This document shows, one piece after another, positions 1 to 46,919 of a stretch of DNA of 46,919 bases. Position numbers and translations under genes: made by a program. Within the stretch, counting starts at the first letter, position 1. Every line of letters begins with the position of its first letter. The DNA is taken from contig JAAYVN010000035.1 of the NCBI GenBank assembly GCA_012517155.1, positions 1-46,919 of the forward strand. Direction: 5' to 3'. This DNA comes from Ignavibacteriales bacterium (lineage in GTDB: Bacteria > Bacteroidota > Ignavibacteria > Ignavibacteriales > Ignavibacteriaceae). The notes beneath the pieces are model-generated. The model was given only the letters and a program-made list of their open reading frames with translations, was not told where the DNA came from and did no database searches.

Positions 1-40
1 GAGTACGCAGAGTTCCACGCAGAGTAAGGCAGAGGAAAAG
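1..40. repeat. Short tandem ACGCAGAG-type repeat
   Basis: The first 40 bases contain ACGCAGAG twice at a 12-base step (TACGCAGAG then CACGCAGAG), followed by a shortened GCAGAG copy. No open reading frame uses it. It may be the end of a longer intergenic array that continues to the left of the window. Function unknown. Confidence 0.5.
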
Positions 41-58
41 CTCATCATCTGTTTTTTC

Positions 59-81
59 ACAATAAATGACTACTTAATGAC
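59..81 (+). repeat. Dispersed intergenic repeat, copy A
   Basis: These 23 bases match the reverse complement of 46358-46380 at 22 of 23 positions, with a 17-base perfect core (AATGACTACTTAATGAC, 65-81). A third, more diverged copy lies at 4707-4734. All three copies are intergenic, so this looks like a small repeat family and not gene homology. Confidence 0.6.
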
Positions 82-95
82 GGCGAAGCGTAAGG

Positions 96-120
96 ACGGC
101 GCAGCCGGTTGCTGCGCCGT
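96..120. other. Perfect 10-bp hairpin downstream of pepD
   Basis: ACGGCGCAGC (96-105) pairs perfectly with GCTGCGCCGT (111-120) around a CGGTT loop. It lies 25 bases beyond the pepD stop codon on the minus strand. No T-run follows on that strand, so it is not a textbook Rho-independent terminator. It could be an RNA 3'-end stabilising hairpin or a REP-like palindrome. Confidence 0.5.
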
Positions 121-145
121 TAGTTGTTGTGGTTTTATGAATGGT

Positions 146-1603
146 TTATTTTGCGTATTCTTTCAGCATTGCTTTCAGTAGAAAATAGAATTTTTCTACT
201 GCCGCAACGTTCACCTGCTCGTCCGGTGAATGGGCTCCGGTTATCGTTGGTCCGAATGAAATCATGTCTGTACCGGGGGATTTGTCCCCGAGTATCCCGC
301 ACTCCAGACCTGCATGAATGGCTTTGATTTCCGGTTCGGCGTTGAATAATCGCTTGTAAACACCCTTCGCCGTCTTTAATGCCTGCGAATCGAGGTTTGG
401 TTTCCAGCCCGGATAATCATCCCCGGTGGCTACTTCTGCTCCCCCTAACCGGAATACTGATTTTACTGATGCGGCTATGTATCTCTTTGCCGATTCCACT
501 GAACTTCTCTGGGTGGTTATTATCGAGAGAGTCTCCCCCTCTGTCTGGATTATCGCCAGATTGGTTGAGGTCTCCACCAGTCCCGGAAGATCCTGACTGT
601 AGTTTATTACCCCGTGCGGAACGGCAATAAGAGTTTTTACCAGCCGCTCCGTGAATTCCTGTTCGAATACTCTGTCAACTGTGGCAGACGAAGGTTCAGC
701 CTTAAGGGTTGCATTCCCGTCCGAAGTCTTGTACTCATTCCTGAATTCGTTTTCGAGAGTTTGGAGTATATTTTTTAACTCTGCTGTATTCTGCGGGGCT
801 ATGTAAATTGTTGCCTCTGCTTCGCGCGGAATTGCATTGCGTTTGTTTCCCCCCTCAATTCGTGAAAGATGATATTCGAAGGGGAGAGCGTAAAGCACCC
901 TGGCAAGCAGCTTTAATGCATTTGCTTTTCCGGTCTGAATTTCGAGTCCTGAATGTCCCCCCTTTAATCCGGTTAGAGAAATATCAAACGCTATATTTCC
1001 GGAAGGTATCTGCCGGAAGGGGATTTTCCACTTTGCCGTGGTTCCGAATCCGCCCGAGCAGCCGATATAAAATGCGCCGTCTTCCTCGCTGTCCAGATTA
1101 AGCAGGGTTTTTCCGCTTATTATTTTTGGGTCCATTTTTCCCGCTCCGTTCAATCCGGTTTCCTCGTCAACCGTGCATAGTATTTCAAGCGGACCGTGTA
1201 CTGCTTCCTTGTCGTTCACAATTGCCAGAGCCGCGGCAACTCCGATTCCGTTATCTGCACCCAGGGTTGTACCTTCTGCTTTTACCCAGCCGTCTTTATA
1301 TGCAAGTTTAATCGGGTCGTTATCAAAATCGTGCTCTGTTCCTTTGTTCTTTTCACATACCATGTCCACATGCCCCTGCAATATAACCACGGGTTTGTCT
1401 TCGCACCCTTTAGTTGCGGGGACAAGCACACAGATATTTCCTGCTTCATCCTGTTTGTATTTCAAGTCCTCTTTTTTACAGAATTCTTTTATGTACTCAA
1501 GTATCTTTCCTTCATTTTTTGAGGGACGCGGAATTTGTGAAATTTCATAGAATCTGTCCCATACAAGTTCAGGATTGAGTCCTTTTAATACGTCTTTTGA
1601 CAT
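146..1603 (-). CDS. pepD: Aminoacyl-histidine dipeptidase (PepD, M20 family)
   Basis: A cytosolic metallodipeptidase that splits Xaa-His and other dipeptides in the last step of peptide use. The 485-residue length fits PepD. The di-zinc site of the M20 family is visible: H78 and D80 (GHVDM), D117 (GADNG), the E147-E148 pair (DEETG), D171 (NLDSEE) and a C-terminal histidine near 458 (GAHSPDE). The ATG start has a strong GGAGGT site a few bases upstream. It is the last gene of a minus-strand run with ychF and typA; the gap to typA is 24 bases. No signal peptide is seen. Function is assigned by family motifs. Confidence 0.95.
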   Translation of the reverse strand: MSKDVLKGLNPELVWDRFYEISQIPRPSKNEGKILEYIKEFCKKEDLKYKQDEAGNICVLVPATKGCEDKPVVILQGHVDMVCEKNKGTEHDFDNDPIKLAYKDGWVKAEGTTLGADNGIGVAAALAIVNDKEAVHGPLEILCTVDEETGLNGAGKMDPKIISGKTLLNLDSEEDGAFYIGCSGGFGTTAKWKIPFRQIPSGNIAFDISLTGLKGGHSGLEIQTGKANALKLLARVLYALPFEYHLSRIEGGNKRNAIPREAEATIYIAPQNTAELKNILQTLENEFRNEYKTSDGNATLKAEPSSATVDRVFEQEFTERLVKTLIAVPHGVINYSQDLPGLVETSTNLAIIQTEGETLSIITTQRSSVESAKRYIAASVKSVFRLGGAEVATGDDYPGWKPNLDSQALKTAKGVYKRLFNAEPEIKAIHAGLECGILGDKSPGTDMISFGPTITGAHSPDEQVNVAAVEKFYFLLKAMLKEYAK

Positions 1604-1627
1604 TATACCTCCGTTTTATTTGTTTTG

Positions 1628-3457
1628 TTAATTTCCATTTTGTTTCTGGCTTAATCGGGCATTTTTCTTATCCATCTCGGTAAGATATCTTTTGCGGATT
1701 CTGATTGAATCCGGAGTCACCTCCACGAATTCGTCATCGGTTATCCACTCTATTGCCTGCTCGAGCGTAAGAAGTTTTGCAGGCTCAAGCCGGATTGCCT
1801 CATCTGCACCGGCTGCCCTGAAGTTGGTTAGCTGCTTGGTTTTGGTAACATTAACCCGCATATCGTTAGCACGGGAGTTTTCTCCCACCACCATTCCTTC
1901 ATATACTTTGGTCTGTGGTTCAATAAAGAAAGTTGTGCGTTCCTGCAGTTTGAACATTGCGTAAGAGCTGGCTTCCCCCTGATCCAGTGAAATCAATGCT
2001 CCCCGCTGCCTGTTAATTATTTCCCCCTTGAACGGCTCGTATCCGTTGAAGTTGTGATTAAGTATTCCGGTTCCCCGCGTGTCGGTCATGAATTCCGAAC
2101 GGTAACCTATCAGTCCGCGTGCCGGAATAATAAACTCCAGCCGTGTGTTCTCGTTATATGTAAGCATGTTTTTTATTTCCGCCTTGCGCTTCCCCAGTTT
2201 TTCCATTACTATCCCCACAAACTCCTCCGGCACGTCAATTATTACATGCTCCATCGGCTCGCATAGCACGTCCAGTACTTTCTTTGTAATCACTTCGGGT
2301 CTGCTAACCTGCAATTCATACCCCTCCCGGCGCATATTCTCGATGAGTATTGAAAGATGCAGTTCCCCTCTGCCGCTTACCTTAAAGACATCGGGGGAGT
2401 CGGTCATCTCCACTCTTAAGCTAACGTTGCTTTTAAGTTCTTTTGATAACCGTTCGCTTAAGTGCCTGGTAGTTACGTATTTACCCTCGCGACCGGCAAA
2501 GGGGGCGTTGTTAACCATAAAGTTCATGGTGATTGTCGGTTCGTCCACATCGGTGAAAGGAAGGGGAGCAGGATTAAGTGGAGAAGCGATGGTATCGCCG
2601 ATATCCACTTCCTCGATTCCGGCAATTGCGCCAATATCCCCGGCATTAAGTTCATCCACTTCAGTACGGTGAATATTTTCGAATGCATAAAGCCGGGTGA
2701 TTTTTGCGTTGAATTTATCCCTGTTCCGAGGGATCACCACAAAATTTTCCCCTAAAGAAATTTTTCCGCATTGTATTCTCCCTATGCCAATCCTCCCGAG
2801 ATAATCGTTATAATCAATTGCAGAAATGAGCATCCGGAAAGGGGAGTCCGGTTCCACATTCGGCGGGGGGATGTTCTTAATAATAGCATCGAAAAGGGGA
2901 ATAAGATTTGCGCCCTCATCCGCAAGTTCTTTTTTGGCAATCCCCTGCTTTGCGATCGCATAGAGGAAAGGGAAGTCAAGCTGCTTATCAGAAGCACCCA
3001 GCGCAACAAAAAGATCGAAAACCTCGTTCAGCACTTCGTCCGGACGCGCGTCCTTACGGTCAATCTTGTTTATCACTACAATCGGTTTGATGTTCAGTTC
3101 CAGCGATTTTTTCAGCACGAAACGGGTCTGGGGGAGGGGACCCTCAGCTGCATCTACCAGCAGAAGCACACCGTCCACCATCTTGAGCGTTCTCTCAACC
3201 TCCCCTCCGAAATCCGCGTGCCCCGGAGTGTCAACTATGTTTATTTTATAATCCTTAAATTTTACGCTTAAATTCTTGGCAAGAATGGTAATCCCTCTTT
3301 CTCTCTCGAGTGCGTTGGAGTCCATAATTCTTTTTTCTACTACCTGATTCTCCCTGAATGCCCCTGTCTGTTTCAGCATATGATCAACTAACGTGGTCTT
3401 TCCATGGTCAACGTGTGCAATTATAGCAATGTTTCTGATCTTTTTTAATTCGAACAA
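1628..3457 (-). CDS. typA: Ribosome-associated GTPase TypA/BipA
   Basis: A translational GTPase related to EF-G that binds 70S ribosomes and supports 50S assembly and growth at low temperature or under stress. The G1 loop AHVDHGKT is at about 14-21, DTPGHADF at 76-83 and NKID at 130-133. EF-G-like domains II, III and V and the TypA-specific C-terminal domain follow, giving the usual 609 residues. The start must be the TTG at 3457, because the next in-frame Met lies beyond the P-loop; an AGAGGA site precedes the TTG. It sits between ychF (37-base gap) and pepD (24-base gap), probably in one transcript. Confidence 0.96.
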
Positions 3458-3494
3458 TAAATCCTCTTATATTTATAAAATGTCTGTTGATAAA

Positions 3495-4568
3495 TTAACT
3501 GTGTCTGATAGTAAGAATATCCCCGTCCTTAACTTTATATTCCTTTCCTTCCAGCCGCCAGGCACCTGCCTCTTTGCACTTTGGGAATGATCCGTGCTTT
3601 GTGTAATCATCATAATGAACCACTTCCGCACGGATAAACTTGTCGAAGAAATCAGTATGAATAACCCCTGCCGCTTCCTGTGCGGTGCTGTTGAACCTTA
3701 CCGTCCAGGCGCGGCATTCATCCTCTCCCACGGTAAAGAACGACTGGAGTCCCAGCAATTTATATGCAGTGGTCAGAATGCGGGATAGTGCAGAATCGGA
3801 TATCCCGAAATCGGCCATGAATACTTCCGCTTCCTCCTGGGACAGCTGCGACAGCTCGAACTCGAATTTTGCAAAGAAGGGGATCATCTCCGGTTTGCTC
3901 TCCTCAAATAATTGTTTCAGCTCCGCTATGGTCTTATCGGCTTCCCCCTTGGAGTCCTCATCGAAATTCACTCCCACTATTAGCGGCTTGATTGAGAGAA
4001 ACTGATATCCGGATAATAATTTCTTTTCGTTTTCATCGAGCGGAAGAATACGCAGGGGGAGTTCTTTTTCGATATGACCCTGCAGTTTTTTAAATAGTGC
4101 CAGCTCCTTTTGGAGTGCATCGGTTTTGGTTTTTAGTATATCCTTGTTAAGTTTTTCAATCCGGTTTTCAATCAGCGCCATATCAGTCAGAATGAATTCG
4201 GTCTCAAGGAATTCGATATCCCGCTTCACGTCAATAGTATTTTCCGGATGCGGAATGGCTTCATCCCTGAACTTTCTGACTACATGCAGAAGTGCATCGT
4301 TATTCCTGACTTTATTCAGAAAGTCGGAAGTTATTTTTACTTTTGAAGTGTCGGAAAGCTGTAATCCGGGAATATCAACTATTTCAAGCGTGGCGTTGAC
4401 CTTCTTTTTAGGATTAAAAAGGAGAGTAAGCTCATCCAGCCGCACATCGGGTACTTTCACCACCGCCTTTAAAGACTCGTGCTTTTCAGGGTCAGGGGTG
4501 GTTGATGTAAGTGCGTGAAAGAGGGTTGATTTTCCGGAATTTTGTAAACCTATTAAACCTATCTGCAT
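3495..4568 (-). CDS. ychF: YchF/OLA1-type redox-regulated ATPase
   Basis: An Obg-family P-loop ATPase that binds ribosomes and acts in translation quality control and oxidative-stress response. GLQNSGKST is at residues 7-15. The usual NKxD is replaced by NFDE, as expected for this ATP-preferring subfamily. A coiled-coil insert and a C-terminal TGS domain (GSFPKCKEAGAWRLEG) follow. I chose the ATG at 4568 (357 residues), which begins exactly at the MQIGLIGLQ family N-terminus; an in-frame extension upstream to 4634 adds 22 hydrophobic residues unlike the family. No clear Shine-Dalgarno site precedes the ATG. First gene of the run with typA and pepD. Confidence 0.95.
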   Translation of the reverse strand: MQIGLIGLQNSGKSTLFHALTSTTPDPEKHESLKAVVKVPDVRLDELTLLFNPKKKVNATLEIVDIPGLQLSDTSKVKITSDFLNKVRNNDALLHVVRKFRDEAIPHPENTIDVKRDIEFLETEFILTDMALIENRIEKLNKDILKTKTDALQKELALFKKLQGHIEKELPLRILPLDENEKKLLSGYQFLSIKPLIVGVNFDEDSKGEADKTIAELKQLFEESKPEMIPFFAKFEFELSQLSQEEAEVFMADFGISDSALSRILTTAYKLLGLQSFFTVGEDECRAWTVRFNSTAQEAAGVIHTDFFDKFIRAEVVHYDDYTKHGSFPKCKEAGAWRLEGKEYKVKDGDILTIRHS

Positions 4569-4654
4569 ATAATTCAAAATATTTATTAAAATGAAGTGCA
4601 AATTTACAAAAAAAGCGGGAAATATCCTGAACATTTTCCTCCCCCTTCCTCACT

Positions 4655-4714
4655 CTTAACTCCTCTCCGTCTTCCCACTCCCATTTGTTAAAGGGAGGGA
4701 AGGGGAGGGTTAAG
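4655..4714. repeat. Imperfect long hairpin in the ychF-asnS gap
   Basis: A pyrimidine-rich arm beginning CTTAAC (4655) and ending CTCCC (4682) can pair imperfectly with a purine-rich arm GGGAGGG...GGGTTAAG (4693-4714) around an A/T-rich loop. The 3' arm continues into dispersed-repeat copy B. The 263-base gap between the divergent genes ychF and asnS holds this structure plus the asnS promoter and no gene. Confidence 0.45.
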
Positions 4715-4734
4715 AACAATAACTGACAACTAAT
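4707..4734 (+). repeat. Dispersed intergenic repeat, copy B
   Basis: The reverse complement of this stretch matches 46361-46388 at about 24 of 27 positions with one gap, including a perfect ATTGTTCTTAACC block. Similarity continues weakly into the adjoining CCCTCCC-rich part (4693-4706 against 46389-46407). Related to copy A at 59-81. Confidence 0.55.
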
Positions 4735-4770
4735 CCTCCATCACTCTAACCCCTTCCCACCATTCACCAT

Positions 4771-4799
4771 TTGATAATTATTCCACAATCCCGTATATT
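4771..4799 (+). promoter_or_regulatory. Sigma70-type promoter of asnS
   Basis: TTGATA (4771-4776), a 17-base spacer, then TATATT (4794-4799). This is close to the housekeeping consensus, and the start codon of asnS lies 32 bases downstream. It may also drive the nuo genes behind asnS, because no terminator is visible in the 42-base asnS-nuoJ gap. Confidence 0.55.
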
Positions 4800-4831
4800 G
4801 CTATTTATTTTTTTTAAAGCTAATAAGGATT

Positions 4832-6127
4832 ATGAAAAAGATTTCTATTTCGGATTTGTCAAAATATGTTGGGGAAGAAATATCAATCTCCGGCTGGGTT
4901 TATCATAAACGCTCAAGCGGTAAATTGCACTTTGTGGTTCTGAGGGATGGCACCGGCTACCTTCAGTGCGTATATTTTAAGAACAATGTTTCCCCGGAGG
5001 TCTTCGAACTTACCGAGTCTGTTGGTCAGGAGTCTTCCGTTATTTGTAAAGGTACGGTTAAAGAGGATAAAAGAGCCCCGGGGGGCTTTGAGCTTGATGC
5101 AAATGACTTTACGGTTATTACTGCGGCTACCGACTACCCGATCACTCCAAAAGATCACGGTATTGAGTTTCTTATGGACCACCGCCATCTCTGGCTTCGC
5201 TCAAGTAAACAGGTGGCTATCCTGCGTGTCCGTCACCGCATTATTAAAGCTATCCGTGACTTTTTCGACGGTAATGGCTTTACACTGGTCGATTCTCCTA
5301 TTCTGACACCTTCCGCCTGTGAGGGGACATCCACTCTCTTTTCTACCGACTATTTCGACCTTGGCAAGGCTTATCTTACGCAGTCAGGTCAGCTTTACGC
5401 CGAAGCAGGTGCAATGGCGCTCGGTAAGGTCTATACTTTCGGACCTACTTTCAGAGCTGAGAAATCAAAGACCCGCCGCCATCTTACAGAGTTCTGGATG
5501 GTTGAACCGGAAGTGGCTTTTAATGATCTTAACGATAATATGGACCTCGCAGAGGAGTTCCTTGAGTATGTTGTTCAAACTGTGATCAGGGAAAGGGAAG
5601 CCGAACTGAAAATCCTTGAACGAGATATCACTAAACTTCAGAATGTTAAACGCCCCCTCCCCAGAATTTCCTATGACGAGGCGGTTGAGATCCTCAGGAA
5701 AAACGGCGTTGAGTTTGAGTGGGGGAATGACCTCGGCGGCGGTGATGAGACGATTATTTCGAATCAGTTCGACCGCCCGGTTATGGTTCACAGATACCCT
5801 TCCGAGGTGAAAGCTTTTTATATGAAACGCGATCCCGAGAATCCGAAGGTTGCTTTAGCTGTTGACGTGCTTGCCCCCGAGGGGTACGGAGAAATTATCG
5901 GCGGCAGCCAGAGGGAGGATAGTCTTGATCTTCTGCTGGAAAGAATTGCCCAGCATAATCTTCCGCTGGAGGATTTCCAGTGGTATCTTGATCTCAGAAG
6001 ATTCGGCTCTGTTCCTCACGCCGGCTTTGGACTTGGTATTGAAAGAACTGTCGGCTGGATTTGCGGTCTTGATCACGTCCGCGAAACCATTCCGTTCGCC
6101 AGAATGATTTATAGAAAAACTCCCTGA
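4832..6127 (+). CDS. asnS: Asparaginyl-tRNA synthetase
   Basis: A class IIb synthetase that charges tRNA-Asn with asparagine in the cytoplasm. The N-terminal OB-fold anticodon domain covers about 1-105. Class II motif 2 is at 207-222 (FRAE...RHLTEFW, with the AsnRS-like [11 protein letters not shown] continuation), GGSQRED lies in the catalytic domain, and motif 3 starts near 398 (GFGLGIERT). At 431 residues it is shorter than many bacterial AsnRS proteins (about 465) and close to the compact archaeal-type AsnRS/AspRS2 size. An AAGGA site precedes the ATG. AspRS is the main alternative, but motif 2 favours Asn. Confidence 0.93.
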
Positions 6128-6169
6128 TTGATCGTGGAGATTTACAAATTTAACTTTGATTGAATAATT

Positions 6170-6685
6170 ATGACTCTGGAGATTATCTTATTCATATTGT
6201 TTGCCCTGATAGGTGCTGCATCGGGCGTGCTGATGATAACACGGAAAAATCCCGTTATGTCCGCCCTCTTTCTTATTCTGAATTTTGCGGCGCTTGCCGG
6301 TGTTTACCTCCTGCTTAATGCGCAGTTCATCGCGGTTGTGCAGATTATTGTCTATGCCGGGGCTATTATGGTCCTCTTCCTCTTTGTGATAATGCTGCTT
6401 CGCCCCGATGCGGAAATCAGTATCCTCAGAACCAACCCCCTCCTGAAGTATGTTGCCATTGGGGTTGGCGTCCTGGTGTTTGCTCAGCTGATTTATCTTA
6501 TCTTTTTCTTTAAGCCGCTGAATATTACCCCTTCTGATGTTGCTGAGAGGATCCAAATTGGTACGGTTGAAAATATCGGTACTGAAATCTATACAAAATA
6601 TATAATTCCTGTGCAGGTTGCCGGGTTCCTCCTTCTTTCCGCTACTATCGGCGCACTTGTACTCGCTAAAAAGAAATTTGAGTAG
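6170..6685 (+). CDS. nuoJ: NADH-quinone oxidoreductase subunit J
   Basis: A membrane-arm subunit of respiratory complex I in the inner membrane. The 171 residues hold about five transmembrane helices, with the NuoJ signature YAGAIMVLFLFVIML near residues 61-75 in the helix that contains a pi-bulge in known structures. It opens the complex I block, 42 bases after asnS and 3 bases before nuoK. No Shine-Dalgarno site is obvious. The peripheral-arm genes (nuoA-I) are not in this window, although nuoJ usually follows nuoI directly. Confidence 0.95.
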   Translation: MTLEIILFILFALIGAASGVLMITRKNPVMSALFLILNFAALAGVYLLLNAQFIAVVQIIVYAGAIMVLFLFVIMLLRPDAEISILRTNPLLKYVAIGVGVLVFAQLIYLIFFFKPLNITPSDVAERIQIGTVENIGTEIYTKYIIPVQVAGFLLLSATIGALVLAKKKFE

Positions 6686-6688
6686 TCT

Positions 6689-6991
6689 ATGATACCTGTT
6701 GAATATTATCTCGTCCTTAGCGCTTTTATGTTTACAACCGGAGTTATCGGGGTTTTAATACGCCGTAATGCTATTGTTCTTTTTATGTCTATCGAGCTTA
6801 TGCTAAACTCGGCTAACCTGACTTTCGTCACTTTCGCTTCCTTTCTTGGTGATTCAGCCGGGCAGGTTTTTATTTTCTTTGTAATGACTGTGGCAGCCGC
6901 CGAAGCCGCCGTGGGTCTTGCTATTATGATTGCCCTCTTCAGGAATAAACAGACTCTGAATGCAGACGAAGTTAACGTCCTTAAATGGTGA
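6689..6991 (+). CDS. nuoK: NADH-quinone oxidoreductase subunit K
   Basis: A small MrpC-like subunit of complex I with three transmembrane helices in 100 residues. The two membrane glutamates needed for proton transfer are present at E36 (SIELMLN) and E72 (AAAEAAVG), the same numbering as in E. coli NuoK. Lies 3 bases after nuoJ and 52 bases before nuoL. Confidence 0.96.
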
Positions 6992-7043
6992 TCCTTTGAG
7001 ATTAATTTGGAATTTATAAACTTATACTAACTTAATTGAGCAG

Positions 7044-8984
7044 ATGATTAACTGGATTTATTTGACTGTTGCCCTCCCGATGATTGGTTTTCTGATAAAC
7101 GGATTGCTCGGGAGCAAAATAAAAAATGAAAAGGTAATCGGGATAATAGGCAGTAGCGCTGTCGGCATCCCTTTCCTTATATCGGTCGTTGCGTTGTTCG
7201 AACTGCTGGCTTTGCCTAATGATCAGCGGGTTTTCAATGTTCCGCTTTTTACCTGGCTTTCCTCAGGCTGGTTGAATGTCAGCTTCGCATACCGAGTTGA
7301 CCAGCTTTCGATTGTTATGGCTCTGGTCGTTACCGGCGTTGGGTTCATAATTCATATCTATTCTATAGGTTATATGCATGGCGATAAAGGATTCTGGCGC
7401 TTCTTTGCATACCTGAATCTCTTTATCTTCGCTATGATGAACCTGATACTTGCCGATAATTTCCTCCTCCTTTTCCTTGGCTGGGAAGGGGTCGGACTCT
7501 GTTCCTACTTATTAATTGGTTTCTGGTACGACCGGAAATTTGAAAAGTCAACCACCTCAGATGCGGCAAAAAAGGCTTTTATTGTAAACAGGATAGGGGA
7601 CTTCGGCTTCCTTTTGGGAATGTTTCTTATTTATATAACATTTAACAGTCTTAATTTTGCCGAGGTTTTTTCCAGGGCAGCTGCTCTCTCCATTCCCACA
7701 TATGTTTTTGAGTTTATAGCTATCTTCCTTTTTATCGGCGCCACGGGCAAGTCGGCACAGATACCTCTTTTTGTTTGGCTCCCGGATGCAATGGCCGGTC
7801 CGACTCCAGTTTCTGCACTTATACATGCTGCTACCATGGTTACTGCAGGTGTTTATATGGTTGCCCGTTGCTCGATTATTTTTGCACTCGCTCCCTCCGC
7901 TATGGCAGTGGTTGCGGTTATAGGGCTTCTTACAGCTGTTTTTGCTGCTTCTATCGGACTGGTTCAGAATGATATTAAAAAGGTTCTGGCTTACTCTACC
8001 GTCAGCCAGCTTGGATATATGTTCCTTGCGCTCGGACTTGGAGCTTTCTCCGCTGCCATTTTCCACGTTATGACTCATGCATTTTTCAAAGCCCTCCTCT
8101 TCCTGGGTGCCGGATCTGTTATTCACGGTATGCACGAGGAACAGGATATAAGCAGATACGGCGGGCTTAAAAAATATATGCCCACAACGTATATAACCTT
8201 CCTTCTCGCTAGTATTGCAATCGCGGGCATTCCTCCTTTCTCCGGGTTCTTTAGCAAGGATGAAATTCTCTGGCATGCGTACATTAACGGCGGTTTGTTT
8301 GTCTGGATTATCGGTGTATTCACCGCACTCCTTACAGCATTCTATATGTTCCGGCTTGTGTCCTTGACATTCGAGGGGAAGGAACGGTTCGACCATCATT
8401 CGGTTCACCCGCACGAGTCTCCAAAAGTAATGACCATTCCGCTTATCGTTCTTGCGATCCTTTCTGTTATTGGCGGATTTATCGGTATTCCTGAAGTCTT
8501 TTCGGGAACCGGCGGAAATTTGTTTTCTTCATGGCTTGAACCGGTATTCAAAACTGCGAATTCAAAAATTCATCATTTCGGATTGCATTCCCATTTCGAG
8601 GAAATCCTTTTGATGGCTTTATCCGTTGCCGGGGTTGTTTTCTCTATCTGGCTTGCCAGACATATATATATTAAAAATACCCGGATCGCTGATTCCGTGG
8701 CTGCTAAGTTCAAAGGCTTTTATTCCCTTCTCCGGAATAAATATTTTATAGATGAGCTTTACGATTCCACGGTGGTTAACCCGATTAAAAAAGTTTCGGA
8801 AAACCTTCTCTACAGGATCAACGATGTTAAGATAATTGACGGGGCGGTTAACGGTACTGCTGCCCTGGTTGACAAACTCTCCGCTTTAATAAGGAAATTC
8901 CAGACCGGCGCTGTGCAGTTCTATGCAGTGATTATGGTCTTCGGAATTGTAGTTGCTTTATTCTGGATTTTATTAAGTCTTTAA
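7044..8984 (+). CDS. nuoL: NADH-quinone oxidoreductase subunit L
   Basis: The distal antiporter-like (MrpA-type) proton pump subunit of complex I, 646 residues with about 16 transmembrane helices. Key pump residues are visible: E148 in GWEGVG, K236 in ATGKSAQ, the broken-helix motif WLPDAMAGPTPVS from 245, and H261. The C-terminal part after about residue 520 matches the amphipathic lateral-helix region and final helix. Only 3 bases separate it from nuoM, so the two are probably co-translated. Confidence 0.96.
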   Translation: MINWIYLTVALPMIGFLINGLLGSKIKNEKVIGIIGSSAVGIPFLISVVALFELLALPNDQRVFNVPLFTWLSSGWLNVSFAYRVDQLSIVMALVVTGVGFIIHIYSIGYMHGDKGFWRFFAYLNLFIFAMMNLILADNFLLLFLGWEGVGLCSYLLIGFWYDRKFEKSTTSDAAKKAFIVNRIGDFGFLLGMFLIYITFNSLNFAEVFSRAAALSIPTYVFEFIAIFLFIGATGKSAQIPLFVWLPDAMAGPTPVSALIHAATMVTAGVYMVARCSIIFALAPSAMAVVAVIGLLTAVFAASIGLVQNDIKKVLAYSTVSQLGYMFLALGLGAFSAAIFHVMTHAFFKALLFLGAGSVIHGMHEEQDISRYGGLKKYMPTTYITFLLASIAIAGIPPFSGFFSKDEILWHAYINGGLFVWIIGVFTALLTAFYMFRLVSLTFEGKERFDHHSVHPHESPKVMTIPLIVLAILSVIGGFIGIPEVFSGTGGNLFSSWLEPVFKTANSKIHHFGLHSHFEEILLMALSVAGVVFSIWLARHIYIKNTRIADSVAAKFKGFYSLLRNKYFIDELYDSTVVNPIKKVSENLLYRINDVKIIDGAVNGTAALVDKLSALIRKFQTGAVQFYAVIMVFGIVVALFWILLSL

Positions 8985-8987
8985 TAT

Positions 8988-10493
8988 ATGGAAAATAACA
9001 TAATTACATCGGTTTTGCTCTTCGTTCCCCTGGTAGGGGCGATGCTGGTTCTTCTGTTCCCGCAAAAAAATGCCCCACTTATCAGATTCTGGGGACTGTT
9101 TGTTTCTCTGGTTACCTTTGTGGTTTCCATGGTTATTTATACCGGCTTTGACCCATCCGTTTCCGGATTCCAGTTTGTTCATAAGATTGCCTGGATACCC
9201 TCACTTAATATAACTTACTATCTCGGGATTGACGGTCTTTCCATTCTTCTGATACTGCTCACTACTTTCATTACTCCGCTTAGTCTCATTTCCAGCTGGA
9301 AAAGTACAGGGCATAAGGTGAAGGAGTTCACATTCTTTATGCTGCTGCTTGAAGTCGGAATGCTTGGCGTTTTTCTGTCGCTCGATATTTTCCTCTTCTA
9401 TATTTTCTGGGAAGCAATGCTAATCCCCATGTATTTCATAATTGGTATCTGGGGTGGGAAAAGAAGAATATACGCTTCGGTTAAGTTTTTTATCTTTACG
9501 ATGGCAGGAAGTCTTGTGATGCTGGTTGCCATGATCTGGCTTGCCGTATATGCTTCTGAACAGCTCGGCTCGTTCACTACAAACCTGCTTGATTTGTATA
9601 AAGTCGGTCCGAATGTCCCTCATAATATCCAAAGCTGGATGTTCCTTGCATTCACTCTTAGTTTTGCAATCAAGGTTCCACTGTTCCCGCTTCATACGTG
9701 GCTACCCGATGCCCACGTCGAGGCTCCTACTGCCGGCAGCGTAATTCTTGCAGGAGTTCTGCTTAAAATGGGTACTTATGGATTAATCCGTTTCTGTCTC
9801 CCCCTTTTCCCGCAATCCTCGATTCAGTTCGCCCCGTATATTAGCGTGCTGGCAATTATCGGAATAATCTATGGAGCTCTGGTTGCTATGGTACAGAGCG
9901 ATATGAAAAAGCTTGTTGCATATTCCTCCGTTGCTCACCTTGGTTTTGTGGTGCTCGGTATTTTTGCATTTACTGAGGAAGCCATGCAGGGGGCAATAAT
10001 TCAGATGGTTAACCACGGCTTGTCTACCGGTGCACTCTTCCTTCTTGTGGGGGTAATCTATGAAAGAACTCATACCCGTGAAATTGCCGACTACGGCGGA
10101 ATCGCTAAGATTGTTCCGGTTTATGCTACCGCTTTGATGTTTACTTCCCTCTCCTCGATCGGGCTTCCGGGACTGAATGGTTTTATTGGCGAGTTCCTGA
10201 TCCTTCTCGGTACGTTTAAATCATCCGTGCTCGGAAACTGGTGGTTCGCGGTCTTCGCTACAAGCGGTGTGATCTTTGCAGCTGTCTATCTTCTCTGGAT
10301 GTATCAGCGCGTCTGCTTTGGCAAGGTTACTCATGATAAACTGAACAAACTTGAAGATTTGAACACCAGGGAACTAGTGACGTTACTCCCGATTTTTGTA
10401 TTTATTGTCTGGATAGGTATCTATCCTTCAACTTTCCTCAGACTCTCCGAAGTCTTTTCGAATAGTCTGATTAATTACATTATGAAAATCTAA
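8988..10493 (+). CDS. nuoM: NADH-quinone oxidoreductase subunit M
   Basis: The middle antiporter-like (MrpD-type) subunit of complex I, 501 residues with about 14 helices. Conserved charges are E142 (FWEAMLIPMY), K229 (AIKVPLFPLH), the WLPDAHVEAPT motif at 238-248, and K260 (LLKMGTYG). In most bacteria nuoN follows directly; here the next gene, 5 bases away, is an ion/proton antiporter of a different family. Confidence 0.96.
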   Translation: MENNIITSVLLFVPLVGAMLVLLFPQKNAPLIRFWGLFVSLVTFVVSMVIYTGFDPSVSGFQFVHKIAWIPSLNITYYLGIDGLSILLILLTTFITPLSLISSWKSTGHKVKEFTFFMLLLEVGMLGVFLSLDIFLFYIFWEAMLIPMYFIIGIWGGKRRIYASVKFFIFTMAGSLVMLVAMIWLAVYASEQLGSFTTNLLDLYKVGPNVPHNIQSWMFLAFTLSFAIKVPLFPLHTWLPDAHVEAPTAGSVILAGVLLKMGTYGLIRFCLPLFPQSSIQFAPYISVLAIIGIIYGALVAMVQSDMKKLVAYSSVAHLGFVVLGIFAFTEEAMQGAIIQMVNHGLSTGALFLLVGVIYERTHTREIADYGGIAKIVPVYATALMFTSLSSIGLPGLNGFIGEFLILLGTFKSSVLGNWWFAVFATSGVIFAAVYLLWMYQRVCFGKVTHDKLNKLEDLNTRELVTLLPIFVFIVWIGIYPSTFLRLSEVFSNSLINYIMKI

Positions 10494-10498
10494 CTAAT

Positions 10499-11926
10499 AT
10501 GAAAAAAATAATCTGTCTCTTCTTCGTTTTCGCTGCGTTGGCATTTATAAGTGTCTCTGCTCCGGTTTATGCCGCTTCGCCTGATAATATTCCGGTTGAG
10601 AACCTTGATTCTTCTCACAGTAGCTCCGAAGCTCATCCTCTTCCTACTCCCTATATGGTAATTCCCTTTATTGTCCTTCTGTTAATGATTGCTTCCGGAC
10701 CTGTTTTGTATCATCACTTCTGGGATAAATTTTATCCCCTGATTTCGATTGTCCTGGGATTGATAACCGCTGCTTATTATTTCATAATTCTGCACGATCC
10801 CTCGGCAGTGCTTCACTCGGTTGTTGAGTACCTATCTTTTATTGCGCTTCTAAGCTCCCTCTTCGTTGCATCAGGTGGGATCCTAATTAAAGTGGATAAA
10901 AAAGCAACCCCACTTATCAACGTCCTATTCCTCCTCTTCGGTGCGGTGATATCGAATGTTATTGGAACTACCGGCGCATCGATGCTTCTGATTCGTCCTT
11001 TCATAAAAATTAATAAGGGCAGGATCAAACCTTACCACATAATCTTCTTTATTTTTGTAGTGAGCAATACAGGAGGTGCTCTTACGCCTATCGGAGATCC
11101 GCCCCTGTTTCTGGGCTTCCTTCGGGGTGTTCCTTTCTTCTGGGTTATTCAGCACGTCTGGTATATCTGGATACCCACCATTCTTATGATACTTCTTATT
11201 TTCTATCTAATCGATTCAAGAAATAAAAGCGGCGAAACATCTTCTGAGGAATACTCAGGCAGGATTGAGTTCAGGGGAATCAAGAACGTTATTTTCCTTC
11301 TGATAATTGTTATTTCTGTTTTCATAGATCCGGGCGTTATGAGCTGGGTTCCAAGTCTCCATCCTTTCCCTCTTGGAATAAGGGAAATCATTATGTTCTC
11401 GATGGTCTATATTGCCTATAAATTTGCGGACCAGAGTATCCTGAAATCGAATGAATTTGACTTTGGACCAATCAAGGAAGTTGCATATCTCTTCGTCGGA
11501 ATATTCCTTACTATGATCCCCGCGCTTCAGTTGATAGCCTATGAATCAAAGGTACTTCACGATCACCTCAATGCAACCACTTTCTACTGGGCAACTGGAA
11601 CTCTCTCCTCTTTCCTCGATAACGCTCCCACTTACCTGAATTTCCTTAGTGCAGCTATGGGGAAGTTTGGTCTGGATGTTAACTCAATGGCTAATGTTAA
11701 GGAGTTTGTGATTCACGATGAAATTTATCTCCAGGCTATTTCCGTTGCAGCGGTCTTCTTTGGAGCATGTACCTATATCGGTAACGGACCTAACTTTATG
11801 GTTAAGTCAATAAGCGAACGTTCCGGTATCCAGATGCCAAGTTTCTTTGCTTACATGTACAAGTATTCGCTGCCGGTTCTTATTCCGGTATATTTCATTA
11901 TCTGGCTCATATTTTTTAACGCATAA
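10499..11926 (+). CDS. Na+/H+ antiporter-like membrane protein (NhaD/CitMHS-type)
   Basis: A 475-residue polytopic inner-membrane protein of the ion transporter superfamily. It starts with a signal-like segment (1-25) and a hydrophilic stretch with Ser/His (about 30-47). About 11 helices follow, with family loops SNVIGTTGASMLLIRP, NTGGALTPIGDPPLFLG, SSFLDNAPTYLNF and TYIGNGPNFMVKSI. The two paired GDPP/GNGP-type loops are typical of the NhaD/citrate-transporter fold; ion and direction of transport cannot be read from sequence. It lies between nuoM (5-base gap) and the small gene before nuoN (14-base gap), with no terminator, so it is very likely co-expressed with complex I. It is not one of the Mrp-type subunits. 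Confidence 0.8.
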   Translation: MKKIICLFFVFAALAFISVSAPVYAASPDNIPVENLDSSHSSSEAHPLPTPYMVIPFIVLLLMIASGPVLYHHFWDKFYPLISIVLGLITAAYYFIILHDPSAVLHSVVEYLSFIALLSSLFVASGGILIKVDKKATPLINVLFLLFGAVISNVIGTTGASMLLIRPFIKINKGRIKPYHIIFFIFVVSNTGGALTPIGDPPLFLGFLRGVPFFWVIQHVWYIWIPTILMILLIFYLIDSRNKSGETSSEEYSGRIEFRGIKNVIFLLIIVISVFIDPGVMSWVPSLHPFPLGIREIIMFSMVYIAYKFADQSILKSNEFDFGPIKEVAYLFVGIFLTMIPALQLIAYESKVLHDHLNATTFYWATGTLSSFLDNAPTYLNFLSAAMGKFGLDVNSMANVKEFVIHDEIYLQAISVAAVFFGACTYIGNGPNFMVKSISERSGIQMPSFFAYMYKYSLPVLIPVYFIIWLIFFNA

Positions 11927-11940
11927 GTTGTGAGATTGTT

Positions 11941-12309
11941 ATGAAAACTTTGGATGATGTACTGAAAAATAAAATTCACGGAATTTATTACGGCAAGCGA
12001 ATCCTCCTTCCGTTTGCGGCGAATTTTTTGAAGATTGTGGTTGAGGACGATGTGATCTCGGATTTCTCCGACAGCACTGAGAGCGGCGTTATAATCGAGG
12101 AAAAGGAGAATTTTACAAATATATATTTCCTTGAGTATAAGAAAATCAACGAGGCTGTCGGTAAGTTCAAAGGAATAAAAATTCTCCTCGCAGAAAAGGA
12201 TAAAGATATCTTTGATTTTGCAAATCACAGGAAATTGGTTCTCTATCTCCGGGAAGAGCATGTAGTGGAAATTGAAGAACTTGATAAAGAAATTATTTTT
12301 ATAGACTAA
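11941..12309 (+). CDS. Unknown 122-residue soluble protein in the nuo operon
   Basis: I do not recognise this protein. It is small, charged and without signal peptide or membrane helix; it starts MKTLDDVLKNKIHGIYYGKR and ends in an acidic, beta-rich tail (EEHVVEIEELDKEIIFID). Alternating hydrophobic and charged residues suggest a compact alpha/beta fold. It is wedged between the antiporter-like gene (14 bases) and nuoN (3 bases), in the same strand and without its own terminator, so translation coupled to nuoN is likely. A cytoplasmic partner or regulatory domain for the neighbouring antiporter is possible, but this rests on position only. Confidence 0.75.
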   Translation: MKTLDDVLKNKIHGIYYGKRILLPFAANFLKIVVEDDVISDFSDSTESGVIIEEKENFTNIYFLEYKKINEAVGKFKGIKILLAEKDKDIFDFANHRKLVLYLREEHVVEIEELDKEIIFID

Positions 12310-12312
12310 ATT

Positions 12313-13743
12313 ATGATACCATCATTACAAGACCTTTTTAATATACTCCCGCCGGTTATTATCGGAGCGGGAATCCTTATCGCACTTACGCTTGAAATGT
12401 TCGTAAAACCGGCTAAGAAAATTATCCCTCATTTTGCTTTTCTGGTTTTCCTCTTCACTGCGTACTATTCCCTGATGACTATGGATAAGGAGACTTATTC
12501 CCTCAATACCCTGATGAGCGGAGGGGGATTGACGAATATTCTTTATTTTATTTTTACTTTCGGAAGTGCGATTGTTGTCCTTATTTCGTATGACTTCATC
12601 CGCAAGAAGGATATCGTCTCATCCGAGTATTATATCCTCCTGATGTCCGCTGTCCTTGGAATGATGATAATGGCTTCCGCAAAGGACTTCCTTATGGTCT
12701 TTCTTGGTCTGGAACAGATGTCCGTTTGCTTTTATATCCTTGCCGGTATCAACAGGCGTAATCTCCTTTCAAACGAAGCCTCGCTGAAATACTTTTTGCT
12801 CGGCGCATTTGCCACCGGTTTTATTGTTTACGGGATCGCGTTTATATACGGAGCTTCCGGTTCTCTGTCTTATCTGGTGATCACAAACGCTATTGTCACC
12901 GGGCAAAATATAACATTTCTGACTATTGGTCTTCTACTTTTCATAATCGGATTCTCTTTTAAAATCGCAGCTTTTCCGTTCCACATGTGGGTTCCCGACG
13001 TTTATCAGGGCGCCCCAACTACCGTATCGGCTTTTATGTCAACCACCGGAAAAACCGCTGCATTTGCGGTTTTAATAGCCTTGCTTCTGCCCCTTTTTAC
13101 CGTTGGCAATTATCAGATATTCGGTCCAGTTTTGTCCTTACTGGCGGCTTTGTCCATGATCTACGGCAGTATTGTTGCAATCGCTCAAAAGGATATTAAA
13201 AGAATGCTTGCATACTCTTCGATAGCTCATGCCGGCTATATGCTCATCGGTATTGCGGCTGGTATTCCCGCCGGCTCGGCAGGAGTGATTTACTACCTGC
13301 TTGCATATACGTTTATGAATATCGGCGCTTTCGGGATAGTTGCATATCTTGAGGGAGTGGAAGAGACAAATTTACATATTGAGGATTATGCCGGACTCGC
13401 AAACCAAAAACCGGTGCTTGCTGCACTCCTCTCTTTATTCATGTTTGCTCTGGCGGGAATTCCTCCTCTGGCGGGCTTTTTCGGAAAGTATTATGTCTTC
13501 GTGGCAGCCATTAAAGCCGGTCTTGTGTGGCTTGCTCTGGTGGGTATCGTATCCAGCGCAATCAGTGTCTACTTTTATCTGCGCCTTGTTGTTTATATGT
13601 ATTTCAGGGAAAACTCAAAAACTATAACGGTGTTCGATTCTTCCTATTCGATGTTGGGTATTATTATAGCCGCCTTGCTTGTAATAATTGTCGGTGTTTT
13701 CCCGAATACAGTGGTTGAGTTAATTACACATTTTATAAGTTAA
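12313..13743 (+). CDS. nuoN: NADH-quinone oxidoreductase subunit N
   Basis: The proximal antiporter-like subunit of complex I, 476 residues with about 14 helices. E134 (GLEQMSVCF), K217 (SFKIAAFPFH), the MWVPDVYQGAPT motif from 225 and K247 (TGKTAA) are present, so all three pump subunits in the window keep their proton-path charges. Separated from nuoM by two foreign genes. Followed 13 bases later by nnr. Confidence 0.96.
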   Translation: MIPSLQDLFNILPPVIIGAGILIALTLEMFVKPAKKIIPHFAFLVFLFTAYYSLMTMDKETYSLNTLMSGGGLTNILYFIFTFGSAIVVLISYDFIRKKDIVSSEYYILLMSAVLGMMIMASAKDFLMVFLGLEQMSVCFYILAGINRRNLLSNEASLKYFLLGAFATGFIVYGIAFIYGASGSLSYLVITNAIVTGQNITFLTIGLLLFIIGFSFKIAAFPFHMWVPDVYQGAPTTVSAFMSTTGKTAAFAVLIALLLPLFTVGNYQIFGPVLSLLAALSMIYGSIVAIAQKDIKRMLAYSSIAHAGYMLIGIAAGIPAGSAGVIYYLLAYTFMNIGAFGIVAYLEGVEETNLHIEDYAGLANQKPVLAALLSLFMFALAGIPPLAGFFGKYYVFVAAIKAGLVWLALVGIVSSAISVYFYLRLVVYMYFRENSKTITVFDSSYSMLGIIIAALLVIIVGVFPNTVVELITHFIS

Positions 13744-13756
13744 AAGAGGTTTAATT

Positions 13757-15325
13757 ATGCAGCCTCTCTTTTCTGTTCAGCAGAGCAGAGGGCTTGATGA
13801 TTATGCGATCAACAAGCTTAATTATCCTTCCCTCTTGTTGATGGAAAATGCTGCTAACAGCATTTTTACCAAGATAGTAAAATATAACCCGGAGTTAGGT
13901 CCCTCCGACAGGATCGGAATAATCTGTGGAAAGGGAAATAACGCGGGGGATGGCTTTGCGCTTGCCCGCATCTGCGTGGCAAAGGGGGTTGCAGTGCAGC
14001 TTCTTTGCCTTTATGATGAATCTGAACTCTCTCCGGATTCCTTCACAAACTTTAACATCCTTAAAGCCCTTGAATCAAAAATTCTCAATATCAAGCGCTT
14101 TACATCGGTTAAGGACTTGAGCATATTTAAGGATTGCACAATTATTGTGGATGCTATCCTTGGAACGGGCGCACAGGGTCCGCTCGTTGAACCGCTTAAA
14201 TCAATAGTGGAAAAATTGAATTCCATGGAGGCTTTTAAGGTTGCTGCCGATGTGCCTACCGGACTAAATGCTGACACCGGCTTCGGGGATACTGTTTTTG
14301 AAGCTGACCTTACAGTAAGTCTTGGCACTTTGAAACGCGGTTTGTTTATTGGTAGGGGATATGAATATGCGGGAATTGTTGAGCTGGGATTTATTGGGGT
14401 TGACTATGATTGGGTTTCGTATCGCTTTACCGACTTCCTGATTGAAAAACATGATATTCCTTATATTTTTCCAGTGAAGAAAAAGACTGTAAACAAATAC
14501 TCAGCCGGTAAGGTGCTCACTATAGGAGGTTCCGGGCGTTATGTCGGTGCCGCGGAATTCACCGCTTTCTCCGCAATGAAAGTAGGTGCGGGTGCATCGG
14601 TGCTTGCTGTCCCTGCATCTGTCAAGAATAATTTTAACCGCTTTCCTGAACTGGTTCTCCAACCTTATCCCGATAACGATTACCCCTGGCTTTCTGCGGA
14701 TGCTGTCGATTCGCTAGAAAAAAGTATTGAGTGGGCGGATGTCATTACCGTCGGTCCCGGTCTCGGCAGGGAGGAGGATACTATTGAGGCGGTTGTGTAT
14801 CTCCTTTCAAAATTTACTTCCAAAGTTTTTGTTATTGACGCGGACGCCCTTTTTGCTCTTTCAAAAGCCGGAGTAAAAAAACTTATGCTCAAAAATTCAA
14901 TACTCACTCCGCATCTGGGCGAGTTTGAATTGCTATCCGGTGTCCCTCTCTCTGAACTTGAACAAGATCTACTGAGGGCAGGAAGACAGTTTACTAAATC
15001 GTTTGGTCCTTGCCTTGTTCTTAAAAACCCAAAGACAATAATGTTTACCCCAAGCGGTGAGGCGTTTGTGAATAATGTTGGGAATCAAGGACTGGCTAAG
15101 TTCGGAAGTGGCGATGTACTTACAGGAATAATCGCAGGTGTGGCAGCCCAGAAGACAAACCCCAGATTTGCTAATATGGACCTTGGTGTGGCAGTGCTTG
15201 CCTCAATTTATCTGCACGGCTTCGCAGGGGATCTACTGCGAGAAAAATCCACTGAGTATGGCTTTACAGCAACTGATATTATAAAAATCCTTCCAAAAGC
15301 AATCAAAAAATTAGTAAAAGAATGA
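13757..15325 (+). CDS. nnr: Bifunctional NAD(P)H-hydrate epimerase/dehydratase
   Basis: Repairs NADH and NADPH damaged by hydration. The N-terminal YjeF-type epimerase domain (about 1-220) has GKGNNAGDG at 58-66 and interconverts R and S hydrates. The C-terminal ribokinase-like domain (about 230-515) dehydrates the S form using ADP or ATP and carries FGSGDVLTG with catalytic D453. The full two-domain length of 522 is kept. Being 13 bases behind nuoN links nicotinamide repair to the NADH-using complex. Its stop codon overlaps the next ATG (ATGA). Confidence 0.94.
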   Translation: MQPLFSVQQSRGLDDYAINKLNYPSLLLMENAANSIFTKIVKYNPELGPSDRIGIICGKGNNAGDGFALARICVAKGVAVQLLCLYDESELSPDSFTNFNILKALESKILNIKRFTSVKDLSIFKDCTIIVDAILGTGAQGPLVEPLKSIVEKLNSMEAFKVAADVPTGLNADTGFGDTVFEADLTVSLGTLKRGLFIGRGYEYAGIVELGFIGVDYDWVSYRFTDFLIEKHDIPYIFPVKKKTVNKYSAGKVLTIGGSGRYVGAAEFTAFSAMKVGAGASVLAVPASVKNNFNRFPELVLQPYPDNDYPWLSADAVDSLEKSIEWADVITVGPGLGREEDTIEAVVYLLSKFTSKVFVIDADALFALSKAGVKKLMLKNSILTPHLGEFELLSGVPLSELEQDLLRAGRQFTKSFGPCLVLKNPKTIMFTPSGEAFVNNVGNQGLAKFGSGDVLTGIIAGVAAQKTNPRFANMDLGVAVLASIYLHGFAGDLLREKSTEYGFTATDIIKILPKAIKKLVKE

Positions 15326-15726
15326 TTCTCAATACACTGGAAAAATATCGTATTTATCTGGTTTATGTTCCGCTTACCCTCTATTGGATTTTTCTCTTTA
15401 TTGCCACAACCGTGTCTGTTGAAACTCTCCCTACACCCCGTGTAAGCGATAAACTCCTTCATTTCGCTGCATTCGCGGTTTTAGGGGTGCTTCTTGATCT
15501 TACCGCAAGGATTCAGTCAAAAAATCCCTGGATAAAAAGTAATCATTTCATTTTTACGTATGTATTGATTATGATCTATGGGGCGTTTGACGAGATCCAT
15601 CAGTATTTTATCCCCGGAAGGTCCGCCGACTATATGGACTGGATTGCTGATATGGCTGGCGCAGCTACGGGAGTTATTCTCCTCCATTTATTCCTCCTGC
15701 TCGATTTAAAATTTGTGGAAAAATAA
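15322..15726 (+). CDS. VanZ-like membrane protein
   Basis: A 134-residue protein with four predicted transmembrane helices and the VanZ-family signature FDEIHQYFIPGR followed by DYMDWIAD near residues 93-115. VanZ is named from teicoplanin resistance, but chromosomal homologues are mostly of unknown role at the envelope. It overlaps nnr by 4 bases (ATGA), so it is translationally coupled. The role in this cell is not known. Confidence 0.85.
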   Translation: MILNTLEKYRIYLVYVPLTLYWIFLFIATTVSVETLPTPRVSDKLLHFAAFAVLGVLLDLTARIQSKNPWIKSNHFIFTYVLIMIYGAFDEIHQYFIPGRSADYMDWIADMAGAATGVILLHLFLLLDLKFVEK

Positions 15727-15814
15727 TTTAATTTTATCGGAACTTTTTTCACTTCAGCAAGTAAAAGTAATTAGAAGAAGATATTTTAGAGTTTGATTAC
15801 AAAGGAGATATAAA

Positions 15815-16474
15815 ATGCCATCATTCAAAGTGCCAAAAGCAGATTTAATGCTTAAATACAAACGGGTTTTCGAAATTAGTATAATAATTTCCCTCTCGTT
15901 GCTGATTCTGGCTTTCAAGTTCTTCCCGAATTTAGAAAAACAGGTTGTGAAGATTGAAGGTCCCCAGGAAGTATTTAATGTCGAGGATATCCAGCATACA
16001 AAACAGGAAAACAGGCCTCCTCCGCCTCCTAAACCGCCAATCCCTATCGAGGCTCCTTCAGATAACGTCCTGGAAGATGTTGAAATTGGAAGCACTGAAA
16101 TAGATTTTACCGAGCAAATTGAAGCTCCTCCGCCACCCCCTAAAGAGGAAAAGAAAGTTATAGAGGAAGAACCTCAGTACTTTGTGGCAGTTGAGGAAAT
16201 GCCCGAACCAATCGGCGGAATTGCATCAATTCAAAGCAAGATTGTTTATCCCGAAATAGCTAAAAGAGCAGGCGTTGAGGGAAAAGTTTATGTGCTTGCT
16301 TTTGTTGATGAAAATGGTAACGTGACTAAGGCTGATATCAGCAAGGGAATTGGTGCTGGTTGCGACGAGGCGGCTCGTGACGCGGTTCTTAAAACAAAAT
16401 TCAAACCCGGAAAGCAGCGTGGAAAACCGGTTAAGGTTCAGGTACATATCCCCGTGGTTTTCAAACTCAACTAA
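15815..16474 (+). CDS. tonB: TonB family energy-transducing protein
   Basis: Spans the periplasm to pass proton-motive energy from an ExbBD motor to outer-membrane receptors. Layout in 219 residues: cytoplasmic N-terminus, one helix at about 17-35, proline-rich acidic linker (two poly-Pro runs around 68-76 and 106-111), and a C-terminal TonB domain from about 130 with IVYPEIAKRAGVEGKVYV. The ATG has a strong AAAGGAG site 7 bases upstream. No exbB or exbD is adjacent. A TonB-dependent receptor lies 5 kb away at 21625-24141 and is a possible partner. Confidence 0.92.
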   Translation: MPSFKVPKADLMLKYKRVFEISIIISLSLLILAFKFFPNLEKQVVKIEGPQEVFNVEDIQHTKQENRPPPPPKPPIPIEAPSDNVLEDVEIGSTEIDFTEQIEAPPPPPKEEKKVIEEEPQYFVAVEEMPEPIGGIASIQSKIVYPEIAKRAGVEGKVYVLAFVDENGNVTKADISKGIGAGCDEAARDAVLKTKFKPGKQRGKPVKVQVHIPVVFKLN

Positions 16475-16479
16475 AATTC

Positions 16480-16506
16480 AAGGCGTCTTTATGACGCCTT
16501 TTTTTT
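16480..16506 (+). terminator. Rho-independent terminator after tonB
   Basis: AAGGCGTC (16480-16487) pairs perfectly with GACGCCTT (16493-16500) around a TTTAT loop and is followed by a T-run. It begins 5 bases after the tonB stop and runs to the stop codon of the convergent histidine kinase gene. Confidence 0.9.
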
Positions 16507-17521
16507 ATTTCCTCAACCGGAAACTGAATTCCGTCCCTTTGTTAATCTCACTATTGACTTCTATCTTTGATCCGTGCGCTTCAACTATGTGCTTCACAAT
16601 AGCTAATCCTAGCCCGGTTCCCCCTATCTCCCTGGACCTTGTTTTGTCTACTCTGTAAAACCTTTCGAATATTCTCTGTGTATCCTCTGTTGAAATCCCG
16701 ATTCCTGAGTCCCTTACTATTATTTTCGCCGACTTTTCTTCCTCCTCTACAATCAATTCGATTTTTCCGCGTTCGGTATATTTTATCGCATTCTGGATCA
16801 GGTTTCCTAATACTTGTTTGAGCTTTGGTTTGTCTGCATAAAGTTGTAATCCCTCACGGATTGTATTATCTCGGAGTTCCAATCCTTTGCTGGCAGCCAG
16901 TGGGGTGAATTCCTTGATAATATTCTGCATGAACTCATCAACTTTGAAATGGACAAAGGTCATCTTCATCTGCCCGCTCTCGATCATTGATATATCAATC
17001 AGATCATTTAGCAGATTGCTCAAATTTCCCGTGTGCCTTATTGCTTTCTTTAGGAACATTGTGTTAACGCTCGGATCATCCATTGCTCCATTCAGCAATG
17101 TCTCCAGATATCCCTGTATAGTGAATATAGGGGTGCGCAACTCGTGCGATACATTGGCGAGAAACTCGGTTCTTATCTTTTCTAGTTTTTTCAGATACTC
17201 GATGTCGCTCCTCATTTTGTTGTACATCTTCCTGATCTCAAGCTCAAGATCATGGAGCGAACCTTCTAGAACTATCTCCTCCGGCGAGGAAAACTCATTC
17301 CGGTTTATCCCCTTTATCACCGCCTTGATTTTTTTAACTGCTCTTTCTCTCCGTTCGGTTAAAATACTTAGAAGTATTGAGAGTAGCATGAATGTCACTC
17401 CAGAGACAATTATAAAATCCCGGTTGAACCCGGTCAGTATATAAAACATAATTTCGAAAAGGATGAAAATGAGGGAGAATTCGGGGAAGTATCTGGAACC
17501 TAACAATGAAAAAACTTTCAT
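16505..17521 (-). CDS. Sensor histidine kinase (PhoR-like)
   Basis: A membrane histidine kinase of 338 residues. Two hydrophobic segments (about 15-32 and 36-54) are joined by only a few residues, so there is almost no periplasmic sensor. A linker at about 55-115 leads to the HisKA domain with H126 (NVSHELRTP), then the ATPase domain with N-box (LIQNAIKYT), DSGIGIS and GGTGLGLAIVKH. No PAS domain is seen. Last gene of the xseA-xseB-dxs-regulator-kinase run, 2 bases after the regulator gene, its likely partner. The signal may come from the membrane itself or from a partner protein. Confidence 0.93.
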   Translation of the reverse strand: MKVFSLLGSRYFPEFSLIFILFEIMFYILTGFNRDFIIVSGVTFMLLSILLSILTERRERAVKKIKAVIKGINRNEFSSPEEIVLEGSLHDLELEIRKMYNKMRSDIEYLKKLEKIRTEFLANVSHELRTPIFTIQGYLETLLNGAMDDPSVNTMFLKKAIRHTGNLSNLLNDLIDISMIESGQMKMTFVHFKVDEFMQNIIKEFTPLAASKGLELRDNTIREGLQLYADKPKLKQVLGNLIQNAIKYTERGKIELIVEEEEKSAKIIVRDSGIGISTEDTQRIFERFYRVDKTRSREIGGTGLGLAIVKHIVEAHGSKIEVNSEINKGTEFSFRLRK

Positions 17522-17523
17522 TC

Positions 17524-18219
17524 CTAACCGTCCCTGAATCTGTAACCAACTCCCTTGATAGTCTCTATCAGATCGGCATATTCTTCAAGTTTTTCTCTTA
17601 TCTTGCGGATATGAACATCCACTGTTCTGTCTCCTACGTATACTTCGCTCCCCCAGATGTTTGCAAGCAGTGTCTCTCTCTTGTGAACTGTATTTGGATT
17701 ATTAGCGAGGAAGTAAAGGAGTTCAAACTCTTTCTTCGGGAAAGATATTTCAATTCCGTCTATTAAAACCACGTATTTTCCCCTGTCTATCTCCAGCGGA
17801 CCGGTTTTAATATTTACAGGTCCCTCTCTTCCTCCTTCGGGATCAACCCCTGCTGTTCGCAGGTTGGCTCTTACACGTGCAATCAGCCGGTTTTGTGTAA
17901 CCGGTTTTATTATATAATCATTTGCCCCCAAATCGTTTAGTGCCTTTATCTCATCCACCTCGCTTGATCTTGCTGTCAGGAATACTATCGGAGTTGACCT
18001 GAATTCCGGTTTCTCGCGGATCCTTCTGCATACTTCAAAACCATCCATGCGGGGCATCATCACATCCAGCATTATCAGATCGGGTTTCTCAACAAGTTTG
18101 TCCAGGGCTATCTGCCCGTTGTAAGCACAAATAACCTCAAATCCTTCCCGCTCCAGATTGTACCGGAGAAATTCCACGATATCTTTTTCGTCATCAACGA
18201 GAAGTATTTTCAGGCTCAT
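17524..18219 (-). CDS. OmpR/PhoB-family response regulator
   Basis: A transcription factor of 231 residues. The receiver domain (about 1-120) has the acidic pair DDE at 9-11, phospho-acceptor D52 (MLDVMMPRMDG), the TARS threonine and K of the IIKP switch. A winged-helix DNA-binding domain (about 130-230) ends YVGDRTVDVHIRKIREKL...GVGYRF, the PhoB signature. It lies 5 bases after dxs and 2 bases before the kinase gene. Targets unknown; PhoB-like phosphate control is one option but no pho genes are in the window. Confidence 0.94.
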   Translation of the reverse strand: MSLKILLVDDEKDIVEFLRYNLEREGFEVICAYNGQIALDKLVEKPDLIMLDVMMPRMDGFEVCRRIREKPEFRSTPIVFLTARSSEVDEIKALNDLGANDYIIKPVTQNRLIARVRANLRTAGVDPEGGREGPVNIKTGPLEIDRGKYVVLIDGIEISFPKKEFELLYFLANNPNTVHKRETLLANIWGSEVYVGDRTVDVHIRKIREKLEEYADLIETIKGVGYRFRDG

Positions 18220-18224
18220 TTTTT

Positions 18225-20120
18225 CTAACTTGTTTTTACAAACTCTATGGTCTTTTTTGTTATCCCCTTGGGATCAATCTCCAGTAGTTCGTGAAGTTCT
18301 TTCTGTGTTCCGTGATCTATGAATTTATCGGGCAGCCCTATTCTCAATACATCGCACTTGTATTTCTTATCTGCAAAGTACTCTGTCACTCCGCTTCCAA
18401 ATCCCCCTACTATGGAGTTTTCTTCCAGCGTGATGACTTTTCTGAACCTGGCAGCAATCTCATCCAGCAGGGTTTCATCAAGGGGTTTTATGAACCGCAT
18501 ATTATATACCGCACTGCTGATCCCTTCCTCTTTCAGCATTCCGGCTGCTTTCAATGAGTAGTCAACCATCGAACCCACCGCAAGCAGTGCAACATCATCG
18601 CCGCTCACCAGCTCTTCTCCCTTGCCGATAGCAATCTCCTCGAATCCCTCCTTGACTTCAACTCCCAGCGCGTTGCCTCTTGGGTATCTCACTACGAAAG
18701 GACCTTCTCTATAGTTGACTCCTGTATATATAAGATTCCTTAACTCTGCCTCGTCCTTTGGAGCAGCAATAACTATATGGGGTATGAATCTCAGGAAGGA
18801 AAGATCGAATGATCCATGGTGCGTCGGTCCGTCCGCTCCTACTAATCCGCCTCTGTCAAGCACTATCACAACGTGCAGTTTCTGCAGAGCAATATCGTGT
18901 ATTATCTGGTCAATTGCACGCTGTATGAATGTGGAGTAAATCGCCACCACCGGTATCATTCCTTCGGTAGCCAACCCGGCTGCAAAAGTCACCGCATGCT
19001 CTTCTGCTATTCCTACATCATAGTACCTGTCCGGGTGTCGCTTCTGGAAAATATCCATTCCTGTCCCGTCCGGCATTGCGGCGGTAATTCCTATTATTTT
19101 ATCATTCTTATCAGCAATTTCGCTTAGTGCATTCCCAAAAATACTCGTGTATGAAGGTGCGCTTGCCCCGCCTTTTATGGCCTCGCCTGTTATCTTGTCA
19201 AATGGCGTGGAAGCATGTAATCTCTGTGTATGTTTTTCGGCAGGTTTGTACCCTTTTCCTTTTTCTGTAAGTATATGAATAAGTATCGGACCATTCAGTG
19301 TTTTTACCTGCTCGAAAATATTTACCAGATGATGCACGCTATGTCCGTTTATTGGGCCAAAATACCTGAATCCGAGTGCCTCGAACAACATACCTGGTGT
19401 GACTATAGCCTTCAAACCTCTGTCCAGACGTCCGGCTATTTTTCTCAGCCTGTCCCCGAAATTATCCAGCTTGCCGGTAAGGTCCCAGACATATCCCTTG
19501 AAACGGTTGTATTCAGGATGTGCTATTAACTGGTTGAAATAGTTTGAAAGCTGCCAGACGTTCGGGGCAATTGACATATTGTTGTCATTAAGAACAACTA
19601 TCAGGTCGGCTTTCTGCACACCGGTGTTGTTCATTGCCTCGTAAGCCATTCCTCCGGTCATTGCGCCATCGCCGATAATCGAGATAACTTTGCTTTTTTT
19701 CTCTTTGTAACGCTGCGCTATTGCAATTCCCAGCCCGGCGGAAATGGATGTTGACGCATGCCCCGCTCCGAAAGCATCGTACTCGCTTTCCGATCTTTTT
19801 AGGAATCCTGAAATTCCATTTAACTGCCTTATGGTTGGCAATAATTCTTTTCTGCCGGTTAGTATCTTGTGTGGATATGCCTGATGACCTGTGTCCCAGA
19901 TAATTTTATCATGCGGTGTGTCGAACACTTTGTGCAGTGCAACCGTTAATTCCGTTGCTCCAAGACCTCCCCCAAAATGTCCTCCGATCTTGGATATTAC
20001 ATCCACCATGTACTTCCTGATATCTGCGCAAAGTGTTTTAAGCTCTGGGATGCTCATATCTCTGATGTCAGAGGGGTACTTAACTTTGAAAAGGATTTCG
20101 TATTTCAGTTCTTCGCTCAT
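18225..20120 (-). CDS. dxs: 1-deoxy-D-xylulose-5-phosphate synthase
   Basis: A thiamine-diphosphate enzyme joining pyruvate and glyceraldehyde 3-phosphate, the first step of the MEP isoprenoid pathway and also a source for thiamine and pyridoxal precursors. At 631 residues it has the normal length. Visible are the GHQAYPHK region (H79), the ThDP motif beginning GDG at 150-152 and continuing to N164/N165, the central E of GIAEEHAVTFAAGLA, and the C-terminal transketolase domain with VRYPRG. The ATG has a GGAG site. 16 bases after xseB, a neighbourhood (xseB next to isoprenoid genes) found in many bacteria. Confidence 0.97.
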   Translation of the reverse strand: MSEELKYEILFKVKYPSDIRDMSIPELKTLCADIRKYMVDVISKIGGHFGGGLGATELTVALHKVFDTPHDKIIWDTGHQAYPHKILTGRKELLPTIRQLNGISGFLKRSESEYDAFGAGHASTSISAGLGIAIAQRYKEKKSKVISIIGDGAMTGGMAYEAMNNTGVQKADLIVVLNDNNMSIAPNVWQLSNYFNQLIAHPEYNRFKGYVWDLTGKLDNFGDRLRKIAGRLDRGLKAIVTPGMLFEALGFRYFGPINGHSVHHLVNIFEQVKTLNGPILIHILTEKGKGYKPAEKHTQRLHASTPFDKITGEAIKGGASAPSYTSIFGNALSEIADKNDKIIGITAAMPDGTGMDIFQKRHPDRYYDVGIAEEHAVTFAAGLATEGMIPVVAIYSTFIQRAIDQIIHDIALQKLHVVIVLDRGGLVGADGPTHHGSFDLSFLRFIPHIVIAAPKDEAELRNLIYTGVNYREGPFVVRYPRGNALGVEVKEGFEEIAIGKGEELVSGDDVALLAVGSMVDYSLKAAGMLKEEGISSAVYNMRFIKPLDETLLDEIAARFRKVITLEENSIVGGFGSGVTEYFADKKYKCDVLRIGLPDKFIDHGTQKELHELLEIDPKGITKKTIEFVKTS

Positions 20121-20136
20121 GTCTCTGTTTCTCCTG

Positions 20137-20364
20137 CTACTTAGCGCTCTCTTCTTGTGATATGTCTGCCAGTTTGTTTTTCAATTCGGTGATTTTAAGC
20201 TCCGCTTCCTTCAGGGAGGTTATGCAGTCGGTAGATATTGCTATCCCTTCTTCGTAAAGCTGAATGGAGTCCTCAAGTTCTATCTTGTTGCTTTCAAGCA
20301 GCTCCGTAATCTCCTCAAGCCTGCTGATCATATCCCGAAAGCTTTTTTTCTCATTCTTTTTCAT
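20137..20364 (-). CDS. xseB: Exodeoxyribonuclease VII small subunit
   Basis: A 75-residue helical protein that binds the large subunit to form exonuclease VII, which degrades single-stranded DNA. It matches the family pattern: SFRDMISRLEEITELLES, then LEDSIQLYEEG, then a helical C-terminus. Its start overlaps the end of xseA by 14 bases, as expected for coupled subunits. Confidence 0.93.
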   Translation of the reverse strand: MKKNEKKSFRDMISRLEEITELLESNKIELEDSIQLYEEGIAISTDCITSLKEAELKITELKNKLADISQEESAK

Positions 20365-21544
20365 AATTATTTATTTCTATTTGGTTATCAAAAAATCTCA
20401 TGCTGAACGGATTGCCCCACTCTAATTTTTTCGCGCGATAAACAGCTTTACCATTCTGACGCACAATTACAAATCCCTTTTTCAGGGTCTTGGATAAATC
20501 GTGATTCTCCAGCGCCTTTATTCTCAATAGCAAATTGCTTTTTGTTTTCTCCAGTCGGTTTTCTAATCCCGTTGTCAGCCTGTAAGTCGTATGGTCAAGT
20601 CTCTGCCTGTTTGTGTTGATCAAACTCTCCGGCACTCTGGATGCATAGGATTGTATGAAATACTTAATCCGGTTTCTTTCGTCTTTAAGTCTTTTGGTCA
20701 GACTCTCACCAAGATAACCAATCGTGCTGTTTATGTTTTTTATAAGTTCCCACATATCAACCGTAGCAAGTTCCATGGCTGCGGTTGGGGTTGCCGCTCT
20801 CACGTCTGCCACAAAATCCGATATTGTGAAATCCACTTCATGCCCCACTGCGGAAATAACGGGAATCCGGGAGTTATACACTGCCCGAGCCACAATCTCC
20901 TCATTGAATGCCCACAGGTCCTCAATGCTTCCTCCACCGCGTCCGATTATTATCAGCTCAATTTCCGGCACCTTGTTTAGCGCCTTTATGGAATCAACTA
21001 TGGATTCCGCCGCTCCAACCCCCTGGACGCTGGTTGGAATAACTACCAGTTCCACAAGGGGAAAACGCCTCCCTGCAACACTCACCATGTCCCTGAACGC
21101 AGCTCCGTCAATTGCCGTGGCTATTCCTATCTTCATGGGGAGATTGGGGATAGGCCTCTTTCTTTCCGCATCAAAGAGTCCTTCTTTTTTTAACCGCTCC
21201 TTTAGCAATTCGAAGTTCAACTGGAGTTCTCCAATTCCCGCCGGTTTCATGCTCCTTACATCCAGCTGATAATTCCCGCGGGGTGGATAAACAGTCACTT
21301 TCCCAGTAACTACTATTTTCATCCCGTCCTGCGGGGTGAAGAAAACCGCGCTGTTTACTCCTTTCCACATAGTGCACGATATCTGTGCTTCGGCATCTTT
21401 CAACGAAAAATACCAATGCCCTGATACATGCGGTTTGAAGTTGGAAATCTCTCCGATCAGACTGACATTCTGGAAATTCTCCTCAAGCAGTCTTTTGATT
21501 TCGAAAGTAAGTTGTGAAACGGTAATTATCTTCAAATTGTCCAT
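20351..21544 (-). CDS. xseA: Exodeoxyribonuclease VII large subunit
   Basis: Catalytic subunit of exonuclease VII in DNA repair. N-terminal OB-fold (about 5-100: TVSQLTFEIKRLLEENF, GEISNF, GHWYFSLKD), then the catalytic domain with IGRGGGSIEDLWAFN and ISAVGHEVDFTISDFVAD, then a coiled-coil C-terminus. The 397 residues are near the shorter end of the family. First gene of the five-gene operon; a possible promoter lies about 20 bases upstream. Confidence 0.96.
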   Translation of the reverse strand: MDNLKIITVSQLTFEIKRLLEENFQNVSLIGEISNFKPHVSGHWYFSLKDAEAQISCTMWKGVNSAVFFTPQDGMKIVVTGKVTVYPPRGNYQLDVRSMKPAGIGELQLNFELLKERLKKEGLFDAERKRPIPNLPMKIGIATAIDGAAFRDMVSVAGRRFPLVELVVIPTSVQGVGAAESIVDSIKALNKVPEIELIIIGRGGGSIEDLWAFNEEIVARAVYNSRIPVISAVGHEVDFTISDFVADVRAATPTAAMELATVDMWELIKNINSTIGYLGESLTKRLKDERNRIKYFIQSYASRVPESLINTNRQRLDHTTYRLTTGLENRLEKTKSNLLLRIKALENHDLSKTLKKGFVIVRQNGKAVYRAKKLEWGNPFSMRFFDNQIEINNYEKE

Positions 21545-21564
21545 TAAAAAAAAACTGTTCCCCT

Positions 21565-21593
21565 AAATTAGAAATAAAATGCCTATATCACAA
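21565..21593 (-). promoter_or_regulatory. Possible sigma70 promoter of xseA operon
   Basis: On the minus strand TTGTGA (21593-21588), a 17-base spacer, then TAATTT (21570-21565), 20 bases before the xseA ATG. The -10 element is a weak match, so this is tentative. Confidence 0.3.
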
Positions 21594-21624
21594 ATAAAAG
21601 TTGAAAAATAAAAACGGCGTTTTC

Positions 21625-24141
21625 TTAAAATTTTACGCTGAATCCAAGCGTCGGCAATATGGGCAACATGGTGTTCGTTTCTCTCTGCAGTGTTAGGTTC
21701 TTGTCCACGTAATAATTATATCCCACCACGTTTTTATAGTTATAAACATTTATCACATCCAGATAGAAATTCCAGTCCGCATTCCAGAATCTTGTATATG
21801 CAGATACCCTTATGTCAAGTCGCTGATAATCAGGCTTCCTTGAATTGTATCTTGTCCTGTCCCCATAACCGACATCGTAGATCACTTCCTGATTTGTCGG
21901 ATTGAAGAAACTCCCTCGGGTTGCAATCTGTCCGTTCACAATGCGCGGCTTAACTCCAGTCGGTTCCGTGTAAGGGAAACCGGTTCCGTATTGCCATCTT
22001 ACTCCCACATCCCATATCCTGCTGAATGTGTAGTTCAGCACCAGATTGAAATTATGCCGCCTGTCAAATACAAACGGGGTTGCCGTTCCTCTGTCGAATC
22101 TGTTTGCAAAGGCGAGCGAGTAAGAGATCCATCCGTTTAGCTTTGAATCCGGGTTAATATTCTTTTTCCCAAGTAAAAGTTCAATTCCGAATGCTTCTCC
22201 GCTGGCTCCGTTTGTCGGGATTTGAGTTACCGAGTCAACAACTGTTTTCACAGGTGTTGTCCATCCGGTTGCGTAGCGGGGATCTCCACCGGGAATCTGC
22301 TCGGTGTAGTAACCGGTTCCCGGAATTCTCAAAGGGACTATCAGGTTGGAAAATTTTTTGTAATACCCCTCTATCTTTAGATTCCATTCACTGGTCAACC
22401 ATCTCTCAACTCCTAAAACATAGTGAGTCGCTTTTTCGGCCTCCAGGGGAATGGTATTCTTCCTGTTGAGGTCGTAGAGGATTCCCTGATCCAGTACTTT
22501 CTCATACCCCGGACTCTGGTAATATATCCCCCAAACTCCGCGCATTGTGGTTATATCATCTATCGCGTAGGAAAAACCGAACCTTGGTGCAAAGTAGGTT
22601 TTTTCAAGTATCTGATAGTGGTCTATCCTTATTCCCGGATTAATGAAAAGTCTGTCGAACAAATTGAAGGTATTCTGAGCATAAACCCTGTATCGGAAAT
22701 ATTCCTGGACGCTTTTTAATCCGCTTAAGGCCGATCGGGCATTCGGATTTGCGGCAAATATTGCCTGTAGCTGGGGATCAAGCTGGATGTTAAAAAATAC
22801 AGTGGTCTCTATTCTGTCAAATCCCGCTCCGGCTTCGAGTTCATGCTTCCCCCAGAAATAAAGCAGCTTGTCGTCTATCGAAAACTTCCTGAACAGGAAC
22901 TCATTCTGGAATCTCACACCAAGTAAATATGGAGAAAGGGAATCAATAGCAGTACCTTCAAAATCTTCCCGGTTTATGGAGGGATCCAGAATTTGCGAAT
23001 TGAAATCCACACCCCCTGAGTTGTTGTACCAGCTTAGAGTGACCTTGTTTATCAGCGATCTTTTTGATGCGTATTGCCATGATCCTGAAAAAACCTGATT
23101 CTTAGTAAGGTTATTTACCGCTATGCTGTCCGGGGTTTCTCTCTCTTTTCCGCTTACTACATTCACTCCGTCCTCGGAGTATATTCCCAGGAATTGAAAT
23201 TTGTGTCCATCAAACGGACCAAAAACAAGCTTCCCCTGTATATCGTAAAAACTTGGGAAATTAACGTTCTCCTCAACCAGTCCGGTGTTCTTCACGAATG
23301 GCTCGATTATCAGATCGTAATAAGTCCTCCTTGAATTGAATAACCAGCTCCCTGTCAGATTAAAAGGATTTTTCCCTTCAAGCACTGCGTTCGCACTCAG
23401 GATTGAGGCATTTAACGATCCTTTCAGATTCCTGGCTTTGTCCCCCTCACGGTTTGTTACGTCAAGTACTGCCGATAATCTGTCTCCGTATTTTGCGGGG
23501 AAACCTCCGGTGATCAGATTTATGTCCGAAATTACATCCGGATTGAACATGCTTATTGCTCCGTACAACCTGTACGGATTGAAAACCTCCACATCGTCAA
23601 TAATTATAAGATTCTGATCCGGACCGCTCCCCCTTATTATCAGCTGGGAGGAGAAATCATTCGGAGCAAGAACTCCCGGCAGTGATTGCAGTGTTCTCAG
23701 TACGTCCTCTACTGCGCCGGGCAATACTTTTGCGCTTGTCGGATTTACGTCAATTAAACTGGTGCGTGTGTCGCTCACTTCCTGAATTCTGTCGCCGGTT
23801 ACTTTCACTTCCCCGACTTCAATCGCCTTTTCCCGCATTGTGAGTTTTACTTCGATGATTTTTCCCGGTATTACGTCCACATCCAGAAACTTTGTCTCGT
23901 AGCCCACCGAGCTAAATTTCAGGTTGTAATTACCCGCTTCAAGCGAAGAGAATTTGAAGTAACCGTCAAAATTCGTAACTGTCCCGGTGGTTGTCCCTGT
24001 GATTATTATATTTACTGAGGGAACCGGTGAACTACCGTCACTTACATAACCGCTGATTCCTCCCGTCTGGGCATGGAGGACTATCGAAAATATTAAAAAT
24101 AGATAGATCTGTTTGATGATAAGCCTGTTTTTTCCTCTCAC
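21625..24141 (-). CDS. TonB-dependent outer-membrane receptor
   Basis: An energised outer-membrane channel; the substrate is not readable. Signal peptide (about 1-24), carboxypeptidase-regulatory-like beta-sandwich (about 25-105, starting GGISGYVSDG), plug domain (about 125-235, with LPGVLAPNDF and IIRGSGPDQN), then a long beta-barrel ending in a terminal Phe (FSVKF). I chose the GTG at 24141 (838 residues), which places the signal peptide at the N-terminus and leaves 31 bases after the previous gene; a TTG at 24210 is also in frame but would overlap that gene. No SusD-like partner is next to it, so a glycan Sus system is unlikely. Confidence 0.9.
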   Translation of the reverse strand: MRGKNRLIIKQIYLFLIFSIVLHAQTGGISGYVSDGSSPVPSVNIIITGTTTGTVTNFDGYFKFSSLEAGNYNLKFSSVGYETKFLDVDVIPGKIIEVKLTMREKAIEVGEVKVTGDRIQEVSDTRTSLIDVNPTSAKVLPGAVEDVLRTLQSLPGVLAPNDFSSQLIIRGSGPDQNLIIIDDVEVFNPYRLYGAISMFNPDVISDINLITGGFPAKYGDRLSAVLDVTNREGDKARNLKGSLNASILSANAVLEGKNPFNLTGSWLFNSRRTYYDLIIEPFVKNTGLVEENVNFPSFYDIQGKLVFGPFDGHKFQFLGIYSEDGVNVVSGKERETPDSIAVNNLTKNQVFSGSWQYASKRSLINKVTLSWYNNSGGVDFNSQILDPSINREDFEGTAIDSLSPYLLGVRFQNEFLFRKFSIDDKLLYFWGKHELEAGAGFDRIETTVFFNIQLDPQLQAIFAANPNARSALSGLKSVQEYFRYRVYAQNTFNLFDRLFINPGIRIDHYQILEKTYFAPRFGFSYAIDDITTMRGVWGIYYQSPGYEKVLDQGILYDLNRKNTIPLEAEKATHYVLGVERWLTSEWNLKIEGYYKKFSNLIVPLRIPGTGYYTEQIPGGDPRYATGWTTPVKTVVDSVTQIPTNGASGEAFGIELLLGKKNINPDSKLNGWISYSLAFANRFDRGTATPFVFDRRHNFNLVLNYTFSRIWDVGVRWQYGTGFPYTEPTGVKPRIVNGQIATRGSFFNPTNQEVIYDVGYGDRTRYNSRKPDYQRLDIRVSAYTRFWNADWNFYLDVINVYNYKNVVGYNYYVDKNLTLQRETNTMLPILPTLGFSVKF

Positions 24142-24172
24142 AACACCATACTTATTGGAAAAATTCACATTC

Positions 24173-25018
24173 TTATAGATGAAGTGTAAAGAAAGATGAG
24201 AATAAGCCAATGGAAATTTCCCACGACTCGCTCCCTTTTATTCCCGGCTGCAGGGAATACCTTGCCCCCGTCTCAATTGAAAAAACATTGTAGAGTTTTA
24301 ACAGCCCGATGGATATCTCCGCGGAGGCTCCGTTTACTCCCTTGAAATTTGAGTACCCTCCCGCATATGGCGAGATATACTCGAAAACCGGAATCTCAAT
24401 GAAATGCCTGTAACCGTAAAGGAACAGATTGTTTGGTTTGAAATTGAATGTATGCGCATAGCCGAACATGAACGCCCCGGACGGGTAATTATATCCTCCC
24501 GAATGGAATGTAAACAATGGTAATTCTTTTCTTAGTCTCAGAAAACTTTCCCCATGTGCATTAATATATCCAATGTGTGGGGTTATAAAAACTATGCTCC
24601 CCAGAAGACAGGATAATAAATTACTCCCCGAGGATTCCACTACAAGTTCTTTCCGGATCTCTATATCGTATACCTCGCTGTTCCACTTGTTACCTGATTC
24701 ATCCTCCGTGATTATATAGTAGGGGATTAGCAGCTTGCTGAAATTATGTTTGCCAAGATTTATTTCCGCTCTGTGATTGTCTGTAAGCGTGTCCGAAACA
24801 GGTATTAAATATTGATTATCAATCATTATGGCGGATTTGCACAAGACTGATGTATAGTAGGTGATATTGAATTTCTCCGGTGCTTCCGGCGGCACAAATG
24901 CATCAATTATGAACACCTCTATCGAGTCCCCAATTCCCGCATTTCCCTGCATGTCCCGGGCTATCATCTGTACGGTGGATAAAATTATTATGATTGGTAT
25001 AATCAGTTTTCTGAACAT
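24173..25018 (-). CDS. Unknown exported protein upstream of the TonB-dependent receptor
   Basis: I do not recognise this 281-residue protein. It begins with a signal peptide (about 1-20, MFRKLIIPIIIILSTVQMIA). The first half (about 25-130) looks like a beta-sandwich with EAPEKFNITYYTS. The second half (about 150-281) has alternating aromatic and glycine-rich strands (GYAHTFNFKPNNLFLYGYRHF) and ends FSSFFTLHL, which suggests a small outer-membrane barrel or surface-anchored domain. It is 31 bases upstream of the receptor gene on the same strand, so an accessory role with that receptor is plausible but unproven. Confidence 0.75.
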   Translation of the reverse strand: MFRKLIIPIIIILSTVQMIARDMQGNAGIGDSIEVFIIDAFVPPEAPEKFNITYYTSVLCKSAIMIDNQYLIPVSDTLTDNHRAEINLGKHNFSKLLIPYYIITEDESGNKWNSEVYDIEIRKELVVESSGSNLLSCLLGSIVFITPHIGYINAHGESFLRLRKELPLFTFHSGGYNYPSGAFMFGYAHTFNFKPNNLFLYGYRHFIEIPVFEYISPYAGGYSNFKGVNGASAEISIGLLKLYNVFSIETGARYSLQPGIKGSESWEISIGLFSSFFTLHL

Positions 25019-25092
25019 TTTTTTTCCATTTTTTTAACTATGCAAATATAGTGAAGAGAGAGCAAAAAGATGGGGTAAAAAAGAATAAAGAA

Positions 25093-25114
25093 AAAGGCTG
25101 CCGAAGCAGCCTTT
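25093..25114 (-). terminator. Rho-independent terminator after the S46 peptidase gene
   Basis: A 9-bp perfect stem (AAAGGCTGC at 25093-25101 with GCAGCCTTT at 25106-25114) is closed by a UUCG tetraloop when read on the minus strand. A T-rich tract follows on that strand. It lies 18 bases past the S46 stop codon. Confidence 0.9.
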
Positions 25115-25132
25115 CTATGAAAAGTTTAACTC

Positions 25133-27334
25133 TTACTTAACGATTTTTCCTGCTTTCAGTTCATCGCTAAGTCTCTTCAGTTTGTAAAGATCCTGAATAG
25201 CCTCAAACATTCCGGCTGAGTGCACAGAAACGGTTCTGTTTGCTTCAGTATCAAAAATAAACTGACCGGGAAGCGACTCGATGTTTCCGTCGAATGCGAG
25301 TCCCACAACTTCAGCATTTTTGTTAATCAGCGGACTGCCTGAGTTCCCCCCGATTATATCATTCGTCGAAACAAAGTTGAACGGTGTTTCTAACTGGAAT
25401 TCCGGACCCGGTTTTAACCATCTCTCGTGAAGTTCGAACGGGAATTCTTTCCCGAATGAATGGTATCTGTCGTACATTCCAAAGAATGTGGTTACCGGAG
25501 GAGCAATCGTGCCATTGTATTTATATCCTTGAACCACTCCGTCTGCTATTCTGAGTGTGAATGTTGCATCAGGCGGTATCGAGGTTCCGTAAACTTCAAA
25601 TACTGCGCGTCCCAGTTGCTGTACGTAATCTGATTCACGGGTGGTGATTTCCTTGCTCTTCTGCGAAAACTCCTTGGCTTTATCCTGTGTGTTAAGTATG
25701 TAATAGATGAACGGATCGTTTGAACTCAACACAGCATTCGGTCCTTTTTTAACCAGTTCAAGAGTTTTGTCGCGGCTGATTATCACGCTGTTCGTTTTCA
25801 TATACGTCAAAGCGGCTTTTCCAGTGTATCCGCCTGAGAATTTCTTTGCAATGTGATTCTCTTCACCAAGCAGCATGTTGAATGCTTTTACGTTAGCCAT
25901 GTATAGCTTCTCATGCAGCGTAACGTCAAGGTCTGCGTAAAGTTTGTTAATTGTTTTTTCTAGTTCTTCGCCAACATAATCCGGCTTTTGCTGGTCTGTC
26001 GGGAGTTGCAGGTTCTTTGCTATGTCAACTATCTTGTTGGCTATTATTATATACTTTGTGCTGAACAGGGGATTTACCTGGTAAGCAGCAGACTCAAATG
26101 TATATTTGGATAACTCGCTTCTCGTGCTTGTTATCTTATCCCAGAGATCGCCGTATTTGGCATTGAGATCAGGACGCTTTTTAACCTCTGTTCTGAAGTT
26201 TTTCTCAAAGTCTCTCTTTTTCTGCATCAATACCGGATTTCTTAATCCTTGAAGAATTCCGTTGTAAGCCTTCTGTGAGTTGGCAAAGGAGAATACCTGA
26301 TCCTGCAGTTCATATGCCCTGTCGGGGAATTCGCTTAACATTTCGCTGTACACGTCAACGAGCGAATTAAGCATATTCATGGTTATCGGATAGGCATAGT
26401 CCCTCTGATATTCAAGCTGCGCAACCGTGTTCAGTCTGTTTGTTCTGCCCGGGTTACCTACAACGAATACTGCTTCACCGGGAGCAGCCCCATTCGGTGA
26501 CCATTTGAAATAGTTTTCTGTTTTCAGCGGCTTGCCTTCTTCATCGTAGACCCTGAAGAATGTGCAGTCAAGTGTATACCTTGGATAAGTGAAGTTATCC
26601 GGATCGCCTCCGAAAAATCCAGCATTCGTTTCCGGCGCAAACACAAGCCTGACGTCAGTGTATCGCTTGTATCCGTACAACGAATATCTCCCGCCGTTGA
26701 AGAATGTGACCACGGAACATTCAAGATTGGTTTCTTCCTTGGTCTTTGACTGTAATTCTTTTATGGCTTTCTGTTTGTTGGCGAGTTTCTCTTCCTCGGT
26801 GGTTCCTTTGTCAATAGCTTCCTGAATTTGAGCGGTTACGTCCCTGATCAGTACCAATTGATCAACGTAAAGCCCCGGCACAGGTCGCTCATCTTCAAAG
26901 TTTACTGCAATAAATCCTTCCTTGTGCAAATCCTCTCCCTCTTTTGTTACCTCGGTAACAGACTCCCTGCCGCAATGATGATTAGTCATTACCAGGCCGT
27001 CTTCCGATACAAACGATGCTGAACAGTAATTTGCGAATCTGAGTGCAGACATTCTTACTTTGCTGTACCATTCGTCAGTCGGCTGGAAGTTGTATTCCGA
27101 TTTGAAGTAATCTTTCGGCGGAAAATCAAAAGTCCACATTCTGCCGGTATCGAATTTTCCTGCTTTGATTGTGTCAAGATTTAACCATGAAGTGGATTTG
27201 TCTGTTGTGGGTGTGGTTTCTTTCTGCGTTACGGTGGAGGAACTGCATCCTGCAAGTACAAGAACTAAAAACAGCGGCAGTATCCTGCTTATTATATTCC
27301 TTGCCCAGTAACGGGTTAGTATCTCTGTGTACAT
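25133..27334 (-). CDS. S46 family dipeptidyl-peptidase (DPP7/DPP11 type), lipoprotein
   Basis: An exported serine peptidase removing dipeptides from oligopeptide N-termini. Lipobox LAGC places the lipid-anchored Cys at residue 30, so it is predicted on a membrane facing outward. A chymotrypsin-like triad is visible: His in TNHHCG (about 120), Asp in GGDPDN (244 or 246) and Ser665 in GGNSGSP. The S1-pocket position after AFD is Gly (G683), as in hydrophobic-specific DPP7, whereas Asp/Glu-specific DPP11 has Arg there. 733 residues is normal. An AAGGA site precedes the ATG. It is flanked by hairpin terminators and so is probably transcribed alone. Confidence 0.93.
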   Translation of the reverse strand: MYTEILTRYWARNIISRILPLFLVLVLAGCSSSTVTQKETTPTTDKSTSWLNLDTIKAGKFDTGRMWTFDFPPKDYFKSEYNFQPTDEWYSKVRMSALRFANYCSASFVSEDGLVMTNHHCGRESVTEVTKEGEDLHKEGFIAVNFEDERPVPGLYVDQLVLIRDVTAQIQEAIDKGTTEEEKLANKQKAIKELQSKTKEETNLECSVVTFFNGGRYSLYGYKRYTDVRLVFAPETNAGFFGGDPDNFTYPRYTLDCTFFRVYDEEGKPLKTENYFKWSPNGAAPGEAVFVVGNPGRTNRLNTVAQLEYQRDYAYPITMNMLNSLVDVYSEMLSEFPDRAYELQDQVFSFANSQKAYNGILQGLRNPVLMQKKRDFEKNFRTEVKKRPDLNAKYGDLWDKITSTRSELSKYTFESAAYQVNPLFSTKYIIIANKIVDIAKNLQLPTDQQKPDYVGEELEKTINKLYADLDVTLHEKLYMANVKAFNMLLGEENHIAKKFSGGYTGKAALTYMKTNSVIISRDKTLELVKKGPNAVLSSNDPFIYYILNTQDKAKEFSQKSKEITTRESDYVQQLGRAVFEVYGTSIPPDATFTLRIADGVVQGYKYNGTIAPPVTTFFGMYDRYHSFGKEFPFELHERWLKPGPEFQLETPFNFVSTNDIIGGNSGSPLINKNAEVVGLAFDGNIESLPGQFIFDTEANRTVSVHSAGMFEAIQDLYKLKRLSDELKAGKIVK

Positions 27335-27375
27335 ATGGAATCCTTAAATTGTTGTAAATTAATAAAAAAATAAAA

Positions 27376-27395
27376 TTCCGGCTTACACGCCGGAA
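27376..27395 (-). terminator. Rho-independent terminator after the zinc-ribbon gene
   Basis: TTCCGGC (27376-27382) and GCCGGAA (27389-27395) form a 7-bp stem with a 6-base loop. On the minus strand a T-rich run (TTTTATTTTTTTATT) follows directly. It separates the small gene at 27455 from the S46 gene. Confidence 0.85.
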
Positions 27396-27454
27396 AGGGA
27401 CAATAATTTTAAGGGAATTTAAAATTCCTGATTGTATAAGCCGGAGGTGTTCTG

Positions 27455-27790
27455 CTAAATATATGATTCGGACTGGTAAAGTGGCTCTATTTCCCACTCG
27501 TCCTCCACGGTTCCCAGACAATGCGAACATTTCTCTACCGTGAAGTTTACTTTCTCCTCATCATGCGACGCTCCGATGAAATTCAGGACCGTTCCGCAGG
27601 TGGAACACTGCACTGTATGGCAGGTTTGCATCCGTGCCGTACATACCGGGCACAAATAACCGAGTTCCCCCGGAAGCTGATCCGGATTAACTAAAAAAAA
27701 TGAATTGCATTTTGCATTGTTGCATTTTGTAAAATGCCCTGTGATCGTAATTGTAGTAGCGATAATAAACTCCAAAATCTTTATTAACAA
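27455..27790 (-). CDS. Small multi-cysteine zinc-ribbon-like protein
   Basis: An unrecognised protein with four cysteine clusters: CNNAKC, CPVC, CSTC and CSHC, plus a further Cys and His before CSTC, enough for two zinc sites. The C-terminus is acidic (EDEWEIEPLYQSE). No in-frame ATG exists before the cysteines; the start is probably TTG at 27790 or 27775, so the N-terminus is uncertain. A good terminator 60 bases downstream supports a real transcription unit. Could be a nucleic-acid or protein-binding zinc-ribbon; function unknown. Confidence 0.5.
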   Translation of the reverse strand: MLIKILEFIIATTITITGHFTKCNNAKCNSFFLVNPDQLPGELGYLCPVCTARMQTCHTVQCSTCGTVLNFIGASHDEEKVNFTVEKCSHCLGTVEDEWEIEPLYQSESYI

Positions 27791-27885
27791 ACTTATAACC
27801 TTTTTTTGAATTTAGCTATTGAAAAATTTTTCTCTTTTTGCTTTTTGTCCATCGCTCTCATTTCTCTCCCCTTGCTTCGCGAAAG

Positions 27886-27914
27886 TTGTTTGTCTCATCG
27901 TTTCGGAGTAAATT
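27886..27914 (+). promoter_or_regulatory. Possible promoter of the phosphohexomutase gene
   Basis: TTGTTT (27886-27891), 17-base spacer, TAAATT (27909-27914), 34 bases ahead of the ATG. Partial match to the sigma70 consensus; tentative. Confidence 0.35.
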
Positions 27915-27948
27915 TGAAAACTGAATTCAATAATTTTATGGAGTGATT

Positions 27949-29295
27949 ATGAAAAGAATTAACTGTTTTAAAGCTTATGATATTCGAGGAAAGGTCCCCG
28001 CGGAACTGAATGAGGATCTGGCTTATAAAATCGCTCTCGGTTTTACAAAGCTTACCGGTTGCAAAACCGTGGTTGTCGGAAATGATATCCGTTCCTCATC
28101 CGAAGCAATCTCGGGCGCGCTTATCAAGGGCTTCCTGGATGTTGGCGTTGATGTGACGGATATAGGAATGTGTGGCACTGAGATGATCTACTTCGGAACT
28201 TCCTTCCTCGGAGTGGATGGCGGAATTATGATAACCGCTTCCCATAATCCTCCTGAGTATAACGGAATGAAGTTTGTCAAAAAAAATTCCGTCCCGATCA
28301 GCTATGATTCCGGACTTAATCAGATAGAGTCCTTCATACTTAAAAATGAACTCTCTCACCCGGCTGAAAAAAAAGGCGCGGTAATTAAGAGGGATATATC
28401 CGCAGAGTTCACACAAAATCTTAACAGATTTTATAATCCTAAAAATATCAAGCCCCTTAAAGTGGTTGTTAACGCCGGTAATGGCTGCGTTGGTCCGGCG
28501 CTCGATAAAATTGAACCGGTGCTATCGATCGAAATGGTTAAACTCTATTTTAAACCCGATTCCTCCTTCCCTAACGGTGTGCCGAATCCAATGCTCGAGG
28601 AGAACAGAAAACCGACTATAGATAAAATAATTGAAACCGGCGCGGATCTCGGAGTTGCGTGGGATGGCGACTATGACCGCTGCTTTTTCTTTGATGAGAC
28701 AGGACGCTTTATAGAGGGGTACTATATCGTGGGCCTCCTTGCCAAATCAATCCTGAAAAATAATCCAGGTGGAAAAATCGTGCACGATCCCAGACTTACC
28801 TGGAATACCCTCGAGATTGTCAAGGCTGCTGGCGGTGTTGCCGTTGTGTCAAAAAGCGGACATGCATATATTAAAGAAAAGATGCGCGAAGTGGATTCAA
28901 TTTACGGCGGTGAAATGTCTGCTCATCATTACTTTAAGGAGAATGCTGTTTCCGATAGCGGCATTATTCCTTTTCTTTTGGTTCTTCAGCTTATCTCAGA
29001 GGAAGGGAAGTCACTCTCCCAACTTGTTGGGGAGATGATGAAAAACTATCCCTGCTCGGGCGAAATTAATTCCGTGGTTAATGATCCCGCCGATAAAATT
29101 GAGGAGATCAGCAGGATCTACTCCGGCGGAATACATGACCACCTCGACGGTCTTTCCGTTGAATACGATTCGTGGCGCTTTAATCTCAGAATGAGTAATA
29201 CTGAACCGATACTCCGCCTTAATGTGGAAAGCAGAGGGGATGAGGAATTGATGAAAAGCAAAACCGCGGAGCTGCTGAAGATTATCAGAGGGTAG
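27949..29295 (+). CDS. Phosphomannomutase/phosphoglucomutase
   Basis: Interconverts hexose 1- and 6-phosphates, feeding GDP-mannose or UDP-glucose for envelope polysaccharides. Alpha-D-phosphohexomutase motifs in order: phosphoserine S98 in TASHNPPEYNG, metal-binding DGDYDR at 239-244, sugar-binding GGEMSAHHYF near 320, and phosphate-binding RMSNTEPILRLN near the C-terminus. The GEMSAH loop is typical of PMM/PGM enzymes. I chose the ATG at 27949 (448 residues) because GGAG lies 5 bases upstream; a GTG two codons earlier overlaps that site. Stands as a single gene, convergent with the next. Confidence 0.93.
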   Translation: MKRINCFKAYDIRGKVPAELNEDLAYKIALGFTKLTGCKTVVVGNDIRSSSEAISGALIKGFLDVGVDVTDIGMCGTEMIYFGTSFLGVDGGIMITASHNPPEYNGMKFVKKNSVPISYDSGLNQIESFILKNELSHPAEKKGAVIKRDISAEFTQNLNRFYNPKNIKPLKVVVNAGNGCVGPALDKIEPVLSIEMVKLYFKPDSSFPNGVPNPMLEENRKPTIDKIIETGADLGVAWDGDYDRCFFFDETGRFIEGYYIVGLLAKSILKNNPGGKIVHDPRLTWNTLEIVKAAGGVAVVSKSGHAYIKEKMREVDSIYGGEMSAHHYFKENAVSDSGIIPFLLVLQLISEEGKSLSQLVGEMMKNYPCSGEINSVVNDPADKIEEISRIYSGGIHDHLDGLSVEYDSWRFNLRMSNTEPILRLNVESRGDEELMKSKTAELLKIIRG

Positions 29296-29302
29296 GGAAA
29301 AC

Positions 29303-30346
29303 CTATAACCCGAAAAGCCAGAATATCAGCAGGGCTATCCCTTCTCTTACTCTGTGATAAAACAGCGAAGTCTTGGATAACTGCATGTCAGAATTTATAA
29401 CACTGACATGCAGTTGATAAAACTTAGCAATCTCGTTTATTCTTACCAGATGGAACCTGTCCGAAATTATGATTATCTCTTTAAATTCCCCCTGGTTATT
29501 TAACCGGTGACTAATATATTTTATTTGTTCTGTAGTGGATGAGGTGCTTTTCTCAATAAGCAGATCACCAAGCGGCATATTCTTCTCTCTCAGATAGTTG
29601 TATGCCACTTCGGCCTCCGAAAGTTCTCCAGGAGCACTTCCTCCCATTAGCTGTATTTTCCCTATCAATCCTTCATTGTATAACTGTAAAGCTTTTTCAA
29701 GTCTCCTTGTCAGCACATCGCTCGGTTGGTTTCCTGACCATACCGCCGCCCCTAATACTACCGCAACTCTGGACTCTCCCGTCCTCTTTCCCCTGAACTC
29801 GTTGGTTGTCCCTGTTTGCGAATAGAAAAATGTGAACAGGAAAAGTGCAAAAAGTATGAATACGGAATTGAGCAATGCCCTTAATATCACAAACGATCCG
29901 GTCCCGGTGATCCTGAACCAGAGATAGCTTATTAAATAATAGTGTGTCAGAAGAAATCCCAGCAGCAAACCCCCTGTCATCACCCTCTCCAGCGGCTGCC
30001 TTAAAAGATAAATGTCCGGAGTCTTAAGTCCGGATAGTTTGATCGATCCGGCTAATACCAGGAACAGCAGGGAAAGGAGGGAGAATATGGTTATTTTCAG
30101 CAGTGCTCCGCTGTCGGCTCCTTTTTTCTTTTTCATGAACCATATCTGCAAAACTACCAACACAATAAAGGTTACCGAGATAAAAAGATTTCCGGGATAT
30201 AGGGGATTGAATTCCCTCAGGGATAATCCTAAACTAACATGCTTGAACAGTAGCAGCACCGTATAAGTAAGTATGTATATTCCCGTGATTATTGACGGTC
30301 TTGCAATCTTTTTCGAAAATATTTTTTCTTTTTGAGAATACTTCAT
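29303..30346 (-). CDS. Membrane protein with C-terminal DUF218 (YdcF/SanA/ElyC) domain
   Basis: An inner-membrane protein of 347 residues. About five helices in the first 185 residues are followed by a DUF218 domain: VAVVLGAAVW, RLEKALQLYNEG, GGSAPGELSEAEVAYNYL, then ISDRFHLVRI. ElyC and SanA in E. coli of this family affect peptidoglycan and vancomycin sensitivity, but the biochemical activity is unsettled. It is transcribed away from nusB and convergent with the phosphohexomutase gene (7-base gap). The last hydrophobic stretch (IALLIFWLFGL) may be a further helix. Confidence 0.85.
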   Translation of the reverse strand: MKYSQKEKIFSKKIARPSIITGIYILTYTVLLLFKHVSLGLSLREFNPLYPGNLFISVTFIVLVVLQIWFMKKKKGADSGALLKITIFSLLSLLFLVLAGSIKLSGLKTPDIYLLRQPLERVMTGGLLLGFLLTHYYLISYLWFRITGTGSFVILRALLNSVFILFALFLFTFFYSQTGTTNEFRGKRTGESRVAVVLGAAVWSGNQPSDVLTRRLEKALQLYNEGLIGKIQLMGGSAPGELSEAEVAYNYLREKNMPLGDLLIEKSTSSTTEQIKYISHRLNNQGEFKEIIIISDRFHLVRINEIAKFYQLHVSVINSDMQLSKTSLFYHRVREGIALLIFWLFGL

Positions 30347-30401
30347 CTGTTTTTCTTTACGACTTCCAAAATTAACTAATTTTTCGATATTATTTCATAC
30401 T

Positions 30402-30429
30402 TTGACCTTTAACCTTTTGACCTTATATT
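30402..30429 (+). promoter_or_regulatory. Promoter of nusB built from TTTGACC repeats
   Basis: TTGACC (30402-30407), 16-base spacer, TATATT (30424-30429); nusB starts 32 bases downstream. The spacer contains two degenerate copies of the same heptamer (TTTAACC, TTTGACC), so the promoter sits in a short pyrimidine repeat. Confidence 0.5.
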
Positions 30430-30461
30430 TAAAACATCGATTACGAGAAATTTGAAAGTAT

Positions 30462-30941
30462 ATGAAATTTAAAACATCCCGGCGGGTTATTCGTGAAAAA
30501 GCTCTTCGCATTCTTTATGCCTATGAATTCAATAGCGAAGGACTTCAGGCTTTGCTTGACAGCCACTTCACCGATCAGGATCCCGAAGAGGAAAGGAAAT
30601 TCGGAATTGAACTTGTTAACCGGACAATTATTCGCAGAAAAGAATGCGACAAGGAAATTGAATCAAGATTGTCCAACTGGGAGCTAAAAAGAGTTGCAAT
30701 AATTGACCGCATTCTCCTAAGAATGGGTATGACCGAGATTCTCTCATTCCCGGAAATCCCCCCGAAAGTTACTATTAACGAAGTGATTGAGATTTCCAAA
30801 GATTACAGCACTGCCGGCAGCGGAAAGTTTATTAACGGACTTCTGGATGCCTACTTGAATACATTGAAGGATTCCGGACTGCTTAAAAAATCCGGCAGGG
30901 GGCTCCTCGAGGAAAAGATTCCGGATAACCCGGAGAGTTAA
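30462..30941 (+). CDS. nusB: Transcription antitermination factor NusB
   Basis: An all-helical RNA-binding protein that acts with NusE (S10) on boxA sites to prevent early termination of rRNA transcription. Family features in 159 residues: RRVIREKALRILYAYEF near the N-terminus, LSNWELKRVAIIDRILLRMGMTEIL in the middle, and INEVIEISKDYSTAGSGKFINGLLD, the NusB signature, followed by a longer than usual charged tail (about 20 residues). The stop overlaps the next start by one base (TAATG). Confidence 0.95.
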   Translation: MKFKTSRRVIREKALRILYAYEFNSEGLQALLDSHFTDQDPEEERKFGIELVNRTIIRRKECDKEIESRLSNWELKRVAIIDRILLRMGMTEILSFPEIPPKVTINEVIEISKDYSTAGSGKFINGLLDAYLNTLKDSGLLKKSGRGLLEEKIPDNPES

Positions 30942-32152
30942 TGAAATCCGGATCAAAGATTTTTGTCTGGTCGCTCTATGACTTTGCAAATACTTCTTTT
31001 TCCATAGTTGTGGTTACGTTTCTTTATGCAATCTATTTCAAGAAAACAGTTGCGGGGAATGCACCGGTTGGGGATTTCTACTGGTCCCTCGGCACCAGCA
31101 TATCAATGATAGTTACTGCGCTCATCAGCCCTGTGCTTGGAGCAATCGCCGATTACTCCGCGGGCAAAAAACGTTTCCTCCTTTTCTTTACACTGATGTC
31201 CGTATCCGCAACCGCGCTTTTGTATTTTGTCGGAGAGGGGGATATCGCTGCCGGACTTGTTCTGTTTATTATTGCGAATATTGGTTTTGAGGCGGGTATT
31301 GTGTTTTACGATGCTTTCCTCCCCGAAATTACAAAGGAGAAAAACTACGGCAGGGTCAGTGGTTACGGTTTTGCAATGGGCTACCTCGGCTCCCTCTCAA
31401 CCCTTGCAATTGTTTATCCCTTTATCCGTGCTGATCTGATCAGGGAAACATTTCCCGTCGCGGCCCTCTTCTTCCTGGTTTTTTCACTTCCAATTTTTCT
31501 CTTTCTGAAGGAAACCCGGAAATCCGCTCCTCCCGATGCATCTTATCTGCTCATCGGATTCAGACGCGTCTCTTCTACTTTCAAAAATCTCAGGCAGTAT
31601 AAAAATCTTTCAGTGTTTCTCCTTTCATACTTCTGTTATATCGAAGGGGTAAACACGGTGATATTTTTCTCCGGAATTTATGCCGCCACTACCCTGGGCT
31701 TTTCGGAATCTGAACTGCTGATTTTCTTCCTGACCGTCCAGTCCACCGCAATTCTTGGCTCCGTATTCTTTGGAATTCTTGCCGACTCGATCGGGCAGAA
31801 AAGATCAATAATCATTTCTCTTATCGTATGGGTTGTTACTGTTCTCCTCGCATATTTTATTGAGGATAAATCGACTTTCTATCTGGTTGGTTTGCTTGCT
31901 GGTGCAGCGATGGGAAGCAGCCAGAGCACAAGCCGCTCACTTATGAGTAAACTTACTCCCTATGAAAAAAGAACCGAGTTTTTCGGGTTCTACAGTTTCT
32001 TTGGCAAAAGCAGCGCGATAATTGGTCCGCTGGTTTTTGGTACTGTAAGCTATCTTTCCGGAAGCCAGCGTTTCGCAATTCTCAGTATCCTCTTTTTCTT
32101 TGTTCTCGGTGCCCTTATACTCACAAATGTAAGGGAGGTACACAGTGAATAA
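30941..32152 (+). CDS. UMF1/Atg22-type MFS transporter
   Basis: A 403-residue major-facilitator permease with 12 predicted helices. The N-terminal WSLYDFANTSFSIVVVTFLYA motif is diagnostic of the UMF1 group, related to yeast vacuolar amino-acid exporter Atg22, and GAAMGSSQSTSRSLMSKLTP lies near residue 325. The substrate in bacteria is unknown; amino acids are a guess from Atg22. Coupled to nusB by a TAATG overlap and to the M1 peptidase gene by an 8-base overlap. Confidence 0.88.
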   Translation: MKSGSKIFVWSLYDFANTSFSIVVVTFLYAIYFKKTVAGNAPVGDFYWSLGTSISMIVTALISPVLGAIADYSAGKKRFLLFFTLMSVSATALLYFVGEGDIAAGLVLFIIANIGFEAGIVFYDAFLPEITKEKNYGRVSGYGFAMGYLGSLSTLAIVYPFIRADLIRETFPVAALFFLVFSLPIFLFLKETRKSAPPDASYLLIGFRRVSSTFKNLRQYKNLSVFLLSYFCYIEGVNTVIFFSGIYAATTLGFSESELLIFFLTVQSTAILGSVFFGILADSIGQKRSIIISLIVWVVTVLLAYFIEDKSTFYLVGLLAGAAMGSSQSTSRSLMSKLTPYEKRTEFFGFYSFFGKSSAIIGPLVFGTVSYLSGSQRFAILSILFFFVLGALILTNVREVHSE

Positions 32153-34043
32153 ACTTTTAATAATTCCGTTTCTCCTTCTCTTTGCAGACTCCCTCTTTTC
32201 CCAGCGGTCTCAATATTCCTTTGATGTTGAACTCCATCCTACCAGAAAAAGCCTCTCCGTAACCCAGGAACTTAAATGGATTAATAATGGCGGGGCAACC
32301 GCGTATTCGTTTTACCTCCACCTTTATCCGAATGCCTACAGCAGTTCCGCAAGTGTCTATATGGGGGGCAGGGTGGTACCACCTAACAGCATTACGCGTA
32401 TGCGCTTCACGGAGTTTAAAATAGCATCTGCCGGAAAGAACTATTTCGAACCTCTACTTACGTATCCTCATGCCCCCGACAGTACAGTTGCTGTGATTGA
32501 TCTTGCCGGGTATGGGGGAGTGCCTCCCGGCTCTTCCGTTGATTTCAGGATTAAATATACACTCCGCATTCCGGAAGCGTATGGAAGATTCGGCCACTCC
32601 GCTGACCAGAATCTCTACTGGATTGCCCAGTGGTATCCCAAACCCGGAGTCTTCCAAAACGGCAATTGGGAGTGCCAACCCTTCTTCCGCTTCTCCGAGT
32701 TCTTCTCCGAATTTGCCGATTATAAAATTAATCTTACCCTCCCTTCCGCATATACTCCTGTCCTCCCGGGCGAACCGGTTACTTCGGTAAAGGAGAACAG
32801 GCAGGCGGGGAAAAAAACTTACGAGTATCGCATCAGTCGTGTACATAACCTCGCATGGGGCGCAGTGAGGGAGTATCTTCCTGCAGCTGCAAAATATCTC
32901 CGCAGAGATGGGAGTACTATTACGGTTTCCGCATTCCTCCTTCCGTATAATGATGCTAATAAAAACCGGGCACTAAACGCAGTTTTGAATACGCTCGATT
33001 ACTTTGAAAAGCATATCGCTCCCTATCCATATTCCACACTATCGATCGTTGATGTCCCCGGTAATTCGGGAGTTATCGCAAGTATGGAGTATCCGGGGGT
33101 TATTACCTATAACACTGGTTACTTTATCCCAGATTATAGTCTGGAACTTGAAAAAGTTATTGTTCACGAAGTGGCACATCAGTTTTTCTACGGCATAGTT
33201 GCAAATAATGAGGTTGCCGAGGCATGGCTCGATGAGGCGTTTGCCAATTATTTTACTACCAAAATACTTGGCGAATATTACCCGCCGGAAAAGTCCTTCT
33301 TCCGGTTGTTCGGGTATTACCCCGTCCCGGGATTTGTACTCCTCCAGCAGTCTGAAATTCCGGTTATCTATACGCTCAGTTCATTCGAAGTTCCCCTCCT
33401 GGCTTACAGTCTTTCCCGTTACTACCGGAATCCCGAGGCAGGCAGTCTATCCTCACCATCATGGAAGGCGCTCAGCTGGCAGCACTATACGGCGCTTAAT
33501 TATTCAAAAGGGGAGTTGCTCCTGCACGCACTCGAAAGACAAACTGGAGAAAAAGAGTTCCTCCAAATCCTTAAAGGTTATTACGAAAAATATGCATACA
33601 GGCACCCCACCGGGGAAGATTTCTGGAATTTTCTCCGCACAAAATCCGGCAGGAACTTGGAATTCCTTTACAACGGTTTTTACAAGGGGAGCGGAAAAGG
33701 GGATTATAAAGTTACTGAAATCCGCCGCGCTAAAGGGAGTGTTAGTGTCCGGGTTGAACGGAGCGGCGAGGGAATATTCCCCTCGGAAGTCCAGCTTCAA
33801 ACTACCGGAGGCACATTCAAAATGCAATGGAGCGGGGAAGAGAGGGTAAAAATACTGAAATTCAAAACTCATGATTTCCCAATTAGTGCTGAGATTGATC
33901 CGGAAAGAAAAAATCCCTTTGATATCAACTATGCGAATAACTCCATGACTGTCGAGCTTCAGATAATGGGCTCCCTTTCCATCTCCCTCAAATGGTTTTT
34001 CTGGATGCAGAATTTTCTTATGATCATGGGGGGACTTGCGTAA
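32145..34043 (+). CDS. Exported M1-family zinc metallopeptidase
   Basis: An aminopeptidase-type enzyme. Signal peptide about 1-19 (LLIIPFLLLFADSLFS), so it is predicted to act outside the inner membrane. The M1 beta-saddle domain comes first, then the substrate loop ASMEYPG near 312-318 (in place of GAMEN), and the zinc site HEVAH at 341-345 with the second glutamate E364 exactly 18 residues later (WLDEAFANYF). The GTG start is supported by a strong GGGAGGT site 5 bases upstream. The gene overlaps the transporter by 8 bases and is 3 bases from a membrane-protein gene, suggesting a peptide-processing and uptake unit. Confidence 0.93.
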   Translation: MNKLLIIPFLLLFADSLFSQRSQYSFDVELHPTRKSLSVTQELKWINNGGATAYSFYLHLYPNAYSSSASVYMGGRVVPPNSITRMRFTEFKIASAGKNYFEPLLTYPHAPDSTVAVIDLAGYGGVPPGSSVDFRIKYTLRIPEAYGRFGHSADQNLYWIAQWYPKPGVFQNGNWECQPFFRFSEFFSEFADYKINLTLPSAYTPVLPGEPVTSVKENRQAGKKTYEYRISRVHNLAWGAVREYLPAAAKYLRRDGSTITVSAFLLPYNDANKNRALNAVLNTLDYFEKHIAPYPYSTLSIVDVPGNSGVIASMEYPGVITYNTGYFIPDYSLELEKVIVHEVAHQFFYGIVANNEVAEAWLDEAFANYFTTKILGEYYPPEKSFFRLFGYYPVPGFVLLQQSEIPVIYTLSSFEVPLLAYSLSRYYRNPEAGSLSSPSWKALSWQHYTALNYSKGELLLHALERQTGEKEFLQILKGYYEKYAYRHPTGEDFWNFLRTKSGRNLEFLYNGFYKGSGKGDYKVTEIRRAKGSVSVRVERSGEGIFPSEVQLQTTGGTFKMQWSGEERVKILKFKTHDFPISAEIDPERKNPFDINYANNSMTVELQIMGSLSISLKWFFWMQNFLMIMGGLA

Positions 34044-34046
34044 CTC

Positions 34047-35054
34047 ATGAAACTTCCCAAAATGAAATTCAGCAGGGAGGCAGACAGATGGCGCATCATC
34101 AAATCCGCACTTGGCGGACTGAACTGGGTTCGCAAGGAAAACTACCACAGACTCACAATCCCCCAGGTACTCACATTCGGAAGCCGGCTTGCCTTCCGAA
34201 ATTTCAAGTTCATTCCGCTCTTCTGGTTGACGAATTTTGCTTTGGCGCTCGTCCTCACCCTCCCTGTATTCAGTCTTCTGCAGGACAGCCTTGCATATTC
34301 AAACCTTAGCGATGCACTCTACCGGGAATTTGATAATATCTGGCTCATCCAGTTCATGGTGCTAAACGAGAAGTACATGACCGTTGTCCCTTACACCATT
34401 TTCAGTATCGCAGGGGTTTATATTATAATCCAGTTATTTTACACCGGTGGTGTACTGAGTGTATTTATTAATCCACCCAAAAATCATCATGTAGATTTCT
34501 TTTTCGGGGGAGTAAAATACTTTTATCGCTTTCTTAAAATTGCAGTTATTGCATTCATGATGTACATCCTCGGACTGGTATTAAACGAATTTTTCAATCT
34601 GCTGATAAAGTCTTCCTTTGCATACAGCAGCATGGCATGGCTCGAATTCACCCTCACGCTTATCCGGTATCTGTTATTCCTGCTGCTCATTGGTATAGTG
34701 AGCATAATTTCGGACTATGCAAAAGTTGTTGCGGTAATCAACGATAATAATCACGCATTCAGATCTATAGGGATTGCATTGCTGTTCATCAGGAAGAACT
34801 TCCTCAGGACTCTTTCGGTATTTCTTATTTTATTTGGTTTGCTTGCGATTGGTGCAGTGATATACAATCTGGTTGACGGACTTATTCCCCGGTCCCCTGT
34901 ATATTTGGTTTTATTGACTTTTATCATCCAGCAATTTCTGATAATCTACCGGGTGATAATAAGGATGTATGTTTACTCAAGCGAAGTGGTTTTATACCAG
35001 GATCTCGCCGCCGAGCTGACCGATTACGAAGTCGAAGAAATCCCAAAATCCTAA
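34047..35054 (+). CDS. Unknown polytopic membrane protein
   Basis: I do not recognise this 335-residue protein. After a basic N-terminus (about 1-50) it has roughly six hydrophobic segments, about 57-78, 118-142, 165-192, 205-228, 250-275 and 283-310, and a short acidic C-terminus (LTDYEVEEIPKS). No transporter or enzyme motif is visible. It starts 3 bases after the M1 peptidase stop and is probably cotranscribed with nusB, the UMF1 transporter and the peptidase. It could be a membrane partner of the peptidase. Confidence 0.8.
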   Translation: MKLPKMKFSREADRWRIIKSALGGLNWVRKENYHRLTIPQVLTFGSRLAFRNFKFIPLFWLTNFALALVLTLPVFSLLQDSLAYSNLSDALYREFDNIWLIQFMVLNEKYMTVVPYTIFSIAGVYIIIQLFYTGGVLSVFINPPKNHHVDFFFGGVKYFYRFLKIAVIAFMMYILGLVLNEFFNLLIKSSFAYSSMAWLEFTLTLIRYLLFLLLIGIVSIISDYAKVVAVINDNNHAFRSIGIALLFIRKNFLRTLSVFLILFGLLAIGAVIYNLVDGLIPRSPVYLVLLTFIIQQFLIIYRVIIRMYVYSSEVVLYQDLAAELTDYEVEEIPKS

Positions 35055-35087
35055 CCACCATTTTACTGTTCCACTTTTTTATCTCCT

Positions 35088-35151
35088 GGTCTTTTTATCT
35101 TTAAACCTTTTTCCCGTCTTCCAACCTTCGACCGATCCCCTGTTACAAATG
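35088..35151. repeat. Dispersed pyrimidine-rich intergenic element, copy 1
   Basis: This stretch in the gap between two convergent genes aligns with 46459-46522: GTCTTTTTATCTTT, then a TTCCCG block, a CTTCGAC block, and CCC(C)GTTACRAAYG at the end. The two copies keep length and block order but differ between blocks. No coding potential. Confidence 0.5.
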
Positions 35152-35152
35152 C

Positions 35153-35566
35153 TTAAATCCCCAGTATCTTAATTATTATCCGTTTTCTCCGCTGTCCGTC
35201 GAATTCGGCGTAGTAAATCTGCTGCCACGGTCCGAAGTCCAAAGCCCCTTTGGTTATCGGTACGGTTACTTCATGATGTATGACTAAGCTTTTCAGATGC
35301 GCATCGCCGTTGTCCTCTCCCGTTCGGTGATGCCGGTAATTTGGATTTGCCGGGGCTATCTTCTCCAGCCATTCATCTATGTCCTGGATTAATCCGCTCT
35401 CCGCATCGTTTACATACACCCCCGCGGTGATGTGCATCGCTGAGACTAGCGCCAGCCCTTCCTGTATCCCGCTCTTGTGTACTGCCTGCTCAACTTCTCC
35501 GGTGATGTTCAGATAGTCCCGTCGCATTTTTGTGTTTACCCATATGTATTCTGTGTGTGCTTTCAC
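35153..35566 (-). CDS. yjbQ: YjbQ/UPF0047 family protein
   Basis: A small soluble protein of 137 residues from a widespread family; some members show thiamine-phosphate synthase activity that can rescue thiE mutants, but the natural role is not settled. The conserved active-site histidines and acids are seen in [15 protein letters not shown], the [13 protein letters not shown] stretch, and [18 protein letters not shown] at the C-terminus. Last gene of the pcm-miaA-prfB-yjbQ run, 11 bases after the prfB stop. Confidence 0.9.
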
Positions 35567-35577
35567 GCTTATCCTTT

Positions 35578-36679
35578 CTACTGCTGACTGTACATCTGCA
35601 GATATGCCCTGATAAAGAGGTCAATTTCTCCATCCATAACTCCCCCCGTGTCCGAAGTCTCAGCGTTTGTGCGGTGATCCTTCACCATGTTATATGGATG
35701 GAAAACATACGATCGTATCTGGCTTCCCCATTCGATCTTTAACTTGCTCCTTTCAATTTCATCTAGCTCCGCCGCCTGCTTTTCTTTTTCTTTCTGATAG
35801 AGTTTGGATTTAAGCAGTTTCATAGCTCCGTTGCGGTTGCTTAACTGTGATCGCTCTGCCTGACATGCGGCTACTATCCCCGTCGGGATGTGAGTTATCC
35901 TAACCGCCGTCTCGACTTTATTCACATTCTGTCCCCCCTTGCCGCCTGAACGGTAAGTGTCTATCCGCAAATCCGCCGGGTTTATATCTATCTCGATTTC
36001 ATCATCCACTTCCGGGATTACGTAAACTGATGCGAAAGAGGTGTGCCGGCGCTTGTTTGAATCAAAAGGGGAGATCCTAACCAGCCGGTGAACTCCGTTC
36101 TCTGCACGCAGATAACCATACGAGAATTCTCCCGCTATCTCCACAGTCGCACTTTTTATCCCTGCACCGTCCCCATCGAGTATGTCCAGAATCACCGCTT
36201 TGTAGTTCCTGATATCACAGTATCTCAGATACATGCGCAGCAGCATCTCCGCCCAGTCCTGTGCTTCCGTTCCCCCTGCACCGGAGTGGATGGTTAGTAT
36301 GCAGTTGCGTGCGTCGTCCTTTCCCCCCAGCATGTTCTTGAATTCCAGATCTTCCAGACTTTTTGTGATTGTCCTTAATTCCTGCCCAATCTCATTCGTG
36401 AACGAATCGTCCCTCTCCCCCTCGGCTAATTCAATAATTTCTTTTGCCGAGTTGAGCCTCTTTTCTATATCGTTGATGGAGTCCACCCAGTCACTAAGGG
36501 ATTTTATTTCCTGCAGGATTTTCTGCGCGCCAATCTGGTTTTCCCAGAACCCGCTTTCCCCGGTTTTATGTTGCAGCTGACTTATTTTATCCTGTTTCTC
36601 ATCGACCTTAAAGATAACCTCGTAATCGCCACAGGCGATCTTTCAGATTATTCAGGTCTTTCAGTTCATCATCGTACAT
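35578..36679 (-). CDS. prfB: Peptide chain release factor 2, expressed by +1 frameshift
   Basis: Recognises UGA and UAA stop codons and releases the peptide. RF2 marks are the SPF tripeptide (RISPFDSNK) and GGQ in [11 protein letters not shown]. The main frame has no ATG near its 5' end. An upstream ATG at 36679 with a GGAG site encodes 23 residues ending LWRLRGYL in another frame and stops at TAA (36610-36608). A +1 shift at the CTT codon joins it to KVDEKQD and gives 366 residues, matching the family length. The in-frame stop is UAA, not the usual UGA. An internal GTG at 36486 exists but would lose the first domain. Confidence 0.92.
36608..36621 (-). promoter_or_regulatory. Programmed +1 frameshift site of prfB (UAA type)
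   Basis: Minus-strand reading: GAGGT (36621-36617, anti-SD complementary), three bases TAT, slippery CTT (36613-36611), stop TAA (36610-36608). The SD-to-CTT spacing of 3 bases equals the canonical RF2 site, but the canonical stop is UGA followed by C. Here UAA is followed by G. Confidence 0.85.
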
Positions 36680-36691
36680 ATTTTCTCCGTT

Positions 36692-37609
36692 TTATAATTT
36701 CTCTGTAATGCTTTTAACCGCATCATCCAAATCCTGCTTCCCACCGGCTTCGAACCAGACAATTTCCTTGTCTCCCCGGAACCATGTCATCTGTCTTTTG
36801 GCATAATTGCGGCTTGCCTGCTTGATTGCTTCCACTGCCTCCGCAAGAGGATATTTTCCCTCAAGATACCGGATCAGTTCTTTGTATCCCACTGTGTTCA
36901 TGGAATTGTATGAAAGGTCATACCCCATGTCAAGCAGTTGTTTAACTTCCTCCAGAAATCCGGCTTCCATCATGGCATCCACACGCCGGTTTATCCGGTC
37001 GTATAATCCTTGCCGCTCCCAATTAATTCCGAATTGCATAAATTCGATTCTGGTTTCGCGATGGTGCTCGGACTGCAGTTTCCATATCGGCTCCCCCGAA
37101 ATGCGGAATACTTCCAGCGCCCTGATAATCCTTTTGTAATTCTGCGGCAGAAGCTTTTCCGCAGAAACGGGATCAACTTCCCGCAACATCTCCAGCAGAC
37201 AATCGTTCCCTTTTTCAATCCTGAGTTTATCAAGTTGTTCACGGTACTCCGGATCCGTCCCGGCCGTATCGAAAATACCTCCGGTGAGCGCACGGATATA
37301 AAGTCCCGTTCCGCCAACTACTACAGGGATTTTATTTGCCTTATGTAAACCGGCAATTATCTTCAGTGCGTCCTTCTCGAACTGAGCGGCACTGTAATTC
37401 TCCCAGGGCTCAATGCAGTCAATCAGATGGTGCTTTATTCTGCTAAGCTCCGCCTTGTCCGGTTTCGCAGTTCCGATATCCAGCAGTTTATATATCTGCC
37501 GGCTGTCCGCTGAGATTATTTCGGTCTGGAGCTGTTCAGCGAGTTTAAGCGAAAGGGTGGTTTTTCCGGATGCCGTGGCACCTGAAATAATTATTACTTT
37601 TCTTTCCAT
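36692..37609 (-). CDS. miaA: tRNA dimethylallyltransferase
   Basis: Adds a dimethylallyl group to A37 of tRNAs reading U-starting codons, the first step of ms2i6A formation. P-loop GATASGKT at 10-17, SADSRQIYKLLDIGTAKP near 35-52, VVGGTGLYIRALTGG near 98-112, and a C-terminal KQASRNYAKRQMTWFRGD match the family; 305 residues is normal. It overlaps pcm by 16 bases and lies 12 bases before prfB. Its isoprenoid substrate comes from the pathway that Dxs starts. Confidence 0.96.
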   Translation of the reverse strand: MERKVIIISGATASGKTTLSLKLAEQLQTEIISADSRQIYKLLDIGTAKPDKAELSRIKHHLIDCIEPWENYSAAQFEKDALKIIAGLHKANKIPVVVGGTGLYIRALTGGIFDTAGTDPEYREQLDKLRIEKGNDCLLEMLREVDPVSAEKLLPQNYKRIIRALEVFRISGEPIWKLQSEHHRETRIEFMQFGINWERQGLYDRINRRVDAMMEAGFLEEVKQLLDMGYDLSYNSMNTVGYKELIRYLEGKYPLAEAVEAIKQASRNYAKRQMTWFRGDKEIVWFEAGGKQDLDDAVKSITEKL

Positions 37610-38232
37610 CCTTCTCTCCCAATCAGGGGAACGAAGGTAAATGCCGAATGTTCCTTGACTTGATACTCTTCCCGGTCAACCCGCAAAAGGGTCTTCATCG
37701 TCTGCGTGCTCTTATTCCCGACGGGTATTACCAGCCGTCCCCCGATTGCCAGCTGCGATTTTAACGACTTCGGTACGTCCGGACTCGCCGCGGTTACTAT
37801 AATTCCATCATATGGTGCGAATTCGCTCCACCCGATTGTCCCGTCTCCGTACTTTGCGTATATGCGCAAACCCAGTTCATCAAACAGCTTCCTCGTTAGG
37901 GAGTAAATGTCGTGCTGCCTTTCAATGGTATACACTTTCATCCCCATGTTTGTAAGTATCGCCGCCTGGTAACCGGATCCGGTTCCGATTTCAAGGACTT
38001 TCTGCCCTTCTTTCAACTGCAGTTCCTGCGTCATGAAGGCTACGGTGTATGGCTGCGAAATTGTCTGCTCGCATCCTATCGGCAGAGCTATATCCTTGTA
38101 CGCATGGAATTCCAGCGCCTTTGGCAGAAATTTGTGCCTCTCTACATTGTTGATTGCTTTCAGTACTTCCGGATCGGTTATCCCTTTGGACATTAGTCCG
38201 TTTACTAATTCTTGTCGTGATTTTTCGTGCAT
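37594..38232 (-). CDS. pcm: Protein-L-isoaspartate O-methyltransferase
   Basis: Repairs isoaspartyl damage in aged proteins by SAM-dependent methylation. The family N-terminus (VERHKFLPKALEFHAYKDIALPIG), TISQPYTVAFMTQ, and the SAM motif VLEIGTGSGYQAAILT at about 79-94 are clear; 212 residues is normal. First gene of the operon pcm-miaA-prfB-yjbQ. The 86-base upstream gap is very A+T-rich and shared with a divergent gene. Confidence 0.95.
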   Translation of the reverse strand: MHEKSRQELVNGLMSKGITDPEVLKAINNVERHKFLPKALEFHAYKDIALPIGCEQTISQPYTVAFMTQELQLKEGQKVLEIGTGSGYQAAILTNMGMKVYTIERQHDIYSLTRKLFDELGLRIYAKYGDGTIGWSEFAPYDGIIVTAASPDVPKSLKSQLAIGGRLVIPVGNKSTQTMKTLLRVDREEYQVKEHSAFTFVPLIGREGWKEK

Positions 38233-38247
38233 ATTTTAAATAATTAT

Positions 38248-38293
38248 ATTATCAAAGATAAAAATATTTTTTATTATAAATATATTTGATAAT
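38248..38293. other. Wide inverted repeat in a divergent promoter region
   Basis: ATTATCAAA (38248-38256) is repeated inverted as TTTGATAAT (38285-38293) with 28 bases between, in the A+T-rich gap between pcm and the UPF0316 gene. It may be an operator for a dimeric regulator or chance in A+T-rich DNA. Confidence 0.3.
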
Positions 38294-38318
38294 TTAGAAT
38301 GTCTATTATGGAGAAAAA

Positions 38319-38837
38319 ATGTTGGAAATGCTCTTAAGCGGTTTGCTGATAATGCTTATGCGAATCTGCGACGTTACGATTGGTACGGTCAGGACTATCC
38401 TGATTGTCCAGGGTAGGAAATTGCTTGCCGGACTGGCAGGATTTGTTGAAGTGCTGATCTGGATTTTTGCTATTCGGACGGTATTTCAGCACCTGGATAA
38501 CATGTATAATTTGTTCGGATATGCCATCGGGTTCGGTCTTGGTAATGTGCTCGGTATTACGCTCGAACAGAAAATAGGACTCGGCTATTCGCAGCTGACG
38601 GTGATCTCCCGCATGTTCACCGACGAAATTGCCACAATGCTGAGGAAATCGAAAATCGGTGTTACGCTCGTCCCGGGCGAGGGGGGCGCCGGCGGTGTGG
38701 CTATTCTCATTGTGATTATCCCCAGAAAAAAACAGAAACAGATTATTAAGGAAATCGAGGCGATTGATAAAAACTGCTTTATTACAGTCCAGTCGGCTAT
38801 GCCTTACCGGGGCTATATCCATGGTGCCAGAAAGTAA
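38319..38837 (+). CDS. UPF0316 membrane protein (DUF2179/DUF5698)
   Basis: A 172-residue protein with three predicted N-terminal helices (to about residue 80), including RICDVTIGTVRTILIVQGRK and GFGLGNVLGITLEQKIGLG. A soluble C-terminal ferredoxin-like domain follows with VTLVPGEGGAGG and VIIPRKK...EIEAIDKNCFITVQSA. The pattern is that of UPF0316; the domain may bind a ligand, but no activity is established. GGAG precedes the ATG. Co-oriented with and 12 bases ahead of a MATE gene. Confidence 0.88.
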   Translation: MLEMLLSGLLIMLMRICDVTIGTVRTILIVQGRKLLAGLAGFVEVLIWIFAIRTVFQHLDNMYNLFGYAIGFGLGNVLGITLEQKIGLGYSQLTVISRMFTDEIATMLRKSKIGVTLVPGEGGAGGVAILIVIIPRKKQKQIIKEIEAIDKNCFITVQSAMPYRGYIHGARK

Positions 38838-38849
38838 CCCGCACAACGG

Positions 38850-40193
38850 ATGAAACTGACTCCGGAAAACGGATATTATAAACGGATACTCAAGATAGCT
38901 TCACCCGCTATCGCCGGTCTCTCTGTCCAGGTTATTGTTTCCCTGGTCGATGCCGCTATGGTTGGAAGGGTTGAGAATCCCGAGTACGCCCTCGCTGCTA
39001 TGGGGCTTGGCTTCCTGGCTACCTGGGCTATCGTCAGTTTCTTCTCGAGTCTTGCAACCGGAACTCAGGTGCTGGTCTCCCACCGCTTCGGTAAAAAAGC
39101 GTATGACGAGTGTGGCTTCGTTCTTTCGAATTCTATTTTTATCGGCTTTTTTATCGGACTGCTTACTGCGTTTGCCGGGGCTTACTTCGCGTATGATATC
39201 GCAAACTTTTTTGCTAAGGATCTTATTGTAGGTAATCTAGCCGGCGAGTATTTTCAGTACCGCATCCTCGGCATCCCGTTCTTCCTGATTACTGTCTCTT
39301 ACCGGGGTTACTTTTTTGGAATAGGTAACACCAAAGTCTTTATGTTTTCGGGTATTCTCGTTAATGTGCTGAATATTTTCTTTAACTATGTGCTCATTTA
39401 CGGCGGGTTCGGTATTGAACCGATGGGGGTTGCCGGCGCAGGGCTTGGCTCTACGCTCGCTACTATACTCGATGCGGTTTTTTATTTCAGCGTTTCGCTC
39501 CATCCTTCTTTCAAAAAAACTTACCGCCTCTATAAACGCTTCAGGGTTGACCTCGGTATTCTTAAATCAATCTATAAGATTTCCCTGCCGGTTGCTTTCC
39601 AGTCGGTTTTTATTCTTCTTGGCTTTCTTTCCTTTGTTGCGGTTAGCGGACTTATCGGAATCACCGAGCAGGCAGCCACACAGGCAATCATAAGTATTCT
39701 GTTCATGTCTTTTCTCCCTTGCTATGGTTTTGGAATTGCCGCGCAGACGCTGGTGGGGAACAGCATGGGACAGGGGAAGATCCTCCTTGCCCGCATCTAT
39801 GGTTACGAAACTGCAAAGATCGCCACTTACTATACTCTCTTTCTGGCGCTGATTTTCCTCAGTGTGCCGCAATACCTTCTCCTTATTATTACCACCGACC
39901 AGAAAATCATTTCTGCTGCAACTTACGCAATGCGGGTAGCCGGCTTTGCACAGATATTCTACGCCATGGGCATCGTCCTCGCTAACGCTCTCCAGGCTTG
40001 CGGCAAAACCACCTACGTAATGCTCGCAGAGGTGATCGCTAATCTGCTGATCTTCGTCCCAGTTTCTTATTTCTTCGGTATTTATCTTGAACTCGGTATA
40101 GTGGGGGCGTGGCTGGGTCTACCGGTTTATGTGCTGATCTATTCGGCTTCCATATTCCTGAAATTCAAATACGGAAAGCTCTCGCTCGTATAA
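38850..40193 (+). CDS. MATE family efflux transporter (first copy)
   Basis: A 447-residue secondary exporter with 12 predicted helices in two homologous halves, the MATE layout (PAIAGLSVQVIVSLVDAAMVGRV near the N-terminus, AAQTLVGNSMGQGK near 290). MATE proteins expel cationic drugs or metabolites using Na+ or H+. The coupling ion and substrate cannot be read here. It is distinct in sequence from the MATE gene at 41699-43054 and lies behind UPF0316. Confidence 0.92.
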   Translation: MKLTPENGYYKRILKIASPAIAGLSVQVIVSLVDAAMVGRVENPEYALAAMGLGFLATWAIVSFFSSLATGTQVLVSHRFGKKAYDECGFVLSNSIFIGFFIGLLTAFAGAYFAYDIANFFAKDLIVGNLAGEYFQYRILGIPFFLITVSYRGYFFGIGNTKVFMFSGILVNVLNIFFNYVLIYGGFGIEPMGVAGAGLGSTLATILDAVFYFSVSLHPSFKKTYRLYKRFRVDLGILKSIYKISLPVAFQSVFILLGFLSFVAVSGLIGITEQAATQAIISILFMSFLPCYGFGIAAQTLVGNSMGQGKILLARIYGYETAKIATYYTLFLALIFLSVPQYLLLIITTDQKIISAATYAMRVAGFAQIFYAMGIVLANALQACGKTTYVMLAEVIANLLIFVPVSYFFGIYLELGIVGAWLGLPVYVLIYSASIFLKFKYGKLSLV

Positions 40194-40226
40194 AAAAAAG
40201 AGTGCTGATTTTTTTCTCAACACTCT
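40191..40226. terminator. Terminator between MATE and the LiaF-like gene
   Basis: AGAGTGcTGA (40199-40208) pairs with TCAaCACTCT (40217-40226), one mismatch, around a T-rich loop. The A-run at 40192-40199 gives a T-run on the minus strand, so it mainly ends the PspC/LiaF transcript. It touches the stop codon of the convergent MATE gene. Confidence 0.75.
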
Positions 40227-40232
40227 CTTCGT

Positions 40233-41162
40233 TTATTCTTCAAAATTCACGTTAATGGAGGTCACTCCTCCTGCAAGCCTCAGTATTATCCGTTTCTTTT
40301 GCGATTTGAAGTTCTCCGTCTGGAAGTAGCCGATGTTGATTTTTTTGAATCCGTTATACGATTTTGAGCTTACTTCCATATCGCTATAGATTTCCCCGCC
40401 GATATTTTTCGGAAGGAAAATATCTATTGAGGAAGCCCCCGCATCCAGATCCACCACCAGCGTGTCATTTACCGGTTCGCCCAGCCGTAAATCGAATGAA
40501 CTTGCACCGGTCTCAATGTCCAGGTTGAGAATTTTCAGATTGCGCAGATCAAGTTCTGCTTTGCTGGCACCGATCTCGTATTTCATGTTGTAGGAGAGGT
40601 TCCTGTTCAGTGCAAGGGAAATTCTGTTTTCCTTCCACTCTTTGGGCCAGATTATTTTTCTATCCTTGCTTGCTACTATAACCCGGTAGTTGTCCAGCCC
40701 CATCTCGTTGGTCAGGTCTATTTGCTTCGTCAGATTGTACCCTCTTATGGTGTAAAGGTGAGAAGTGTCGGGCATTTCCTTTACATAGAATGCTGATGCC
40801 CCCCCCTGAATTGAGAAATCAATAACCCTCGACTCCTTCGGAACGGGGAAGTTCAGCGAGTCCAGCATTACTTCCTTTATCTCCTCACAGCTGTCGAAGT
40901 CCGTGCTTTCCTTTATGCATGCATAGGGCTTGATTACCAGACTGTAAAATATCAATCCTATCACCACCCCCGCAAGTCCTGCGATTATGGTTTTTGCCAA
41001 GTCGTGCTTCACGAATACCGATATCCCCCAAAGTATTAGTGCAACAGGCCAGAATTTGTATAACTCGCCTACATTCAGATTAACGTTAAATACACTCGCA
41101 AGCAGGAACAGTGTTCCTACCGTTATGAGCAATAATCCCCAGAATAGTCTACCGCTTTTCAT
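40233..41162 (-). CDS. LiaF/YvqF-like envelope-stress membrane protein
   Basis: A 309-residue protein with a LiaF-type N-terminal membrane region (helices about 7-24, 37-51 and 57-77, with FWPVALILWG) and a C-terminal beta-rich 'toast-rack' domain, seen here as repeated LDLRNLKILNLDIETGASSFDLRLGE-like strands. LiaF-type proteins regulate cell-envelope stress responses. I chose the ATG at 41162, which overlaps the PspC stop as ATGA; an in-frame TTG upstream would lie inside the PspC gene. A nearby regulator is not present. Confidence 0.82.
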   Translation of the reverse strand: MKSGRLFWGLLLITVGTLFLLASVFNVNLNVGELYKFWPVALILWGISVFVKHDLAKTIIAGLAGVVIGLIFYSLVIKPYACIKESTDFDSCEEIKEVMLDSLNFPVPKESRVIDFSIQGGASAFYVKEMPDTSHLYTIRGYNLTKQIDLTNEMGLDNYRVIVASKDRKIIWPKEWKENRISLALNRNLSYNMKYEIGASKAELDLRNLKILNLDIETGASSFDLRLGEPVNDTLVVDLDAGASSIDIFLPKNIGGEIYSDMEVSSKSYNGFKKINIGYFQTENFKSQKKRIILRLAGGVTSINVNFEE

Positions 41163-41584
41163 TGTAAAGACTCCTCCTTTCGTATCGAACCTATTATTAA
41201 CCAAACACCAAATGCTATCAGCAGAAGCGGTACTACTTCGTCAAAATCAAATGACGGAAGCAGGTTGTGCATCAGGAAAATACCGCCGATAATTATCAGA
41301 AAACCTCCGAATACTTTTTCTTTTCCCGCTTTCTCTTTCTTCTTGTTCATTGCCGCAATCTCGTCAAGTACCACACTCTCGGCATTCGTTTCCGGAATCA
41401 GGATTTCAAGCGGCATAACCACTGCGCACACAATGTACACTATCAAACCTACCCCGTTAAGGAATGTCCCCAGCACGAATGCTATTCTTACGAATACGGG
41501 ATCCACGTCCAGGTACTGTGCTATACCCCCCGCTACCCCGAAAATTATTTTGTCCTTTACGGATCTGCTTAACCGCTTTTTCAT
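41159..41584 (-). CDS. PspC domain membrane protein
   Basis: A 141-residue protein. The PspC domain occupies about 1-60 (RSVKDKIIFGVAGGIAQYLDVDP, then a helix IVYIVCAVVMPLEI). After a charged linker, two more helices at about 90-130 resemble the LiaI/LiaF membrane region. PspC domains sense membrane stress in the phage-shock response. The ATG at 41584 has GGAGG 6 bases upstream; the TTG four codons earlier is unlikely. Translationally coupled (ATGA) to the LiaF-like gene, so the two probably act together. Confidence 0.9.
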   Translation of the reverse strand: MKKRLSRSVKDKIIFGVAGGIAQYLDVDPVFVRIAFVLGTFLNGVGLIVYIVCAVVMPLEILIPETNAESVVLDEIAAMNKKKEKAGKEKVFGGFLIIIGGIFLMHNLLPSFDFDEVVPLLLIAFGVWLIIGSIRKEESLQ

Positions 41585-41698
41585 TTTTGCCTCCAAAAAA
41601 ATATAATGTTTTCGGGTGCAAAATAGTTTAATATTTCTTCAAAAAAACAAATATCGGTTAAACGGTTCATTCCCGTTATAATCGGCTCACCCTTTTTC

Positions 41699-43054
41699 TC
41701 AGCGGGGAAATGTTTCTTTGAAGTGCCGGAGCTTCAACCGGAAACGGAAATAGAATAACGACGATGAGGTGATTAAACTAAGCAAAAAGCCAATCCAGAT
41801 TCCGTAAACCCCCAGGGAAAATATGAACGCAAGTACGTACCCCGATGCTATACCTACCAGCCAGTAGCTTCCGAAACTCATTACCATGGGGACTTTCATG
41901 TCGGTCAGCCCTCTTAGTATCCCGATGCCAGTTGCCTGCAGTCCGTCGAATATCTGGAATAGTGCCGCAATTATTAACAGACCCGACGCTATTTCCACTA
42001 CCCCTCCGTCCTTTACGTAAAACCACGGCAGTATCCCTTTGAAGATTACCAGCAATAACCCGAAGAATACTTCCAGCCCTAAGGATATCCCCATACCCAG
42101 ATTTCCGATATTCCTTATCTTGTTTAAATCCCTCTCCCCGTATGCATTTCCAATCCTTACCGCTGCGGCTGACGAAATCCCCAGGATCAGCATGAAGGTT
42201 ATGGAGGCGATGTTCATAGCTATCTGGTGTGCCGCCAGCTCCTTTACCCCTATCCATGCAACCATTATAGATGCCAGGGAAAAAGCACCCACTTCAAAGA
42301 AGTGCTGTAATCCCACCGGTATCCCCAGCCGGATTATTTTCATGAAGTCCCTTGCCTCAATCCTGAAATCAAGGAAGTTGAATCTGTACACCCGGAAACG
42401 ATTGTCATAGTAGAAATATAGAATTAAAAAGAGAGCCATGTAAATTCTCGAGAAGAGGGTCGCGTAGCCGGCGCCGTCCAGTCCCATTTGCGGAAATCCA
42501 AGATTCCCGAAAATCAGTAACCAGTTCGTCAGGAAGTTGATTATGTTTGCGGACAGGGATGCGTACATTCCCGGTTTCATTATCCCGAATCCGTCAAAAA
42601 ACTGCTTGAATGTCTGCCCGATCATCACCGGGAACATCGAATAGCCAAGTATGCGCAGGTAGGAGACAGCTTTCCCCGTAATTTCTTCCGGCAAGCCAAG
42701 CACATAAAGTATCCCCGAGGTGTAATAGGAAAAGAACGCCAGGAAAATTCCGGTGATTATGTTTACGTAGAGGGATTGCTTTACCAGTCCGCCGCAATGG
42801 GAGGTGTCGTTCTCCCCGATAGCAATTGCCACCAGTGGGGTTACTGCATAGCTTATACCAAGCCCGAAAATCAGCACGAGTATGAAAAGACTGTGCGCAA
42901 CCGAGGAAGCTGCCAGATCCGCAGCACTCAGGTTCCCCACCATAACCGAGTCCACTATATTCATCAGCATTATCCCGAATTGCCCAAGGGATATGGGATA
43001 AGCCATCCTCAGGATGGTCTTGATTTCTTCTTTGTGCCTTCCTAGTGAATACAT
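41699..43054 (-). CDS. MATE family efflux transporter (second copy)
   Basis: A 451-residue protein with 12 helices and the MATE signature in both halves (AYPISLGQFGIMLMNIVDSVMVG near 18, ISSAAAVRIGNAYGERD near 297). It is closer in style to the NorM type than the copy at 38850. It is the last gene of the nucleoside-salvage run, 15 bases after pnp, with AAGGA just before its ATG. Export of a nucleoside or base is possible from position only. Confidence 0.92.
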   Translation of the reverse strand: MYSLGRHKEEIKTILRMAYPISLGQFGIMLMNIVDSVMVGNLSAADLAASSVAHSLFILVLIFGLGISYAVTPLVAIAIGENDTSHCGGLVKQSLYVNIITGIFLAFFSYYTSGILYVLGLPEEITGKAVSYLRILGYSMFPVMIGQTFKQFFDGFGIMKPGMYASLSANIINFLTNWLLIFGNLGFPQMGLDGAGYATLFSRIYMALFLILYFYYDNRFRVYRFNFLDFRIEARDFMKIIRLGIPVGLQHFFEVGAFSLASIMVAWIGVKELAAHQIAMNIASITFMLILGISSAAAVRIGNAYGERDLNKIRNIGNLGMGISLGLEVFFGLLLVIFKGILPWFYVKDGGVVEIASGLLIIAALFQIFDGLQATGIGILRGLTDMKVPMVMSFGSYWLVGIASGYVLAFIFSLGVYGIWIGFLLSLITSSSLFYFRFRLKLRHFKETFPR

Positions 43055-43069
43055 TTCCTTACTGGTTTT

Positions 43070-43891
43070 CTAGCGGGGGAGTAGTTCGAAAATCTTTTTT
43101 ATCAGCCGCTCGAATTCGTCTTTTATCCTGTTTGCCGTTTCGGTAACTTCACTGTGACTCAGTTTCTGTGCGCTTATGCCCGCCGCATAGTTGGTAATGC
43201 ACGAAATTGATGCCACCCGGATACCCAGCTTCAGCGCGGTGATTATCTCGTGCACTGTGGACATCCCGACAGCGTCGAATCCGAGCTTCGCAGCCATCCT
43301 TACTTCTGCAGGGGTTTCGTAGGTCGGTCCTTTTGAAAAGAAATAACTCCCTTCCTTAATCGGAATATTCTCTTCCTCGGCGGCTTGCCTGATTATCCCG
43401 TGCAATTCTTCGTCGGGAAAATTCCTTATCGCATTTACCTCTTTTAATAAGAATGACCCCAGCGCTTCGGAAATTTCCTTTTTCAGGTTGAGTGTGGAAA
43501 AGGAGTTGAACAGCATCAGGTCCCCCGGCGTCAGATCCCCGCTTACTCCTCCGGCTGCGTTGGTTATCAAAAGCTGCTTTGCCCCCAGTTTATGCGTGAA
43601 CATTACCGGAAAAAGACATTTCTCCAGCGGGTATCCTTCGTAAAAATGGATGCGTCCGTCAAACAGCAGCAACCGCTTCTCCTTTAGCCGGGCAAAATGT
43701 ATTTTCCCGCCGTGCCCCTCCACGGTGGAAGGGGGATAACCGGGAATGTCCATGGTTCTGATAGTCTTAACAATTTCCACTGAACCGGAAAATCCCCCTA
43801 ATCCGCTCCCCAGAATCAGGGCTGCATCGGGCTTGAACGGTGCATTGTCCAAAACAAATTTTATGCTCTCTTCGTGCTTGCTGAAATTCAT
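43070..43891 (-). CDS. Purine-nucleoside phosphorylase (trimeric type)
   Basis: Splits purine nucleosides with phosphate to free base plus (deoxy)ribose 1-phosphate. The 273 residues fit the trimeric, human-like class: GSGLGGF at 28-34, TVEGHGG near 56-62, GRIHFYEGY, TNAAGGV near 110-116, E192 in GPTYETPAE and N234 in CITNYAAG. The Glu and Asn pair in these motifs points to 6-oxopurines (inosine, guanosine). I start at the ATG 43891, 13 bases after nupC; an in-frame TTG at 43927 would overlap that gene. Confidence 0.94.
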   Translation of the reverse strand: MNFSKHEESIKFVLDNAPFKPDAALILGSGLGGFSGSVEIVKTIRTMDIPGYPPSTVEGHGGKIHFARLKEKRLLLFDGRIHFYEGYPLEKCLFPVMFTHKLGAKQLLITNAAGGVSGDLTPGDLMLFNSFSTLNLKKEISEALGSFLLKEVNAIRNFPDEELHGIIRQAAEEENIPIKEGSYFFSKGPTYETPAEVRMAAKLGFDAVGMSTVHEIITALKLGIRVASISCITNYAAGISAQKLSHSEVTETANRIKDEFERLIKKIFELLPR

Positions 43892-43904
43892 ATACTTCCT
43901 GAAA

Positions 43905-45263
43905 TCAACTGAATAAAACCCCCGCAAGGGTTGCGGTCATAAGTGTTGCTATAGTTCCCCCGATAACCGCGCGGATGCCCAGTTTTGCCAGATCCGGTTT
44001 CCGCTCCGGGGCAAACGGACCTATCCCTCCTATCTGTATGGCTATCGAACTGATGTTCGCAAATCCGCAAAGGGCGTAGGTAGCCATCAAGATTGACTTA
44101 GTATCTTTTATACTCCCCTCGGCAATCATTTTACCCAGGTCAACATAAGCCACAAATTCGTTCAGTATCAGTTTTGTTCCTACCAGACTCCCGAAATTAA
44201 GCGCATCCTGCACCGGCACACCTATACCTACCGCAACTACCTGCAGAATCATGCCGAGCATGAGTTCAAAACTCAGCGGCTTTCCGAATGAAGATCTCAG
44301 ATAGTCGTTTATACTGAGCAGATCCCCCAGTCCCGTCAGGGCATAATTGATCAGCGCAATCAGCGCTATGAAGGCAATAAGCATACCGCCAACGTTCAGT
44401 GCAAGCATCAGCCCGTCCGCCGCCCCGCTGGCAGCCGCCTCAATTCCGTTCCCCGCACTCTTCTCTATTTTTAATTTCACAGTCCCTTTGGTTTCCGGAT
44501 CTTTCGTTTCGGGGAATATGATCTTCGAGACCAGCAATGCAGCCGGAGCAGCCATCACGCTAGCGCCAAGCAGGTGGGTTGCAAAGTAGAGCTGCGCCTG
44601 CTGCAGCGGTATGTTCGCCTCCACTGCATAACTGCTCCCCAGAATCTGTACAAATGCCGCCATCACCCCGCCGGCAATGGTTGCCATCCCTCCGGTCATT
44701 ACCGTAAGCAGTTCGCTGTTCGTCATCCCCTTGATGTATGGCTTGATGATAAGAGGTGCTTCCGTCTGCCCCACAAAAATATTCGCTGTGCAGGAGAGGG
44801 ATTCCGCACCGGAAGTCCCCATGATTTTTGCCATAACCCACGCCATCCCCTGTACCACTTTCTGCATTACTCCGTAATGATATAAAATAGCCATAAGACT
44901 TGCGAAGAATATAATTGTCGGGAGCACCTGGAATGCAAAAAAGAAACCGAGACTGCCGGGCTGCCCCTGCGATATGGCAAGATTGCCGAACAAAAACTTT
45001 GCCCCCTCGAACGAAAAATTGAGAATCAGCACAATAAACCCGCTGAACCAGCTGAAAAAATCCTTTGGCAGTGCGAAAATAAAACTGTATGTTCTTAACT
45101 GATCCCCTTTAAGTAAAAGCACGGCGAAGATAATCTGCAGAAGCAGCCCCGTTCCCACCAACCGCCAGTTAATCATTTTCCGGTTGTTTGAGAAAAGGAA
45201 AGCAATTCCGATAAGCAGAACAATTCCGCCTATTCCGCGTAGCAGAGCGATTAGAAAATCCAT
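43905..45263 (-). CDS. nupC: Concentrative nucleoside transporter (NupC/CNT)
   Basis: An inner-membrane nucleoside uptake permease. 452 residues; eight core helices with GQTEAPLIIKPYIKGMTNSELLTVMTGGMATIAGGVMAAF-type loops around 165-205 and ALCGFANISSIAIQIGGIG near the C-terminus, both typical of the CNT family. The ATG at 45263 has a GAAGGAG site about 9 bases upstream (inside the end of tdk); a TTG 22 codons earlier is in frame but overlaps tdk. Uptake of nucleosides for Cdd, Tdk and PNP. Confidence 0.95.
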   Translation of the reverse strand: MDFLIALLRGIGGIVLLIGIAFLFSNNRKMINWRLVGTGLLLQIIFAVLLLKGDQLRTYSFIFALPKDFFSWFSGFIVLILNFSFEGAKFLFGNLAISQGQPGSLGFFFAFQVLPTIIFFASLMAILYHYGVMQKVVQGMAWVMAKIMGTSGAESLSCTANIFVGQTEAPLIIKPYIKGMTNSELLTVMTGGMATIAGGVMAAFVQILGSSYAVEANIPLQQAQLYFATHLLGASVMAAPAALLVSKIIFPETKDPETKGTVKLKIEKSAGNGIEAAASGAADGLMLALNVGGMLIAFIALIALINYALTGLGDLLSINDYLRSSFGKPLSFELMLGMILQVVAVGIGVPVQDALNFGSLVGTKLILNEFVAYVDLGKMIAEGSIKDTKSILMATYALCGFANISSIAIQIGGIGPFAPERKPDLAKLGIRAVIGGTIATLMTATLAGVLFS

Positions 45264-45270
45264 AATTAAA

Positions 45271-45846
45271 TTACTCCTTCGGAATGTAGTGGCATTTTCT
45301 GCAGCGGGCTTCGTAAATATTCCCTGCACCCACCACCACCCGGTCCTGGTCAGCCGTTTTACGCTGAGTCCGGTCTGCCGGATTTCCGCAGTTCACGCAA
45401 ATCGCCAGTGTCTTGGTGATATACTCCGCAGTAGCAAGCAGTTGAGGCATCGGGTCAAACGGCACCCCCTTGTAATCCTGATCAAGCCCCGCCACAATCA
45501 CCCGTTTCCCATCGTCCGCAAGTTCATTGCACACCATCACCAGGGCAGGGGAGAAGAACTGCGCCTCGTCAATGCCAATCACCTGGAAATCCTTCGCCAG
45601 GGGTAAAATATCTTCTGCTTTTTCCACCATAAGAGAATCGAGCGACTGCTCACTGTGGGAGACTATCTCCGTAAGGGAGAAGCGGTTATCCACTCTGGGT
45701 TTAATAACCAGCACAGTTTGCCTGGCAATCCTTGCCCTTTTAAGCCGGCGAATAAGCTCCTCCGTTTTCCCGCTGAACATGCAGCCGGTAATCACTTCAA
45801 TCCATCCAGTCTTTACCGGGAATGCGTGAGTATAAGTTTCAATCAT
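45271..45846 (-). CDS. tdk: Thymidine kinase
   Basis: Phosphorylates thymidine to dTMP in the salvage pathway. Type II enzyme of 191 residues: P-loop GCMFSGKT at 21-28, DEAQFF at 93-98 with the catalytic Glu, and a C-terminal zinc site from CVNC and CRKC. The ATG at 45846 is chosen, 4 bases after cdd; a TTG 11 codons upstream would overlap it. Confidence 0.96.
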   Translation of the reverse strand: MIETYTHAFPVKTGWIEVITGCMFSGKTEELIRRLKRARIARQTVLVIKPRVDNRFSLTEIVSHSEQSLDSLMVEKAEDILPLAKDFQVIGIDEAQFFSPALVMVCNELADDGKRVIVAGLDQDYKGVPFDPMPQLLATAEYITKTLAICVNCGNPADRTQRKTADQDRVVVGAGNIYEARCRKCHYIPKE

Positions 45847-45850
45847 TTTC

Positions 45851-46243
45851 TTATTCCAGATCTTTAGAAGTGAAAGCAAAGGGGAGCAGTTCGGAAATTT
45901 TCAGCACCTTCGTTTCCCGCCTGCTGTTAATCATAACCACGTCAATATCGCCGCAGAGATCCGAAATTACCTGTCTGCAGGCACCGCAGGGAGCGCAGAA
46001 CTCCACCGTATCGCCGACCACGGCAATAGCCTTGAAATTCCTTTCCCCCTCGGAGATAGCTTTGAAAATAGCCGTCCGTTCCGCGCATATAGTCAGGCTA
46101 TAGGAAGCGCTTTCGATATTCCCACCGAGGTAAATTTTCCCGTCGGCAGTTTCCAGTGCGGCGCCGACGTGAAAGTTGGAGTAAGTAGGAAGGGATTTTT
46201 TCTGTCCTTCCAGCGCTTTATCAATAAGATAGTCATAATTCAT
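45851..46243 (-). CDS. cdd: Cytidine deaminase
   Basis: Converts cytidine and deoxycytidine to uridine forms. Zinc site C53 with E55 (CAERTA), and C86 and C89 (PCGAC). The 130 residues match the homotetrameric class. I chose the ATG at 46243, which aligns with the usual N-terminus; an ATG five codons earlier (46258) is also in frame. First gene of cdd-tdk-nupC-pnp. A weak Bacteroidota-type -7 box (TATTTTTG, 46280-46273) lies upstream. Confidence 0.95.
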   Translation of the reverse strand: MNYDYLIDKALEGQKKSLPTYSNFHVGAALETADGKIYLGGNIESASYSLTICAERTAIFKAISEGERNFKAIAVVGDTVEFCAPCGACRQVISDLCGDIDVVMINSRRETKVLKISELLPFAFTSKDLE

Positions 46244-46357
46244 CAAAGCACCATTCATATTAATTCAATTAGCAAAAATAACAATTATTCCTGAAAACTA
46301 TTCATACAGGGGAGTAATTTTTTAGCAGAGGTACGCCGGAACAAGATCAGCCTTGCA

Positions 46358-46407
46358 GTCATTAAGTAGTCATTAATTGTTCTTAACCCCCCTTTTAAAT
46401 CCCTCCC
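46358..46407 (-). repeat. Dispersed intergenic repeat, copy C
   Basis: Holds the reverse complement of copy A (22 of 23 over 46358-46380) and of copy B (about 24 of 27 over 46361-46388), then a CCCTCCC-rich tail. The motif AGTCATTA occurs twice at an 11-base step. It lies in the 316-base gap between cdd and the next gene, which also contains the palindrome, the pyrimidine-rich element and the 9-base repeats below, and no gene. Confidence 0.6.
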
Positions 46408-46423
46408 GAAAGCTTTCGGGAGG
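46402..46423. repeat. Perfect 22-base palindrome
   Basis: CCTCCCGAAAGCTTTCGGGAGG is self-complementary over 11 + 11 bases. A second small inverted repeat, CCTCC-GCT-GGAGG, follows at 46433-46445. No T-run follows, so a terminator role is unlikely; a repeat-family palindrome is more likely. Confidence 0.65.
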
Positions 46424-46458
46424 AAAATTCATCCTCCGCTGGAGGCGGATTATCTTTT

Positions 46459-46522
46459 AGTCTTTTTATCTTTTAATCTGCTTCCCGACCTTCGACTTTG
46501 GACTTTCGTCCCGTTACGAACG
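46459..46522. repeat. Dispersed pyrimidine-rich intergenic element, copy 2
   Basis: Aligned partner of 35088-35151, sharing GTCTTTTTATCTTT, TTCCCG, CTTCGAC and the terminal GTTACGAACG-like block. The end runs into the 9-base tandem repeats. Confidence 0.5.
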
Positions 46523-46547
46523 TAATAAACGTTATAAACGTTACAAA
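46512..46547. repeat. Four tandem 9-base repeats
   Basis: CGTTACGAA, CGTAATAAA, CGTTATAAA and CGTTACAAA follow one another exactly, with a degenerate fifth unit to 46556. They end just before the stop codon of the deoxyhypusine-synthase-like gene. Confidence 0.6.
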
Positions 46548-46559
46548 CGCTCTTAAAAC

Positions 46560-46919
46560 TTAAAACAGCTTATTAAACTCCCTTGCCGGTCTGTTCTTCC
46601 AATTTCCCTTATGGTAAGCATAACCTGCAACAAGCGGCATAGTGATAGTCGCTTCTGCGTAGACCATCTGTTCGTAAGTAGTCTCCACCTTTCCCCAGGA
46701 GCTGGCTTCTTTGAGTGTAGATCCGGAAAGTGCCCCATCCCTTTCATCCGCAACAGTAATCTGTATAGCGTACTTATGCATCGGAGCATTCTCCTGCAGA
46801 ATATCCGCAGCCACCACAATATCCTGCGTAAAATTCTTCGGCACACCTCCTCCGATCATAAAAATCCCCGATTCCTTCGTATTGAGTTTAATCTTAGTCA
46901 GTTCAAGAAAATCCTTTGC
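46560..46919 (-). CDS. Deoxyhypusine-synthase-like protein, C-terminal part (cut by window end)
   Basis: The open frame runs out of the window; 119 residues are visible. It matches the C-terminal Rossmann part of deoxyhypusine synthase: IFMIGGGVPKNF, then VADERDGALSG, then EASSWGKVE, where the Lys corresponds to the catalytic lysine of the eukaryotic enzyme (Lys329 in human). Bacteria lack eIF5A, so these homologues are thought to work in polyamine or other chemistry. Whether this one keeps NAD and spermidine use cannot be judged from the fragment. Confidence 0.88.
   Translation of the reverse strand, partial: AKDFLELTKIKLNTKESGIFMIGGGVPKNFTQDIVVAADILQENAPMHKYAIQITVADERDGALSGSTLKEASSWGKVETTYEQMVYAEATITMPLVAGYAYHKGNWKNRPAREFNKLF

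Follow-up and report, generated by a model that had tools for sequence, protein, structure and literature searches.

The closest described counterpart of the locus studied here comes from the thermophile Rhodothermus marinus. The basic layout goes back to a 2005 report on this one organism, which the initial annotation does not mention: Melo et al. (BBA 1709:95) reportedly placed an nhaD gene, its product later called NhaE, and a pcd gene amid those for complex I. This nhaD is presumably the gene of the R. marinus antiporter that confers Na+ resistance. According to the part of PMC9408914 that treats it, the R. marinus antiporter makes E. coli resistant to Na+ but not to Li+ (Melo et al. 2006), and work on it led to the proposal of the NhaE family, TC 2.A.111. 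R. marinus is also one organism with reported Na+/H+ exchange by complex I, and PMC4607728 cites Na+/H+ antiporter activity for particles from E. coli and from R. marinus, together with a paper about how an antiporter inhibitor decouples complex I of R. marinus. The old question behind such reports is whether complex I itself moves Na+. Searches of an open-licence library listed no title or abstract opening that dealt with an antiporter in the nuoM–nuoN junction; it was a reference list and a review that led to the R. marinus reports. Here we analyse a window, i.e. the whole 46,919-nucleotide stretch of an Ignavibacteriales genome, in which an antiporter-like gene and a small gene lie between nuoM and nuoN. 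The explanation that we favour with moderate confidence is that an NhaE-like Na+/H+ antiporter of the IT superfamily and a cytosolic companion are co-expressed with the membrane arm of complex I. Complex I would build the proton gradient; the antiporter, a separate membrane protein, would spend part of that gradient pushing Na+ out, and the 122-aa product of the small gene would most likely bind or regulate the antiporter. The small-protein family and its pairing with the antiporter are new, as is the evidence that this junction has been filled more than once, by unrelated antiporters.

Gene order in the window and in relatives

All genes of the window considered here lie on the forward strand. 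The window encodes nuoJ (6170–6685; PF00499, E 1.4e-39), nuoK (6689–6991; PF00420, E 1.1e-29), nuoL (7044–8984; TIGR01974, 796.4 bits), nuoM (8988–10493; TIGR01972, 632.9 bits) and nuoN (12313–13743; TIGR01770, 437 bits), and the products of the last three all score far above the cut-offs of these TIGRFAM-type models (NCBIfam). The slot bordered upstream by nuoM and downstream by nuoN holds the antiporter-like gene (10499–11926; 475 aa) and the small gene (11941–12309; 122 aa). The ORF coordinates bear out the order and the gaps of 5, 14 and 3 bases given in the initial annotation; these gaps are too short for a promoter between the genes, one within coding sequence being possible, and the four genes are likely co-transcribed. 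Left of the cluster is an ORF (4832–6127) that, from the look of its sequence, we take to be asparaginyl-tRNA synthetase-like (asnS), and the same left neighbour is found in relatives with and without nuo genes or the antiporter. Directly 3' of nuoN is a YjeF_N/Carb_kinase gene (NAD(P)H-hydrate repair; 13757–15325; PF03853, PF01256), which keeps its place in many of the loci viewed and does so even in 4 loci without nuo genes. The initial annotation had further noted that complex I looks intact, with key Glu/Lys residues kept in the three pump subunits, and this agrees with the high family scores of NuoL, NuoM and NuoN, the intact nuoM and nuoN genes, and the presence of GWEGVGLC, GATGKSAQIPL and FSKDEI in NuoL, of FWEAML, AIKVPLFPLHTW, LLKMG and GEFLIL in NuoM, and of GLEQMS, SFKIAAFPFHMW and FFGKYY in NuoN, motifs that we take to contain the key Glu/Lys residues known from the E. 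coli subunits. Elsewhere in the source genome, contig C33 carries nuoA- to nuoF-like genes (named by inspecting the sequence, except for NuoD, which PF00346 identifies). Contig C159 has a second complex I cluster, which provides a same-genome control: it has no insert between its nuoM-like ORF (6247–7848) and its nuoN (7861–9363), which are 12 bases apart. Two PF00999 exchangers are encoded elsewhere in the genome, so the window's antiporter is not its sole candidate antiporter.

The insertion is real and conserved. Far from being unique to this assembly, the gene order on which the initial annotation hinged recurs in related genomes. Some antiporter match is present in 57 of the 61 genomes of the window's family, and 44 have a full-length homologue of at least 56% identity. 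The antiporter adjoins nuoM in all 44 and is followed by nuoN in 43; in the other genome (G024) the contig ends after the antiporter, and a different contig begins with the small gene and nuoN. Recurrence in 44 family genomes argues that the arrangement is not due to chance. The small gene occurs in 40 of the 61 genomes, all within the 44 with a close antiporter, and lies between antiporter and nuoN in 39, the 40th being G024, where it is beside nuoN on the other contig. A second antiporter subfamily (42–46% identity) is not beside nuo genes in the five loci viewed (L046–L050). One genome (G023; L039, 661–3794) has two tandem antiporter paralogues between nuoM and the small gene. Extending the search to a class sample of 149 genomes gave the antiporter in 90 (E ≤ 1e-60) and nuoN in 140 (E ≤ 1e-90), and 53 genomes of the former set have the antiporter upstream of nuoN, on the same strand and no more than 12 kb away; the remaining 37 include contig breaks, nuoN genes 16–19 kb away (3 genomes), nuoN matches below threshold and truly separate genes. 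The order is kept in three families, f1, f2 and f39, of which f2 may be Melioribacteraceae, judging from the likeness of NuoM and of the locus (L149, L150); the small gene was confirmed in 5 of 5 fetched loci of f39. At three loci of families f36 and f40 (L249, L250, L266) nuoM and the antiporter are adjacent, and nuoN is 7–16 kb away or on another contig.

Other occupants of the junction and their history

Three unrelated kinds of antiporter occur in line in the nuoM–nuoN junction. Within family f3, for example, a CitMHS_2 antiporter stands there alone in L234 (G138) and L238 (G157) and together with a PF00999 exchanger in L235 (G064), and L273 (G260) has a PF00999 exchanger alone, 73% identical to that of L235. 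L199 and L233 (G115) have a CitMHS_2 antiporter, then Mrp genes, then nuoN, and L256 (G276) shows the start of this arrangement before the contig ends. CPA exchangers are thereby found in line in 2 genomes and Mrp genes at 3 loci; L248 (G251) has a PF00999 gene within an opposite-strand insert. Other inserts are non-antiporters, namely a hydrolase in L270 and, encoded on the opposite strand, a 987-aa protein in L247; these, like the Pterin_4a genes without an antiporter described below, count against our favoured explanation. Fifty-seven class genomes have nuoN without the window's type of antiporter, and the 20 that were fetched form the only sample unselected for the antiporter, a small and mixed one: by coordinates, nuoM and nuoN are adjacent in 15, one has a PF00999 exchanger, one a hydrolase and one a possible 86-aa ORF, and two have no nuoM upstream. 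Among 16 further genomes of the phylum, a Pterin_4a-like gene lies between nuoM and nuoN without an antiporter in 5, before nuoN at a contig end in 2 and together with an antiporter in 1, and no recognised gene lies between in 8 (assignment by Pfam for L287 and L290 and by tblastn for the others). Gaps above 300 bp occur between nuoM and nuoN in 87 of 104 cases, a number inflated by the many loci fetched for carrying the antiporter, versus 4/68 for nuoL–nuoM, 0/52 for nuoK–nuoL and 0/49 for nuoJ–nuoK, which serve as controls. An apparent fusion of nuoM and antiporter in L259 (G304) was rejected, the frames differing and the two genes being separate.

Some arrangements lie just outside the junction. 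A distant antiporter (34% identity) in family f23 is divergent and next to nuoL (L291, 1–1278; G086); by coordinates, of the 13 f23 genomes with an antiporter match, 8 have it on the strand opposite to nuoN at a distance of about 4.3 kb. Mrp E/F/G genes occupy that place instead in L288 (4917–6032; G168), and in G086 as in G168 a Pterin_4a-like gene separates nuoM from nuoN. On a Phycisphaeraceae contig (L222, 3640–11308), a CitMHS_2-like antiporter is immediately preceded by Mrp-type genes, and we read the NuoL/NuoM-like matches there as Mrp subunits.

A 140-row antiporter tree was built from 170 rows, reduced to 165 by dropping five cut at contig ends and then by dropping 25 near copies; L233 and L256, where NuoM-like, Mrp and antiporter matches overlap, were labelled nuo-linked by hand. 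This tree requires 9 changes of linkage to nuo, at least 4 of them forced by well-supported branches, compared with a mean of 47 after shuffling. The nuo-linked CitMHS_2 antiporters are divided between two separate subtrees. All trees were quick searches, and the groups for AU tests were named once the 140-row tree was known, which makes the following p-values optimistic. On a 58-row tree of hand-picked rows, a single clade of all nuo-linked antiporters is rejected (p-AU 2.5e-59), as is one uniting the window's group with other Ignavibacteria (p-AU 8.3e-10), and one uniting the window's group with Rhodothermus-type antiporters is not (p-AU 0.338); L045, a long-branch row of the window's group, falls outside that group. 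Judged by these trees, one origin for all nuo-linked CitMHS_2 antiporters is rejected. A NuoM tree of 59 of the 71 extracted sequences rejects the window's group and Rhodothermus as one clade (p-AU 4.9e-47, groups likewise chosen post hoc). Since the antiporter and NuoM trees disagree, the two genes have no single common history, and the junction appears to have been filled or refilled more than once.

Could the junction simply be a tolerant landing site, with inserted genes that have no functional tie to complex I? The varied contents of the 20 class genomes without the antiporter would fit such a site, as would the Pterin_4a genes that stand in the junction without an antiporter in 5 of the 16 phylum genomes (plus the 2 cut by contig ends). 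We nevertheless consider it unlikely, given that antiporters of three unrelated kinds are in line there and that the order is kept across f1, f2 and f39. Selection for joint production of a proton pump and a sodium exporter is what unrelated antiporters in one junction hint at, and a broader proposal, which we offer tentatively and do not hold to be the probable one, is that Na+/H+ antiporters have landed time and again in this junction in Ignavibacteria and relatives: CPA, Mrp and no fewer than two CitMHS_2 lineages would have entered separately, with a proton pump and a sodium exporter on one transcript being favoured repeatedly. If the R. marinus operon, like many related ones, codes for a separate antiporter, that protein could account for some of the Na+/H+ exchange attributed to R. 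marinus complex I. Speaking against such a reassignment, PMC4607728 cites Na+/H+ antiporter activity for E. coli membranes too; this activity and the small, mixed, unselected sample of 20 genomes lower the odds of the proposal. The sample also tells slightly against our favoured explanation and slightly for the tolerant landing site.

The antiporter-like protein and the 122-residue protein

The antiporter-like protein matches PF16980 CitMHS_2 with 472.9 bits (E 1.2e-141), against a curated cut-off of 25.7, and PF03600 CitMHS with E 2.2e-10; it has no match to PF00361 Proton_antipo_M at E ≤ 1 (all Pfam), the family matched by NuoL, NuoM and NuoN at 1e-76 or better. NCBIfam, which may or may not contain an NhaD model, gave no transporter model at E ≤ 1. 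Within the NhaD/CitMHS type first assigned, NhaD seems a loose label, as gene order points to NhaE, the closest characterised relative by that measure. The protein is 56% identical to that of a Rhodothermus sp. MAG contig with the order nuoM-antiporter-PCD-nuoN. Sequence searches of the PDB returned no match, and none was confirmed in viral contigs. An AlphaFold2 model based on a 52-sequence alignment (pLDDT 91.3) has ArsB as its best structural match (10tp_A; Z 31.1, 390 aligned, rmsd 3.9), followed by dicarboxylate, sulfate and phosphate carriers, with VcINDY (6okz_B) at Z 22.1, 374 aligned and rmsd 5.0, and the protein is predicted to have the IT-superfamily fold. D200, E327 and D374 are identical in all 52 aligned sequences.

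Proteins with this fold also carry dicarboxylates, phosphate and arsenite, as the structural matches illustrate, which weighs against a Na+/H+ assignment. Transport of an anion such as citrate, a dicarboxylate or arsenite in place of Na+/H+ exchange would suit the Pfam name ('putative citrate transport') and the order of the matches with ArsB first, and seems to us rather improbable, because CPA and Mrp antiporters replace or co-locate with the window-type antiporter and because Na+ resistance is reported for the R. marinus antiporter (excerpt of PMC9408914). The same resistance, the Rhodothermus-like gene order and the unrelated Na+/H+ antiporters that sister families have in the junction make Na+/H+ exchange the best reading of the window's protein, with Na+ presumably moving outwards. 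To this extent the respiration-linked Na+/H+ exchange suggested in the initial annotation would stand; its other suggestion, an accessory module of complex I, fares worse (see below).

The 122-aa protein has no hydrophobic segment, in line with its first description as soluble, and no match in Pfam or NCBIfam at E ≤ 1. Pterin carbinolamine dehydratase (PCD) was considered and rejected, PF01329 Pterin_4a giving no match at E ≤ 1 and being absent from the families listed for a 30-member alignment of the protein. Its model (14 sequences; pLDDT 84.2) consists mostly of strands. Foldseek found no match to it in the PDB at E ≤ 0.001, the best result of a second structural search was a ZP domain (Z 6.1), which may be a mere common arrangement, and a profile of the protein found nothing better than E 1 among PDB sequences. 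A phylum sample of 148 genomes has the small gene in 31: the 10 in f1 and f2 all have it next to the antiporter, and the other 21 belong to family f17, whose label Chlorobi-like reflects the grouping of its antiporters with those of named Chlorobiaceae in the 140-row tree. It adjoins the antiporter in 15 of these 21, with nuoN on another contig or more than 100 kb away, suggesting that the small protein probably serves the antiporter. Its separation from the antiporter in the other 6, 4 of them with a DUF389-type gene beside it, counts against our explanation. Those neighbours are membrane proteins (L227, L228, L229 and L232; DUF389-type by Pfam for L227 and by the look of the sequence for the other three), divergent from the small gene in three of the four loci, and they stand where the antiporter would otherwise be. 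Found with antiporters in two lineages, the 122-aa family is a new candidate antiporter partner.

Relation to complex I and to known systems

The antiporter survives without the nuo cluster. Three relatives (G069, G111, G122) have the order asnS-antiporter-small gene-yjeF without nuoJ–N at the same site, and a fourth (G126) has the antiporter alone between asnS and yjeF, again without nuoJ–N; nuoN has no match at E ≤ 1e-90 in these four genomes, the best being distant nuoN genes at 7.7e-71 to 6.9e-78. The reverse is seen in G022 and G025, which have nuoJKLMN at the asnS...yjeF site without the antiporter and small gene. The G069 site is not free of respiratory genes, a point against our explanation: roughly 2.1 kb beyond the small gene begins a NuoM-like gene (31%) that belongs to another cluster. 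Because the antiporter persists at the asnS...yjeF site in four relatives that have lost this nuo cluster, we regard it as a probable stand-alone Na+/H+ exchanger, co-expressed with complex I, and not as a subunit. Its retention in four genomes that lack a nuoN orthologue, the existence of nuo clusters without it, and Chlorobi-like genomes with both genes away from nuo all speak against the accessory module of the initial annotation. Docking of the antiporter as an additional subunit of the membrane arm, making complex I both an H+ pump and a Na+/H+ exchanger, would account for large gaps being common at the M–N junction and rare elsewhere in nuoJ–N, and for the antiporter activity of R. marinus membranes and the inhibitor decoupling cited in the excerpt of PMC4607728, yet is very unlikely in view of these persistence patterns in both directions and the discordant antiporter and NuoM trees.

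A separately acting exchanger produced with complex I can be compared with several known systems. Complex I with an extra NuoM, reportedly described by Chadwick in 2018, resembles the window in that an extra ion-moving protein is encoded in the nuo cluster; it differs in that the window's extra protein has no PF00361 match. Mrp operons encode Na+/H+ antiporters with large subunits that match PF00361, as NuoL/M/N do, and they occur in the same junction at three loci, but Mrp is a multi-subunit system, and a search for MnhE in the source genome gave no match. The NhaE family shares the IT superfamily with the window's antiporter, and a Rhodothermus sp. homologue sits at the same place with the 56% identity noted above, the activity of the window's protein being a prediction. 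The R. marinus system differs in its small gene, which is Pterin_4a (PF01329) there, with Pfam matches of 5.3e-26 to 2.4e-31 for four Rhodothermus-type small proteins, and belongs to an unrelated family in the window; moreover, the NuoM proteins of the Rhodothermus and window groups do not form one clade. Common to both are nuoJ–N genes set apart from nuoA–F-like genes and, at Rhodothermus-type loci as in the window, an antiporter and a small gene between the genes for NuoM and NuoN.
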